From NCBI GenBank assembly GCA_030536575.1, contig JAUNPS010000035.1:1-53810 (forward strand): a DNA stretch of 53,810 bases. Direction: 5' to 3'. The DNA comes from Eubacteriales bacterium. Its GTDB lineage: Bacteria; Bacillota; Clostridia; Lachnospirales; Lachnospiraceae. The notes under the pieces are model-generated. The model was not told where the DNA came from, searched no databases, and saw only the letters and a list, made by a program, of their open reading frames with translations. The position numbers and the translations under genes were made by a program. Shown here one piece after another: positions 1 through 53,810 of the stretch. The first letter of the stretch is position 1; each line of letters begins with the position of its first letter.

Positions 1-73
1 ATACCTGATTCTAAAGAAAATGAAGGTGATGAAAAGTCTTCGTGAAAGAACCCTGAACAGGAACGGGCTTTTC

Positions 74-102
74 TTGCGCGGGCGCGGCGGGTATGATAAA
101 AT
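74..102 (+). promoter_or_regulatory. Probable sigma-A promoter of the AAA/nuclease gene
   Basis: TTGCGC at 74-79 and TAAAAT at 97-102 are 17 bp apart. A TGA just before the -10 gives an extended -10 element. It lies 33 bp upstream of the start codon at 135. The -35 matches the consensus only partly, so this is an inference from spacing and the good -10. Confidence 0.5.
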
Positions 103-134
103 AGGGATAAGCCAGAGGAGTTTGGAGGAAGCGT

Positions 135-1745
135 ATGAGCAGATATTTGGATACGAAGAAAGCGTTTGTTTTATACAGTGAAGTGGCGAACAGTCCTTAT
201 TTTGTAGATAAGTCGGCGATGTTGGAAGAGTTGATTCCGCTTATTGGCCAGGAGCGAAAGTATCTTTGCATTACCAGGCCGCGGCGATTTGGGAAAACGG
301 TTATGGCGAATATGATCAGTTCGTTTTTTGGAAGGGGTGTGGACAGCCGTGCACTGTTTGAAAAACTGGAGATTGGAAAATCGGAAAAATTTGCGGAAAA
401 TATCAATCAATATCCGGTGATTTCGATGACGCTCAGTGAAATTCCAAGGGCGTGCAAGACGTATGAGCAGTATATGAACCGGATTGAGACGGGATTTGTG
501 AAGGATTTGAAGAAGGCGTTTCCGGAGTGTGAGGTGGAAGAAGGGGACGCGGTGTGGGATATCCTGAATGATATTTTTGAGGAGACGGGGAGCCGGTTTT
601 TGTTTGTGTTGGATGAGTGGGATTATTTGTTCCACAGGGATTTTGCGTCGGAGAAGGAGAAGAAGTTTTATATTCAGTTTTTAAGTAATCTGCTGAAGGA
701 TAAGCCTTATGTGGCGATGGCGTATATGACGGGGATTTTACCGATTGCGAAGTATTCCAGTGGATCGGAGCTGAATATGTTTTTGGAGTATACGATGGTG
801 ACGGAAGAACGATTCAGCGACTATTTCGGATTTACGGAAACGGAAGTTGATGATCTCTATAGGCGTTTTTTGAAGATTGAGCCAAAACCGCAGGTGACAA
901 GGGAGGGATTGAAGGTCTGGTATGATGGATATCACACAAAGGCAGGGGAACGGGTGTATAATCCACGGTCTGTTGCAGCATCTCTGACGAATAATAATCT
1001 TGGAAGCTATTGGACAAGCAGCGGGCCTTACGATGAAATCTTTTATTATATTGAAAACAATGTGGACGAAGTGCGGGATGACATTGCGCTGATGGTGTCT
1101 GGCATTCCGGTTCCGGCTCAGGTGCAGGAGTATGCGGCCGCTTCGATGGGCCTAAGTACAAAGGATGAGATTTTTTCGGCGATGGTCGTTTATGGATTTC
1201 TGAGTTATGAGAATGGAAAGGTCTGCATTCCGAATCAGGAACTGATGAAAAAATTTGATGAAATGCTCGGCAGAGAGCCTTCAATGGGGTATGTGCACCG
1301 CTTGGCAAAAGAATCCGAACGGATGCTGCGTGCGACATTGGCGGGAGATACGGAGACGATGATGGAGATTCTGGAATACGCCCATAATACGGAAATTCCA
1401 CTTTTAAGTTATAATAACGAAGTGGAGCTGACTGCACTCGTGAATTTGATTTATCTGGCTGCGCGGGATTCCTACCGGATTGAGCGGGAAGACAAAGCGG
1501 GAAAAGGATATGTGGATTTTATTTTTTATCCGGAGAGGAGAAAATCGGATGATGCGATTATCCTGGAACTGAAGGTGGATGCGGAACCGGAGGAGGCAAT
1601 CCGGCAGATTAAGGAGCGTGGCTATGCGCTGCGCCTGAGAGGGAGGACAGGAGAAGAGCCGAAGTATACGGGAAGGATTCTGGCGGTAGGAATCTCATAT
1701 GACCGGAAAACGAAAAAGCATCGCTGTTTGATGGAAAGTCTGTAG
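135..1745 (+). CDS. AAA-ATPase-like / PD-(D/E)XK nuclease-like protein
   Basis: A 536-aa protein of the AAA-ATPase_like (DUF1703-type) family, often present in many copies in gut Firmicutes and Bacteroidetes. The N-terminal half carries the family P-loop RPRRFGKT (residues 48-55) and a Walker B-like FLFVLDEWDYL near 155-165. The C-terminus shows a PD-(D/E)XK nuclease signature: D461 in GYVDFIFYP, then E478 and K480 in ILELK. An AGGAGTTTGGAGG stretch gives the ribosome site. It stands alone, ends at a shared terminator and faces the cell-wall-binding gene. The coding strand is G-rich and C-poor. The role is not established; mobile-element or defence functions have been suggested for relatives, but nothing here shows a substrate. 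Confidence 0.85.
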   Translation: MSRYLDTKKAFVLYSEVANSPYFVDKSAMLEELIPLIGQERKYLCITRPRRFGKTVMANMISSFFGRGVDSRALFEKLEIGKSEKFAENINQYPVISMTLSEIPRACKTYEQYMNRIETGFVKDLKKAFPECEVEEGDAVWDILNDIFEETGSRFLFVLDEWDYLFHRDFASEKEKKFYIQFLSNLLKDKPYVAMAYMTGILPIAKYSSGSELNMFLEYTMVTEERFSDYFGFTETEVDDLYRRFLKIEPKPQVTREGLKVWYDGYHTKAGERVYNPRSVAASLTNNNLGSYWTSSGPYDEIFYYIENNVDEVRDDIALMVSGIPVPAQVQEYAAASMGLSTKDEIFSAMVVYGFLSYENGKVCIPNQELMKKFDEMLGREPSMGYVHRLAKESERMLRATLAGDTETMMEILEYAHNTEIPLLSYNNEVELTALVNLIYLAARDSYRIEREDKAGKGYVDFIFYPERRKSDDAIILELKVDAEPEEAIRQIKERGYALRLRGRTGEEPKYTGRILAVGISYDRKTKKHRCLMESL

Positions 1746-1749
1746 AAAA

Positions 1750-1772
1750 GGGCGGCGCATCGTGCGCCGCCC
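1750..1772. terminator. Intrinsic terminator between convergent genes
   Basis: A perfect 10-bp GC-rich inverted repeat, GGGCGGCGCA and TGCGCCGCCC, with a 3-nt loop. On the minus strand it is followed by TTTTC, so it mainly serves the cell-wall-binding gene. It also lies 5 bp after the stop of the AAA/nuclease gene. Confidence 0.8.
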
Positions 1773-1778
1773 GAATCG

Positions 1779-2468
1779 TTACTTCGAAGTCGTCTTGACT
1801 TTAGTTTTCTTGATGATTTCTCCGTCTTTGTCGAATTTGTATTTGTACTTTCCGATGGTGACGGTCTTGTTCGTTACCATACGGCCGTTTTTGTCCACGT
1901 AGTGGTTTCCGACGAAGGTTTTTTTGGCCATGTAGCCGTTACTGTAGAAGTAGTACCAGTAGCCTTTCCAGCGAACCCACTGTTTTTTCGCATAGGTGCC
2001 GTCCGCCTGGCGGAAGCGGGTGCCTTTGGAGTTCTTTTTCAGGCCAACGGTGACGTTTTTCTTATAGTTGGGGATGAGGACGCCGTCGGCGCCGACGTAG
2101 ACTTTCAGGCCGTCTTCGTCGGTGACCCAGCGCTTTTTGGCCATCTTGCCGTTTTTCATCAGGTAGCGGTTATTGACCCAGGTTTCGGTGACCATGGCGC
2201 CGCTGGAGTTAAAGTAGTAGGTGCTGCCTTTGATTTCGGTCCAGCCGGTGCAGGCGTTTCCGTTCGCGTCGAAGTAGTAGACGTAGCCTTTGATTTTGAC
2301 GAATTTGGAGCGGACGGGTTTGCCGGTGGCGGTGTTGACCCATTGGAGGGTCAGGGTATCTTTGTCGAATTTCCATTCGTAGGTGGCGGCGTGGGCGGTG
2401 TCAGAGCCCAGGAAGAGAAAGGCCAGGGCTAAGAGCAGGGTACAGGTATGCAGAAGTCGTTTTCGCAT
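1779..2468 (-). CDS. Secreted cell-wall-binding (choline-binding-type) repeat protein
   Basis: A 229-aa exported protein. The start at 2468 is preferred over an upstream in-frame ATG because GGAGGAACCC lies just before it and because it begins a proper signal peptide (MRKR, a hydrophobic Leu/Ala/Phe core, and a cleavage site after AHA, near residue 27). The rest consists of about eight degenerate 20-residue aromatic/glycine repeats such as GYVYYFDANGNACTGW, STYYFNSSGAMVTETW and GYWYYFYSNGYMAKK. These are the CW_binding_1 type that bind choline-bearing or other wall polymers in Gram-positives. No catalytic domain is present, so it is a repeat-only wall ligand. The C-terminus is strongly basic. 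It lies downstream of coat genes on the same strand. Confidence 0.85.
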   Translation of the reverse strand: MRKRLLHTCTLLLALAFLFLGSDTAHAATYEWKFDKDTLTLQWVNTATGKPVRSKFVKIKGYVYYFDANGNACTGWTEIKGSTYYFNSSGAMVTETWVNNRYLMKNGKMAKKRWVTDEDGLKVYVGADGVLIPNYKKNVTVGLKKNSKGTRFRQADGTYAKKQWVRWKGYWYYFYSNGYMAKKTFVGNHYVDKNGRMVTNKTVTIGKYKYKFDKDGEIIKKTKVKTTSK

Positions 2469-2688
2469 GGGTTCCTCCAGTGTTATGTAGGGCCTGCGGG
2501 GCAGGCCGTTTTGCCGGCGATAGCCGGACGAGTTCTTGGTTTTTATTATGGCATACTTTTCGGGGCGTGGCAAGGTGGGAAATTCTTATTTTGTTCTTAA
2601 ATTTTCCGGCGCCCTCGAAACATGTCCCCGACCAGCGTTCCGCCCATCCAGCGCCTATGCATAGAGGGCAGGAACACGGCGGTTATCG

Positions 2689-2937
2689 TCAGCCCTGGGA
2701 CAGAATCTGCCGCACGTGCTGAATCTCCTCTGCGGTTGCTTTCGCAGCGGGCACGTAGTATTGCTTACTCCGCGCGATCTGATAGATTTCTTCCTGAGAA
2801 GCTTCGCACTGGTTGCGCATTTGTTTTAAGGTATTTTTAAGCTGCGGGTTTTCGGTCTGGCTGATCATTTCACCCATGCGTACCAGATCGCTGTTGATGC
2901 TGGCCAGGGTGTCGCTTACCATTGTTTTTTCGTCCAT
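2689..2937 (-). CDS. CotF-like spore coat protein
   Basis: An 82-aa protein resembling the CotF family of spore coat proteins. It is largely helical, with the family-like ending KQYYVPAAKATAEEIQHVRQIL. A strong AGGAGGGATC ribosome site precedes the ATG. It is the second coat-like gene downstream of spoVB on the same strand, about 110 bp after the first. It probably sits in the outer layers of the endospore; expression under mother-cell sigma factors is inferred from the family and not from a promoter I can see. Confidence 0.75.
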   Translation of the reverse strand: MDEKTMVSDTLASINSDLVRMGEMISQTENPQLKNTLKQMRNQCEASQEEIYQIARSKQYYVPAAKATAEEIQHVRQILSQG

Positions 2938-3049
2938 GTGATCCCTCCTGATTCTTGTGTTCGGAAATGCCTGTTCCTTTGCGGCGGAAAACCGCGTGCG
3001 GAACGGGTGTTTTCCAATGTGGTGATGCCTAAAATCCGGGCAGAATGGT

Positions 3050-3235
3050 TTACTGTAAGAACTGCATAAGCTGCTGCTTGGACTGCATCGCGGACTGCGC
3101 GGATTTCTGGAAAAACTGTTTCACGCCAGGGTCCGTCGCTTCGGAAGCGTATGCGGTCATTTTACAGTGCGTGGTGGCATAGCCGCCGATCAGATGACGC
3201 AGGTTCTGCAGATCCAGTTCAGAAATTTCATTCAT
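3050..3235 (-). CDS. Small CotF-like spore coat protein
   Basis: A 61-aa protein (MNEISELDLQNLRHL... FFQKSAQSAMQSKQQLMQFL) that resembles the short coat proteins found with CotF in clostridia. It is helical and glutamine-rich at the end, with one cysteine. AAAGGAGGTATTCCC gives a very strong ribosome site. It lies 56 bp after spoVB and just upstream of the 82-aa coat protein, so the three probably form a sporulation cluster. The small size limits confidence in the exact family. Confidence 0.7.
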   Translation of the reverse strand: MNEISELDLQNLRHLIGGYATTHCKMTAYASEATDPGVKQFFQKSAQSAMQSKQQLMQFLQ

Positions 3236-3291
3236 GGGAATACCTCCTTTTGTGTTCGTTTACAGGGTTAGTATGCGCGAAAACGGAGAAA

Positions 3292-4797
3292 CTATTCCGC
3301 ATGAGCCAAATACATGAAAAAGAAAAAACAGGCAGCCATGGCAAGGCCGCTTACGGATAATTTCAGAAGATTCGGAAACGGTAAGGAGAACGTATTTTGT
3401 AAAAATGCGAAAAACAGATAAACGCCCGCGCTGACCGCCATGGAAAGGCAGGGACGCACGACCCATCCGCCCAGGTCGATCCGGAAATGGAGCTGCCGGT
3501 ACAGGGAAAAGACCGCTAAAAAGGCCAGAAGAAGCTGGCTGACCAGCACGCCCCAGAGATAGCCCTGAATCCCATAGGAAGGTACAGCAAACCAGACGAA
3601 CAGAATCCGGATGATCAGGGACGCCATATGCTGAAGAAACGTCTGGAGGGTCTTTCCCATGCCGTTTAGAACGCTGGTCATTGTGGTTCCGAGATATAAA
3701 AAGGGACAAATCCACGCAAGAACCAGGATAAACGGCCCGACCAGTTCCGAACCAAACAGAAAGCGCCCAAGGTCATTTCCGGTCAATAAAAACGCGCCCG
3801 TGCAGAAAATGCCAAGCCAAAGGCTGGAATCAATGGTGCGCTCCACGGTTTGGCAGATTTTTTCCGTCTTATTTAAAGAGAGGTCTTCGGAGACCGACGG
3901 CAGCAGCATGGTGGAAAGGGCGTTCGTGATTGCGGAAGGAAAGAGGATCAGCGGCATTGCCATTCCAGTCAGGACGCCGTACAGGCTTAAGGATTCCGCC
4001 GAAGTCAGCCCGTATACCTGAAGCTGCCGGGGAATGCAGGCGGCTTCAATGCTCTGCAAAAGGTTGAGCATCGCGCGGTTCGCGGAGAGCGGGACGGCCA
4101 TGGACAGGATATTCGAAAATGCCTGGCGGTCCGGAAGAACCGGCTTTCGCGTCCGGGCAGGCTCCTTCCGGAACAGAAAAGCCGTTGCGGTGAACAGCGT
4201 GGATACCAGTTCCCCGACCACCATACCCGCGGCCGCCAGCACGGGAGACGGCGTCAGCCCTTTCTCCAGAAAAATGCAGAAGATCAGGTAAGAAGCGCCG
4301 ATGCGGGACAATTGCTCCAAAAGCTGGGAGACGGCCGGGACATCCGTCCGCTTAAGCCCGTAAAAATAGCCGTGCAGACAGGAATGAATACAGCCAAGAG
4401 GCGCAGCCCAGGCGGTAAGCCGAAGCAGCGGCGCGCATCGGGCTTCCAGCAAAAGCCGTGAGGCGATAAATTCCGCATTGCCATACACAAAGAAAGCTAC
4501 CGGAACCGACAGTCCCAAGGAGAGCAGAAGTCCGGCTGCCAGCACTTTTCCGGCCCCTTCCCGGTCGCCGGTGGCCGTTTTCGCGGAAACATGCCGGGAA
4601 ATGGCCGTCTGAATCCCGGAGACGGTCAGGGAACAGGTCATGGCATAGACCGGAAAGATGAGCTGGTAAATCCCTACGCCTTCCGCACCAATTGCATGGG
4701 AGAGGAATATTCTATAAAAGAAGCCAATCAAACGGCTGGCAAAACCGGCGGCGGTCAGGATCAGGGCGCCGCGCCAGATGGGATGTTCAGATTTCAT
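3292..4797 (-). CDS. spoVB: SpoVB/MurJ-like polysaccharide flippase
   Basis: A 501-aa integral membrane protein of the MOP flippase superfamily, length typical of SpoVB. The N-terminus (GALILTAAGFASRLIGFFYR, then LSHAIGAEGVGIYQLIFPVY) is characteristic. About 14 hydrophobic segments follow. In Bacillus SpoVB is needed for spore cortex synthesis and probably flips lipid-linked peptidoglycan precursors. The start at 4797 fits the family alignment, but no Shine-Dalgarno precedes it (CCTCCC lies there instead), so translation may be weak. Two coat-like genes follow on the same strand. It is divergent from the rrf2 operon, 132 bp away. Confidence 0.88.
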   Translation of the reverse strand: MKSEHPIWRGALILTAAGFASRLIGFFYRIFLSHAIGAEGVGIYQLIFPVYAMTCSLTVSGIQTAISRHVSAKTATGDREGAGKVLAAGLLLSLGLSVPVAFFVYGNAEFIASRLLLEARCAPLLRLTAWAAPLGCIHSCLHGYFYGLKRTDVPAVSQLLEQLSRIGASYLIFCIFLEKGLTPSPVLAAAGMVVGELVSTLFTATAFLFRKEPARTRKPVLPDRQAFSNILSMAVPLSANRAMLNLLQSIEAACIPRQLQVYGLTSAESLSLYGVLTGMAMPLILFPSAITNALSTMLLPSVSEDLSLNKTEKICQTVERTIDSSLWLGIFCTGAFLLTGNDLGRFLFGSELVGPFILVLAWICPFLYLGTTMTSVLNGMGKTLQTFLQHMASLIIRILFVWFAVPSYGIQGYLWGVLVSQLLLAFLAVFSLYRQLHFRIDLGGWVVRPCLSMAVSAGVYLFFAFLQNTFSLPFPNLLKLSVSGLAMAACFFFFMYLAHAE

Positions 4798-4826
4798 GGG
4801 AGGAACCTGCCGAGTATTTTCTTTGT

Positions 4827-4832
4827 ATTATA
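4827..4832 (-). promoter_or_regulatory. Possible -10 element for spoVB
   Basis: The minus strand reads TATAAT here, about 30 bp upstream of the spoVB ATG. No good -35 lies 16-18 bp further upstream, so if it is a promoter it may need an activator or another sigma factor. Confidence 0.3.
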
Positions 4833-4846
4833 TTCCATACAGGGGC

Positions 4847-4875
4847 TTGACAGAACGGACGAAGGGTGATATATT
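4847..4875 (+). promoter_or_regulatory. Sigma-A promoter of the rrf2-nifS-nifU-mnmA operon
   Basis: TTGACA at 4847-4852 and TATATT at 4870-4875 with an ideal 17-bp spacer. The expected start of transcription is near 4882, about 48 nt before the rrf2 ATG and directly in front of a palindromic operator. Confidence 0.85.
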
Positions 4876-4887
4876 CTGATTATGAAA

Positions 4888-4906
4888 TCCGAGTAAAATA
4901 GTCGGA
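4888..4906. promoter_or_regulatory. Probable Rrf2 operator (autoregulation)
   Basis: TCCGAGTAAAATAGTCGGA is an imperfect palindrome with the symmetric positions TCCGA-n-TA-nnn-TA-n-TCGGA. It begins a few bases after the expected transcription start, where a bound repressor would block the operon. IscR- and CymR-type Rrf2 regulators bind such dyads and control their own operons. The assignment to this Rrf2 protein is inferred from position. Confidence 0.6.
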
Positions 4907-4929
4907 AATGTAAAAAGAAAGGTGATCTC

Positions 4930-5403
4930 ATGAATTTTTCCACCAAAGGCAGATACGGCCTGCGTGCCATGATCGACATGGCCGTAAACAGCGCAGAAGA
5001 AGCCGTTTCCATCAGCAGCATTTCCGCCAGACAGCACATTTCCGAAAGCTACCTGGAACAGCTGATGGCAAAGCTGAAAAAAGCCGGCCTCATCGTCAGC
5101 ATCCGCGGCGCCCAGGGCGGATATAAACTCGCGAAGCCAGCCGGAGAGATCTCCGTAGGAGACATCTTACGGGCACTGGAAGGCAGCTTAGACGCCGTGG
5201 ACTGTCCGGGCCTGAAGTCCGACGCCGAGAGCGGCTGCACAGACGCTGATTTCTGTGTTGCCAAATACGTCTGGAAGCGGATTAACGACAGCATCACCGA
5301 AGCAGTCGACGAGATCGACCTGGCCCAGCTTGTGGAAGAGAGCAGGCGCGCCCAGGCGAACCATCAAAATAAAGAAAAAGACAGTCAGGAGAGAAAGCAA
5401 TGA
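4930..5403 (+). CDS. Rrf2-family transcriptional regulator (IscR-like)
   Basis: A 157-aa Rrf2 regulator. Residues 1-70 form the winged helix (MNFSTKGRYGLRAMIDMA; ISESYLEQLMAKLKKAGLI; GAQGGYKLA). Three cysteines (C92, C103, C109) lie where IscR holds its [2Fe-2S] cluster, although the spacing C-x10-C-x5-C is wider than the C-x5-C-x5-C of E. coli IscR. That suggests Fe-S sensing and not the cysteine-metabolism sensing of CymR, which lacks these cysteines. It is first in an operon for Fe-S assembly and overlaps nifS by 4 bp (ATGA). An AAAGGTGATCTC ribosome site precedes the ATG. It likely represses its own operon through the palindrome at 4888-4906. Confidence 0.88.
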   Translation: MNFSTKGRYGLRAMIDMAVNSAEEAVSISSISARQHISESYLEQLMAKLKKAGLIVSIRGAQGGYKLAKPAGEISVGDILRALEGSLDAVDCPGLKSDAESGCTDADFCVAKYVWKRINDSITEAVDEIDLAQLVEESRRAQANHQNKEKDSQERKQ

Positions 5404-6578
5404 AGAAATTAATTTATCTGGATAATGCCGCTACGACCAAAACCGCCCCGGAAGTCGTGGAAGCCATGCTCCCCTTCTTCACGGAACATTACGGGAACCC
5501 CTCCAGCGTTTACGAGTTTGCCTCCGAGAGCAGACAGGCGGTGGACAAGAGCCGGGAAACCATTGCGAAGGCCCTGGGCGCTTCGAAAGAAGAGATTTAC
5601 TTCACCGCAGGCGGTTCCGAATCCGATAACTGGGCCTTGAAAGCAGCGGCAGAGGCCTATCAGGCAAAAGGGAAACACATCATTACCAGTAAAATCGAGC
5701 ATCACGCGATCCTGCACACCGCCGCCTGGCTGGAAAAGCAGGGCTTCGAAGTCACCTACCTGGACGTGGATGAGAACGGCGTCGTCAAGCTGGAAGAGCT
5801 GAAAAAAGCCATCCGCCCGGACACGATCCTGATCTCCATCATGTTCGCGAACAATGAGATCGGAACCATCCAGCCCGTGAAAGAAATCGGCGCGCTTGCG
5901 AAAGAACACGGAATCCTGTTCCACACCGACGCCGTGCAGGCCTTTGGCCAGCTCCCCATCGATGTAAACGAATGCCACATCGATATGCTGAGCGCCAGCG
6001 GCCATAAACTGAACGGCCCCAAAGGCATCGGCTTCTTATACATCCGCAAAGGCGTGAGAATCCGCTCCTTCGTCCACGGCGGCGCCCAGGAACGCAAGCG
6101 CCGTGCCGGAACGGAAAACGTACCGGGCATCGTGGGCTTCGGGAAAGCCGTCGAACGCGCGGTGGCCACGATGGAAGAACGGACGGCCAAAGAACGGGAA
6201 ACCAGAGACTACCTGATCGACCGGGTATTGAAAGAAATTCCCTATTCCCGCTTAAACGGCCATAAGACCCTTCGTCTTCCGAACAATGCGAACTTCAGCT
6301 TCCAGTTCGTCGAAGGCGAGTCCATGCTGATCATGCTGGATATGAACGGCATCTGCGGTTCCAGCGGTTCCGCGTGCACCTCAGGTTCCCTGGACCCGTC
6401 CCACGTGCTGTTGGCGATCGGCCTGCCACACGAGATCGCTCACGGCTCCCTGCGGCTGACCCTGAATGAAGAGATTGAAAAAGAAGACATTGATTATGTG
6501 GTGGATACGCTGAAAGGCATCATCGAAAAACTGCGCAGCATGTCCCCGCTGTATGAAGATTTTATGAAAAAACATTGA
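5400..6578 (+). CDS. nifS: Cysteine desulfurase NifS
   Basis: A 392-aa PLP enzyme that removes sulfur from cysteine, giving alanine and an enzyme persulfide. It supplies sulfur for Fe-S clusters and for tRNA thiolation. The N-terminus YLDNAATTKTAPEV and the PLP lysine K203 in SASGHKLNGPKG are typical. The catalytic C326 lies in GSSGSACTSGSLDPSHVL, a long flexible loop that marks the NifS/IscS group and not SufS. Its ATG overlaps the rrf2 stop. It is followed by the scaffold nifU and the thiolase mnmA, so both uses of its sulfur are encoded beside it. Confidence 0.93.
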   Translation: MKKLIYLDNAATTKTAPEVVEAMLPFFTEHYGNPSSVYEFASESRQAVDKSRETIAKALGASKEEIYFTAGGSESDNWALKAAAEAYQAKGKHIITSKIEHHAILHTAAWLEKQGFEVTYLDVDENGVVKLEELKKAIRPDTILISIMFANNEIGTIQPVKEIGALAKEHGILFHTDAVQAFGQLPIDVNECHIDMLSASGHKLNGPKGIGFLYIRKGVRIRSFVHGGAQERKRRAGTENVPGIVGFGKAVERAVATMEERTAKERETRDYLIDRVLKEIPYSRLNGHKTLRLPNNANFSFQFVEGESMLIMLDMNGICGSSGSACTSGSLDPSHVLLAIGLPHEIAHGSLRLTLNEEIEKEDIDYVVDTLKGIIEKLRSMSPLYEDFMKKH

Positions 6579-6611
6579 GAACGATAGAAAGATCAGATGG
6601 AGGAATGCATT

Positions 6612-7055
6612 ATGTACAGTGAAAAAGTAATGGATCATTTTCAGAATCCGAGAAACGTAGGAGAAATCGAAAACGCCAGCGGCGTAGGCACCGTCGGAAA
6701 CGCGAAATGCGGCGATATCATGCGCATCTACCTGGATGTGGATGAGAACCAGATCATCCGCGACGTAAAATTCAAGACCTTTGGCTGCGGGGCCGCCGTG
6801 GCTACCAGCAGTATGGCTACCGAACTGGTAAAGGGAAAGACCATCTACGAGGCCCTGCAAGTGACGAATAAGGCTGTTATGGAAGCATTGGACGGACTTC
6901 CGCCGGTGAAGGTGCACTGTTCCCTGCTGGCAGAGGAGGCGATCCACGCAGCTCTCTGGGACTATGCGGAAAAGAACGGCATCCAGATCGAAGGTTTGGA
7001 AAAACCCAAGTCCGACATTCACGAAGGCGAAGAGGAAGAAGAAGAGGAATATTGA
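6612..7055 (+). CDS. nifU: NifU/IscU-type Fe-S scaffold
   Basis: A 147-aa Fe-S cluster assembly scaffold, N-terminal IscU domain only. The three ligand cysteines are visible in NAKCGDIM (with the adjacent Asp), FGCGAAVATSS and VKVHCSLLAEEAI. The start at 6612 is chosen because AGATGGAGGA is well placed before it; the upstream in-frame ATG at 6597 overlaps that ribosome site. The C-terminus is a run of glutamates, unlike E. coli IscU, and no LPPVK chaperone-binding motif is present; LPPVKVH occurs but is part of the third ligand region. It receives sulfur from NifS encoded 33 bp upstream. Confidence 0.9.
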   Translation: MYSEKVMDHFQNPRNVGEIENASGVGTVGNAKCGDIMRIYLDVDENQIIRDVKFKTFGCGAAVATSSMATELVKGKTIYEALQVTNKAVMEALDGLPPVKVHCSLLAEEAIHAALWDYAEKNGIQIEGLEKPKSDIHEGEEEEEEEY

Positions 7056-7073
7056 TAAAGGCGGATTCGCAGA

Positions 7074-8159
7074 ATGGAAAAGAAAAAAGTCGTGGTCGGC
7101 ATGTCCGGCGGGGTGGACTCTTCCGTGGCAGCCTGGCTGTTAAAGGAACAGGGCTATGAAGTCATCGGTGTGACGATGCAGATCTGGCAGGATGAGGACG
7201 AGTTCACCCAGGAAGAGAACGGCGGATGCTGCGGATTAAGCGCCGTGGAGGATGCCAGAAGAGTGGCGGCCGAACTGGGAATTCCTTACTATGTGATGAA
7301 TTTTAAGGAAGAATTCCGGAAAAATGTGATGGACTATTTCGTGGCGGAGTATCTGGCCGGACGTACTCCAAATCCCTGCATTGCCTGTAACCGCTACGTC
7401 AAATGGGAGTCCCTGCTGCGAAGAAGTTTGCAGATCGGCGCGGATTACATTGCCACAGGACATTACGCACGGATCGCAAAGCTTCCCAATGGCCGTTTCG
7501 CCCTTCAGAAATCCGAAACCGCCGCGAAAGACCAGACCTACGCCCTGTACAATCTGACTCAGGAGCAGCTTTCCCACACCCTGATGCCTGTGGGCGCGTA
7601 CCGGAAAGAGGAGATTCGGGAATTTGCCGAAAAGCTGGGCCTTCCGGTGGCACATAAACCGGACAGCCAGGAAATCTGCTTTGTGCCGGATCAGGATTAT
7701 GCGGGATTCATCGACCGGACGACCGGGAAGAAATTGCCGGAGGGGAATTTCGTGACGCCGGACGGAAAGGTGCTGGGACGCCATAAGGGCATTACCCACT
7801 ATACGGTGGGTCAGCGGAAAAAGCTGGGACTGGCTATGGGGCATCCGGTTTTCGTAAGTGAGATCCGGCCGGAGACGAATGAAGTGGTGATTGGGGAAAA
7901 TGAGGATATTTTCCGCCATGTGCTCTATGCCGACCGCGTGAATTTTATGGCGGAAGCTGACCTGACGGAGCCGAGAGAGATGATGGCGAAAATCCGTTAT
8001 AACCACAAAGGCGCGCCCTGCGTGGTGGAAAAGGTCGCAGACAATAAGATCAAATGCACCTTCCCGGAAGCCCAGCGGGCGATTACGCCGGGACAGGCAG
8101 TCGTTTTGTACGATGGAGACTATGTTTTCGGAGGCGGGACGATCCTGGGGGCAGAATAA
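7074..8159 (+). CDS. mnmA: tRNA-specific 2-thiouridylase MnmA
   Basis: A 361-aa enzyme that makes 2-thiouridine at position 34 of tRNAs for Lys, Glu and Gln, using persulfide sulfur and ATP. The PP-loop [15 protein letters not shown] is at the N-terminus. The catalytic cysteine pair is in [13 protein letters not shown] and SQEICFVPD. The C-terminal beta-barrel ([13 protein letters not shown]) is complete, so the length is normal. It is the last gene of the operon, 18 bp after nifU, and is followed by a terminator. Direct linkage with nifS suggests a dedicated sulfur route. Confidence 0.94.
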
Positions 8160-8174
8160 AGAAAAAACGAAGAA

Positions 8175-8218
8175 CCTCCTGACGGGAATCTTTTCGAAAC
8201 CAGCCAGGAGGCTTTTTT
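8175..8218 (+). terminator. Intrinsic terminator of the nif/mnmA operon
   Basis: CCTCCTG at 8175-8181 pairs with CAGGAGG at 8205-8211, followed by C and six T. It lies 15 bp after the mnmA stop. The esterase gene converges from the other side. Confidence 0.8.
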
Positions 8219-8262
8219 ACGTCCGGATGCGTGGGTGTCCGCCGCCTGCCAAGGACTCCTTC

Positions 8263-9540
8263 TTATGCCTTTTTATGCGAAGCCAGCCACTCCAGAATCG
8301 TAACCGGCTTTCCATCCACCTTCACCGGCTCTTTATCATAATCCAGCGTACACTCATTATTCAGCATCGGCACCCAAGTCCAGTGTCCAATATATTCGTA
8401 AGGCTCCCCATCCTCCTTCTTATAAAGCCCGGTCGAATCCGTCACCTTATCATAATAGGTAATATGAACATCCTTCGCCCCGGCGGCAATCAGCCGTTTA
8501 TAGGTGGCAAGCGCATACTTTTCCGGGTCAACCACCGGATCATTCGCAGAATGGACAAACCAGATCGGCAGCTCCGCCAGAACCGCAATATCCTCTTCAG
8601 AAATCACTTCATCATACAAGGCTTCGCAGACCGGAAAAGCGGCGGCATAGCGCGCCGGATTGCGCAGCAGCATCAGCATAGTCATAAACCCGCCGTTCGA
8701 GCACCCGCCCAGATAAATGCGTCCGGCATCAATGGAAGGATGCGCCTTCACAAAAGCATCAATCAAAGCTTCCAGGCTTTCCGTATATTTGGAAACGCCG
8801 GTGAGCGTGTACTCCCCGGAGCCATTATCCAGCCACATCGTCGGACTCTGGGGCGCGAGCAGATAAGCCTTTCCGCCGAAATAAGCCTGCATTTTGGGAG
8901 AAATCAGGTTTACGACTTTATTTCCAATGGCGGCAATCGCCGGTTCGTGGCCGCCTTCCCCAGCCCCGTGAAGCCAGATAATCAGCGGAATCTTCTCCTC
9001 CGCATCCTGCCGCGGCTCATAATAAACATAAGAAAGCGGCCCATCTGGATGGTCAAAGGTTTCCGTCTGAAGCCATTCGCCGTAGATTACGCGGTTCCCG
9101 CCGTCCCGGTCAAAAACCATGCCCTCGATAGCGGTTCCATCCTTTAAAAGAAGCGGTTTCGTCTGGGTGACGGTGTAGGCCACGTCCACGAAGACATTGA
9201 AATTCCCGTCAAAACGGATAATGGAGCCGATTCCTTGGCGCGGGTCACAGTACATCTCCAGGGTGATGCAGGAACCGTCCGCCTCCGGATTCCCTTCTTT
9301 ATCCGAAATGTAAAGATCCGTGACCTGACGGGCGCCTTTCATCGAATCATCCGGCTTCTCCCCCATAAAAGTAGGCCATACAAAATCTTCCCCCTGTTTG
9401 GAAGTGCGTTTTACGGTTACGGTAAACAGATCCGTATCCAGCGCCGCGCCGCCAAGGGGACGCCCGGCATCCAGGATCACTTTCGTGATATGGGGGCCGA
9501 AATCAAGAACTTCCGTAATCGTATAGTAGTAATTATTCAT
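8263..9540 (-). CDS. Alpha/beta-hydrolase esterase with N-terminal Ig-like domain
   Basis: A 425-aa protein with a beta-rich N-terminal part (about residues 1-150, resembling the Ig-like domain of some esterases). An alpha/beta-hydrolase of the prolyl-oligopeptidase/feruloyl-esterase type follows. IIWLHGAGEGG forms the oxyanion region. The nucleophile serine is in GGCSNGGFM (near residue 280), the acid is probably in HSANDPVVDP (near 327) and the histidine in YIGHWTW (near 386). No signal peptide is seen, so it may act inside the cell on imported esterified sugars. GAGGAGGGTTTTCC is a strong ribosome site. It lies divergent from a sugar-binding protein and probably belongs with that locus. 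The substrate is unknown. Confidence 0.8.
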   Translation of the reverse strand: MNNYYYTITEVLDFGPHITKVILDAGRPLGGAALDTDLFTVTVKRTSKQGEDFVWPTFMGEKPDDSMKGARQVTDLYISDKEGNPEADGSCITLEMYCDPRQGIGSIIRFDGNFNVFVDVAYTVTQTKPLLLKDGTAIEGMVFDRDGGNRVIYGEWLQTETFDHPDGPLSYVYYEPRQDAEEKIPLIIWLHGAGEGGHEPAIAAIGNKVVNLISPKMQAYFGGKAYLLAPQSPTMWLDNGSGEYTLTGVSKYTESLEALIDAFVKAHPSIDAGRIYLGGCSNGGFMTMLMLLRNPARYAAAFPVCEALYDEVISEEDIAVLAELPIWFVHSANDPVVDPEKYALATYKRLIAAGAKDVHITYYDKVTDSTGLYKKEDGEPYEYIGHWTWVPMLNNECTLDYDKEPVKVDGKPVTILEWLASHKKA

Positions 9541-9701
9541 GGAAAACCCTCCTCAATCGTGTTTTTTCTATATTATACCTACAAAAGGCGAAGAAAAAAA
9601 GTACAATGGTGTTAAAAAGTTGCACAATAAAGAGGGGCGAAAATGTCAGATTTGTGTCATTTGGGGACAGGATTGTTCTTTTTTTGGTACAGAAAAATGC
9701 C

Positions 9702-9707
9702 TATAAT
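9702..9707 (+). promoter_or_regulatory. Probable -10 element of the sugar ABC operon
   Basis: A perfect TATAAT lies 43 bp before the solute-binding protein start. The region 17 bp upstream is a T-run with no consensus -35. That fits a promoter needing an activator such as the YesN-type regulator encoded downstream, which is inference only. Confidence 0.5.
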
Positions 9708-9749
9708 AGCACTATCAACAAAAACACGGAACGTTAAGGAGGAACAAAC

Positions 9750-11234
9750 ATGAAGAAAAAAGTTTTGGCAATGCTGCTGACCACTGCATTGGCAACATCC
9801 CTCGGAGCAGGTGCAATCACCGCTTCCGCAGACGAAGACGTAAAGAAAGTGATCCTTTCCTTCTACACCTGGACAGGCGCACCCACCGATACCGAGATGG
9901 TACAGGAAGCCATGAACGAAATCACCAGAGAAAAACTGGGCATCGAAGTCGAACTTCAGATTTCAGATTTCGCTTCTTATCAGCAGAACATGACGCTGGC
10001 CCTCTCCGCCGGAGAGCAGATCGACATCATGGCGAATTTAAGCTCCACCTACGCGAACTTCGCGCAGCAGGGCTACCTGATGGATCTGAACGAGGATGAC
10101 TTGTTAAGCACCTACGGCCAGGGCATTATCGAAGCGCTCGGCCAGGAAAACATCGACGCCTGCGAAATCGGCGGCGTGCTCTACGGCCTTCCGAATAACC
10201 GTGACTGGGCACAGGGCCGTGGCTGCGCAGCCATTGCCAGACAGTATCTGGAAGGCATCGGCTACGAAATAGACGACAGCGTGGAAATCATGCGGATTAC
10301 GCTGGACGAGTTAAACGAGATTTATGAGCAGCTCCATGAAGCTTATCCGGACAAAGAAGTCTACCGTCCGACGACCACATCCATGAACCAGTTCTCGAAT
10401 GTGGACGCCCTTGGCGGAAATGTGTTCGGCGTCCTGCTGAACAACGGCGAGAGCCTGACCGTAGAAAACCTGTTTACCAGCGATTTCTATAAAGAATACT
10501 GCGCAAGAATGTATGAATACAACCAGAAAGGCTACATCAGCCAGGATGCGGCGACCGATACGACGGCCGTAGGCGAACTGGTGAAAGCCGGAAGCGTAAT
10601 GACTTATACCACCGGCGGAAAGCCTGGCATCAAAGTACAGGAAACCGGCCTGAGCGGACAGGATATGGTGATTTTCCAGACCATGGACAACTACATTTCT
10701 TCCACCTCCCTGGCAGGCTTCCCGTGGGCGATCCCGATCAATACCGAGGATGCGGAAGTTGCAATGACTTACTTAAATGAACTGTACACGAATGCGGATC
10801 TGATGAACCTGCTGGCATGGGGCATCGAAGGCGTTCATTATGTGGTCAACGAAGACGGCCTTGCCACCTTCCCGGAAGGCGTAGACGCCACCAACTCCGG
10901 CTACTACCACTCCATGGGATGGGAACTCCCGAACCAGTTCCTGACCTACGTGTGGGAAGGCAATAACCCGGATCTGTGGGAGGAAATGAAAGAGTTCAAT
11001 AACTCTGCAGTCGTATCCTCTGCAAGCGGCTTTACCTTCAACAGCGAGAACGTCCTGAACCAGATCACCGCCGTACAGAACATCTACAATGAATACCAGG
11101 CAAGCATCGAGCTGGGCTTCGTGGATCCGGAAACCGCCATCCCGGAAATGAATGACAAGATGATGGCAGCCGGCCTCCAGGATATCATCGACGAGAAACA
11201 GGCACAGCTTGACGAGTGGGCAGCAACCAAATAA
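9750..11234 (+). CDS. Extracellular sugar-binding protein of ABC transporter
   Basis: A 494-aa family-1 solute-binding protein that captures an oligosaccharide or glycoside for import. It has a signal peptide (MKKKVLAMLLTTALATSLGA, ending near ITASA-DE) but no cysteine, so the usual lipobox of Gram-positive binding proteins is missing. It may be anchored by an uncleaved signal or released. The mature part shows acidic surface and many aromatic residues, e.g. FYTWTGAPTDTEMVQEAMNE. AAGGAGGAACAAAC precedes the ATG. Two permease genes follow after an attenuator-like hairpin. No ATPase gene is nearby, so a shared MsmK-type ATPase is expected. Confidence 0.88.
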   Translation: MKKKVLAMLLTTALATSLGAGAITASADEDVKKVILSFYTWTGAPTDTEMVQEAMNEITREKLGIEVELQISDFASYQQNMTLALSAGEQIDIMANLSSTYANFAQQGYLMDLNEDDLLSTYGQGIIEALGQENIDACEIGGVLYGLPNNRDWAQGRGCAAIARQYLEGIGYEIDDSVEIMRITLDELNEIYEQLHEAYPDKEVYRPTTTSMNQFSNVDALGGNVFGVLLNNGESLTVENLFTSDFYKEYCARMYEYNQKGYISQDAATDTTAVGELVKAGSVMTYTTGGKPGIKVQETGLSGQDMVIFQTMDNYISSTSLAGFPWAIPINTEDAEVAMTYLNELYTNADLMNLLAWGIEGVHYVVNEDGLATFPEGVDATNSGYYHSMGWELPNQFLTYVWEGNNPDLWEEMKEFNNSAVVSSASGFTFNSENVLNQITAVQNIYNEYQASIELGFVDPETAIPEMNDKMMAAGLQDIIDEKQAQLDEWAATK

Positions 11235-11244
11235 GACTTCAACC

Positions 11245-11273
11245 GGGCGCCGCACAGGCGGCGTCCTCTTTTT
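11245..11273 (+). terminator. Attenuator-like hairpin between binding protein and permeases
   Basis: GGGCGCCGC at 11245-11253 pairs with GCGGCGTCC at 11258-11266 (one G-U pair), followed by TC and a T5 run. It lies 10 bp after the binding-protein stop. Partial termination here would give more binding protein than permease, the usual stoichiometry. Confidence 0.7.
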
Positions 11274-11305
11274 AACTTTTTTTCAGTATTGAGAGGTGGA
11301 GAATT

Positions 11306-12238
11306 GTGGGAAAAACGAAAAAAAGGCACATGACCTGGAAAAAATTCAGACGCTACATACCGATTTACATCCTGATGCTTCCGGGCCTGATCTATCTGTT
11401 TATCAACAATTACATGCCGCTGCCGGGCCTGTCCGTGGCTTTCAAACAGTATAACGCGAAATTGGGCATTTACGGCAGCAAATGGGTAGGATTTAAGAAT
11501 TTCGAATATCTGTTTACCACCAACGACGCGTTCGTGATCACCAGAAATACCATCTGCTACAACCTGGCTTTCATCGTGGTCAACACCGTGATGGCGATTC
11601 TGGTTGCGATTATTTTAAGCGAACTGACCGGAAAAATTAAGAAATTCTACCAGAGCGCCATTCTTCTGCCGAACCTGATTTCTTCGGTTATCATCGGTTA
11701 TCTGGTTTTCGCCTTCTTCAGTGTGGAAAATGGTTTTGTGAACAATAAGATCCTCCCGATTTTCGGGATCGACCCGATCAGCTGGTACACGGAACCCAAA
11801 TACTGGCCCTTCATCCTGGTATTCGTCAGCGCGTGGAAGAGCGTGGGGTATAACTGCATCATTTACCTGTCAACCCTGATGGGCTTTGACCGCTCCTATT
11901 ACGAATCCGCCCAGATCGACGGCGCAACGAAGCTTCAGCAGATCCGCTACATCACCCTGCCCCTTCTTCGGCCCACGATCATCATGCTGACCCTGATGGC
12001 AGTCGGACGTATTTTCTACTCTGATTTCGGATTATTCTATCAGGTGCCGATGAACCAGGGCGCGCTGTACTCCACAACGCAGACCATTGATACCTACGTA
12101 TACCGCGGCTTACTGCAGCTTGGAAATATCTCCATGTCCGCCGCAGCCGGCGTTTACCAGTCCATCGTCGGATTTATCCTGGTGCTGGGGGCGAACCTGC
12201 TTGTGCGTAAGATTGATAAAGACAGCGCATTGTTCTAG
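11306..12238 (+). CDS. Sugar ABC transporter permease (LplB-type)
   Basis: A 310-aa membrane protein with six predicted segments, of the LplB/CUT1 permease group. The EAA loop that docks the ATPase is visible as ESAQIDGATKLQQIRYITLP. The start is GTG at 11306, supported by GAGGTGGAGAATT just upstream. Its early MLPGLIYLFINNYMPLPGLSVAF is typical of permeases paired with YtcP. It forms the import channel with the permease encoded 12 bp downstream. Neither gene is accompanied by an ATPase gene. Confidence 0.9.
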   Translation: MGKTKKRHMTWKKFRRYIPIYILMLPGLIYLFINNYMPLPGLSVAFKQYNAKLGIYGSKWVGFKNFEYLFTTNDAFVITRNTICYNLAFIVVNTVMAILVAIILSELTGKIKKFYQSAILLPNLISSVIIGYLVFAFFSVENGFVNNKILPIFGIDPISWYTEPKYWPFILVFVSAWKSVGYNCIIYLSTLMGFDRSYYESAQIDGATKLQQIRYITLPLLRPTIIMLTLMAVGRIFYSDFGLFYQVPMNQGALYSTTQTIDTYVYRGLLQLGNISMSAAAGVYQSIVGFILVLGANLLVRKIDKDSALF

Positions 12239-12250
12239 GAGGTGACAGGA

Positions 12251-13150
12251 ATGCTGACAAGAGAAGATAAAATTTTCAATGTAATCGGACACATTTTTAT
12301 GATCCTGCTGACCGCGATGGCGCTGATCCCCATTATTCTGATGGCGATCTCCTCCCTGACGGACAATGCGTCGCTGATCGCGAACGGCTATTCCTTCTGG
12401 CCGGAAAAATGGAGCACCTATGCTTACGAATGGATTTTTAATTCCAGCAGTTCCATGGTATTTCGGGCTTATGGGGTTTCCATTGTACTGACGCTGGTCG
12501 GTACGATGTGCGGTCTTGCGATGACGACCTGTCTGGCCTATGGTCTTTCCAAGAAAGATCTGCCCGGCCGCAGCGTGTTTAACTTCCTGGTATTCTTTAC
12601 CATGCTGTTTAACGGCGGCCTGGTGCCGACCTACATCAACTACACGAGCGTGTTCCATATCAAAGATACCTTTGCAGCGCTGGTGATTCCGTCCCTGCTG
12701 ATGAACGCGTTCAATGTTATGCTGATGAAGAGTTATTTTGTGACAGGCGTTCCGGATGAAATTCTGGAAGCCGCCCATATGGATGGGGCCAATGAATTTG
12801 TTACTCTGGTAAAGATTGCGCTTCCGCTGTCCAAACCCATCATTGCGACGGTAGCCATGTTCATCGGAATCGCCTACTGGAATGACTGGAACAACGGTTA
12901 CATCTACCTGGTAAAACGGACCGACCTGTACAGTATCCAGAACCTGCTGAACCGCCTGATGCAGAACATTCAGGCATTGACCCAGAACGCGGCTGCGGTT
13001 TCGAACGCAGGTGAAGGCCTTGCGCAGATCCCGTCCGCCACTGTCCGGATGGCCATGGCGGTAATCGGTGTCCTGCCGATCGTCATCGTGTACCCGTTCA
13101 TTCAGAAGAACTTTGTAAAAGGCATTACCCTTGGCGGCGTAAAAGGCTGA
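12251..13150 (+). CDS. Sugar ABC transporter permease (YtcP/LplC-type)
   Basis: A 299-aa permease with six predicted membrane segments and the EAA loop LEAAHMDGANEFVTLVKIAL. The start at 12251 is chosen because TAGGAGGTGACAGG gives an ideal ribosome site; the in-frame GTG at 12242 overlaps that site. It partners with the preceding permease. Its stop lies 10 bp from the end of the convergent response-regulator gene, with no clear terminator between them, so read-through antisense RNA is possible. Confidence 0.9.
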   Translation: MLTREDKIFNVIGHIFMILLTAMALIPIILMAISSLTDNASLIANGYSFWPEKWSTYAYEWIFNSSSSMVFRAYGVSIVLTLVGTMCGLAMTTCLAYGLSKKDLPGRSVFNFLVFFTMLFNGGLVPTYINYTSVFHIKDTFAALVIPSLLMNAFNVMLMKSYFVTGVPDEILEAAHMDGANEFVTLVKIALPLSKPIIATVAMFIGIAYWNDWNNGYIYLVKRTDLYSIQNLLNRLMQNIQALTQNAAAVSNAGEGLAQIPSATVRMAMAVIGVLPIVIVYPFIQKNFVKGITLGGVKG

Positions 13151-13160
13151 ACAAAACAGC

Positions 13161-14228
13161 TTAGCAACCACCTCGAAATTCTCTGGGCGTCATCCCTGTG
13201 GATTTCTTGAACTGCCTGGTAAAATAGGAAATGTTCTGGAATCCGCAGGAGATGGCGATATCCCGAATATTCAAATCCTTTTTGGAGAGCAGGCGTTTGG
13301 CCTCTTCGATCCGCTCTCCGATAATATAGTTGGTCAGGGAAACTCCCGTCTGGCGTTTGAAGCAGTGGGAGAGGTAATCCGGACTTAAGTAGACCTTGGC
13401 AGCCAGCGTGTCACGGTCTAATTTTTCTTCCAGATGGCTGTGGATGTAGGCCTTGACGGCGGCGATGGCATTGTCCGTGTTGGCTGCGGCCTGCTTGCAG
13501 TTCTGGTAAAGGGCCAGGATGCCGGGAAGCCACTGGCGCAGGGAATTTAAGGAAGCGCAGGTGCGCTCCATGGATTCCAGCCCCGACTGCTCGGAAAAGA
13601 GGGCCAGGGCGTCCAGATCCCCGTCCGCCTTGAAACGGTCGCTGAGCATGGTCAGAATTCCCTGGTAAAAGGAAATGCGTCCCTTTTCGGTGGAAGACTG
13701 GGAGCGGGCGGGCTGCATCAGGTAATCCTTTGCCGCCGCTTCGAGCTGGTCGAATTTTTCCTGTTCCAGAAGTTCCATGCAGTATTGGAGCAGCAGGTTC
13801 AGTTCATTTTCTTTCAGGCGGCTGACCTGTAAGTCGTCGGAGCGGGCTTTCTGCTGCTGGCGGAATTGGGCCAGAGCTTTTTCCAGGGAGGCGAGAAGCT
13901 GCTCGTCCTCCACGGGTTTTAACAGGTAGTCGATGCTGGAGAGCTTCATGGCCTGGGAAATGTATTCGAATTTCGCGTAGGCGGTCAGGAAAATACAGAT
14001 GGTGGACAGGTTTCGCTCACGGATATGGTTTAAAAGCTCCAGGCCGCTGCCGCCGGGCATTTCCACGTCGCAGATCATGATGGAAATCTCTTCGTTTTTA
14101 AAGACTTCCAGAGCCTGTTTCAGGTTATAGGCGCAGAAAATCCGCTCGAATACCGGGCAGAGCTTTTCCACTTTCATCCGGACACTTTCCACATTGTAAT
14201 ATTCATCGTCGACAATTAAAAGATTCAT
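13161..14228 (-). CDS. Response regulator, YesN/AraC type
   Basis: A 355-aa response regulator. Receiver domain at residues 1-120 with acidic pocket D7-D8 and phospho-acceptor D54 in MICDVEMPGGSG. A linker of about 120 residues follows, then a C-terminal AraC double helix-turn-helix (LAAKVYLSPDYLSHCFKRQT and INIRDIAISCGFQNISYF-like pattern). It overlaps the kinase gene upstream by 4 bp. It probably activates the divergent or adjacent sugar transport and hydrolase genes when its kinase senses the sugar; this rests on the common YesM/YesN-ABC arrangement. Confidence 0.9.
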   Translation of the reverse strand: MNLLIVDDEYYNVESVRMKVEKLCPVFERIFCAYNLKQALEVFKNEEISIMICDVEMPGGSGLELLNHIRERNLSTICIFLTAYAKFEYISQAMKLSSIDYLLKPVEDEQLLASLEKALAQFRQQQKARSDDLQVSRLKENELNLLLQYCMELLEQEKFDQLEAAAKDYLMQPARSQSSTEKGRISFYQGILTMLSDRFKADGDLDALALFSEQSGLESMERTCASLNSLRQWLPGILALYQNCKQAAANTDNAIAAVKAYIHSHLEEKLDRDTLAAKVYLSPDYLSHCFKRQTGVSLTNYIIGERIEEAKRLLSKKDLNIRDIAISCGFQNISYFTRQFKKSTGMTPREFRGGC

Positions 14229-15943
14229 GAGGTGCCTCCTTTTGGATTTCCGTTATAAGGGAGATAGGGGAGCGTCATCGTAATCTGGGCTCCCGCGCCA
14301 GGGCGGTTCGTAAAGGAAAAGGCGGAGTCTTTGTAGACGTAGCGCGCCCGCAGGACAACGTTTACGATGCCGATATGGTAGTCTTCCGTATCCACGTAGG
14401 TGTCCAGATCCTGAAGTTTTTCCAGAAATTTCGGGCTGAAGCCGTTTCCGGTATCCCACAGGCAAAAGGTAAGCAGACCGGCATGTTCCGTGATCTCCAC
14501 ATGGATTTCCAGGAGTTCGCCCATGGAGACTTCATATTTGATGGTATTTTCCACAAAGGTCAGGAGCAGCAGCGGGATCGCGGTAGCGTTCAGCAGCTCG
14601 TCCGGGCAGCTCAGGAACAGGGAGATGCAGCCAGGATAGCGGATGCCGGAAAGCTCGATGTAGTTTTTCAGGAGCGCGATTTCCTCCGAGAGGGCCACGG
14701 TCTGGCCGGAGGAAAGGGTGTAGCGCAGATGGCTGCTGAGGTTTTTCAGCATTTTCCGGGCAAGATCCGGGTGGTTCGTCTCCGTGAGCTGGTAGGCGGT
14801 GTTTAAACAGTTGATCATGAAATGAGGCGTGATCTGCTGTTTTAAAAACTGGGTTTCCAGCCGCTGATGGCGGAGCTTGCGCTCGTAGGCGTCGATCTTC
14901 AGGTCTTTGATCTCAGCCACCATGTCGTTAAAGGCCTGGGTCATATGGAGCAGTTCATCCGGCTGCTTCTGCAGGGGCACATAAGCGCTTAAATTTCCGC
15001 TGCGCAGTTCGGTGATGCCTTTCGTCAGGGCCGAGATCGGTTCCACGACCCGGCGGGTTAAGAACAGGTACATGGCAAGCCAGGCGAGCAGAATGGAGAT
15101 CAGTACGAGCAGAATGGCGTTGGCCATCGAATAGTAGTGATCGGTCAGGTCGGATTCCGGAACCAGGACTGTCAGGCAGAGGTCGGCTTCCTCCAGGGAA
15201 TGAAAGACGGAAAGCACCCTGGCCTCCTCCACCAGCTCGGAAGCGTAAGGCGATTTCTTTTCGGCGGGCGCGGTTACGAAAAGGGATTCCTGGCCGTCGC
15301 GCAGCAGCTCCCCTTCGTCGGTGGCGAAATAAAAGGCATTGTTCGACTGGGAAGAGCCGGAGACGGTATTTAACAGGCGTTCCATGCTGATCCAGGAACC
15401 TACGTAGGTATTCCGGATGTACAGGACATAGGAAAAGTAATAGCTGTCCCCGGCGGAGCATAAGAACCACTGGCCAAGCGGGACGTCTTCGGAGAGAATC
15501 CGGGAAACCAGCGTTTCTTTCAGAAGGTTGGCCTCGGAAGCGTTGACGTCATAGGACTGGATGAACTGGTTCTGGTTTGGCAGATAGCAGAAAAAGCAGT
15601 TGGCCGTGTAGGTGGAAAGGGCCGTGTCGAAATTGCCGTCCAGCCGGTAGAGGGCGCTGAACCATTCGGTATCGTGGATGGTGGAGGTGGACAGGGTATT
15701 TAAGAGTCCATTGCTGTCGATGGAGGAGGTGGCCAGCAGATAAGTCCGGGTTTGGGTCAGGCGCTCGTCCAGATGCTTCTGATAGAGCGTCAGGGTGTCC
15801 ATGGTGTTGGCATAGACATTTTTCCGGAGAAGGGAAAAGGCGGCATAGTTATTATAACTGATGACGGAGATCAGAAGCAGCAGAAAGGCCAGAAGAAAAA
15901 CGGTCATGTTGGTGCGGAGAGAATGAAAGGAAAATTTTTTCAT
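14225..15943 (-). CDS. Sensor histidine kinase, YesM type
   Basis: A 572-aa membrane kinase. A transmembrane segment at about residues 13-32 is followed by an extracellular sensor of about 240 residues, a second segment (AILLVLISILLAWLAMYLFL), a HAMP domain, and the His_kinase domain with QQITPHFMINCLNTAYQLT. The HATPase region shows ENTIKYEV and WDTGNGF. This LytS/YesM architecture senses carbohydrates or binding-protein complexes outside the cell. It is translated together with the response regulator (ATGA overlap). AGGAGCCGCGAC precedes the start. It is divergent from the GH140-like hydrolase. Confidence 0.9.
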   Translation of the reverse strand: MKKFSFHSLRTNMTVFLLAFLLLLISVISYNNYAAFSLLRKNVYANTMDTLTLYQKHLDERLTQTRTYLLATSSIDSNGLLNTLSTSTIHDTEWFSALYRLDGNFDTALSTYTANCFFCYLPNQNQFIQSYDVNASEANLLKETLVSRILSEDVPLGQWFLCSAGDSYYFSYVLYIRNTYVGSWISMERLLNTVSGSSQSNNAFYFATDEGELLRDGQESLFVTAPAEKKSPYASELVEEARVLSVFHSLEEADLCLTVLVPESDLTDHYYSMANAILLVLISILLAWLAMYLFLTRRVVEPISALTKGITELRSGNLSAYVPLQKQPDELLHMTQAFNDMVAEIKDLKIDAYERKLRHQRLETQFLKQQITPHFMINCLNTAYQLTETNHPDLARKMLKNLSSHLRYTLSSGQTVALSEEIALLKNYIELSGIRYPGCISLFLSCPDELLNATAIPLLLLTFVENTIKYEVSMGELLEIHVEITEHAGLLTFCLWDTGNGFSPKFLEKLQDLDTYVDTEDYHIGIVNVVLRARYVYKDSAFSFTNRPGAGAQITMTLPYLPYNGNPKGGTS

Positions 15944-16056
15944 GTCGCGGCTCCTTTTTACGTCAGGATTTTTATTAAGAGTAGTTTAAGGGATTTCAGG
16001 AAAAAAGTCAATATTTCAGCAATTTTTCTAAAAAAATGAAAAAGGAGGATGAAAAT

Positions 16057-17616
16057 ATGTTGAAATCTTATACGGAAGCCGGCCAAAAATACGGCGTTCT
16101 GGAACTTGTGCTGGAGGGCCCCAAAGAGGGGAACCCGTTCCGGGATCAGTGGGTGCGGGGCCGTTTTGTGAGCCGGTCGGAGACGAAAGAAGCGGAAGGC
16201 TTTTACGACGGGGACGGCTGCTACCGGGTGCGGTTCATGCCGTCTTTTGCGGAGGAATATACCTGCAAGGTAACGGCGAGCTGGGGTGAGGAGGCGGAAG
16301 CGGTGATTCCCGTGGGAGAAGCCGCGCCGGGAAATCACGGCCCGGTGCGTGTGGCGAATACCTTCCATTTTGCCTATGACGACGGGACGCCCTTCTATCC
16401 GGTGGGGACGACCTGCTATGTGTGGCATCTGCAGCCGGAGGAAGTGCGGGAGAAATCTTACGAGAGCTTTGCGAAAGGGCCGTTTAACAAGGTGCGGTTC
16501 TGCATTTTCCCGAAGCATTATATTTATAATTTGAAGGAACCGAAGCAGTATCCGTTTCAGATTCGGGAGGATTCGCCCTGGAAACCGGAGGATTATAACG
16601 CGGAATTTTTTGCAAAAGCGCCCCGGACAATGTTCGGCGGAATTGAGGCGTCGGTGGGCGACCCGGAAAAGGTGTGGGATTTTGAAGCGCCCAATCCGGC
16701 CTATTTCGCTGCCATCGAGGAGGATATCAAGCGGCTTGGCGAGCTGGGGATCGAGGCGGATCTGATCCTGTTCCATCCCTATGACCGCTGGGGCTTTTCG
16801 AAGATGGGCGTGGAACATGAGAATTTCTACTTGCGCTATCTGGTGAACCGCTTCGCGGCCTTCCACAATGTGTGGTGGGCGATGGCGAATGAATTTGACC
16901 TGTTCCGCTGGAAGACAGAACGGGAGTGGGAGTCGAATGCCGCGGTGGTGTGCAGGCAAGATCCTTACCGCCATCTGCGTTCCATCCATAACTGCATGAC
17001 CATGTATGACCATACCAGAGCGTGGATCACGCATTGCAGCCTGCAGCGGATCGACCTTTACCGGACGGCGGAAAATACGGAGATCTGGCGGACGCAGTAC
17101 GGGAAGCCCTGTGTGCTGGATGAGATTGCTTACGAGGGCGACCTGCCTTACGGATGGGGAAATATCAGCGGGGAAGAGATGACCAGACGGTTCTGGGAGG
17201 CGTATACGCGGGGCGGCTATGGCCAGCACGGCGAGACCTTCGAGCGGGAAGATGAGGTGATCTGGTGGTCGCACGGCGGGACGCTGCATGGGGACAGCCC
17301 GGCGCGGATCGCATTCCTGCGTCAGATTATGGAAGAGAACGGCGGATACATGGAGCCGCAGCCGGCAATGTTCGATGAAACCTGTGTGGCGAACCGCGGG
17401 CCGAACGCGAAGAAGGACTGTCTGCTGTATTATTACGGGGCGAACCGCCCGTGCCGCAGGAGCTTCCGGTATCCGGGCCAGACCTTTGAGGTGGAAGTGA
17501 TCGACACCTGGAATATGACCGTGGAAGCTGTGGGGCAATGCAGCGGGGAGTTTACGGTGACATTGCCAAGGCGGCCGTATATGGCGGTGCGGCTCACAAG
17601 GGTGAGCGGTTCATAA
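16057..17616 (+). CDS. GH140-like glycoside hydrolase (DUF5060/DUF4038/DUF5605 architecture)
   Basis: A 519-aa intracellular hydrolase without signal peptide. An N-terminal beta-domain (about 1-90; DUF5060-like) precedes a TIM barrel starting VGTTCYVWHL. Likely catalytic acids are in WWAMANEFDLF and PCVLDEIAYEG. The C-terminal 80 residues resemble the DUF5605 beta-domain. The closest characterised relatives I can name are GH140 apiosidases acting on rhamnogalacturonan-II side chains, but the specificity here is not proven. The start at 16057 follows AAAGGAGGATG; the ATG at 16036 would put the ribosome site inside the gene. It lies beside a YesMN pair and a sugar ABC transporter, so it probably cleaves the imported oligosaccharide. 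Its 3' end overlaps the convergent PHP gene by 6 bp. Confidence 0.8.
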   Translation: MLKSYTEAGQKYGVLELVLEGPKEGNPFRDQWVRGRFVSRSETKEAEGFYDGDGCYRVRFMPSFAEEYTCKVTASWGEEAEAVIPVGEAAPGNHGPVRVANTFHFAYDDGTPFYPVGTTCYVWHLQPEEVREKSYESFAKGPFNKVRFCIFPKHYIYNLKEPKQYPFQIREDSPWKPEDYNAEFFAKAPRTMFGGIEASVGDPEKVWDFEAPNPAYFAAIEEDIKRLGELGIEADLILFHPYDRWGFSKMGVEHENFYLRYLVNRFAAFHNVWWAMANEFDLFRWKTEREWESNAAVVCRQDPYRHLRSIHNCMTMYDHTRAWITHCSLQRIDLYRTAENTEIWRTQYGKPCVLDEIAYEGDLPYGWGNISGEEMTRRFWEAYTRGGYGQHGETFEREDEVIWWSHGGTLHGDSPARIAFLRQIMEENGGYMEPQPAMFDETCVANRGPNAKKDCLLYYYGANRPCRRSFRYPGQTFEVEVIDTWNMTVEAVGQCSGEFTVTLPRRPYMAVRLTRVSGS

Positions 17617-18414
17617 AGGCAGAAACTGTGGCTTTCGCTGTCGGAAAACAGTGTAATAGCGAAAGCCGCAGCTTTCCAAAATCCCTTTCACTTTCGGGAA
17701 ATCATAGGCCAGATGCTCCGGCGCGTGGCCGTCGCTTCCGACGGTAACTTTTTCGCCGCCCAGTTCCCGGTAGCGCCGGATGATGTCCTCGTGAGGATTC
17801 GGATGGCCAAGCCCATACTTAAAACCGGCTGTATTCAGCTCCAGGGCTACATCTTTTTTAATCAGAAGCTTTAAGATTTCATCCAGGACATCCCGGTAAG
17901 CCGCGTAAGAGTAATCCCGGTTTTTATTTGGGCCATAGCGTACCACATAGTCCAGATGGCCGTATGCGTCGACGTTGGAAAAGGCGTTTAAATTTTCTAA
18001 AATAGAAAGAAAATACCTGCGGTAGCATTCTGCTTCTTCACGCCCCTCATAAAACGCCGGGTAGTAAGGGTCCTGCCTGTCCACCAGATGGGAAGAGCCG
18101 ATCACATAATCAAAAGGCCACGCGGCCAGGTATTCCCGATGCGCCTGCGCAAGGTGCGGCTCTAACCCAAGCTCAATCCCAAACCGCAGCTCGATCTCTC
18201 CTGCATAAGCCTCACGCAGCCGCAGCCATTCCTGATAATAAGCAGCCGTATCCACCTCAAACGCATGCGCCGGGTCGTCCGGGTAATCCCGGTCCATATG
18301 CTCCGTAAAACACAAAACCGAAAGGCCTTTCCGGATTCCCTCCTGCACCATGCGCTCCATCGGGGCCTTGGAATCCGCGGAAAACGCGGAATGGACATGA
18401 AAATCAGCGTTCAA
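17611..18414 (-). CDS. PHP-domain histidinol-phosphatase-like protein
   Basis: A 267-aa metal-dependent phosphoesterase of the HisJ/HisK group. Metal ligands are visible in DFHVHSAFSAD, FTEHMD, FGIELGLEP, IGSSHLV, DAYGHLDYVVRYG and VGSDGHAPEHLA. Such proteins dephosphorylate histidinol phosphate, but many PHP proteins have other substrates and no his genes lie nearby. The start is TTG at 18414, supported by CCAGGAGGTGG eight bases upstream. The stop lies inside the end of the convergent glycoside hydrolase. Confidence 0.8.
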   Translation of the reverse strand: MNADFHVHSAFSADSKAPMERMVQEGIRKGLSVLCFTEHMDRDYPDDPAHAFEVDTAAYYQEWLRLREAYAGEIELRFGIELGLEPHLAQAHREYLAAWPFDYVIGSSHLVDRQDPYYPAFYEGREEAECYRRYFLSILENLNAFSNVDAYGHLDYVVRYGPNKNRDYSYAAYRDVLDEILKLLIKKDVALELNTAGFKYGLGHPNPHEDIIRRYRELGGEKVTVGSDGHAPEHLAYDFPKVKGILESCGFRYYTVFRQRKPQFLPL

Positions 18415-18511
18415 AATACCACCTCCTGGAAGTTTCTGGCACCATCATAATAAAAAAACCATAAAATGTCCAGCCAAATCGAAAAAGACCGTAAAAAAAG
18501 TAATTTATAGC

Positions 18512-18540
18512 TTGAATTTTTGACATAAATTAGGTAAAAT
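18512..18540 (+). promoter_or_regulatory. Sigma-A promoter of gap
   Basis: TTGAAT at 18512-18517 and TAAAAT at 18535-18540 with a 17-bp spacer. A TTGACA at 18520-18525 also occurs but has no well-spaced -10. The leader of about 75 nt before gap is otherwise unremarkable. Confidence 0.6.
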
Positions 18541-18623
18541 ACAAATAGGTTGTTGTTTCTTTAACAAACCCATGTCAAAGAGCACAATGTAAAACATATG
18601 CACGAATTAGGAGGAATTTAATC

Positions 18624-19637
18624 ATGGCAGTAAAAGTAGCAATCAATGGTTTCGGACGTATCGGACGTCTTGCATTCAGACAGATGTTTGGCGCAGAAGG
18701 TTATGAAGTAGTTGCGATCAACGACCTCACTTCTCCGAAGATGCTGGCTCACTTATTAAAATACGATTCTTCCCAGGGTAAGTACGCTCTGGCCGATACG
18801 GTTTCCGCAGGCGAAGATTCCATCACCGTTGATGGCAAGACCATCAAGATCTACGCATTCCCGGATGCAAACAACTGTCCGTGGGGTGAGCTGGGCGTAG
18901 ACGTTGTTCTGGAGTGCTCCGGCTTCTATACCTCCAAAGCAAAAGCACAGGCTCATATCAACGCAGGCGCTCGTAAAGTCGTTATCTCCGCTCCGGCAGG
19001 AAACGACCTTCCGACCATCGTTTACAACGTAAACCATGAAACCCTGACCGCAGAAGACACCATCATCTCCGCAGCTTCCTGCACCACGAACTGCCTGGCT
19101 CCGATGGCGAAAGCCCTGAACGAACTGGCTCCGATCAAATCCGGTATCATGGTTACCATCCACGCATACACCGGCGATCAGATGATCCTGGACGGCCCGC
19201 AGAGAAAAGGCGATCTGAGAAGATCCCGTGCAGGCGCTGTAAACATCGTTCCGAACAGCACCGGCGCAGCGAAAGCCATCGGTCTGGTTATCCCGGAACT
19301 GAACGGCAAACTGATCGGCTCCGCACAGCGTGTACCGACCCCGACCGGTTCTACCACCATCCTGACCGCAGTTGTAGACGGCACAGTTACCGTTGACGAC
19401 GTAAACGCAAAGATGAAAGCATCCGCTACCGAATCCTTCGGTTACAACACCGATGAAATCGTATCCAGCGATATCATTGGCATGAGATACGGTTCTCTGT
19501 TCGACGCTACCCAGACCATGGTTCTGCCGCTGGATAACGGCACCACCGAAGTACAGGTTGTTTCCTGGTACGATAACGAGAACTCCTACACCAGCCAGAT
19601 GGTTCGCACCATCAAATACTTCTCTGAACTGGCATAA
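18624..19637 (+). CDS. gap: Glyceraldehyde-3-phosphate dehydrogenase
   Basis: A 337-aa glycolytic enzyme that oxidises and phosphorylates glyceraldehyde-3-phosphate with NAD+. The Rossmann motif [17 protein letters not shown] and the catalytic C153 in [12 protein letters not shown] are present, with the conserved SWYDNENSY near the end. Length is normal. TAGGAGGAATTTAATC precedes the ATG. Codon use is strongly biased to C-ending codons, as expected for a very highly expressed gene. A terminator follows, so gap can be made in excess over pgk and tpiA. Confidence 0.96.
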
Positions 19638-19660
19638 TCCAGTCAGGCAGACGATCCAGA

Positions 19661-19693
19661 AAGGGTCCGGTCGATTGGGCCGGGCCCTTTTTT
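19661..19693 (+). terminator. Intrinsic terminator after gap
   Basis: AAGGGTCCGG at 19661-19670 pairs with CCGGGCCCTT at 19680-19689 (one G-U pair), and the T-run continues to 19693. It lies between gap and pgk, so pgk-tpiA are expressed by read-through or from an unseen promoter. Confidence 0.85.
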
Positions 19694-19725
19694 AGCAAGC
19701 AAAGATGAATAAGGAGGCATACCCC

Positions 19726-20922
19726 ATGCTTAACAAGAAATCCGTTGACGATATCAATGTAAAAGGCAAACGAGTCCTGGTTCGCTGCGACTTTAACGTT
19801 CCTCTGGACGCAGACCTGAAGATTACCGACGAAAACCGTCTGGTAGCCGCCCTGCCGACCATCAAAAAGCTGATCGCAGACGGCGGAAAAGTCATCCTCT
19901 GCTCCCATCTGGGCAAACCCAAGGGAGAGCCCAAGCCGGAACTGTCCCTGGCGCCGGTAGCCGCACGCTTAAGCGAGCTCTTAGGCCAGGAAGTAAAATT
20001 TGCCGCTGATCCGGAAGTCGTAGGCCCGAACGCGAAAGCAGCCGTAGAAGCCATGAACGACGGCGACGTGATCCTGCTTGAGAACACCCGTTACCGCAAA
20101 GAAGAGACCAAAAACGGCGAAGAATTCAGCAAAGAGCTGGCTTCCCTGTGCGACGTATTCGTAAACGACGCATTCGGCACCGCACACAGAGCCCACTGCT
20201 CGAACGTAGGCGTTACCCAGTACGTAGACACCGCAGTTGTCGGCTATCTGATGCAGAAAGAGATCGACTTCCTCGGAAACGCCGTAAACAATCCGGAGAG
20301 ACCCTTCGTAGCAATCCTGGGCGGCGCGAAAGTATCCAGCAAGATTTCCGTTATCGAAAACCTGCTTGAAAAAGTAGACGTCCTGATCATCGGCGGCGGT
20401 ATGTCCTACACCTTCAGCAAGGCAGAAGGCGGCCACATCGGAAACTCCCTGTGCGAAGACGATTACATGGAATATGCCCTGCGCATGGTAAAGAAAGCCG
20501 AAGAAAAAGGCGTGAAGCTGCTCCTGCCGGTTGACAACATCATCGGCGATGCATTCTCCAACGACTGTAACGTACAGGTCGTAGGCCGCGGCGAGATCCC
20601 CGACGGCTGGGAAGGCCTGGATATCGGACCGGAAACCGCAAAACTGTACGCGGAAGCCGTAAAAGACGCGAAGACCGTCGTATGGAACGGGCCGATGGGC
20701 TGCTTCGAAATGCCGAATTTCGCACATGGCACCGAAGCCGTTGCGAAAGCCCTGGCTGAGACCGACGCAGTAACCATCATCGGCGGCGGCGACTCCGCAG
20801 CAGCCGTAAACATCCTGGGCTATGGCGATAAGATGACCCATATCTCCACGGGCGGCGGCGCATCCTTAGAGTTCCTGGAAGGCAAAGAGCTGCCGGGCGT
20901 TGCAGCAGCAAACGATAAATAA
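19726..20922 (+). CDS. pgk: Phosphoglycerate kinase
   Basis: A 398-aa enzyme that transfers phosphate from 1,3-bisphosphoglycerate to ADP. The motifs [45 protein letters not shown] and the ATP site WNGPMGCFE and IGGGDSAAA are all present. The start at 19726 follows AAGGAGGCATACCCC; the ATG at 19705 lies before that ribosome site. It is 23 bp upstream of tpiA and shares its high-expression codon use. Confidence 0.96.
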
Positions 20923-20945
20923 GAAAACAGTTTAGGAGAAAAATC

Positions 20946-21695
20946 ATGGCAAGAAAGAAAATTATTGCAGGCAACTGGAAAATGAACATGACCCCCAGCG
21001 AGGCAGTTGCCCTGGTAGAGACTCTGAAACCCCTCGTACAGAACGACGAAGTAGACGTTGTATTCGGCGTTCCGGCCATCGATATCGTACCGGTTGTAGA
21101 AGCCTGCAAGGGAACGAATATCGCAGTAGCCGCAGAGAATATGTACTATGAAGAAAAGGGCGCTTACACCGGCGAAATCGCTCCGGCGATGCTGGTAGAC
21201 GCAGGCGTAAAATATGTCATCCTTGGCCACTCCGAGAGAAGAGATTACTTCAAAGAGACCAGCGAAGACGTAAATAAGAAAGTGCTGAAAGCTTTCGAGC
21301 ACGGCATTACCCCGATCATGTGCTGCGGCGAATCTCTGGAGCAGAGAGAGCAGGGCATTACCATGGACTGGATCCGTCAGCAGGTTAAAGTTGGCTTCCA
21401 GAACGTGACCGCAGAGCAGGCAAAGACCGCAGTCATCGCTTACGAGCCGATCTGGGCTATCGGAACCGGTAAAACCGCGACCAGCGAGCAGGCAGAAGAA
21501 GTCTGCAAAGGCATCCGTGAGTGCATCGCAGAGATCTACGACACCGACACCGCAGAAGCTATCCGCATCCAGTACGGCGGTTCCGTAAATGCGGGCAATG
21601 CGGCGGAGCTGTTCGCGATGCCGGACATCGACGGCGGCCTGGTAGGCGGCGCGTCCCTGAAACCGGACTTCGGAAAGATCGTATGCTATAAATAA
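20946..21695 (+). CDS. tpiA: Triosephosphate isomerase
   Basis: A 249-aa enzyme converting dihydroxyacetone phosphate and glyceraldehyde-3-phosphate. Catalytic residues are visible: K in GNWKMN, H95 in [11 protein letters not shown] and the glutamate in [14 protein letters not shown], plus the phosphate loop [24 protein letters not shown] is the ribosome site. In many clostridia gpmI comes next, but here about 8 kb of other genes intervenes. Confidence 0.96.
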
Positions 21696-21716
21696 AAAGT
21701 GACCGGAAACGGTGAA

Positions 21717-21746
21717 GAGAACTGTCCCGCGGGGCAGTTCTTTTTT
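21717..21746 (+). terminator. Intrinsic terminator after tpiA
   Basis: GAACTGTCCC at 21719-21728 pairs with GGGGCAGTTC at 21731-21740 (one G-U pair), followed by six T. It closes the pgk-tpiA operon. Confidence 0.9.
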
Positions 21747-21773
21747 GCTTTAAAGGAAATTTTCAAAAAACAC

Positions 21774-21804
21774 TTGACTGTAAAGCGGGTTTATACCTTA
21801 TGTA
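21774..21804 (+). promoter_or_regulatory. Possible MerR-type promoter with long spacer
   Basis: TTGACT at 21774-21779 is followed after 19 bp by TATGTA at 21799-21804. A 19-bp spacer is the hallmark of promoters activated by MerR regulators through DNA twisting. The spacer holds the weak dyad GTAAAGCGGGTTTATAC. The MerR gene begins 21 bp later, so autoregulation is likely. Confidence 0.5.
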
Positions 21805-21824
21805 TAGTCTCAGGAGGTGCAGAA

Positions 21825-22616
21825 ATGACAAGCAAAGAAATGGAACAAACCCTCGGAATCTCCAGAGCCAACATCCGCTTCTACGAAAAAGAAGGGCTCC
21901 TGATTCCAAAACGCAACCCCGTCAACAGCTACCGGGAATACTCTGAAGAGGACGTCGAAGCCCTGAAAAAAATCCTCTTTCTTCGAAACCTGGACTTCTC
22001 CATCGAAGAAATCCGCAGCCTGCAAATGGGAAAGACCGACCTGGCGGCGCTTCTCGCCAAGCAGCGGGCAATCCTGAAAGAGCGCATGACAGAATGTGCC
22101 CGTGCCGAAGCCGTCTGCCGCCAAATGGAAGAGAACAACGAACGGGACTACGCCGGACTACAGATCGAACGCTATGAAAAGAACACGGAAATCCGGAAAT
22201 CCCTGGCCCTGCGCGACCGCTTCAGCTTCCTGAAAGCTACGCCGGAAAAATTGCTGGGAGGGGTACTGATCCTCGTGCAGCTCCTTCTCTTAGCTTTTCA
22301 CTGGCGGGAAAATCCGCAGATGCTGATCTATCCGTTTTTATCCGCCGTTTGCCTGTTTGGCATGCCAGCCGTAATCTGGAACCTGATCTGCAGCGGCTTC
22401 CCTTTCCTGCTGGGAAGAGTGGAACTGGTTTCCGCCTATGCTTCTGTGGGCATGATTCTGGTTCTCCTGACCGGACAGATCGAAGAGCTTCTGGAAATGC
22501 GCGGCATGGATTGGAATGGAGATGATGCGGTTATAATCGAAATAATTGTAATTTTGATCCTCGCCGTGCTCCACGACCGAAAGAGGAACCGAAAATGGGA
22601 AGAAAAGAGCGTTTGA
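21825..22616 (+). CDS. MerR-family regulator with membrane C-terminus
   Basis: A 263-aa protein. Residues 1-70 are a MerR helix-turn-helix (LGISRANIRFYEKEGLLIPK, then NSYREYSEEDVEALKKI). A short coiled coil at about 80-110 is followed by about four hydrophobic segments (LGGVLILVQLLLLAF, IYPFLSAVCLFGMPAVIW, SAYASVGMILVLL, VIIEIIVILILAVL). The effector domain is thus a membrane module instead of a metal or drug pocket. The start at 21825 follows CAGGAGGTGCAGAA; longer in-frame upstream reading lacks a site. It overlaps the MutS-like gene by 22 bp, so the two are co-translated. The signal sensed is unknown. Confidence 0.8.
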   Translation: MTSKEMEQTLGISRANIRFYEKEGLLIPKRNPVNSYREYSEEDVEALKKILFLRNLDFSIEEIRSLQMGKTDLAALLAKQRAILKERMTECARAEAVCRQMEENNERDYAGLQIERYEKNTEIRKSLALRDRFSFLKATPEKLLGGVLILVQLLLLAFHWRENPQMLIYPFLSAVCLFGMPAVIWNLICSGFPFLLGRVELVSAYASVGMILVLLTGQIEELLEMRGMDWNGDDAVIIEIIVILILAVLHDRKRNRKWEEKSV

Positions 22617-24133
22617 AGCAGGCATTTCTTAGGGAATACGGAAAAATGCCCCAGGGGCGCCTTTGGGAGCGGGGGCGAACCGAAATCTACTGGAAAGAGC
22701 TGGAAAGGGAAATTCCGGCGGAAGACCTGGTTGACACCGTGACCTGGAATGATCTGGAAATGGATCAAATCTTTGAACGGATCAATCATTGCCAGTCCTT
22801 TGCCGGAGAGCAGGTTCTTTACGCGTCCCTGCACATCCTGGAGCCAGCGGAAAAATTGCAGCAATTAGAGGAAAAAATCGCATATTTCCAGGAGAATCCC
22901 GAAAGTTATGCGGAAGTTCTCTATCATTTGAGAAACATCGGACGAGAGACATCCGATTATCATCTGCCGATGTTCTTTCAAAATCTGGATGCGTTTGCGA
23001 TCCGAAATCTCTGGTTCTATCGGATGCTTCAGGCAATTCTGGTTTTTTCTGCGGGAATTTCGGTTGCCGTCCAAAATGGAATTTATTTTCTTTTGGTATT
23101 TGCGTTTAATGTACTGGTCTATTCCATGAAAAAGATGGAATATGAGATTCATCTGAACCTTCTGGCGGGGCTGGTCAAGCTGATCAAAGAAGGGAAGAAA
23201 ATCGGCGAAGGGCCTTATGGGGAAGCATTTCCGGAAATACGAAGCCTGGCAAAAGAATTCGCCGTACTTTCACGGAAAATCGAGCGGGTCAGCGGGAGAA
23301 AGCTGGCGACGGCCACAGGTGATTTTCAGGCTATGATGCAGGATTATGTGCTGGGCGCGACATTTCTGGATTTTCTGCTGTTCCAGAAAATTATGCGGCT
23401 TCTAAAGGGAAAGAATCGGGAAATTATGGAATTCTACGCGCTGATTGGGGAAACGGATATGGCGGCCAGCCTGGCCTCCTTCCGGAAAAGTCTTCCTCTG
23501 TGGTGCAAACCGACGATTATTTCGGATACAACCGTCAGATTTGAAGAAATGTACCACCCCCTGGTGGCCTCTCCGGTCTGCAACAGCTTTCAAATGGAAA
23601 AAAGCTTCCTGCTCACCGGCTCCAATGCTTCCGGAAAATCCACTTTTTTAAAAGCCGCAGCGCTGAACCTGATCCTGGCGCAGACGGTTCATACCTGTAT
23701 GGCCGCCAGCGCCCAGATCCCGCCCTCGCAGGTGATGACCTCCATGGCTGTCCGGGATGCGCTGTCCGAAGGAGAGAGTTACTATATCCGGGAGATCCGT
23801 TATCTGAAACGGATGTTTGACCGGATTGGGGAAACGCGGTTCGCCTTTCTGGTCATTGATGAGATCCTGCGGGGCACGAATACCAGAGAACGGATCCAGG
23901 CTTCCGAAGCAATCCTGCGCTTTCTGAGCGAAAATAACTGCCTGGTGCTGGCCGCAACCCATGATGTGGAGCTGACGGAAAGCCTGGACGGACCCTATCA
24001 GAACATGCATTTCGAAGAAACCTTCCGGGAGGGCGATATTGTGTTTCCCTACCGGCTGATGGAAGGGCCATCCGCCAGCAGCAATGCGATTTTGCTGTTA
24101 AAGGCGATGGGGTTTCCGAACATTTTTGATTAA
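22595..24133 (+). CDS. MutS-like membrane-associated ATPase
   Basis: A 512-aa protein with the MutS family ATPase domain at its C-terminus: Walker A LLTGSNASGKSTFLK, Walker B FLVIDEILRGTNTRERI and the His switch LAATHDVELT. The N-terminal mismatch-binding and connector domains of MutS are absent. Two hydrophobic stretches near residues 145-185 (ILVFSAGISVAVQNGIYFLL, FAFNVLVY) suggest membrane association. This places it in the poorly characterised MutS-related group and not among mismatch-repair MutS or MutS2 (no Smr domain). It is co-translated with a membrane MerR regulator, which suggests a shared stress or envelope role; that is inference. Confidence 0.8.
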   Translation: MGRKERLKQAFLREYGKMPQGRLWERGRTEIYWKELEREIPAEDLVDTVTWNDLEMDQIFERINHCQSFAGEQVLYASLHILEPAEKLQQLEEKIAYFQENPESYAEVLYHLRNIGRETSDYHLPMFFQNLDAFAIRNLWFYRMLQAILVFSAGISVAVQNGIYFLLVFAFNVLVYSMKKMEYEIHLNLLAGLVKLIKEGKKIGEGPYGEAFPEIRSLAKEFAVLSRKIERVSGRKLATATGDFQAMMQDYVLGATFLDFLLFQKIMRLLKGKNREIMEFYALIGETDMAASLASFRKSLPLWCKPTIISDTTVRFEEMYHPLVASPVCNSFQMEKSFLLTGSNASGKSTFLKAAALNLILAQTVHTCMAASAQIPPSQVMTSMAVRDALSEGESYYIREIRYLKRMFDRIGETRFAFLVIDEILRGTNTRERIQASEAILRFLSENNCLVLAATHDVELTESLDGPYQNMHFEETFREGDIVFPYRLMEGPSASSNAILLLKAMGFPNIFD

Positions 24134-24161
24134 AAAAGCAGCGCCCCGCTTTGAGGCGCTG
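24132..24161 (-). terminator. Terminator of the BMC operon
   Basis: Read on the minus strand, CAGCGCC at 24161-24155 pairs with GGCGCTG at 24145-24139 and is followed by C and six T. It lies 13 bp after the second BMC gene and touches the end of the convergent MutS-like gene. Confidence 0.75.
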
Positions 24162-24173
24162 TATGTTCGTTTC

Positions 24174-24452
24174 TTATTTTTTTATGTTCATTTCCACCAT
24201 GCGCACCGTCTCTTCGGAAGGGGCGGAAATGACTGCGGTCATGCAGATCTCGCAGGGCGGATTCTGTTTCAGGCTGTCGATGGCGGCCTGCACAGCGGCA
24301 ACGTCCCCGCTCACGAACAGCGTCGTGTGGCCTCCGCATTTCGTATTCTTGGCGCGGAAAGCCACGTCCGAGGTCTTCAGCATCTGATCGACGGCCATCA
24401 CCGCGTTGGCGCTGCCAAGGACTTCTACAATTCCAAATGCTCCATAGCTCAT
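24174..24452 (-). CDS. BMC-domain microcompartment shell-like protein (second gene)
   Basis: A 92-aa single BMC-domain protein (YGAFGIVEVLGSANAVMAVD at the start, then LFVSGDVAAVQAAIDSLKQ). Such hexamer-forming proteins tile bacterial microcompartment shells. The start at 24452 is taken because AAGGAGGTGGAAGCT precedes that ATG; the GTG at 24461 lies inside the ribosome site. It lies 13 bp downstream of another BMC gene and no enzyme, pilot peptide or vertex (EutN-type) gene is present. Three cysteines occur, one in KCGGHTTLF where the central pore loop is expected, which could bear on redox or metal chemistry. Confidence 0.8.
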   Translation of the reverse strand: MSYGAFGIVEVLGSANAVMAVDQMLKTSDVAFRAKNTKCGGHTTLFVSGDVAAVQAAIDSLKQNPPCEICMTAVISAPSEETVRMVEMNIKK

Positions 24453-24465
24453 AGCTTCCACCTCC

Positions 24466-24771
24466 TTATTTTTGAATGGTCATACGAAGAGAAAGCTCCG
24501 TCCCGGCGGCGGGCGAGGCGATCACGGTATGATGGACGACAGTGGAAATGGGTTTGGCGGCCCGCAGGGCGGCTTCCATGGCAGCGTTCACATCGGAGAC
24601 GCTCCCTCTTAACTTCACGCAGGCTCCGCTTTTTAAACGGGTTCGCTCTACGCTTTGGATTTTTACATTCGCGGCCTTGGAGGCAGCGTCCAGCGCCACA
24701 AAACAGGCGCCGTAGCTGTCCAGCTCGAAGACGCCCACGGCCAGGCCTTCGTATTCTTTTTCGTTTGCCAT
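24466..24771 (-). CDS. BMC-domain microcompartment shell-like protein (first gene)
   Basis: A 101-aa single BMC-domain protein: GLAVGVFELDSYGACFVALD, then NVKIQSVERTRLKSGACVKL and RGSVSDVNAAMEAALRAA. The central loop has SGAC in place of the common GSG-type pore. AAAGGAGGAACTT is the ribosome site and a clear promoter lies just upstream. With the next gene it forms a two-gene operon with its own terminator. There is no aldehyde dehydrogenase, diol dehydratase or glycyl radical enzyme nearby, so it is a satellite or orphan shell locus. Confidence 0.8.
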   Translation of the reverse strand: MANEKEYEGLAVGVFELDSYGACFVALDAASKAANVKIQSVERTRLKSGACVKLRGSVSDVNAAMEAALRAAKPISTVVHHTVIASPAAGTELSLRMTIQK

Positions 24772-24808
24772 AAGTTCCTCCTTTTATGCATTGCACGACT
24801 TTTTCTTG

Positions 24809-24837
24809 ATTATAGCGGATTTTGCCGAAAAATACAA
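24809..24837 (-). promoter_or_regulatory. Sigma-A promoter of the BMC operon
   Basis: On the minus strand TTGTAT (24837-24832) and TATAAT (24814-24809) are exactly 17 bp apart, about 38 bp before the first BMC start. This shows that the pair is an independent operon. Confidence 0.75.
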
Positions 24838-24865
24838 CTGGAAAACCGGAAACCGCGGGCAGACT

Positions 24866-25050
24866 TAATGAGAAAGTGTTACTGTTCAGACAGTCCCTGA
24901 GCACTTAGCTGCTCAGGGACGTAAGAACGTGATTCAGGTGTGAGCAGGCTCTTTTGCAAAGCAAAACTTAAAATGAGCCTGTGAATCGTTACTGGAACGA
25001 GGTACGAGTGAACAGTAATGAGAAACTTTTTGAGAAAGATTCTCATTAAA
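24866..25050. repeat. Dispersed structured repeat, long copy
   Basis: Nested inverted repeats. Outer arms TTACTGTTCA (24879-24888) and TGAACAGTAA (25009-25018) enclose two hairpins: GTCCCTGAGCA/TGCTCAGGGAC (24893-24903/24910-24920, 6-nt loop), and GATTCA plus CAGGCTC (24931-24936, 24945-24951) pairing with GAGCCTGTGAATC (24975-24987). The stretch 24891-24957 recurs at 33165-33231 with 62 of 67 bases identical and no gap. It may be a MITE-like element or a structured RNA in the feo leader. Confidence 0.7.
25031..25045. promoter_or_regulatory. Fur-like operator upstream of feo
   Basis: TGAGAAAGATTCTCA, a 6-3-6 perfect dyad resembling the Fur-family core TGAtAAT-n-ATTaTCA. It ends 15 bp before the feo -35 box. 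The assignment to Fur is inferred from its form and from the downstream iron genes. Confidence 0.5.
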
Positions 25051-25060
25051 AAAATAGGGG

Positions 25061-25089
25061 TTGACAAATAGGTTAGGGAGTGATAACTT
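25061..25089 (+). promoter_or_regulatory. Sigma-A promoter of the feo operon
   Basis: TTGACA at 25061-25066 and TAACTT at 25084-25089 with 17 bp between. The -10 is weak. It is flanked by a Fur-like dyad upstream and GGTTAG palindromes downstream. Confidence 0.55.
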
Positions 25090-25103
25090 TAAAGATGGTT
25101 AGA

Positions 25104-25121
25104 GGTTAGAAAATTCTAACC
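25104..25121. promoter_or_regulatory. Palindrome in the feo leader (possible metalloregulator site)
   Basis: GGTTAGAAAATTCTAACC, a perfect 8-2-8 palindrome just after the expected transcription start. GGTTAG also occurs at 25071, 25097, 25138 and 25664. The TTAG...CTAA arms recall DtxR/MntR/IdeR-type boxes, so a second metal regulator may act here. It could equally fold as an RNA hairpin. Confidence 0.5.
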
Positions 25122-25194
25122 ATTAAAAAAGTTCTTTGGTTAGATAATCCTCACTGCAGAAACAAGTAGGAAAAAATAAGAAGGAGTGGTGATG

Positions 25195-25404
25195 ATGCCC
25201 TTAACGATGGCAAAAGCCGGTGAAACGAACTGCATCAAAAAAGTAGGCGGAAAAGAAGAAGTCCGCCGTTTTCTGGAAAGCCTGGGCTTCGTGGCAGGCT
25301 CCGACGTAACGGTTGTTTCGGAAAACAATGGGAATGTCATTGTCAACATCAAGGAATCCCGTGTGGCGATCAGCAGGGAAATGGCTAACAAAATCATGGT
25401 ATAG
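25195..25404 (+). CDS. feoA: FeoA-domain ferrous iron transport protein
   Basis: A 69-aa FeoA, an SH3-like protein that assists FeoB in Fe2+ uptake. Visible family features are GGKEEVRRFLESLGFVAGSD, VTVVSENNGNVIVNI and RVAISREMANKIMV. The start at 25195 has the best spacing from AAGGAG (25181-25186); GTG and ATG codons just upstream (25186-25192) are in frame alternatives. A second FeoA gene follows 17 bp downstream. Confidence 0.85.
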   Translation: MPLTMAKAGETNCIKKVGGKEEVRRFLESLGFVAGSDVTVVSENNGNVIVNIKESRVAISREMANKIMV

Positions 25405-25421
25405 AAAGGGAGGAAGACACA

Positions 25422-25643
25422 GTGCGCACGTTAAAGGAAGCAAAATGTGGTCAGACCGTATCCGTGGTAAAGCTCCATGGCGAAGGAGCGGTAAAACGCC
25501 GGATTATGGATATGGGAATTACCAAAGGCACACAGATTTATGTGCGGAAGGTAGCGCCCCTGGGCGATCCGGTGGAAGTAACGGTTCGTGGGTATGAATT
25601 GTCTCTGCGCAAGGCAGACGCGCAGATGATCGAGGTGCAGTAG
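25422..25643 (+). CDS. feoA: FeoA-domain protein, second copy
   Basis: A 73-aa FeoA with the typical VKLHGEGAVKRRIMDMGITKGTQ and PLGDPVEVTVRGYELSLRKADAQMI. The start is GTG at 25422 after AAGGGAGGAAGACAC. It differs clearly from the first copy and is closer to the canonical FeoA sequence. The two may have distinct jobs in the FeoB complex. It is separated from feoB by 58 bp that contain a palindrome. Confidence 0.87.
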   Translation: MRTLKEAKCGQTVSVVKLHGEGAVKRRIMDMGITKGTQIYVRKVAPLGDPVEVTVRGYELSLRKADAQMIEVQ

Positions 25644-25657
25644 CCTTTTTATTTTTG

Positions 25658-25680
25658 ATTAGTGGTTAGAAACAACTAAT
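25658..25680. promoter_or_regulatory. Palindrome immediately upstream of feoB
   Basis: An imperfect 23-bp dyad with arms ATTAGT-n-GTT and AAC-n-ACTAAT around a 3-bp centre. It contains the same GGTTAGAA core as the palindrome at 25104 and lies 22 bp before the feoB ATG. It may allow separate control of feoB. Confidence 0.5.
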
Positions 25681-25701
25681 TCTTGAGGAGGAAAAGAAAA
25701 A

Positions 25702-28092
25702 ATGTCAGTGAAAATCGCCCTTGCCGGTAATCCGAACAGCGGAAAAACGACCCTGTTCAACGCACTTACCGGCTCCAATCAGTTCGTAGGAAACTGGCCC
25801 GGCGTAACCGTGGAGAAAAAAGAAGGAAAATTAAAAAGCAACAAAGACGTTATCATCATGGACCTGCCGGGAATTTATTCCCTCTCCCCCTATACCCTGG
25901 AGGAAGTGGTAGCCAGAAATTATCTGATTACCGAGCGTCCGGACGCGATTTTAAATATTGTCGACGGCACGAACCTGGAGCGGAACCTGTACCTTTCCAC
26001 CCAGCTCATGGAGCTTGGGATTCCGGTGGTAATGGCCGTCAATATGATGGACGTCGTAAAGAAAAGCGGCGACGTGATCAAGATCGACCAGTTAAAGAAA
26101 GCCCTCGGCTGCGAAGTGGTCGAGATTTCCGCGCTGAAGGGGACTGGGATCAGCCAGGCGGCCGAAGCGGCGGTAAAGGCGGCACAGAAGAAAGGCGCTT
26201 CTGCGGCGGTACATAAATTTAGCAGAGACGTGGAAAGCGTACTGGAAGAGATCGAAACCTATCTGGGAAGCGACATTCCGGAAGAACAGAAACGTTTCTA
26301 TGCGATTAAGCTTTTCGAACGGGACAGCAAAATTGCAGAAACGATGAAATCTACCCCGAACGTCGAATCCATTATCAAGAAAGCGGAAGACGCCCTGGAC
26401 GACGACGCGGAAAGCATCATTACAAACGAACGTTATAATTTCATTTCTTCCATTATTAAGAAATGCTATCAGAAAAAGAATAAAGAGGCTTTAAGCACCT
26501 CCGACAAAATCGACCGGGTTGTGACAAACCGCTGGCTGGCGCTGCCGATCTTCGCATTAGTGATGTGGCTGGTATACTATGTATCTGTTACCACGGTCGG
26601 AACTTACGCAACGGACTGGGCGAATGACGGCGTATTTGGAGATGGCTGGCACTTATTTGGCATTGGAACTTCCGATTATGAAGACGCAGCGGCAGACTTC
26701 GACCGCGCAGATCAGATCGTAGCGGCTGTCGGCGAAGGGCTGGAAAGCGTGGATATCCTGGACGAAGAAGGAGAAGTGATCGAAACCGTAACTCTGACCG
26801 AGTCCGTAGGAGAAGAAGCCCAGGCATTTCTGGATGAGATGGGCGAAGAAGGCCCCGATCCGGCTGATTACGGCGTATGGGTGCCGGGCGTTCCGGTTCT
26901 CATTGGCAATCTGTTGGATGCGGTAGGCTGTGCGGACTGGTTAAGCGGCCTGATCCTGGATGGTATCGTAGCCGGTGTGGGCGCGGTTCTCGGATTCGTT
27001 CCGCAGATGCTGGTACTGTTTATCTTTTTGGCTTTCCTGGAAGGCTGCGGCTATATGGCGCGTATCGCTTTCATTATGGACCGTATTTTCCGTAAATTCG
27101 GTCTTTCCGGAAAATCTTTCATTCCGATGCTGATCGGAACCGGGTGCGGCGTGCCGGGCGTTATGGCTTCCCGTACCATTGAAAATGACCGCGACCGGAA
27201 AATGACGATCATGACCACCACCTTTATTCCCTGTGGTGCGAAACTTCCGATCATTGCCCTGATTGCAGGCGCATTGTTCGGCGGAGCCTCCTGGGTGGCG
27301 CCCAGCGCTTACTTCGTAGGAATTGCGGCGATTATCTGCTCCGGTATCATTTTGAAGAAGACGAAAATGTTCGCCGGCGACCCGGCTCCCTTCGTTATGG
27401 AGCTCCCGGCTTACCATCTGCCGACTGTTGGAAGCGTTCTGCGCAGCATGTGGGAGCGCGGCTGGTCCTTCATTAAGAAAGCCGGTACGATCATCCTTCT
27501 TTCTACGATCTTTATCTGGTTCACCCAGAGCTTTGGCTTTGAAGGCGGAAGCTTCGGCATGGTAGAAGATATGAACAATTCGATCCTGGCAGCCATTGGC
27601 GGCGCGATCTCCTGGCTCTTTATCCCCCTTGGGTGGGGCGACTGGAAAGCGGCTGTTGCGGCGATCACCGGACTGGTTGCAAAAGAAAACGTGGTTGGTA
27701 CGTTTGGCGTCCTGTACGGATTTGCGGAAGTGGCAGAAGACGGCGCTGAAATCTGGGGTGAATTGTCCGCAGCATTTACCACCGTATCCGCTTACTCCTT
27801 CCTGGTGTTCAACCTGCTGTGTGCACCCTGCTTCGCGGCGATGGGCGCGATCAAGCGTGAGATGAACAACACGAAATGGTTCTGGTTTGCAATTGGTTAT
27901 CAGTGCCTGCTGGCCTATGTGGTTGCGCTCTGCGTTTATCAGATCGGCGGCCTGTTTACAAGCGTTACCGGATTCGGTATCTGGACGGTTGTTGCAATCC
28001 TGCTGGTAATCGGTTTCATTTACCTGCTGGTACGTCCGTATAAAGAAAGCAATACGATGGATGTGAAGCTCAAAGGAATGGCAAGAGGTTGA
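25702..28092 (+). CDS. feoB: Ferrous iron transporter FeoB
   Basis: A 796-aa membrane GTPase that imports Fe2+. G motifs in order: G1 GNPNSGKTT (residues 8-16), G2 Thr in PGVTVEKK, G3 DLPGIYSL, G4 NMMD, G5 SALKGTG. The helical GDI part follows, then the transmembrane region with the Gate motifs GCGVPGVMASRTI and LVAKENVVGTFG. Between the first two membrane segments is an acidic insertion of about 80 residues (about 310-395), probably outside the cell, seen in some clostridial FeoB. TTGAGGAGGAAAAG precedes the ATG. It is followed 24 bp later by a Fur-like small protein. Confidence 0.94.
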   Translation: MSVKIALAGNPNSGKTTLFNALTGSNQFVGNWPGVTVEKKEGKLKSNKDVIIMDLPGIYSLSPYTLEEVVARNYLITERPDAILNIVDGTNLERNLYLSTQLMELGIPVVMAVNMMDVVKKSGDVIKIDQLKKALGCEVVEISALKGTGISQAAEAAVKAAQKKGASAAVHKFSRDVESVLEEIETYLGSDIPEEQKRFYAIKLFERDSKIAETMKSTPNVESIIKKAEDALDDDAESIITNERYNFISSIIKKCYQKKNKEALSTSDKIDRVVTNRWLALPIFALVMWLVYYVSVTTVGTYATDWANDGVFGDGWHLFGIGTSDYEDAAADFDRADQIVAAVGEGLESVDILDEEGEVIETVTLTESVGEEAQAFLDEMGEEGPDPADYGVWVPGVPVLIGNLLDAVGCADWLSGLILDGIVAGVGAVLGFVPQMLVLFIFLAFLEGCGYMARIAFIMDRIFRKFGLSGKSFIPMLIGTGCGVPGVMASRTIENDRDRKMTIMTTTFIPCGAKLPIIALIAGALFGGASWVAPSAYFVGIAAIICSGIILKKTKMFAGDPAPFVMELPAYHLPTVGSVLRSMWERGWSFIKKAGTIILLSTIFIWFTQSFGFEGGSFGMVEDMNNSILAAIGGAISWLFIPLGWGDWKAAVAAITGLVAKENVVGTFGVLYGFAEVAEDGAEIWGELSAAFTTVSAYSFLVFNLLCAPCFAAMGAIKREMNNTKWFWFAIGYQCLLAYVVALCVYQIGGLFTSVTGFGIWTVVAILLVIGFIYLLVRPYKESNTMDVKLKGMARG

Positions 28093-28116
28093 GTTTTTAT
28101 TAAGAAGGTGACTTTT

Positions 28117-28407
28117 ATGTGGGACAGCGAAGCCATTATTCAGGAACTGAAAAAAAGAAGAAAACGCATCACGGAACAGCGCAGGGTGATGATCGACGTG
28201 ATCGCAGAAGGAGATTGTAAAAGCTTTAAAGAGCTGTATGTGAAAGTCGCCAAGAGAGACCCTTCGATCGGCCAGGCCACCGTTTACCGGATGCTGCTTA
28301 CGCTGGAAGAGATCGGAGCCATCGAGCGGGTTCAGGGTTATGTCCTGAAAGATCCCTGTGAGAAGCGGGAAGAGGCTCAAAGCGAGCCGATGGCTGTGAA
28401 CGAATGA
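28117..28407 (+). CDS. Fur-family DNA-binding-domain-only protein, FeoC-like position
   Basis: A 96-aa protein matching only the N-terminal winged helix of Fur (ITEQRRVMIDVIAEGDCKSF, then DPSIGQATVYRMLLTLEEIG). The C-terminal dimerisation and metal domain (the HHHDH and CxxC motifs) is absent, and the ORF ends cleanly, so it is a family form and not an obvious truncation. The start at 28117 follows AGAAGGTGACTTTT. In enterobacteria feoB is followed by feoC, another small winged-helix protein, so this may be a functional analogue. A terminator follows. Confidence 0.75.
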   Translation: MWDSEAIIQELKKRRKRITEQRRVMIDVIAEGDCKSFKELYVKVAKRDPSIGQATVYRMLLTLEEIGAIERVQGYVLKDPCEKREEAQSEPMAVNE

Positions 28408-28417
28408 GAATGGAAAA

Positions 28418-28446
28418 GGAAGAATCCGCCGGGGTTCTTCCTTTTT
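28418..28446 (+). terminator. Terminator of the feo operon
   Basis: GGAAGAA at 28418-28424 pairs with TTCTTCC at 28435-28441, with extra CC/GG pairing inside, followed by T5. It lies 10 bp after the Fur-like gene. Confidence 0.8.
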
Positions 28447-28510
28447 GCACGTGTACCCGGCGGCGACAGCGGCAGCAAGCAGTTTTTTTGCGCGCAGCGC
28501 CACGGAAACA

Positions 28511-28539
28511 TTGACAAAAGAGCGATTCTCTCCTAAGAT
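28511..28539 (+). promoter_or_regulatory. Sigma-A promoter of hom
   Basis: TTGACA at 28511-28516 and TAAGAT at 28534-28539, 17 bp apart, 45 bp before the start codon of homoserine dehydrogenase. Confidence 0.75.
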
Positions 28540-28584
28540 AAGAGTCAAAGGCAAGAAAGAATGATGCGAAAGAGGAGAAAGAAC

Positions 28585-29871
28585 ATGGAAAACATTAAGA
28601 TTGCCCTGCTCGGCCTTGGCACCGTGGGAACAGGGGTCTATAAAGTCCTGAAAGCACAGAAGGCCGAAATGCCGGATAAGATCGGGGCAGAGATTGTGAT
28701 CAAAAAAATTTTAGTGCGGAATAAAGAAAAAGCCGTGGCCAAGGTGGACGACCCGTCGGTACTGACCACGGACTGGCAGGAAATTATTCAGGATCCGGAG
28801 ATCCAGATCGTTGTGGAAGTGATGGGCGGCATGGAACCGGCCAGAACCTATATTCTGGAAGCGCTGGAGGCCGGGAAAAATGTGGCGACGGCGAATAAGG
28901 ATTTGATTGCAGCAGACGGACGAGAGCTTTTGGACGCGGCCCACGCCCACCAGAAAGACCTGCTTTTTGAAGCTGCCGTTGCGGGAGGAATTCCGATCAT
29001 CCGCCCATTAAAGCAGTGCCTGGCCGGAAACCATTTAAGCGAAGTGATCGGCATCGTAAACGGAACGACGAACTTTATCCTGAGCAAAATGACCTCCGAA
29101 GGCATGGAATTTGCGGAGGCTCTCGCGATGGCCACCGAACTTGGCTATGCGGAAGCAGATCCAACTGCCGATATTGAAGGCTACGACGCCGGGCGGAAGG
29201 TGGCGATCATGGCCTCCATTGCCTTTAATTCCAGAGTGACCTTCGAAGACGTCTATACGGAAGGCATTACGAAAATTTCCGCGAAGGATATCCGCTACGC
29301 GAAAGAGATGGGCTACGATATCAAGCTGCTTGGTGTGGCGAAAAATACGCCGGAAGGCATCGAAGCGCGGGTGCATCCGATGATGATCCCAAGTACCCAT
29401 GCCCTGGCGTCGGTGAACGATTCCTTCAATGCGGTGTTCGTTCACGGGGACGCGGTGGACGACGCCATGTTTTACGGGAGAGGAGCCGGGGAGCTTCCGA
29501 CGGCCAGCGCCATTGTAGGGGACGTCTTCGACATTGCCCGGAATATCCGGATGAACTGCTGCGGACGCATTGGATGCACCTGCTACAAGGATCTGCCGAT
29601 CAAAAAAATGGAAGATATCAAGAGCCGCTATTTCCTGCGGATGCAGGTAGAAGACCGCTACGGCGTGCTGGCGAGCATCACGAGCGTCCTTGGAAATAAC
29701 TGCGTCAGCATCGCCCAGATCATCCAGAAAGCGAAAAAACAGGATCTGGCCGAAATCGTGGTCATCACGGACAGCGTCCGGGAGCGCCATTTCCGGGATT
29801 CGCTGAAGGTCATGGAAGGAATGTCCATCATCAAGAAGATTTCCTCCGTAATCCGCGTGTATGGAGATTGA
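28585..29871 (+). CDS. hom: Homoserine dehydrogenase
   Basis: A 428-aa enzyme reducing aspartate semialdehyde to homoserine, the branch to threonine and methionine. The NAD(P) motif ALLGLGTVGTGVYKVL, the AVAGGIPIIRPL and GIVNGTTNFILSKM motifs, and the GYAEADPTADIEGYDAGRK active-site segment are present. A C-terminal ACT domain (RYFLRMQVEDRYGVLASITS) suggests allosteric control by threonine. The start at 28585 follows AAAGAGGAGAAAG; upstream in-frame ATGs lie before that site. It is a single-gene unit with its own promoter. Confidence 0.93.
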   Translation: MENIKIALLGLGTVGTGVYKVLKAQKAEMPDKIGAEIVIKKILVRNKEKAVAKVDDPSVLTTDWQEIIQDPEIQIVVEVMGGMEPARTYILEALEAGKNVATANKDLIAADGRELLDAAHAHQKDLLFEAAVAGGIPIIRPLKQCLAGNHLSEVIGIVNGTTNFILSKMTSEGMEFAEALAMATELGYAEADPTADIEGYDAGRKVAIMASIAFNSRVTFEDVYTEGITKISAKDIRYAKEMGYDIKLLGVAKNTPEGIEARVHPMMIPSTHALASVNDSFNAVFVHGDAVDDAMFYGRGAGELPTASAIVGDVFDIARNIRMNCCGRIGCTCYKDLPIKKMEDIKSRYFLRMQVEDRYGVLASITSVLGNNCVSIAQIIQKAKKQDLAEIVVITDSVRERHFRDSLKVMEGMSIIKKISSVIRVYGD

Positions 29872-29897
29872 CAAAAAGGGAACAAATCATGTAGAAT
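29868..29897 (+). promoter_or_regulatory. Promoter of gpmI overlapping the hom stop codon
   Basis: TTGACA at 29868-29873 and TAGAAT at 29892-29897 with 18 bp between. The TGA stop of hom (29869-29871) lies inside the -35 box. No terminator is seen between hom and gpmI. Confidence 0.7.
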
Positions 29898-29943
29898 AAA
29901 CAGATGAAAAGGAAATGTTTTCAAAGAAAAAAGGAGAATCGAA

Positions 29944-31485
29944 ATGAGTAAAAAACCCACCGTTTTAATGATTCTGGATGGATATGGATTAAACGATAAA
30001 GTCCAGGGGAACGCCGTAAAAGAAGCGAACACCCCCGTCATGGACAAACTGATGGCAGAAGGCCCCTTCGTCCAGGGCTTCGCCAGCGGGATGGCCGTCG
30101 GCCTCCCGGACGGCCAGATGGGAAACTCCGAAGTCGGCCACCTGAACATGGGCGCCGGCCGCATCGTCTACCAGGAGCTGACCAGAATTACCAAAGAAAT
30201 CCAGGACGGCGATTTCTTTAAAAACGAAGCCCTGTTAAACGCAGTGCAGAACGCGAAAGAAAAAGGAACCTCCCTCCACCTGTTTGGCCTGCTCTCCGAC
30301 GGCGGCGTTCACAGCCATAATACCCACCTCTACGGCCTGTTAGAGCTGGCGAAGCGCGAAGGCCTGGAAAAGGTTTACGTACATTGCTTCCTGGACGGCC
30401 GCGACACCCCGCCGACCTCCGGAAAGGGCTACATCAAAGACCTGAACGACGAGATGAAAAAGATCGGCGTTGGCCAGGTAGCTACCGTTATGGGCCGCTA
30501 CTATGCGATGGACCGCGATAACCGCTGGGACCGCGTAGAGCTGGCATATAACGCCATGGTAAAAGGCGTAGGCGTAAAAGCCGCCTGCCCGGTATGCGCT
30601 GTCAAGAATTCTTACGAAAACGGTAAGAATGATGAATTCGTAGAGCCTGCCGTTGTCGAGAAAGACGGCCAGCCCGTTGCGAAGATCCAGGACGGCGACT
30701 CCGTGATCTTCTTTAACTTCCGCCCCGACCGCGCCAGAGAGATCACCAGAGCTTTCTGCTGCGACGAATTCGACGGCTTCCCCAGAGAAAAACGCCTGGA
30801 TCTGACCTATGTCTGCTTTACCGAATATGACGAGACCATTCCGAATAAACAGGTTGCCTTCCACAAGGTTTCCATCACGAACACCTTCGGCGAATACCTG
30901 GCCGCCCATGGCTTAAAGCAGGCCCGCATCGCCGAGACCGAGAAGTACGCCCACGTAACCTTCTTCTTTAACGGCGGCGTCGAAGAACCGAACGAAGGCG
31001 AAGACCGCATCCTGGTAAAATCTCCAAAGGTAGCCACTTACGACCTGCAGCCAGAGATGAGCGCTTATGAAGTGTGCGAGAAGCTCTGCGGCGCGATCCG
31101 CTCCCAGAACTATGACGTCATTATCATTAACTTCGCGAACCCGGACATGGTAGGCCATACCGGTATCGAAAACGCGGCCATCAAAGCCGTAGAAGCCGTA
31201 GACGAATGCGTTGGAAAAGCCGTAGAAGCTATTAAAGAGGTAAACGGCCAGATGTTCATCTGTGCCGACCACGGAAACGCTGAGCAGCTCGTAGATTATG
31301 AGACTGGAGCACCTTTCACGGCCCACACCACGAATCCGGTTCCGTTCATTCTGGTAAACTATGACCCGGCTTATACGTTAAGAGAAGGCGGATGCCTGGC
31401 CGACATTGCCCCGACCCTGATCGAAATGATGGGAATGGAGCAGCCCGCAGAAATGACCGGAAAATCTCTTCTGGTTCGGAAATAA
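29944..31485 (+). CDS. gpmI: Phosphoglycerate mutase, cofactor-independent
   Basis: A 513-aa manganese enzyme interconverting 3- and 2-phosphoglycerate. The catalytic S62 is in [18 protein letters not shown]. Metal ligands are in the first DGYG motif, DHGNAEQL and HTTNPVPFI. Length is normal. AAAGGAGAATCGAA precedes the ATG. Codon use is as biased as in gap and pgk. The small unknown gene at 31488 begins only 2 bp after the stop. Confidence 0.95.
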
Positions 31486-31487
31486 AA

Positions 31488-31805
31488 ATGGTACTGGAAA
31501 TCGTCAGACAGGCGGTTCAGATCAAAATGCGCAGTAAATCCGAAAGCCCTTTGATTTCCGAAGCGGAATACTGCTGTGCCTGCGGCATCGGCCTGCGGCT
31601 GCTGGGAAACCCGGAAGGGCTTCTCGAAAAAGTCCGACAGATGGCGACCATCGCCGAAGTTAAAGAAGCGGTGGTTCCCATCTTCCAGAAAGCCCAGGAA
31701 ACCGCGGAAGCCCCGGCCGACCAGCGACTTTTCCGCCTTTTGGCATCCAGCCGGGTGGAAGGCGCAGTCACCGAGGAAATCCGCCCGCTTTTTGATCCCG
31801 CCTAG
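31488..31805 (+). CDS. Conserved-looking small protein of unknown function
   Basis: A 105-aa protein I do not recognise. It is helical and charged, with a cysteine cluster [16 protein letters not shown] near residue 30 that could bind metal or form disulfides. The ATG is 2 bp after the gpmI stop and no good Shine-Dalgarno precedes it, so it probably depends on translational coupling. Codon use resembles its neighbours, which supports a real gene. It sits between gpmI and the eno leader hairpin. Confidence 0.55.
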
Positions 31806-31824
31806 TATTTTTTCAAAAGATCCG

Positions 31825-31857
31825 GACACACTATCCGCAAGGAGGTGTGTCTTTTTT
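31825..31857 (+). terminator. Terminator-like hairpin in the eno leader with the ribosome site in its loop
   Basis: GACACAC at 31825-31831 pairs perfectly with GTGTGTC at 31845-31851 and six T follow directly. The 13-nt loop contains the eno Shine-Dalgarno (AAGGAG, 31839-31844, whose last G of GGAGG is the first stem base). The eno ATG follows the T-run at once. It could be an attenuator or a device that sets the effective ribosome-site spacing. Confidence 0.65.
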
Positions 31858-33174
31858 ATGCATCGAAATACAGCGATCATCGACATTTACGCCAGAGAAA
31901 TCCTGGATTCCAGAGGAAATCCAACCATTGAGGCGGAAGTCCTGACGGAATGCGGCGTGACAGGACGGGCGGCGGTGCCTTCCGGCGCGTCCACGGGAGA
32001 GCACGAGGCCATGGAGCTTCGGGACGGGCAGGAACGCTATCTGGGGAAAGGCGTCCAGAAGGCGGTCAGCCATGTGAATACGGTGCTGGCCGATGCTGTT
32101 ATCGGGGAAAATGTGCTGGATCAGGCGCAGATTGATAAACTGCTTTTGAAGGAGGACGGGACGCCGAATAAGTCCAGGCTGGGGGCGAACGCGCTGCTGG
32201 CGGTCTCTATGGCGGCGGCGAGCGCGGCGGCAAAGGCTTTGAACATTCCATTGTTCCGGTACTTGGGCGGCATGTACGCCTGCCAGATGCCCGTTCCGAT
32301 GTTCAATGTTTTAAACGGCGGCTGTCATAGCCGGAATCTCCTGGATTTTCAGGAATTTATGATTATGCCTGTGGGTGCGGAGAATTTTTCCGAGGGCCTG
32401 CGTATGGGCGCGGAAGTCTACCAGTATCTGAAGAAAATCCTGGATCAGGATTCGTTAAGCGTCGCGGTGGGAGACGAGGGCGGATTTGCGCCTGATCTGC
32501 GGGATGCGAAAGACGTCTTTCGTTATCTGGAACGGGCCGTGAAAGAAGCGGGATATACGCCTGGAAAGGATATGGTTTTCGCAATGGATGCGGCGGCCAG
32601 CGAATTGTATGACAACGAAAAAGACGGCTATGTCTTTGAAGGGGAAAGCCGGATGAAAGGCGAACGGATCGTCCGCAGCCGTGACGAGCTGATCCGGTAT
32701 TATCAGGAGCTGGCGGAAGAATTTCCTCTGTGCAGCATTGAGGACGGGCTTGATGAAAACGACTGGGAGGGCTGGAAACGCCTGACCGAAACACTGGGGA
32801 AACGCCTTCAGCTCGTAGGCGACGACCTCTTTGTGACGAATCCGAAACGGCTGAAAAAGGGGATCCAGATGGGAGTTGGAAATGCTGTCCTGGTAAAAGT
32901 AAACCAGATTGGAACCCTGACTGAAGCTTTTGAGACGATGGAGCTGGCGAAACGCCGGGGTTACCGCACGGTCGTATCGCACCGTTCCGGGGAGACTGAG
33001 GATACCTTCCTGGCGGATATTGCCGTGGCGGTAGGAGCCGGGCAGATTAAGACCGGGGCGCCTTGCAGGAGCGAGCGGGTGGCGAAATATAACCGGCTGC
33101 TGAGGATTGAGGATTACCTGGGGGATCAGGCGAGGTATGGAAATCCGTTTGGCTACTCTACCGACAGTACCTGA
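31858..33174 (+). CDS. eno: Enolase
   Basis: A 438-aa enolase that dehydrates 2-phosphoglycerate to phosphoenolpyruvate. Core motifs are intact: [61 protein letters not shown], the catalytic lysine in [21 protein letters not shown] and [16 protein letters not shown]. It is somewhat divergent ([14 protein letters not shown] in the mobile loop where GGxHAxNxxDxQEF is usual). Codon use is less biased than in gpmI. The start at 31858 fits the family; the spacing of 12 nt from GGAGG is long unless the leader hairpin folds. The last codons and stop lie inside a dispersed repeat (from 33165). Confidence 0.92.
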
Positions 33175-33231
33175 GCACTTAGCTGCTCAGGTACGTAAGA
33201 ACGTGATTCCGATGTGAACAGGCTCTTTTGC
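33165..33231. repeat. Dispersed structured repeat, short copy
   Basis: Sixty-two of 67 bases match 24891-24957. The hairpin GTACCTGAGCA/TGCTCAGGTAC (33167-33177/33184-33194) keeps pairing: the C-G pair of the other copy is A-T here. It overlaps the eno stop codon (33172-33174) and may act as the eno terminator, although no T-run follows directly. The right half of the long copy is missing. Confidence 0.7.
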
Positions 33232-33268
33232 GAAGCGAAGCGAAACGCACAGCCCTCCAGAAAATTCC

Positions 33269-33297
33269 TTGACAATCCGCATCCGGTATGATACACT
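33269..33297 (+). promoter_or_regulatory. Sigma-A promoter of secG
   Basis: TTGACA at 33269-33274 and TACACT at 33292-33297, 17 bp apart, with TGA before the -10 (extended -10). It lies 26 bp before the secG start. Confidence 0.75.
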
Positions 33298-33322
33298 GAA
33301 AAGCATGTGAGGAGGTGTTATC

Positions 33323-33559
33323 GTGGCAGTTTTACGAATGATTTTGACAATCTTATTCATCATTGATTGTATTGTATTGACCGTGATCGTACTGATGCAG
33401 GAAGGAAAAGACCAAGGACTTGGAAGCCTTTCCGGTATTTCTGAAACATACTGGGGAAAGAATAAAGGCCGTTCGATGGAAGGAACCCTCGTGAGAATCA
33501 CCACCATTGTAGCGGTTGCCTACATCGTTCTTTCCATCATATTAAATCTGAACTTTTAA
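33323..33559 (+). CDS. secG: Preprotein translocase subunit SecG
   Basis: A 78-aa membrane protein with two transmembrane segments (LRMILTILFIIDCIVLTVIV and TIVAVAYIVLSIILNL) joined by the conserved loop MQEGKDQGLGSLSG. It stimulates SecYE-mediated protein export. The start is GTG at 33323 after GAGGAGGTGTTATC. It precedes rnr and smpB, a gene order kept in many Firmicutes. Confidence 0.9.
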   Translation: MAVLRMILTILFIIDCIVLTVIVLMQEGKDQGLGSLSGISETYWGKNKGRSMEGTLVRITTIVAVAYIVLSIILNLNF

Positions 33560-33571
33560 GCTTAGAAAAAG

Positions 33572-33639
33572 GCTGTTGCAGGAATCCCATCGGAGCGCCG
33601 CGCGCTTTGTATCCGGACATTTGCAGCAGCTTCTTTTTT
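33572..33639 (+). terminator. Possible terminator after secG
   Basis: GCTGTTGCA at 33572-33580 pairs with TGCAGCAGC at 33622-33630 (one G-U pair) and TTC plus six T follow. The loop of about 40 nt is long, which lowers confidence. Confidence 0.5.
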
Positions 33640-33764
33640 GCTCATTCGAAAAAACATTTCCGCACAGCGAAAAGCAGGGACGCTGGCAGTCCCATGCCAT
33701 GATGCCGGGAATACGAAAAATTGCAGGCTCCCAAAGCAAAAAAGCCACGATAACAGGAGAAAAA

Positions 33765-35897
33765 ATGGAAGACAGCAAAAAATTCGAACAACGAAAACAG
33801 GTCGTCGAAGACCTGATGCACGACAAAACCTATGTCCCAATGAAACTAAAAGAACTTGCCATCGTCATGCAGGTCCCCAGAGAAGAACGCGACCAGCTCA
33901 CCGAAGTCCTGAACGCCCTTCTCGCCGAAGGAAAAATCGAAGTCTCCAAACGGGGAAAATACCAGATTGCCCAGAGCGTCACCCTGACCGGCACCTTCTT
34001 AGGCCACCCCAAAGGCTTTGGCTTCGTCGAAGTGGAAGGCCGCGAAGAAGACCTCTTTATCCCGGAAGAATCCACCGGAGGCGCCCTCCACGGCGACACC
34101 GTCCAGGTGTCCGTCATCCCCGGCAGGACCGGAAAACGCCAGGAAGGCAAAGTCCTGCGCATCCTGGAGCGGGGGATAAAAGAACTGATCGCCACCTACG
34201 AACAGAGCCGGAACTACGGCTTTGCCGTTCCAGATAACCAGAAATTCACCAGAGATATTTTCATCCCCAAAGAACAGAGCAAAGGCGCCGTAAACGGCCA
34301 TAAAGTCCTGGTCGAAATCACCGACTACGGCAGCCCAAAGAAAAATCCGGAAGGCCGCGTGAAAGAAATCATAGGCCATATCAACGATCCGGGAACCGAT
34401 ATCCTGTCGATTGTATACGCTTACGAGCTTCCCCAGGAATTTCCGGAACGCGTCATGAACCAGGCAGAGCGCGTAAGCAGCAGCGTCAGCGAAGCAGACC
34501 ATGCCGGACGCCTGGATCTGCGTTCCTGGCAGATGGTGACCATCGACGGCGAAGACGCCAAAGACCTGGACGACGCCATCTCCCTGACAAAGGAGGGGGA
34601 ACTCTGGCATCTGGGCGTCCACATCGCCGACGTGAGCAATTACGTCCAGGAAAACAGTGCCCTGGACTGGGAAGCCCTGGAACGGGGAACCAGCGTCTAC
34701 CTGACCGACCGGGTGATCCCGATGCTCCCCCACAAACTGTCAAACGGAATCTGCTCCCTGAACCAGGGCGAAGACCGTCTGACCCTGAGCTGCCTGATGG
34801 ACATCGATGGAAAAGGAAACATTGTCAGTCATCAGATTGCGGAAACAGTGGTAAACATTGACCGCCGCATGACCTATACCAGCGTAAAAAAAATCCTGAC
34901 CGACCATGACCCGGAAGAATGTGAACGCTATCAGGAATTCGTCCCAATGTTTGAGCAGATGGAAGAACTGGCTGCCCTCCTGCGGAAAAAGCGCCGGGCC
35001 AGAGGCTCCATCGACTTCGATTTCCCGGAATCCAAAATTCTTCTGGACGAACAGGGGCATCCCGTAGACATTCAGCCCTACGACCGGAATGTGGCGACGA
35101 AAATCATTGAGGATTTCATGATCGCCGCCAATGAAACCGTGGCAGAGGACTATTTCTGGCAGGAGATTCCCTTCGTCTACCGTACCCATGAGAATCCCGA
35201 CCCGGAAAAGATCAGCGCCCTTCAGCAGTTTATTTACAATTTCGGCTACTCCATCCGCAATACCAAAGCGGAAGTCCATCCCAAGGAACTCCAAAAACTC
35301 CTGGCCAGAATCGAGGACTCACCGGAAGAGGCCATGATCAGCCGTATGACCCTGCGTTCGATGAAGCAGGCCCGCTACAGCACGGAATGCACCGGACATT
35401 TCGGGCTGGCGGCAAAATACTACTGCCATTTCACGTCGCCGATCCGCCGTTATCCGGATCTCCAGATTCATCGGATCATCAAGGATAATCTGCGTGGAAG
35501 GATGACGCCGGAAAAGATCGCCCATTACGAAGAAATTTTAGGGCAGGTCGCCGACCGTTCCAGTAAACGGGAGCGCCGGGCAGAGGAAGCCGAGCGGGAA
35601 GCCGATAAAATGAAGAAAGCGGAATATATGGAAAAGCGGATCGGACAGGAGTTCGAGGGAATCATTTCCGGAATCACGACCTGGGGGCTCTATGTCGAAC
35701 TTCCGAATACTGTGGAGGGAATGGTTCACGTATCCAATATGTACGATGACCGTTATTATTACCGCGAAGAAACTCATGAGATGGCCGGTGTGGAGACAGG
35801 GAAGGTTTACCGTCTGGGACAGCGTATCCGCGTGCGGGTGCTGGAGGCGGATAAGATGACCAGAACCGTTGATTTTGCGACGGTTTTGGAGGAATAA
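33765..35897 (+). CDS. rnr: Ribonuclease R
   Basis: A 710-aa 3'-5' exoribonuclease that degrades structured RNA and works with tmRNA-SmpB in quality control. An N-terminal helix-turn-helix (about 1-70) is followed by cold-shock domains ([28 protein letters not shown]), the RNB catalytic domain with [14 protein letters not shown] and the aspartate cluster, and a C-terminal S1 domain ([28 protein letters not shown]). The start at 33765 follows CAGGAGAAAAA; the longer frame upstream includes the secG terminator. smpB begins 26 bp downstream. Confidence 0.94.
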
Positions 35898-35923
35898 GTT
35901 TTGGCAGCAAGGAGAGGATAAAA

Positions 35924-36391
35924 GTGGGAAAAGATTCGGAAAAATTGATTGCTAATAATAAGAAGGCATATCACGATTATTTTATTGATGAAACTTATGA
36001 GGCAGGGATTTCTCTTCATGGAACGGAGGTGAAGTCCCTGCGTATGGGGAAATGCAGCATTAAGGAATCCTTCATCCGGATTGAAAACGGGGAGGTGTTC
36101 GTCTATGGGATGCATATCAGCCCCTATGAGAAAGGGAACATTTTTAACAAGGATCCGCTGCGGGTGAAGAAGCTTTTGATGCACCGCAGCGAAATTAATA
36201 AATTATTGGGAAAAATTAAGGAAAAAGGTTATACATTGGTGCCGCTGAAGGTGTATTTTAAAGGAAGCCTGGTGAAAGTCCAGGTAGGACTGGCGAGAGG
36301 AAAGAAACTGTATGACAAGCGGCAGGACATTGCCAAAAAGGATCAGCGCAGAGAAGCGGAAAAAGAGTTTAAGGTAAAAAATCTTTATTAA
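35924..36391 (+). CDS. smpB: SsrA-binding protein SmpB
   Basis: A 155-aa RNA-binding protein that delivers tmRNA to stalled ribosomes. Typical motifs are [29 protein letters not shown], the OB-fold [29 protein letters not shown] and the basic tail. The start is GTG at 35924 after AGGAGAGGATAAAA. In many Firmicutes the tmRNA gene ssrA follows smpB, but it is not present in the next 400 bp. Confidence 0.95.
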
Positions 36392-36402
36392 AGGAGACAG
36401 CT

Positions 36403-36657
36403 ATGGCGCCAAAGACAAAAGAAGAACTGCGTACCCTGGTGACGAATACGACGCTGGAAACCTATGAAGAGCTTTCCTACCAGCTCATCAAAATGCTCGA
36501 CCAGGTAAAACACGATGAGAAATTGAGCGAATATCAGAAGAATGATGAGGTCATGCTGAATATTATGGGGTATATCAAGTCCTGTACGAATGAGATCATC
36601 ATCGAGGTTCTTTCAGAAGTGCTCGAATTAGAGGATGATTCCGCGAAGCAGGACTGA
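36403..36657 (+). CDS. Small acidic protein of unknown function
   Basis: An 84-aa protein I do not recognise. It is helical and acidic (TKEELRTLVTNTTLETYEEL ... VLSEVLELEDDSAKQD) with one cysteine. A strong AAAGGAGACAGCT ribosome site and a start 11 bp after smpB show that it is a real gene in the rnr-smpB unit. Its position suggests a link to RNA or ribosome quality control, but that is only guilt by association. Confidence 0.65.
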   Translation: MAPKTKEELRTLVTNTTLETYEELSYQLIKMLDQVKHDEKLSEYQKNDEVMLNIMGYIKSCTNEIIIEVLSEVLELEDDSAKQD

Positions 36658-36742
36658 AGGAAAGGGGAGTTTTGACCAGTGCGGCGGACAGTGCACTGGC
36701 CAAAGGGTTCGAAAACCAAGAGAGGATTAATGAAAAAGTCTA

Positions 36743-36776
36743 TTGACAAATCCGAAAAAGTAGTTTAAACTATAAT
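36743..36776 (+). promoter_or_regulatory. Promoter of rubrerythrin
   Basis: TTGACA at 36743-36748. The -10 is either TAAACT at 36766-36771 (17-bp spacer) or the perfect TATAAT at 36771-36776 (22-bp spacer, too long). The PerR-like dyad overlaps or follows the -10, the position expected for repression. Confidence 0.55.
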
Positions 36777-36793
36777 AGTAATAATTACTATTA
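36773..36793. promoter_or_regulatory. PerR-like operator of rubrerythrin
   Basis: A perfect palindrome with 10-bp arms TAATAGTAAT and ATTACTATTA around one A. Its core TAGTAATAATTACTA has the 7-1-7 form of Fur-family boxes and matches the PerR consensus TTATAAT-n-ATTATAA at 5 of 7 positions per arm. It lies between the promoter and the rubrerythrin ribosome site. PerR control of rubrerythrin is known in clostridia. Confidence 0.65.
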
Positions 36794-36811
36794 TTAAAAG
36801 GAGGCGTTTTT

Positions 36812-37351
36812 ATGGAATTAAAAGGCAGTAAGACAGAAAAAAATCTGATGACCGCATTTGCTGGCGAGAGCGAGGCACGGAATAAATATACTTTTTACGC
36901 CAGTAAAGCACGCAAGGAAGGTTATGTTCAGATTGCGAATCTCTTCCAGGAGACCGCGGATAATGAAAAGGAACATGCCAAGATGTGGTTTAAGCTTCTT
37001 CACGGCGGCGAGATCGCGGATACGGCCACGAACCTGGAGGATGCGGCTCAGGGGGAGAATTATGAGTGGACGGATATGTATGCGGAATTCGCGAAGGTAG
37101 CGAAGGAAGAGGGCTTCGATCACATTGCGTTTCTTTTTGAGGGTGTGGCGAAGATTGAAAAGGAGCATGAGGAGCGTTATCGGAAGCTGCTGGCGAACAT
37201 TGAGAATGGAGAGGTCTTTAAGCGCGGGGAGGTTTGCATCTGGCAGTGTTCGAATTGCGGACATATTCATGTGGGGTTAGAGGCGCCGCAGGTTTGTCCG
37301 GTGTGCGCGCATCCGCAGGCGTATTTCCAGATTGCGGCTAAGAATTATTGA
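36812..37351 (+). CDS. Rubrerythrin
   Basis: A 179-aa peroxide reductase that protects anaerobes from H2O2. The four-helix diiron domain carries the ligand motifs [26 protein letters not shown] and [11 protein letters not shown]. The C-terminal rubredoxin-like iron site is CSNCGHIH ... CPVCAHPQ. Length and domain order are those of classical rubrerythrin. AAAAGGAGGCGTTTTT precedes the ATG. It is a single-gene unit with a PerR-like operator and its own terminator. Confidence 0.94.
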
Positions 37352-37417
37352 TGCCATTCTTTTGTTATCGTACATACCGTTTCGGATGAGGCGGATCTTT
37401 TTGAACATTTATATGAG

Positions 37418-37458
37418 AAAACTCTGTGGAGAGGGGAGAACCTGTCCATAGAGTTTTT
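37418..37458 (+). terminator. Terminator downstream of rubrerythrin
   Basis: AAAACTCTGTGGA at 37418-37430 pairs with TCCATAGAGTTTT at 37445-37457 (one G-U pair), followed by T and C-T-T. It lies 67 bp after the rubrerythrin stop and has A-runs on the other side, so it may be bidirectional. Confidence 0.65.
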
Positions 37459-37535
37459 CTTGCTTTATAGGAAATACCACTTTGTGATAAAACTGTAATA
37501 CTTTGCTTCTGTAAAGCAAAAGCCCTCCGGGATAG

Positions 37536-37566
37536 GTGCTGAGCGCCAGTGGCGCTCGTTTAGCAC
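37536..37566. repeat. Palindromic element between rubrerythrin and asparaginase
   Basis: A compound hairpin. An inner stem GAGCGCC/GGCGCTC with a 3-nt loop sits inside an outer stem GTGCT/AGCAC, with a 4-nt GTTT bulge. The flanks (GAAGCGGAGCGTAGAAGCA) resemble the GCGAAGCGAAGCG tail beside the repeat at 33231. It is probably a dispersed intergenic palindrome; only one copy is in this window. Confidence 0.45.
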
Positions 37567-37602
37567 GGACCGAAGCGGAGCGTAGAAGCACACTTTTGTT
37601 CA

Positions 37603-38604
37603 CTAAGCGAATAAAATATCGTGATTAATGGTTGTATAAAACAGCTTTCGGAATTCATCCGGATCCGAAGTTTGTCCCAGCGCCCACATCGTCTTGGTAA
37701 CGGTCGCTTCCAGTGTCATATCATAAGCTTCGATCAAATGAAACTGATCCTTCATCACCTTTCCAACCTGATAGACCGTCATATCACTGCCTTCGTGCGT
37801 AACCTGGGTAGCCATCACCACAATCTTTCCAGCATTCACAAACCGTTTAATCTCTTCGAAAAAACTGTCGTCTCCATAGTTTGGAAAGCCCCCGACACCG
37901 AATGATTCGATGATGATCCCATCATAAGAGTCAAACAGAAGATCCAGAATTTTTCCGCTGACTCCGGGAATCAATTTCAAAAGAAAAATCCGGTCATTCA
38001 TCTGATGCGAAAATTTCAGCAGCCGGGTATTCTGTTCCTTATCTTCAATATAAAAGACGATCCGGTCATCCTGAATCATAGCCAGATGTGGATAGTTGAT
38101 ACTGGAAAAAGCATTGTAACTTTTCGAACGCTCCTTTTTGGCACGCGTCCCGGCAATGGCCATTCCCCCGAAAACAATACATACGCCATGTGCCCGGTCA
38201 TCCGACGCAAAACGCAGGCTGTCCAGCAGATTCGTTTTCGCATCGGTTACTGCCAGGTCAATGGGCTTCTGAGCGCCGGTAATTACGATTGGCTTTCGAT
38301 TATTGCGAATTAAATAAGAAAGCGCTGCCGCCGTATAAGCCATCGTATCCGTCCCGTGGCAGATCACAAAGCCGTCATAATACTCATATTTTGCTTCGAT
38401 CAGATTGGAGAGCTGAATCCAGTGGGTGCAGTTCACGTTTGTGCTGTCCAGGCTGAAAGGCTGGATGGTGTCGATTTCGCAGAAGAGACGGGCGGATGGA
38501 ACGTAAGAGAGAAGTTCTTCGGAGGATATCTGGGGGGCGAGGCCATTTTCGGTGTATTTGGAGGCAATGGTGCCGCCGGTGGCAATTAAGAGAATTTTTT
38601 TCAT
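37603..38604 (-). CDS. ansA: Type I L-asparaginase
   Basis: A 333-aa enzyme hydrolysing asparagine to aspartate and ammonia. The two catalytic threonine motifs are ILLIATGGTIASKYTENGL and VICHGTDTMAYTAAALSYL, and the lysine is in GAQKPIDLAVTDAKTNL. There is no signal peptide, so it is cytoplasmic. The start at 38604 follows AAAGGAGCGCATCCACC; the longer upstream frame is not supported. It is transcribed towards rubrerythrin. An asparaginase/glutaminase mix of activities cannot be excluded. Confidence 0.9.
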   Translation of the reverse strand: MKKILLIATGGTIASKYTENGLAPQISSEELLSYVPSARLFCEIDTIQPFSLDSTNVNCTHWIQLSNLIEAKYEYYDGFVICHGTDTMAYTAAALSYLIRNNRKPIVITGAQKPIDLAVTDAKTNLLDSLRFASDDRAHGVCIVFGGMAIAGTRAKKERSKSYNAFSSINYPHLAMIQDDRIVFYIEDKEQNTRLLKFSHQMNDRIFLLKLIPGVSGKILDLLFDSYDGIIIESFGVGGFPNYGDDSFFEEIKRFVNAGKIVVMATQVTHEGSDMTVYQVGKVMKDQFHLIEAYDMTLEATVTKTMWALGQTSDPDEFRKLFYTTINHDILFA

Positions 38605-38639
38605 GGTGGATGCGCTCCTTTGAAGTTGATGATAGGAAT

Positions 38640-38668
38640 AGGATAACACACCATAGGAGATTTGTAAA
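38640..38668 (-). promoter_or_regulatory. Possible promoter of asparaginase
   Basis: On the minus strand TTTACA (38668-38663) and TATCCT (38645-38640) are 17 bp apart and lie 36 bp before the ATG. Both boxes differ from consensus at one or two positions. Confidence 0.5.
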
Positions 38669-39184
38669 TCAGGGAAGAGAGGCAGTCTGGAAACCCGGAT
38701 CAGCGCCGGTTCTCCGACACCAATCCTACGGAAAATCAAGATTGCGAGAAAGGGTAATGGCTTGAATTTGCTCAGGAAAATGACACGGATTTTCAGGACA
38801 TCGAGGGAATGATCGAGGGAATGATTTTGAGGCGAGCGGGGATTTCGCTTCCGCTTTAGGAGAATCTGTGTTATACTGTCCATATTGATGAAAATAAGAC
38901 GTATTTCAGAAAGAAAACGGAGCGGATGAGAAATGAAGCGGCATGTCCGTACAGGTCGTCTGCTTCGCGAAAAATATGATTTATGCTCGCCGAGGCAGCC
39001 TGTTTAACTCCCAGGAGTATTTTGAGGGAAACAGTGGTACGATGGCAGGATCAGTCCGGAGAATTTTTCGGATGATGTCTTTCATAAATAGGAGTTGGAG
39101 AATCGCAGGGTGCTGACAGAGCGGGAGTTTTCTTTGGATTCCAATGGATACCAATTGTATGAAACCATCGAAACGCAGGAAAGG
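38669..39184 (+). pseudogene. Non-coding stretch with decayed coding fragments
   Basis: No intact gene lies in these 516 bp. Short open plus-strand pieces look gene-like, e.g. WLEFAQENDTDFQDIEGM from about 38758 and EFSLDSNGYQLYETIETQ from about 39122, but they are cut by stops and frame changes. A 12-bp tandem duplication (ATCGAGGGAATG) occurs near 38805. A good plus-strand terminator follows at 39185 with no gene to serve, which supports a lost gene. I cannot name the family. Confidence 0.35.
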
Positions 39185-39216
39185 GAGTCAAGCTTTACAG
39201 CTTGGCTTCTTTTTTT
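39185..39216 (+). terminator. Orphan intrinsic terminator
   Basis: GTCAAGCT at 39187-39194 pairs with AGCTTGGC at 39199-39206 (one G-U pair), 4-nt loop, then TTC and seven T. No intact plus-strand gene precedes it. Confidence 0.75.
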
Positions 39217-39234
39217 ATCCAAAAAGGGGAACTG

Positions 39235-39282
39235 CAAAGTGTGCTTCGCAAAAAGGCAATAGGGCCTGCGATGCGCACTTTG
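39235..39282. repeat. Inverted repeat upstream of the recombinase genes
   Basis: CAAAGTGTGC at 39235-39244 pairs with GCGCACTTTG at 39273-39282 (one G-U pair) around a 28-nt loop, 67 bp before the first recombinase. It may be a regulatory hairpin or a recombination-related dyad; nothing decides between these. Confidence 0.4.
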
Positions 39283-39348
39283 TTCCATTTTTACATGACC
39301 TGACAAAAGAAGGTTATGAATAGAAAAAGAATAAGAGGGGAGAAGCAG

Positions 39349-41148
39349 ATGAACAACAAAGAAAAAGCAGACAGAAATGCCGGAATCCGGGTGGCTGCGT
39401 ACATCCGGGTTTCCACCGAAAACGAGAATCAGAAAGATTCTTACGAGCTCCAGGAACAGTATTTTTTACGGCTGCTGTCGGAAAATGAGAGCTGGGTCTT
39501 TGCCGGAATTTATTCCGACTACGGAATTTCGGCCACAAACGACCGGAAGCGGAATGGATTCCAGAGGCTTTTGCGCCATTGCAGGGAAGGAAAGATCGAC
39601 CGTGTTGTGTGCAAATCGATTTCCAGGTTTGCCAGAAATACTGGAGATTTTATCACAGCTCTGCAAACACTGAAGGAGAGCAATGTGACCATTCTGTTCG
39701 AAAAAGAAAACATTGATACGGCAGAGCCGGTCAGTGACTTTATCATGACAACCCTGGGAGCCATTGCACAGGAGGAGAGCCGAAACATTTCGGAAAATGT
39801 CAGTTGGGGATTCCGCAAGCGGTACGCCAACGGAGATGCGCGAAATTTCACTATCTACGGCTACCGTTATGCGGAAGGGGAAAATGCTGTGGCCGTGACG
39901 GGAACGGGGTTTCAGCTTCGGAGGGTGGAAATTGTCGAAGAGGAGGCCGAAATTGTCCGGCGAATTTTTCGGGAGGCAGCAGAAGGGAAAAGCTACACCG
40001 AAATTGCGCGGCAATTAAATCTGGAACACATTGCCGCTCCGGAAGCCATCTGGACCCCAAAGCACAAACGAAAACGAGAGGGAACCGCCCCCAAAAAAGG
40101 GGAACTGAAAGAAGGAATCGACCAGGGATGGACAGCGGATTATATCCGGCACATGCTGAAATTGGAACGGTATACCGGAGATCTGATGCTCCAGAAAAAA
40201 TATACGGCCGATTACCTGACCCATTCCGTCCACAGAAATCACGGTGAGCGTCCGCAGTTTTACGTCAAAAATCATCATCCGGCGATCATCAGCCGGGAAC
40301 TATATCAGGAAGCACAGAAAAACAGTCCGGCAAGCGGTGCAGTCGGGACACCCGGCCGGGTGCGCTATCCATTTTCCGGAAGACTGGTCTGCGGGCAATG
40401 CGGCCGCTTTTATCATACGCGAAACCGACAGAGCCATCCGATTTGGTTCTGCCCCTCCAGTGTCCTGAATAATGGGAAAAAAGTCTGCCAGGCAACGCGC
40501 GTTTACGAAGAACAGATCATTTTAATGTTCCGAAAAGCAGTCGTAGAGCGTTTTAAGCTGGCGGAATTGTGTGAACCTGCCTGGGTACAGGAGGCGGTGC
40601 TTCCGGCAGGGGCGGCGGGATGCGATTTTGTATCGCAAATGTGTGAACGCCTTGAGGATCATCAGAATTCCGATTGTATGGAGCGGGACTGCGCATTCTT
40701 AAAAAAGCAGATTCTGGCAGCGAGTACCAGTCGGGCCGGCCTGGAAAAAAAGAGGATGGAATTGGATGCGAAGGGATATTTGACGACAGAAAGGCGGGGA
40801 GTGCTGAACGAAAAACTGGAAAATGCCAGGGAAGAGGAGCGAAATTTTACGGAACGGTTGAAACATCTGGAAACTTACCGGGAAGAGCTGGAGGCAGACT
40901 TTGCATGGAGGGCGAAAGCAATTGAGTGGATGAGACATTTGCCGCCCGGACAAAAGGGAATTGCCGGGTTTCTGGAGGGAATAACGGCGGAATACATGAA
41001 AGCTTTTGTGCTTTCGATTACGATTGATTCGCCGAAAAAATACCGGATTCACTGGTTTGACGATGTGTGGACAGAGGTAGAGATGGACTCGGAGATTGAA
41101 GATCACCGGGAAACGGCGTGGTGCGTGGGCGGCTTTGGGATGAGATAG
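39349..41148 (+). CDS. Large serine recombinase, first of pair
   Basis: A 599-aa site-specific recombinase. The resolvase domain (about 10-155) has the nucleophile serine in AAYIRVSTENENQKDSYELQ and the conserved SRFARNTGDF and ALAQEES-like AIAQEESRNISENV motifs. A recombinase domain follows, then a zinc ribbon (CGQCGRFYHTRNRQ ... WFCPSS) and a coiled coil. This is the architecture of phage and ICE integrases such as TnpX or phiC31-like enzymes. The start at 39349 follows AGAGGGGAGAAGC. The second recombinase begins 38 bp after the stop. No phage or conjugation genes are nearby. Confidence 0.9.
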   Translation: MNNKEKADRNAGIRVAAYIRVSTENENQKDSYELQEQYFLRLLSENESWVFAGIYSDYGISATNDRKRNGFQRLLRHCREGKIDRVVCKSISRFARNTGDFITALQTLKESNVTILFEKENIDTAEPVSDFIMTTLGAIAQEESRNISENVSWGFRKRYANGDARNFTIYGYRYAEGENAVAVTGTGFQLRRVEIVEEEAEIVRRIFREAAEGKSYTEIARQLNLEHIAAPEAIWTPKHKRKREGTAPKKGELKEGIDQGWTADYIRHMLKLERYTGDLMLQKKYTADYLTHSVHRNHGERPQFYVKNHHPAIISRELYQEAQKNSPASGAVGTPGRVRYPFSGRLVCGQCGRFYHTRNRQSHPIWFCPSSVLNNGKKVCQATRVYEEQIILMFRKAVVERFKLAELCEPAWVQEAVLPAGAAGCDFVSQMCERLEDHQNSDCMERDCAFLKKQILAASTSRAGLEKKRMELDAKGYLTTERRGVLNEKLENAREEERNFTERLKHLETYREELEADFAWRAKAIEWMRHLPPGQKGIAGFLEGITAEYMKAFVLSITIDSPKKYRIHWFDDVWTEVEMDSEIEDHRETAWCVGGFGMR

Positions 41149-41186
41149 TCCGTCAGGCGATTACAAAAGAGAAAAGGGGTAAAAAA

Positions 41187-43244
41187 ATGAGGAGTATGAA
41201 TCAAACAACAAGCGATCTGTCCCATGTGGAGATCATTCCGGCAACCAAACGTTCCGTTCAGAATGGAGGACAGTTAAAAGAGCGGAAACATCTGCGGGTG
41301 GCGGCTTACTGCCGGGTATCCACCGACGAAGACAACCAGCAAAATTCCTATGCAATGCAGAAGGCCTTTTATACCAAGATGATTCAGGATAAACCGGAAT
41401 GGATTTTTGCGGGAATTTATGCGGATGAAGCGATTTCCGGGACTTCCAGGGCGAGGCGCGTGCAGTTTAATTGTATGATTGAGGATGCGCTTGCAGGGAA
41501 GATGGATTACATTGTCACGAAATCCATTTCCAGATTTGCCAGAAATACGGTGGATACCTTAAACTGCGTGCGGCAGCTTAGGCAGCAAAATCCGCCGGTC
41601 GGCATTTTTTTTGAAAAGGAAAACATTGATACGCTGGACGCGAAAGGGGAGCTGATCCTGACGGTTCTTTCTGCGCTGGCGCAGGAGGAAAGCCGGTCGA
41701 TTTCGGAGAATATCCGTTGGTCTTTCCAGAAAAATTTCCGGGAGGGGAAGCAATATATCAATCTGAGCCGGATGCTGGGGTATGATGAGGGGAAGGATGG
41801 GGAATGGATTGTCAATCCGGAGCAGGCGTCCATTGTCCGCTATATTTTCAGTCGTTATCAATACAGCGCCAATGCCAGCGAAATTGCCAGGGAACTTAAC
41901 GACATGGGGAAGACTACGGTGAACGGAAATCCCTGGCGCGGAAGTTCGGTTTCTGATATTCTGCGGAATGAAAAGTATGTCGGAGACCTGGAAATGCAGA
42001 AGACCATAACGAAAAATTTCCTGACGCACCGCTCTACCCGAAATAAAGGCGAGGCGCCGAAGTATTATGTGGTCAATCATCATAAGGCAATTATTGACCG
42101 GCTGACGTGGGAAAAGGTACAGACGATGCTGCGGGAGCGGGAAGCGGGGGCAAAAGGTTCAGAAGGGAAACGAAAGAAGGGGCCGAAGGCGTCGCCTTTT
42201 ACAAATTTGCGCTGTGGAGAATGTGGGAGCGCTTTTTTTCGGCTTACGTATTCTTCGCAGATTGCGGATTATACGGATGAGAGGTGTCTTGCAAGCCAGG
42301 GGATTGATCCGGAGGGATACCGGGAGTACTATTCCTACGCCTATCCGATCTGGCGGTGTAAGCAGAAATATGGGAAGAAAGGGGAACGAAGGAAAGAGTC
42401 AGATGCAGAAAAAGCGGATAGAACCGAGAAATCGAAAGCGAATGCGCCTAAAGAGCGAGATGCTTCAACAGGGGGCTGTTCGTCTGAAATTATTCATGAA
42501 GCGGCGATTGAACAAAGCTTCATGGAAATGCTCTACCGTCTGAAGCACGATTATGTGGAAAATCGAGAAAACTCAGAGTTGGTAAAAAAATTTCAGGCAG
42601 TATATGAACAAACTTATCAAAAACGAAAAGAAAGCGATTATTCCCTGCAAAGGCTGGAACGCCTAAACACCCAAATACAGGAACTGGAAGAACAATACCA
42701 GAAAACCATCGAAAAGCAAGTGCTTGCGATCCAGGAAGGCGCAGATTCTTCCGAAACAGAAATTTATGGAAAGCTGGCGGCAGAGATCCGACAGAGGCTG
42801 GCCGAAAAAGCAGAAGAAAAAAGGCAGCTGGAGACGGAACCGACGGTTCCGGCGCTTATGAAACAAAACTTTGAATTTTTCCTGAATTGTCTCGAAGAAC
42901 TTTCTGATGTGAACCGCGCAGGCCTGCCGCTGAACATTTGGGGGGAAAGCGCGCACCAACCGGAAAGTTCCGGGGATGAGCTTGCGGATGCGCCGGATTT
43001 TCTGGAGTTTGCGACGGCGATTTATACGGATTTTTTTGTAAGGGGAGTTGTTTTGGGGGATGTGGTGAGGTTTGAGACGAATTTTGGGGTGGGGTTGGTT
43101 GGAACGGGGGTGCGGAGGAGTTTGAGGGATTTTGTGGGGTTTCGGAGGTGTACGGTGGAGGGGAAGGTGGAGGTTTTGAGGAGGACGTGGCAGGTGAATG
43201 GGAAGAAGGTGCAGTATAGGAGGAAGGAGGTGGGGAGGAAGTAG
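41187..43244 (+). CDS. Large serine recombinase, second of pair
   Basis: A 685-aa serine recombinase: VAAYCRVSTDEDNQQNSYAM (nucleophile Ser), SKSISRFARNTVDTL and SALAQEESRSISENIRW, then the recombinase domain, a zinc ribbon starting LRCGECGSAFF with a long insertion before WRCKQKY, and a coiled coil. It is only distantly similar to the first. The start at 41187 follows AAAAGGGGTAAAA. The last 70 codons use G-rich, almost C-free codons, unlike the rest of the gene. The pair probably acts together on a mobile unit, but no attachment site could be fixed. Confidence 0.9.
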   Translation: MRSMNQTTSDLSHVEIIPATKRSVQNGGQLKERKHLRVAAYCRVSTDEDNQQNSYAMQKAFYTKMIQDKPEWIFAGIYADEAISGTSRARRVQFNCMIEDALAGKMDYIVTKSISRFARNTVDTLNCVRQLRQQNPPVGIFFEKENIDTLDAKGELILTVLSALAQEESRSISENIRWSFQKNFREGKQYINLSRMLGYDEGKDGEWIVNPEQASIVRYIFSRYQYSANASEIARELNDMGKTTVNGNPWRGSSVSDILRNEKYVGDLEMQKTITKNFLTHRSTRNKGEAPKYYVVNHHKAIIDRLTWEKVQTMLREREAGAKGSEGKRKKGPKASPFTNLRCGECGSAFFRLTYSSQIADYTDERCLASQGIDPEGYREYYSYAYPIWRCKQKYGKKGERRKESDAEKADRTEKSKANAPKERDASTGGCSSEIIHEAAIEQSFMEMLYRLKHDYVENRENSELVKKFQAVYEQTYQKRKESDYSLQRLERLNTQIQELEEQYQKTIEKQVLAIQEGADSSETEIYGKLAAEIRQRLAEKAEEKRQLETEPTVPALMKQNFEFFLNCLEELSDVNRAGLPLNIWGESAHQPESSGDELADAPDFLEFATAIYTDFFVRGVVLGDVVRFETNFGVGLVGTGVRRSLRDFVGFRRCTVEGKVEVLRRTWQVNGKKVQYRRKEVGRK

Positions 43245-44107
43245 GATAAAATGAAATAGAATAAGGGAAGGAACAGGGGGACCTGCTGGGGGCTTTGGCT
43301 GCGGGAGTGGCTGGGGGACTGGCGGGTTCTTTTTAGGTGGTGAGGGTAGACAAATGTCTAGCCGAAATTTTCAGTGAGGGGTTCGTGGGGTATGATGACT
43401 GGAAAACTCATGGGTTATGAGGTCGTGGCGGTGTAGGGATGGCTTGAAAACGGCATTTAGGGTAGACATGGAGTGTAGAGTGATACCTTCATTTTAACAC
43501 GAAATGGAGAGGGTGGCTCACATGGCTGGCGAAGGTTGAAGCTATTTTTACACGAAATCCAATAAATCAATATGGCTGGAGACGGGTTGATTTCCGCATT
43601 TAGGGTAGAGGTCAGCAAATAGTGATAAGTCCATTTTAACACGAAATTGGGTAGATGGATTGATAGGAGCTGTGGGAGAAAACAGCGGAATATCAAGACT
43701 TTTCAATGGATGATAGCTGTATAATGGCAGGTTTATCCGAAATGGATTAGTGGAGAGATAGAGGCTGAAATGAGAAAGCAGTAGATGAAAGTTCTTTATC
43801 CTAAATGAATGATTGTTGAGAATAAAAAAGTAGAGAGTTCATGGGTCTATCCTATAAGAATTAGTTGGAGATTATAGAGGTGTTTCGAGTGGGTTATGAG
43901 GATTTGAAGCATGTTTTCCACACTCCGAGATTTGAAATGCTGGTGGGAAACGCCACTGAAATAATTCCTGGTAATTTCGAAAAGATTTGTGAAGATAGAG
44001 CATTTTGAATAAATGCCATGTATAGGAAGATTTACGCTGTGAGAATTATTAAGATTACTACTCACAACGGTAAATAGAGGATAAAAGTTAAAGGGAGGGA
44101 CGATGCA
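43245..44107. other. Long non-coding stretch with transposon-end-like repeats
   Basis: About 860 bp without a convincing gene. The first 200 bp are G-rich and C-poor. 43347-43360 is the dyad TAGACAAATGTCTA. 43453-43647 carries two related repeat units. A 47-codon open piece at 43865-44008 (GYEDLKHVFHTPRFEMLVGN and onward) may be a gene remnant. The stretch joins the recombinase pair to the polysaccharide locus and looks like a scar of mobile-element activity. Confidence 0.5.
43453..43647. repeat. Imperfect repeat units, possible IS-end or transposase-binding sites
   Basis: Two units share three blocks in the same order: GCATTTAGGGTAGA (43453-43466; 43596-43609), AGTGATA (43479-43485; 43621-43627) and CATTTTAACACGAAAT (43490-43505; 43632-43647). 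Block spacings are 26 and 11 bp in the first unit and 25 and 11 bp in the second. A third TTTTTACACGAAAT lies at 43545-43558. Multiple sites at element ends are typical of IS21-like transposons; no transposase is present. Confidence 0.6.
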
Positions 44108-44110
44108 GTG

Positions 44111-45406
44111 ATGGGAAAGAAAAAGTTGGTGATTTATGCACATTATTACATACCAGATACTGCATCAACAGGCCAGATACTTCGAGAACTCGCAGAGGGA
44201 ATGTCAGGAAAGTTTGACATTACCGTAATCTGTGTCGTTCCGTCTTACCTTGGAGCCATTGAAGATAAATACAAGACGAAGAAATACTACGAAGAAAACA
44301 TAAACGGTGTGAAGGTGCTTCGCATCAGGGTACCGGAATTCAGCAAAACCAATAAGAAGAGCCGCATTAGGAACATTGTTGCTTATTTCTTTGGTGCAAT
44401 GAGCGCTACATTCAAGGTTGGGAAGATGGATTATGTTTTTTCCATTTCGCAGCCGCCCATCTTAGGCGGCCTGCTTGGCGTATGGGGCAAATGGGTAAAA
44501 CATGCTAAGTATATCTACAATATCCAGGATTTCAACCCGGAGCAGACAATTGCTGTCGGTTACAGTAAAAACAAGTTCATCACAGATCTGATGATGTGGT
44601 TTGACAAGTTTAGTTGCCGGAGAAGCGACCTGATTATCACTGTTGGGCGTGACCTTGTGGGGACTGTGGAAAAACGATTCGAGGGAAAGAAAATGCCTAA
44701 AACAGTGATGATCAACAACTGGATTGATGAAAAAGAAATTTATCCTCTGCCAGAGAATCATTCGAAGGTGGCTGAGTTCAGGAAGAAGTTTGGTCTGGAT
44801 AATAAATTTGTCATCATGTATTCCGGTAACATCGGCCTGTATTATGACCTTGAGAAGCTTATCAAAGTTTTGAAACAGTTCCGAAAAGGTTATACGTTGA
44901 CCGGAGTGTACGAGGAAGGATCCAAAACAGCAGATGGCCGAGAAGTGGTTTTTGCATTTGTCGGGGCTGGTTCGGTTCTAGATAAGCTAGTGTTGTACAG
45001 TAAAAAACATCACTTTGAAAACATTGTGTTTATACCATATCAGAACAAGACGGATCTTATATATAGCCTGAATGCCGGTGATGTCCATTGGTGTGTGAAC
45101 GCCAAAGGCATCAAAGGCGTGAGTTGTCCGTCAAAAGCATATGGCATCATGGCAGCAGGAAAGCCCATCATCGGCGTGCTTGAAGAAGGTACAGAAGTGC
45201 GTGGGCTGATTGAAGAGTGTCATTGTGGCAAATGCTGTGAGCCAGGGGATTACGTTGAAGTAGCGGATATTATCCGCTGGTACATAGAGAACGCTGGGAC
45301 TAGTGAAGTGAAGCAGATGGGGATGAACGGCAGGAAGTACCTGGAAGAAAAACTGACTAGGGAAGTGAGTGTGCAGAGGTATGCTGAAGAAATTTTGAAA
45401 GTATGA
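44111..45406 (+). CDS. Glycosyltransferase family 4, WbuB-like
   Basis: A 431-aa GT-B glycosyltransferase. The N-terminus (LVIYAHYYIPDTASTGQILRE) and NIQDFNPEQTIAVG are typical of WbuB-type sugar transferases for O-antigen or capsule. The donor-binding part has FIMYSGNIGLYYDLEKL-like and CPSKAYGIMAAGKPIIGVLEEG motifs. The start is ATG at 44111 or GTG at 44108; AAGGGAGGGA at 44091-44100 fits either. It is the first gene of the polysaccharide locus and much more AT-rich than genes before 43 kb. It ends 9 bp before the next gene. Confidence 0.85.
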   Translation: MGKKKLVIYAHYYIPDTASTGQILRELAEGMSGKFDITVICVVPSYLGAIEDKYKTKKYYEENINGVKVLRIRVPEFSKTNKKSRIRNIVAYFFGAMSATFKVGKMDYVFSISQPPILGGLLGVWGKWVKHAKYIYNIQDFNPEQTIAVGYSKNKFITDLMMWFDKFSCRRSDLIITVGRDLVGTVEKRFEGKKMPKTVMINNWIDEKEIYPLPENHSKVAEFRKKFGLDNKFVIMYSGNIGLYYDLEKLIKVLKQFRKGYTLTGVYEEGSKTADGREVVFAFVGAGSVLDKLVLYSKKHHFENIVFIPYQNKTDLIYSLNAGDVHWCVNAKGIKGVSCPSKAYGIMAAGKPIIGVLEEGTEVRGLIEECHCGKCCEPGDYVEVADIIRWYIENAGTSEVKQMGMNGRKYLEEKLTREVSVQRYAEEILKV

Positions 45407-45415
45407 AGGAGAAGA

Positions 45416-46477
45416 ATGAAGACTCAAAAGCCTAAAAAGGAATTTAGCCACAAAGTAACATTAGTTTCGTTTATTATGTCAATTTTTGTCATATATATTC
45501 ATGCAAACAACCTTGCATATTATGGCATTGATGCGAATGGAAACACAATTGCAAATCTTACAGTGAACATTCTGGGTAATTTTATTGGAGAGATTGCAGT
45601 GCCGTTTTTCTTTATGATGTCAGGCTATTGGCTTTTCAGGATGGATGTTGAAAAAGATGATATATGGAAATGTCTGGGATCTAGACTGCGAAAAAAAACA
45701 AAGACACTTGTAATTCCATATTTGTTATGGAATACATTTGGTATGATTTTTTATATGACGATTACACATATTCCTTTTATAAGTTCAATGATGAATAACG
45801 GTGATGTAATATCTGTCAATTTTTCAAATATATTTGAAGGGATTTTTCTACACAAGTATTACTTTACTTTTTGGTATATGCAGGATTTGATAGTTTTAAC
45901 ATTCGTATCTCCAATCTTCATGTTTTTATTAAAAAAGATAAGAAGAGGAGTATTTGCATTGATAGCCACTTTTCTCCTGAATCTCATAGATATAGATTTG
46001 GTGATATTTGGAACATCATCTCTTTGGTTTTTCTTTTCTGGTGCATTTATGGCCGTTTTTCTTAAAGAAAAATTTGAGAAACGTAACAATGGATGGATTT
46101 ATTTGGGGGCTTTTATAGTTATGGGGATACCCAGATATTTTGAGACTGCAATAATTGGTGATATATGTTATTTATTTTCCCCAATGATATTGTGGAAAGC
46201 ATTTGATGCTTTGCTACCTAAAAGAGCAATTGAAAATACGCCTTACTGGTTTGAGAACCAGAGCTTCTTCATATATGCTGCCCATGTTATTCCTGTCACA
46301 ATTATAGGACATTTGTTTGCAAAAATGGGAGGGAGCGTTGGGTGGGCAACCATAAGCTATTTAATTGCTCCGTGGATAACATTGGGGTTACTGTTTTTAG
46401 GAGCTAAGACCTTAAACATCATAATGCCAGGCTTTTATAATCTGATATGTGGAAACAGAGGAAGAAATAGAAATTGA
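45416..46477 (+). CDS. Acyltransferase 3 family membrane protein, first
   Basis: A 353-aa protein with about ten membrane segments of the acyltransferase-3 (OafA-like) family, which adds acetyl or other acyl groups to surface sugars. Motifs: FIMSIFVIYIHANN with the family histidine, VPFFFMMSGYWLF and SFFIYAAHVIPVTI. The ribosome site GAAGGAGAAG precedes the ATG. The next gene's ribosome site overlaps its stop. It is very AT-rich. Confidence 0.85.
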   Translation: MKTQKPKKEFSHKVTLVSFIMSIFVIYIHANNLAYYGIDANGNTIANLTVNILGNFIGEIAVPFFFMMSGYWLFRMDVEKDDIWKCLGSRLRKKTKTLVIPYLLWNTFGMIFYMTITHIPFISSMMNNGDVISVNFSNIFEGIFLHKYYFTFWYMQDLIVLTFVSPIFMFLLKKIRRGVFALIATFLLNLIDIDLVIFGTSSLWFFFSGAFMAVFLKEKFEKRNNGWIYLGAFIVMGIPRYFETAIIGDICYLFSPMILWKAFDALLPKRAIENTPYWFENQSFFIYAAHVIPVTIIGHLFAKMGGSVGWATISYLIAPWITLGLLFLGAKTLNIIMPGFYNLICGNRGRNRN

Positions 46478-46488
46478 GGGAGGTGAAC

Positions 46489-47076
46489 ATGAATAGTAAC
46501 TGGTTTAAACTAATCATGAAACTTACGAAAGTAGAATATGGGAAAAATCTCCTGCTGAAGGGCATGCCAGTGATCTTTAACAAAAGCGGGGCCAGACTGA
46601 AAATTGGCGAAAATGTAACGGTTAAGAGCAGCTTCTTAAGCAACTTGGTTGGCTTGTATAGTCGTACTATTATCGTAACCCGTGCATCGGGCGCAGTCAT
46701 TGAGATTGGCGACAATGTGGGAATTTCAGGTGCGACCATATATGCCCGCAAGGGAATATATATAGGGGAAAATAGTTGTATCGGTGGAAATTGTAAGATT
46801 TTGGACAATGATTTTCACCCGTTGGAAGTAGAAGCGAGAAACCGACTGCTGCGCGATGCCAATGGAGGTGACAGCGACTTAGTGCCGGCCAAAGAAATAA
46901 GGATAGGAAAGAATTGCTTCATTGGCTGTAACGCGATCATCCTGAAAGGCACAGTGCTGGGGGATGGATGCGTTGTAGGTGCGGGGGCCGTAGTAAGCGG
47001 GAGATTTGAAGGAAACTGTGTGATTGCCGGGAATCCGGCGAGGGTGATAAGAGATTTAAAAGAGGGAATATTATGA
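46489..47076 (+). CDS. Left-handed beta-helix acyltransferase
   Basis: A 195-aa hexapeptide-repeat acetyltransferase of the WcaF/LacA/MaT group. Repeats such as IGENVTV, IGDNVGISGA, IGENSCIGGN, IGKNCFIGCNAIIL and GAGAVVSG are visible, with the catalytic-type histidine in NDFHPL and the C-terminal AGNPARVI. It probably acetylates a sugar of the polysaccharide. The start at 46489 follows AGGGAGGTGAAC; the TTG at 46474 is less likely. It overlaps the next gene by 4 bp. Confidence 0.88.
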   Translation: MNSNWFKLIMKLTKVEYGKNLLLKGMPVIFNKSGARLKIGENVTVKSSFLSNLVGLYSRTIIVTRASGAVIEIGDNVGISGATIYARKGIYIGENSCIGGNCKILDNDFHPLEVEARNRLLRDANGGDSDLVPAKEIRIGKNCFIGCNAIILKGTVLGDGCVVGAGAVVSGRFEGNCVIAGNPARVIRDLKEGIL

Positions 47077-48104
47077 GGCAAATATGTTTTATAACAGTGG
47101 TTTTATTAATATTCTACGGAGCTGATTTTCTACTAACCAGTAATGAACAATCTTTTACTTTTTTATCTAAAAGGCATACTACAATATTGAAAGGTGTTGC
47201 GATTTTCACGGTAGTATGGGGACATATGACTGCTCAGCTTGGGATTAAGCATATCCAGATGATTGCAGAAATAGGGGTATGGATTTTTCTTTTCTGCTCT
47301 GGGTATGGATGCATGAAATCTGCTCAAAAATCAGGAATTAAAGGCTTCTGGAGAAGGCGTTTTTTTAAAATTATTTTACCATTTTGGATATGTGAATTAA
47401 TAGGATTGATTTTCACAAAAAGATTTACTTTGCACTTATATATTATGGATGTAACTTTTGTTAAAGCAGCAACTTCTTATGGGTGGTTTATGGGATATTT
47501 AATGCTATATTATATAGCATTTTGGCTTTTGGAAAAGACTCAAATAGTGCTAAAAAGAAGAGAATCTTTTGCCTTGAAAGGGATAATGATATTTGCGGTA
47601 TTCATATTCATTTATTTCAGCACAGTATCTGTTAATCCGCTATTTCCGGCACTCCGTGCAAGACAAATTTTGGCTTTCCCATTGGGAATGTTTGCAGTGG
47701 ATGGTAAGAATTATTTTGCCACACTTATAAAATGGGTAAGCTCAAAAAGCGAGGAACGCATTGGGGCTGTAGGCGCAACCCTTCTGATATCTGGGGGGGG
47801 GTGGAAGCTCATCACTAAATACTTAGAGACTAGAATGCCATATTTGATTTCTAATATGACCGCATTACTGGCAGCAACGTTGTGCGGAATAGCTTTTATT
47901 TTATTATCAGTTTGTTGCAAAAAACTATTTTCAAAAAGATATTTTTTTATTTTAGGAAAATATTCTTTTTCGATATATATGGTTCATGCTTTTACACTTA
48001 ATCTACTTAACGGAAATCTGAGCGGAAGTATTGCTTTTTTACTTAGTACAGGAGTACTTTGTGTTATTCTCCAAAATACTTTGATAAAAGCTTTTCAGAG
48101 ATAA
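47073..48104 (+). CDS. Acyltransferase 3 family membrane protein with internal poly-G tract
   Basis: A 343-aa acyltransferase-3 protein (LKGVAIFTVVWGHMTAQLG with the family histidine; IFLFCSGYG; YSFSIYMVHAFTLNLL), about ten membrane segments. Codons 241-243 are GGG-GGG-GGG, part of a 9-G run at 47793-47801. As sequenced the frame is intact and full-length. One G fewer or more gives stops within about 11 codons, truncating the last 100 residues and the final membrane segments. It starts inside the stop of the preceding gene (ATGA). Confidence 0.85.
   Translation: MRQICFITVVLLIFYGADFLLTSNEQSFTFLSKRHTTILKGVAIFTVVWGHMTAQLGIKHIQMIAEIGVWIFLFCSGYGCMKSAQKSGIKGFWRRRFFKIILPFWICELIGLIFTKRFTLHLYIMDVTFVKAATSYGWFMGYLMLYYIAFWLLEKTQIVLKRRESFALKGIMIFAVFIFIYFSTVSVNPLFPALRARQILAFPLGMFAVDGKNYFATLIKWVSSKSEERIGAVGATLLISGGGWKLITKYLETRMPYLISNMTALLAATLCGIAFILLSVCCKKLFSKRYFFILGKYSFSIYMVHAFTLNLLNGNLSGSIAFLLSTGVLCVILQNTLIKAFQR
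47793..47801. repeat. Poly-G tract (9 G) inside acyltransferase gene
   Basis: Nine consecutive G in an AT-rich gene. In frame as read; minus-one reads to TAG and plus-one to TAA within 8-11 codons after the tract. This is a typical contingency tract if its length varies. Confidence 0.85.
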
Positions 48105-48128
48105 AGAGGGAATGATGGAGGTAAGAAT

Positions 48129-49058
48129 ATGGTTGATTTAACAGCAATTATTTTAACAAAAAATGAAGAAAAGAACATTGAAAAATGTATTAAGTCTATT
48201 AGGTCGGTAGCAAAAAGGATTATTGTTGTAGACAGCTATTCGGATGATGATACGATTAAAATTGCGGCAAATCTGGGGGCAGATATTTATCAGAATCCAT
48301 TTATCAACTATGCAACGCAGTTTAATTGGGGCTTAAACCATACTGGGATCAATACAGAATGGGTTTTACGTATTGATGCGGATGAAGAATTCACAGAAGA
48401 GCTATGCAATGAAATAAATGAAAGGTTACCGAATATTAATGAAAACATTACGGGTATGACTATAAACCTTCGCATTGTATTTATGGGCAAATGGCTCCGC
48501 CATGGAGGAATGTATCCTTGGAAGCTCCTTCGTATTTTCAGATTTAAGGCGGGCTTTCTTGAAAACAGAAATATGGATGAACATGTTGCGTTGAAATATG
48601 GTGAGGTCGGTCAGTTTAAAAGCGACTTTATCCATCATGACTTTAAGGATTTGAATTATTGGACGCATAAACATAATTGGTATTCAAACAGGGAAGTAAA
48701 AGATTATTTTGAACATCATGAACTACCAGAACAGTCTATGAAGAATAAGTGGGCTATGAATAAAAGAAAGATGAAAAATGGGGTGTATTATAGATTGCCT
48801 AAATTTTTTAGGGCGCATATGTTCTTTATTTATAGGTATTATTTAAAATTGGGATTTCTTGATGGGACAGAAGGAAAGATATTCCATTTCCTGCAGGCAT
48901 ATTGGTATAGATTTTTAATTGATGCAAAAATCCACGAGTGTGAAATAACAGGGAAACGATATGAAGATCAAGGGGCATTAAATTCCTTAAGGGGGGGGTA
49001 CACACTAAGTAGATTTGGAGGCTGCCATTTTAAAGCTGTAAAGGCGGTGGCAGCATGA
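48129..49058 (+). CDS. Glycosyltransferase family 2, WaaE/KdtX-like, copy 1
   Basis: A 309-aa GT-A glycosyltransferase. LTAIILTKNEEKNIEKCIKS, VVDSYSDDDT and the DxD region RIDADEEFTEEL are typical; the rest resembles WaaE-like beta-glucosyltransferases. It is a paralogue of the next gene. Homology ends at about residue 286. The last 22 residues (RGGYTLSRFGG...VAA) are read through an 8-G run and have no counterpart in the paralogue, which stops at LKS. The frame as sequenced reaches a TGA that overlaps the ATG of copy 2. GGAGGTAAGAAT is its own ribosome site. Confidence 0.87.
   Translation: MVDLTAIILTKNEEKNIEKCIKSIRSVAKRIIVVDSYSDDDTIKIAANLGADIYQNPFINYATQFNWGLNHTGINTEWVLRIDADEEFTEELCNEINERLPNINENITGMTINLRIVFMGKWLRHGGMYPWKLLRIFRFKAGFLENRNMDEHVALKYGEVGQFKSDFIHHDFKDLNYWTHKHNWYSNREVKDYFEHHELPEQSMKNKWAMNKRKMKNGVYYRLPKFFRAHMFFIYRYYLKLGFLDGTEGKIFHFLQAYWYRFLIDAKIHECEITGKRYEDQGALNSLRGGYTLSRFGGCHFKAVKAVAA
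48991..48998. repeat. Poly-G tract (8 G) at the end of GT2 copy 1
   Basis: Eight consecutive G directly after the end of the conserved region. The frame in use runs on to 49058. The other two frames stop at 49006-49008 (TAA) and 49010-49012 (TAG). Confidence 0.85.
49046..49058 (+). promoter_or_regulatory. Shared coupling module at the GT2 copy 1/copy 2 junction
   Basis: GGTGGCAGCATGA combines a ribosome-site-like GGTGG, the ATG of copy 2 and the TGA of copy 1. The same 13 bases occur at 51185-51197 between the two GT4 paralogues. GCTGCCA at 49022-49028 can pair with TGGCAGC at 49048-49054, which would mask the start when not translated. Confidence 0.6.
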
Positions 49059-49960
49059 TTGATTTAACAGTTATTATCCTTACAAAAAACGAGGAAAAAA
49101 ATTTAAAAAAATGTGTCGAATCATTCGGGGGTATAGTTAAAAGATTTGTTATTGTTGATAGTTTTAGCACGGATAATACAGGGACATTGTGCCACCAACT
49201 TAATACGGAATTAGCAGAATGTGGAGCGTCACTGGATTTATTTCAGCATAAATGGACTTCATATGCTGATCAGTTGAATTGGGGATTACAGAATACAGAT
49301 ATTACGACAGAATGGTCCATGCGCATGGATGCAGATGAAGAATTAACGGAAGCTCTGGCAGCGGAGATTGAAAATAAGCTTCCAAAGGTTGAGACACCTG
49401 TAAATGGAATTATCCTGCGCCGCAGGGTCTATTTCATGGGCCGTTGGATCAAACATGGCGGCCGTTACCCTGAACTACTGCTTAGGATTTTCCGCACGGG
49501 GAAAGCATCCTGCGAAATGAAGATGATGGATGAGCATATGATACTTTCAGATGGTAAGACAGTTGAATTTGAGCATGATCTGATCGACAACAATCAGAAA
49601 GACCTGGATTGGTGGATTGCCAAGCATAATTGGTATAGCAATCGTGAAGTCCTGGATCATCAGCTGACATTGGAAAATACAATAGATGAGGGGCTTGAAC
49701 ATGGCGGTGTATCGTCTGGACAAGCGAGAATGAAAAGGGTGATAAAAAACAGTGGATACTATAGGTTGCCAAGGTTCTTTAGGGCGCATTTGTATTTTAT
49801 CTACCGTTACTATATAAGGTTTGGGTTCCTTGACGGGCCTGAAGGTAAGATATTCCATTTCCTGCAAGCTTATTGGTACCGTTTTTTAGTGGATGCAAAG
49901 ATATATGAATGTGAAAAGCATGGAACAAAAATGAACCCTCAGGGGGACTTAAAATCTTAA
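49055..49960 (+). CDS. Glycosyltransferase family 2, WaaE/KdtX-like, copy 2
   Basis: A 301-aa paralogue of the preceding gene with the same motifs (LTVIILTKNEEKNLKKCVES, VIVDSFSTDNT, RMDADEELTE, and the shared ending EGKIFHFLQAYWYRF). It stops shortly after QGDLKS without a poly-G run. Its start overlaps the stop of copy 1. The two probably transfer sugars to different acceptors or use different donors. Confidence 0.88.
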   Translation: MIDLTVIILTKNEEKNLKKCVESFGGIVKRFVIVDSFSTDNTGTLCHQLNTELAECGASLDLFQHKWTSYADQLNWGLQNTDITTEWSMRMDADEELTEALAAEIENKLPKVETPVNGIILRRRVYFMGRWIKHGGRYPELLLRIFRTGKASCEMKMMDEHMILSDGKTVEFEHDLIDNNQKDLDWWIAKHNWYSNREVLDHQLTLENTIDEGLEHGGVSSGQARMKRVIKNSGYYRLPRFFRAHLYFIYRYYIRFGFLDGPEGKIFHFLQAYWYRFLVDAKIYECEKHGTKMNPQGDLKS

Positions 49961-49982
49961 GCGAATAGGAGGCAAAGTTTAC

Positions 49983-51197
49983 GTGACAAATGGGAAGAAA
50001 GATATATTGATTATAATGGGCAGATACCTTCCCGGATACAAGGACGGCGGACCTGTCCGCTCTATAGCGAATCTGGTTGAATACCTTGGGGACGAATATA
50101 ACTTTAGGATTCTTACTTGCGACAGGGATCATGGCGATACAAGGCCGTACCCCAATATAAAGGTGAACGATTGGAATCAGGTAGGGAAAGCACTTGTATA
50201 TTATGTTGTGCCAGGTGGCTTTACCCAGAAAATAATCTCTAAGCTTTCAAATAAAGCAGATTTGGTCTATGTATGCGGATGCTTCAGCGATTATTCAATT
50301 AACGCTCTTATTGCAAAACGAATTGGGAGAATAAATGCGCCGGTAGTAGTGGCCGCTATGGGGTTATTTTCCCCAATGGAATTTCAACGCAAATACAGAA
50401 AAAAGAAAGTATTTATAACTGTATTTAATAAAACTGGGATGTTCAAAAACATATATTGGTCCGCGACCTCAGAAATGGAAGTCGGTGAAATTAAGGAACA
50501 AGTCCATGCAAAAGATGACCAGTTCTTTGTAGCGGAAGATTTGCCAAGAATGGTCGATCCAACGCCAATAAAGAAGAATAAGGGCAGAACTCTTGAAGTG
50601 GTATGGATTTCCAGGATTGCTGAAAAGAAGAACTTGAAGGGAGCGATAGAAATCCTGATGAAAGTAAATTCAAAGATAAATTTTACGATCTATGGGCCCG
50701 TGCATGACCTGGAGTATTGGCAGAAATGCCAGGAGAAGCTGAAAGAATTACCTGGAAGGGTTAGCTGGGAATATAAAGGAAATATAGATTCAGAAAAAGT
50801 GGTGGAAACCCTTAAACAATACCATGTATTCCTTTTCCCAACGCTTGGGGAAAATTATGGGCATGTAATCCAAGAAGCTTTGTCCGCTGGATGTGTTGCA
50901 ATCCTTTCAGACCAAACGCCTTGGCAAGACTTAGAAGAGCAGGGCGTGGGATATGTTTTCAAAATTGAAGAAACAGAAAAATATGCTTTGGCTATTGAAA
51001 AATATGCGTCCATGAATGAAGGACAGATCCAGGAAGTATCAGACAAGGCTTTGCAGTATGCTATGGATAACAGTAATAGAAAGGTTATGAAAACGGGATA
51101 TCGCAGAATATTTAATACTCTCCCAGAAAATCGGGGGGGGGTATTAGAAGGTAGGCATTTCTTGCGCTGTAGTTCCTGTATGGAGGTGGCAGCATGA
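49983..51197 (+). CDS. Glycosyltransferase family 4, copy 1, with 3' poly-G tract
   Basis: A 404-aa GT-B glycosyltransferase: IMGRYLPGYKDGGPVRSI at the N-terminus, VWISRIAEKKNLKGAIEI and FPTLGENYGHVIQEALSAGC in the donor-binding half. It is a paralogue of the next gene. Homology ends near KTGYRRIFN; the tail RGGVLEGRHF...MEVAA is read through a 9-G run and ends at a TGA overlapping the ATG of copy 2. The start is GTG at 49983 after AATAGGAGGCAAAG. Confidence 0.87.
   Translation: MTNGKKDILIIMGRYLPGYKDGGPVRSIANLVEYLGDEYNFRILTCDRDHGDTRPYPNIKVNDWNQVGKALVYYVVPGGFTQKIISKLSNKADLVYVCGCFSDYSINALIAKRIGRINAPVVVAAMGLFSPMEFQRKYRKKKVFITVFNKTGMFKNIYWSATSEMEVGEIKEQVHAKDDQFFVAEDLPRMVDPTPIKKNKGRTLEVVWISRIAEKKNLKGAIEILMKVNSKINFTIYGPVHDLEYWQKCQEKLKELPGRVSWEYKGNIDSEKVVETLKQYHVFLFPTLGENYGHVIQEALSAGCVAILSDQTPWQDLEEQGVGYVFKIEETEKYALAIEKYASMNEGQIQEVSDKALQYAMDNSNRKVMKTGYRRIFNTLPENRGGVLEGRHFLRCSSCMEVAA
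51133..51141. repeat. Poly-G tract (9 G) near the end of GT4 copy 1
   Basis: Nine consecutive G just after the conserved region. The frame in use runs on to 51197. The other frames stop at 51145-51147 (TAG) and 51152-51154 (TAG). Confidence 0.85.
51185..51197 (+). promoter_or_regulatory. Shared coupling module at the GT4 copy 1/copy 2 junction
   Basis: GGTGGCAGCATGA, identical to 49046-49058. Here it is preceded by GGA, giving a strong GGAGGTGG ribosome site for copy 2. Confidence 0.6.
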
Positions 51198-52324
51198 GGA
51201 AAATCTTAATTATAATGGGCAGATACCTTCCCGGCTATAAAGATGGCGGACCTGTAAGGTCTATAAAAAACCTTACAGATTATCTGGGAGATGAATATGA
51301 ATTCAGAATCTTGACTACGGACAGGGATCATGGTGACACGGATTCATATCCTGCCATAAAGAAAAATAGCTGGAATCGCGTTGGAAAGGCCATGGTATAT
51401 TATGTGCGCCCTGGTGGGTTCAGACAGAAGCTTATAATTGAAATCTCAGAACAAGCAGATATGGTTTATGTCTGTGGCTGCTTTAGCGATTATTCTATTA
51501 CCACGCTTATTTTAAAAAGAATAAGACAAATTAAAAAACCGGTAGTTATTGCATCGATGGGACTGTTCATGCCAAATGCGATGAAGAAAAAGCCTTTGAA
51601 GTATAAATCATTTATTACAGTATTCCGGTGCCTTGGAATGTTTAACAATATTATGTGGTCCTGCAGTTCAGGGTTTGAGGCTGAATGTACAAGGAATATT
51701 ATCGGAAAAAGAGCTAGATGTTTTATAGCTGAAGACCTACCACGTATGGTTAATCCAGCTCCGATTATTAAGAGTAAGAAAACGGGAGAGCTTAGGGTGT
51801 TTTTTATTTCGCGGATATCTCCAGAAAAAAATCTGCTTCAAACTATAGAAATACTGAAACTTTGCAAGGGCAACATATGGTTCACGATATATGGTCCCGT
51901 TCACAATGAATCATATTGGGAAAACGTTAAGCAAGAACTCAAAAAACTTCCAGGTAATATTCATGCAGAATATAAAGGGAATATAGAATCAGAGAACGTT
52001 ATAGAGACATTAAAAAAAGAGCATGTGTTTCTCTTTACGACAATAGGAGAAAATTTTAGCCATGTTACGCAAGAGGCTTTATCAGCAGGTTGCCCATGTG
52101 TGATTAGCGATCAGACTCCTTGGAATGATTTAGAAGAGAATGGCTGTGGATTTGTGCTTCCATTAAAAGATAATAAAGCTTTCGCTAAGAAAATTGACCA
52201 ATATGCATTGATGGATGAACCAGAATTTCAAAGAGCCGTACATGCTGCGCATTCATATGCTATAAAAGTGAGTAATAATAAAGTAAAAAATACAGGATAT
52301 AGAAAAATATTTAACATCGAATAA
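51194..52324 (+). CDS. Glycosyltransferase family 4, copy 2
   Basis: A 376-aa GT-B protein, paralogue of the preceding gene over its full length (IMGRYLPGYKDGGPVRSI, VFFISRISPEKNLLQTIEI, FTTIGENFSHVTQEALSAGC). It ends normally at RKIFNIE without a tract. The first 27 bases of conserved coding sequence are nearly identical to copy 1, so homologous recombination between copies is possible. Confidence 0.88.
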   Translation: MRKILIIMGRYLPGYKDGGPVRSIKNLTDYLGDEYEFRILTTDRDHGDTDSYPAIKKNSWNRVGKAMVYYVRPGGFRQKLIIEISEQADMVYVCGCFSDYSITTLILKRIRQIKKPVVIASMGLFMPNAMKKKPLKYKSFITVFRCLGMFNNIMWSCSSGFEAECTRNIIGKRARCFIAEDLPRMVNPAPIIKSKKTGELRVFFISRISPEKNLLQTIEILKLCKGNIWFTIYGPVHNESYWENVKQELKKLPGNIHAEYKGNIESENVIETLKKEHVFLFTTIGENFSHVTQEALSAGCPCVISDQTPWNDLEENGCGFVLPLKDNKAFAKKIDQYALMDEPEFQRAVHAAHSYAIKVSNNKVKNTGYRKIFNIE

Positions 52325-52336
52325 AAAGAGGAAATG

Positions 52337-53461
52337 ATGAGAGTTTTATATTTAACAAATATACCATCTCCATATCGGGTCGATTTTTTTAATGAACTAG
52401 GTAAGCTTTGTGACCTTACTGTTTTATTTGAGACACGATATTCAAAAGAGAGAGATGAAAGATGGGTGTCAGAGACGGAAACACATTATAGACCAGTATT
52501 CATGAGAGGTATACGGCATGGAGTTGCAGAGGCTATATGCCCTGAGGTTATCAAATATTTGTCTCCGGAAAAATTTGACATAATAGTAGTTGGAATGTAT
52601 TCATCTCCTACAGGAATGATTGCAATAGAGTATATGCGTTTAAAAAAAATAAAATTTATTTTGAACACGGATGGTGGCTTGATTAAAGAAGATAATGGGA
52701 TTCGGCACAAACTCAAAGCGCACTTTATTGGAGCCGCTTCTGCATGGCTAAGTACTGGTGATATGGCAACCGATTACCTTTGCTATTATGGAGCGAAAAG
52801 AGAAAAGGTTTATAAATATCCATTTACTTCTGTGAAACGGGATGAAATCATATCTGCAAATTCGATGAGTGGGGATATGAAGAATTATATGAAGAAACAG
52901 TTGGGAATAAAGGAAGAGAAAATTATTCTTACTGTAGGAAGATTTACATATGAGGAGGGTTATGGAAAGGGGTATGATTCAATACTTAAAGCAGCAGAGA
53001 GAATAGACCCCAGTATAGGAATCTATATTGTTGGCGATGAGCCAACTGAAGAGTTCATCAAATGGAAGGATGAGAAAAACTTAACCCAAGTTCATTACAT
53101 TGGGTTTCAAAAAAAGAATGAATTAGCAAAATTTTATGCCGCAGCTGATTTGTTTGTTCTTATGACAAAAATGGATGTTTGGGGGCTTGTTATTAACGAG
53201 GCAATGATGTACTCATTACCCGTTATAACAACAGACCAATGTGGTGCAGGGGTGGAGTTAGTACGAAATGGTGAGAATGGTTATGTTATACCCGTGGGTG
53301 ATTATGACTCCCTTGCAGAAAAAATTGCTTATATCTTGTCAGATTCAAACGTGACATGTGGGTTTGGGAAGAGAAGTTATGAGATCATTTTTAACTATAC
53401 ACTTGAGCAAATGGCCGACTGCCATTATAAAACATTTGAAAAGTTGGGGGGGGATACGTGA
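52337..53461 (+). CDS. Glycosyltransferase family 4 ending at a poly-G tract
   Basis: A 374-aa GT-B glycosyltransferase: RVLYLTNIPSPYRVDFFNEL, then IILTVGRFTYEEGYGKGYDS and KMDVWGLVINEAMMYSLPVI. Full length for the family. The final codons TTG-GGG-GGG-GAT-ACG-TGA contain an 8-G run. ATG at 52337 has better spacing from AAAGAGGAA than the ATG at 52334. Directly after its stop lies a related GT4 C-terminal half in another frame. Confidence 0.87.
   Translation: MRVLYLTNIPSPYRVDFFNELGKLCDLTVLFETRYSKERDERWVSETETHYRPVFMRGIRHGVAEAICPEVIKYLSPEKFDIIVVGMYSSPTGMIAIEYMRLKKIKFILNTDGGLIKEDNGIRHKLKAHFIGAASAWLSTGDMATDYLCYYGAKREKVYKYPFTSVKRDEIISANSMSGDMKNYMKKQLGIKEEKIILTVGRFTYEEGYGKGYDSILKAAERIDPSIGIYIVGDEPTEEFIKWKDEKNLTQVHYIGFQKKNELAKFYAAADLFVLMTKMDVWGLVINEAMMYSLPVITTDQCGAGVELVRNGENGYVIPVGDYDSLAEKIAYILSDSNVTCGFGKRSYEIIFNYTLEQMADCHYKTFEKLGGDT
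53446..53453. repeat. Poly-G tract (8 G) at the GT4/GT4-fragment junction
   Basis: Eight consecutive G, three codons before the stop of the upstream gene. With 7 or 10 G the upstream frame would continue into the downstream GT4 half without a stop up to the end of the window. Confidence 0.85.
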
Positions 53462-53810
53462 ACTGATTAGACAGTATTCAAAAGAAAAAATTGGTATACA
53501 TGAGAAGAAAATAGTGCTGGCTGTAGGTCAGTATATTTATAGAAAAGGATTTGATATTCTTTTAAAAGCAAGTGAAATGCTTGATAGTGATATAGGTATC
53601 TATATAATTGGTGGAGAGCCAACAAAAGAATATCTTCAGATAATAGAAAACTATGGACTTCATAATGTTCACTTTGCTGGTTTTATGAATAAAAAGGAAC
53701 TTTCAGATTATTATAAAGCAGCTGATTTGTTTGTACTTCCTACCAGGGAAGACGTGTGGGGATTAGTAATAAATGAAGCATTAGCATATGGATTACCAAT
53801 AATTACAACT
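53454..53810 (+). CDS. GT4 C-terminal half, 5'-truncated, continues past the window
   Basis: An open frame running off the right end. It encodes IRELIRQYSKEKIGIHEKKI, then IVLAVGQYIYRKGFDILLKA, IGGEPTKEYLQ and REDVWGLVINEALAYGLPII: the donor-binding half of a GT4 closely related to the gene just upstream. The N-terminal acceptor-binding half and a normal start codon are missing. The frame is open back through the poly-G tract, so it could be made as a fusion after a one-base loss. It could instead be a remnant of a tandem duplicate or an assembly join. Confidence 0.6.
   Translation, partial: MRELIRQYSKEKIGIHEKKIVLAVGQYIYRKGFDILLKASEMLDSDIGIYIIGGEPTKEYLQIIENYGLHNVHFAGFMNKKELSDYYKAADLFVLPTREDVWGLVINEALAYGLPIITT

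What the first reader, a model, noticed from the sequence alone, without database searches (positions are those of the whole stretch)
47073..53810. Four poly-G tracts in one polysaccharide locus, three at the junctions of tandem paralogues
Runs of 9, 8, 9 and 8 G occur at 47793, 48991, 51133 and 53446 in an AT-rich locus where I find no other G run above 5, and I see none this long in the rest of the window. Three lie at the 3' end of copy 1 of a paralogue pair (GT2/GT2, GT4/GT4, GT4/GT4 half); copy 2 lacks one where its end is visible. Poly-G tracts drive slipped-strand phase variation of surface sugars in Campylobacter and Neisseria but are not a standard feature of Lachnospiraceae. Placement at gene ends, controlling the reach of translation into the next paralogue instead of simple on/off, would be a new arrangement.
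Basis: partly seen in the sequence, partly recalled or inferred. Interest (0 to 1): 0.88.

Follow-up and report, generated by a model that had tools for sequence, protein, structure and literature searches.

The report
Poly-G switch between tandem sugar genes
Short, slippery runs of G sit where one sugar-transferase gene ends and its near-copy begins, in a layout that should let small copying slips decide whether the second copy is made; a similar layout turns up in phages, which hints at a general switch.

Summary
The four G runs are real: 9, 8, 9 and 8 G, against 0.2 expected per shuffle of the locus. They serve in three ways. T1 lies inside an acyltransferase, an ordinary on/off tract; a strain of another species has 9 G at the matching site. 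T2 and T3 lie past the usual end of copy 1 of a GT2 pair and a GT4 pair. In one tract phase of three, ribosomes read about 20 more codons and stop on the next copy's ATG; in the other two they stop 6-14 nt after the tract. Similar junctions, many with a predicted start-occluding hairpin, occur in another GT2 pair, in two further Lachnospiraceae genomes and in tandem phage genes. Two related phage contigs differ by one G in an otherwise identical 82-nt junction. T4 separates a GT4 from a duplicate of its own C-terminal domain, as in two other GT4 genes. Best reading: slipped-strand phase variation that gates translation into the next paralogue or domain. No length variation or expression was measured in this organism.

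The parts
47073..48104 (+). Acyltransferase-3 gene (AT3b)
   Evidence: Pfam PF01757 E 1.4e-22
47793..47801 (+). T1: G9 tract, mid-gene, in frame now; in the other two phases a stop codon begins 14 or 22 nt after it
   Evidence: 9 G at the aligned site in Brotaphodocola catenula L099:7678
48129..49058 (+). GT2a, copy 1 of the GT2 pair, with C-terminal extension after the tract
   Evidence: PF00535 E 4e-14; 50% identity to GT2b, E 2.6e-111
48991..48998 (+). T2: G8 tract just past the point where GT2b and two close relatives end; other phases stop 10 and 14 nt after it
48999..49058 (+). T2 tail: extension read in one phase only, TGA overlapping the ATG of GT2b
49021..49054 (+). Predicted hairpin: arms 49021-49029 and 49046-49054, covering the Shine-Dalgarno region up to the ATG of GT2b
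   Evidence: opening energy 13.5 vs 7.1 kcal/mol shuffled, 2 of 200 shuffles as high; fold
49055..49960 (+). GT2b, copy 2, ends without a tract
49983..51197 (+). GT4a, copy 1 of the GT4 pair, with C-terminal extension
   Evidence: PF00534 E 5.8e-16; 59% identity to GT4b, E 2.2e-159
51133..51141 (+). T3: G9 tract; other phases stop 6 and 13 nt after it
51142..51197 (+). T3 tail: extension read in one phase, TGA overlapping the ATG of GT4b, containing GGAGGTGGCAGCATGA
51158..51201 (+). Weaker predicted structure over the GT4b start
   Evidence: 11.2 vs 8.4 kcal/mol, 35 of 200 shuffles as high; fold
51194..52324 (+). GT4b, copy 2, ends without a tract
52334..53461 (+). GT4c, complete GT4; present phase stops 8 nt after T4
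   Evidence: PF00534 E 4.9e-34
53446..53453 (+). T4: G8 tract between GT4c and a duplicate of its C-terminal domain
53454..53810 (+). Duplicate of the GT4 C-terminal domain, out of frame with GT4c at the present tract length, cut by the contig end
   Evidence: PF00534 E 4.3e-25; 52% identity to GT4c 182-300, E 6.6e-42

Best explanation
The four tracts are slipped-strand contingency sites in a surface-glycan operon, used in three ways. T1 switches an acyltransferase on or off by frame. T2 and T3 are stop-or-go junctions: copy 1 is always translated, and the tract phase decides whether ribosomes (go, one phase of three) run on through about 20 extra codons, pass the structure that hides the start of copy 2 and terminate on that start so that they or others initiate there, or (stop, two phases of three) leave 6-14 nt after the tract so that copy 2 stays poorly translated. 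T4 is the in-frame version: the phase decides whether the GT4 ends after its own C-terminal domain or carries a second copy of it. Shown: sequence, frames, stops, overlaps, paralogy, recurrence in other genomes and phages, one length difference between related phage contigs. Predicted by computation only: the hairpins. Inferred: slippage in this organism, coupled initiation, and the effect on the glycan.
For: (1) T2 and T3: two phases stop at 10/14 and 6/13 nt, the third stops at the ATGA of the next paralogue; dinucleotide-shuffled tails show that pattern in 110 and 94 of 2000. (2) Of 11 GT2a relatives, six were read on the right strand: L025 ends QGDLKA and L026 QGELKV at the same point as GT2b (QGDLKS), the other four end earlier, none runs past; L025 is followed by a GT4a-like start (by eye). 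(3) L102, a MAG, has a tandem GT2 pair with G7 at the end of copy 1 and the same GAGGTGGCAGCAT tail. (4) An IMG/VR pattern blind to reading frame (it does ask for TA after the tract) gave 36 matches in 35 stretches, 35 distinct tails; 17 have an upstream ORF of 60 aa or more; 14 of 17 are coupled (7.5 expected from shuffled tails), 11 of 14 with both other phases stopping within 14 nt. (5) Hairpins: 18 coupled hits fold more strongly than 47 other pattern hits (Mann-Whitney p 1.6e-4); 17 of 25 junctions have opening energies reached by at most 10 of 200 shuffles; T2 and T3 have the highest opening energies of nine starts in the window's operon, 13.6 and 10.6 against 1.3-8.4 kcal/mol. (6) 15 of 26 junctions join genes similar at E<=1e-3 in a two-sequence BLAST. 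(7) L184 G8 vs L216 G7, 82 nt otherwise identical, while the surrounding 1.1 kb is 79% identical. (8) T1 tract shared with L099. (9) T4 type repeated: L007 (C49) and L047 (G014) carry GT4 + tract + duplicate C-domain, 61.6% and 42.6% identity.
Against: No tract-length variation could be looked for in this species. The assembly (100 contigs, 90.7% complete, 3.1% contamination) may misstate tract lengths. The T3 structure is not significant (35 of 200), and 8 of 25 junctions exceed 10 of 200 shuffles (T3, two of L184, one of L187, L225, L191, L199, L215). L253 has no significant hairpin; L259 is strong by fold z but not by opening energy. GT4a, which has no tract before it, scores as well against shuffles as T2 (5 of 200 each; 8.4 kcal/mol). 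The other phases of L250 and L259 do not both stop at once (3 and 34 nt; 20 and 36 nt). The Shine-Dalgarno GGAGGTG at T3 is strong, so copy 2 might initiate without coupling. Many phage junctions come from related phages and are not independent. The strict junction pattern is rare in bacteria: 1 of 358 genomes phylum-wide, only this one.
Confidence: 0.58

Rival explanations
1. Ordinary 3'-end phase variation: slippage only changes the C-terminus of copy 1 (extension or none); copy 2 is made regardless from its own Shine-Dalgarno.
For: Shine-Dalgarno-like GGAGG before many of the next starts; 3' tracts changing C-termini are reported in Neisseria (PMC5953494, passages); L046 has a 3' tract in an acyltransferase whose extension does not reach the next gene.
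Against: It does not predict stops on the next ATG, start-occluding folds, or tandem paralogues in junctions from several sources.
Confidence: 0.21
2. Programmed ribosomal frameshifting on the G run yields a fixed ratio of short and long products; tract length is not switched.
For: G7 fits a -1 slippery heptamer (recalled); phages use frameshifting in tail genes (recalled).
Against: Related junctions occur in different phases (L184 vs L216; L208 vs L219); tract lengths in the junction set range from 7 to 11.
Confidence: 0.08
3. The runs are chance or assembly artefacts.
For: Draft assembly of unknown read type.
Against: 0.2 expected against 4; T1 tract present at the aligned site in another species; junction architecture shared with other genomes and phages.
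Confidence: 0.04
4. The extension ends in VAA and acts as an ssrA-like degron, so the long phase destroys copy 1 while making copy 2: an exclusive switch.
For: Ends VAA in T2 and T3, in the coupled phase of L102, L250 and L259 and in several phage junctions; the host tmRNA tag ends in AA (ANNNEELLAAA). That AA-ending tags are protease signals is recalled.
Against: The in-frame Shine-Dalgarno GGAGGTGGC alone encodes E-V-A; some junctions end EVA, RVA, RAA or EVAPSC.
Confidence: 0.08

Closest known systems
3' phase variation in Neisseria (PMC5953494, passages only; it cites Snyder et al. 2016, not read)
   Same: Poly-G at the 3' end of a surface-sugar gene; different lengths give the normal end, an extension, or fusion to the next gene (kdtA example).
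   Different: There the outcome is an altered C-terminus or a fusion; the passages seen mention no stop on the next start, no occluding hairpin and no tandem paralogue.
Poly-G on/off glycosyltransferases of Campylobacter (cgtB; PMC6437147, passages only)
   Same: G8/G9 heterogeneity switches a glycosyltransferase; T1 and the C49 GT11 look like this.
   Different: Tract inside the gene, simple truncation.
RepG and the tlpB-hp0102 operon of Helicobacter pylori (PMC8295292, passages only)
   Same: G-repeat length controls expression of a downstream glycosyltransferase gene in an operon.
   Different: Works through an sRNA on a leader repeat; the authors judge direct translational coupling the less likely cause.
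Translational coupling with an occluded start (textbook operons, recalled; GeneTack survey PMC3711429, passages only)
   Same: Stop overlapping start; upstream ribosomes open the start.
   Different: No hypervariable tract; GeneTack sorts phase variation and translational coupling into separate classes.

Membership tests
Slipped-strand (SSR) phase-variable locus | Homopolymer long enough to slip | tested here: met
   G8-G9; PhasomeIt used G>=9 for Neisseria, met by T1 and T3 only
Slipped-strand (SSR) phase-variable locus | A one-base change alters the product | tested here: met
   T2-T4; T1
Slipped-strand (SSR) phase-variable locus | Length differs between close relatives or within a population | tested here: inconclusive
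   Not testable in this species; seen in phage contigs L184 vs L216
Slipped-strand (SSR) phase-variable locus | Reversible switching of phenotype | not testable with these tools
   needs cultures
3' phase variation | Tract at the 3' end changes the C-terminus or fuses genes | tested here: met
   T2, T3 extension; T4 fusion to a duplicate domain in one phase; by frame analysis, no proteins seen
Translationally coupled gene pair | Stop of gene 1 overlaps start of gene 2 | tested here: met
   ATGA at 49055 and 51194 in the present phase
Translationally coupled gene pair | Start of gene 2 occluded by RNA structure | tested here: inconclusive
   T2 yes (2 of 200), T3 weak (35 of 200); GT4a without a tract also scores; prediction only
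Translationally coupled gene pair | Expression of gene 2 depends on translation of gene 1 | not testable with these tools
   needs reporters
Programmed ribosomal frameshift | Fixed frame relation kept across relatives | tested here: not met
   Related phage junctions lie in different phases (L184/L216, L208/L219)

The most novel reading that the evidence does not exclude
A general genetic device, shared by phages and bacteria: a poly-G stop-or-go junction, made of a slipping tract, near stops in the other frames, and a start-occluding hairpin carrying a Shine-Dalgarno, placed between tandem paralogues so that replication slips decide how many units of a paralogue series are translated. In glycan operons it would vary the sugar chain, in phages the tail-region proteins. 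A sister form appends a second C-terminal domain to a GT4.
Probability: 0.45. Interest if true: 0.9.

Novelty: new variant of a known kind. Interest (0 to 1): 0.78.

Why it matters
Phase variation by simple repeats is usually read as on/off of one gene. Here tract phase would gate translation into the next paralogue, giving a population a mix of one-copy and two-copy states from one operon. It would place such switching in Lachnospiraceae glycans, and finding a similar junction between tandem phage genes suggests a common solution, or exchange of parts, on both sides of the phage-host interface. It is directly testable with existing reads and a simple reporter.

Tried and rejected
Degron idea: the VAA ending looked like an ssrA tag, but the in-frame GGAGGTGGC Shine-Dalgarno gives E-V-A by itself and several junctions end otherwise; kept as a rival only.

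Close GT2/GT4 relatives: the family search (397 genomes) found GT2a relatives in 12 (own included) and GT4a relatives in 5 (own included) at the E limits set. None of the 11 other GT2 loci has a G run of 7 or more within the 2.4-3.9 kb held; of the four other GT4 loci one, L090, has a G7 not followed up. In one search five of the 11 GT2 loci (L024, L027, L029, L030, L032) were read on the wrong strand and gave nothing; they were dropped. The exact tail with G8 and GGTGGCAGCATG occurs in 1 of 397 genomes (own only); the stricter general junction in 1 of 358 phylum-wide (own only).

Relaxed family pattern: 32 of 397 genomes hit. Of 37 places listed, the 30 that came with loci were analysed, 7 were not. 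22 of 30 have no upstream ORF of 60 aa, 6 were flagged promoter-like. Four of 30 count as coupled: T3 (L241), L250, L253 and L235, the last promoter-like.

IMG/VR: 7 of 8 scans used. One search gave 6 stretches, of which L182, L183 and L186 were not pursued; one search gave none. L221-L224 have a G7 tract but no junction. GenBank phage searches with the L184, L185 and L216 regions found no DNA match; L206 matched the KC5a XkdX-family gene over 3% of the query; an L184 protein matched two records of Lj965 and one of PM411, inside long tail-region genes. PHROGs: of ten phage proteins scanned, three reached a tail family at E<=0.01 (one of them well), one an unknown family, six nothing.

The per-site Shine-Dalgarno accessibility score (23 sites) gave only a weak shift (0.28 vs 0.35 unpaired); the opening energy over the whole start region was better. 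One search lost sites through too narrow a search expression; one search is the corrected count. In one search one duplicate tail was dropped. The 25 junctions were chosen with coupling required, so 20 of 25 with the full design (0.76 expected) is biased; one search is the fairer count. In one search the next ATG was misplaced for two of 26 rows (one L187, L227). Literature: all 10 searches used, seen as listings; four papers seen in passages. I found no paper that joins repeat-driven phase variation with a coupled, occluded start, but the library lacks most subscription papers.

Full report
OBSERVATION. The runs are at the stated places and lengths. Nothing else in the window reaches 7 G; the locus maximum otherwise is 5. 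Dinucleotide shuffles of the locus give 0.2 runs of G>=8 against 4 seen. The window is one whole contig, C57, of a 4.81-Mb, 100-contig genome (90.7% complete, 3.1% contaminated) holding 22 such tracts. Eight of the 22 tracts lie in glycan genes: four here, three on C49 and one on C13. Seven of the eight host genes were identified by Pfam (GT2, GT4, GT11, acyltransferase-3, hexapeptide transferase); the C13 gene is GT2-like by eye only.

LOCUS. From 44108 on: GT4, acyltransferase, hexapeptide transferase, acyltransferase with T1, GT2a with T2, GT2b, GT4a with T3, GT4b, GT4c with T4, then a duplicate C-terminal domain.

T1. The G9 tract is in frame at about residue 240 of 343; in the other phases a stop codon begins 14 or 22 nt on. 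In L099 (Brotaphodocola catenula, a named strain) the related acyltransferase, also directly upstream of a GT2, has 9 G at the aligned position. This looks like ordinary on/off phase variation kept across species.

T2 AND T3. GT2b ends at QGDLKS. Of 11 relatives, six were read correctly: L025 and L026 end at the same point, four earlier, none later. GT2a and GT4a run past that point, into the tract and a tail of 19 and 18 codons. The present lengths read to a TGA that overlaps the next paralogue's ATG; the other two phases stop at 10 and 14 nt (T2) or 6 and 13 nt (T3) after the tract. Both tails end in GTGGCAGCATGA, preceded by GGC (T2) or GGAG (T3). The T2 tail contains GCTGCCA, which pairs with TGGCAGC next to the ATG. 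Opening the start region costs 13.5 kcal/mol (shuffled 7.1; 2 of 200 as high) for T2 and 11.2 (8.4; 35 of 200) for T3. Among nine starts of the operon these two are highest, 13.6 and 10.6; six are 1.3-2.9; GT4a, with no tract, is 8.4 and as unusual against its own shuffles as T2 (5 of 200 each).

SIMILAR JUNCTIONS, BACTERIA. L102 (MAG labelled Ruminococcus sp.) has a tandem GT2 pair, G7 at the end of copy 1, tail ending GAGGTGGCAGCATAATG, opening 13.4 vs 9.4 (10 of 200). Its copy 2 is interrupted by a stop. L253/L259 (G211): G9 at the end of the first of two PglD/hexapeptide acetyltransferases (E 1.5e-26), not coupled at present but coupled in one other phase, no significant hairpin; a second G7 junction lies in the same locus, with later stops (20 and 36 nt) in its other phases and a next gene that is a hexapeptide transferase. 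L250/L258 (G324): a transketolase-type gene whose frame ends RGGVKRGIERLYRHNLRKEVAA on the ATGA of a TPP-enzyme gene, opening 15.9 vs 7.8 (0 of 200), other phases stopping at 3 and 34 nt, in what looks by eye like a nucleotide-sugar locus with a further G8 in a GT2. So the partner need not be a close paralogue.

SIMILAR JUNCTIONS, PHAGES. Frame-blind patterns in IMG/VR found gene series with such tracts. That they are tail-region genes rests on weak PHROGs hits (three of ten proteins), on relatives inside tail genes of Lactobacillus phages and on position. L187 has three tandem copies starting MLDH(M/L)(L/I), with tracts after the first two only. L184 and L216 have three tracts each. L206, L207, L208, L219 and L227 start with ML..NGK; L206 shares a short match with a Lactobacillus phage XkdX-family gene. 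Of 35 distinct tails of the main pattern, 17 have an upstream ORF of 60 aa or more; 14 of 17 are coupled (7.5 expected), 11 of 14 have both other phases stopping within 14 nt (helped by the TA that the pattern asks for), and 10 of 14 have opening energies in the top 5% of shuffles. 18 coupled hits fold better than 47 other hits (p 1.6e-4); many hits are related, so the p value is optimistic. At E<=1e-3, 15 of 26 junctions join similar proteins.

LENGTH VARIATION. L184 (G8) and L216 (G7) are identical at the other bases of an 82-nt junction while 1.1 kb around it is 79% identical. They are in different phases. This is the only direct sign of slippage; none is available for the window's species.

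T4 AND THE DOMAIN FORM. The present length ends GT4c 8 nt after the tract. One other phase reads on into a duplicate of the GT4c C-terminal domain (52% identity, E 7e-42). On C49 a GT4 runs, in frame, through G9 into a duplicate of its own C-terminal domain (61.6%, E 2.5e-83), and in G014 (L047) likewise (42.6%, E 1e-48); in both, the other phases stop within a few codons. In GT-B enzymes this domain binds the sugar donor (recalled); a second copy might change donor choice (inference).

READING. Copy 1 or domain 1 is always made; tract phase gates copy 2 or domain 2. Frames and recurrence are shown; hairpins are predicted; coupling, slippage and glycan effect are inferred. The best test is reads plus a reporter.

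KNOWN. Poly-G on/off of sugar transferases and 3' phase variation with fusions are known (PMC6437147, PMC5953494, passages). [quoted passage not shown] The RepG system works through an sRNA and its authors think direct coupling less likely (PMC8295292, passages). In ten searches of this library I found no report of a slipping tract that gates an occluded start of a tandem paralogue. I therefore call it a new variant of a known kind.

Noticed in passing
L229, L235, L237, L248, L252, L255; L064 and L077; L012 (own genome, C78, by eye): Some Lachnospiraceae G tracts lie directly before a -10-like box with a -35-like box upstream, i.e. in a promoter spacer, a possible second form of phase variation. 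A consensus check flagged only 2 of 63 tracts fetched from 15 or so genomes.
   Followed up: partly
L007 (own genome C49:38000-56000), 7346, 8090, 10259: A second glycan locus with three G tracts; the GT11-like gene with G10 reads to an early stop at its present length while its C-terminal motif lies in another frame.
   Followed up: partly
L002 (own genome C13:60000-76000), 4565-4577: A 13-G tract in a GT2-like gene (by eye) near masked N stretches, beside a flippase-like gene (by eye); the longest G tract found in the genome.
   Followed up: no
L045, L046, L047 (G014): Another genome of the family with several G9 tracts in GT2, GT4 and acyltransferase genes, one at the 3' end of an acyltransferase without reaching the next gene.
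   Followed up: partly
window 39316-43244: Two large ORFs that look like serine recombinases (by eye, no family search) lie upstream of the glycan locus, suggesting an integrated element.
   Followed up: no
L102:8956-9861: Copy 2 of the GT2 pair in L102 is interrupted by an in-frame stop.
   Followed up: no
L220 end: An IMG/VR contig ends exactly at a G8 tract of a phage junction, as if assembly broke there.
   Followed up: no
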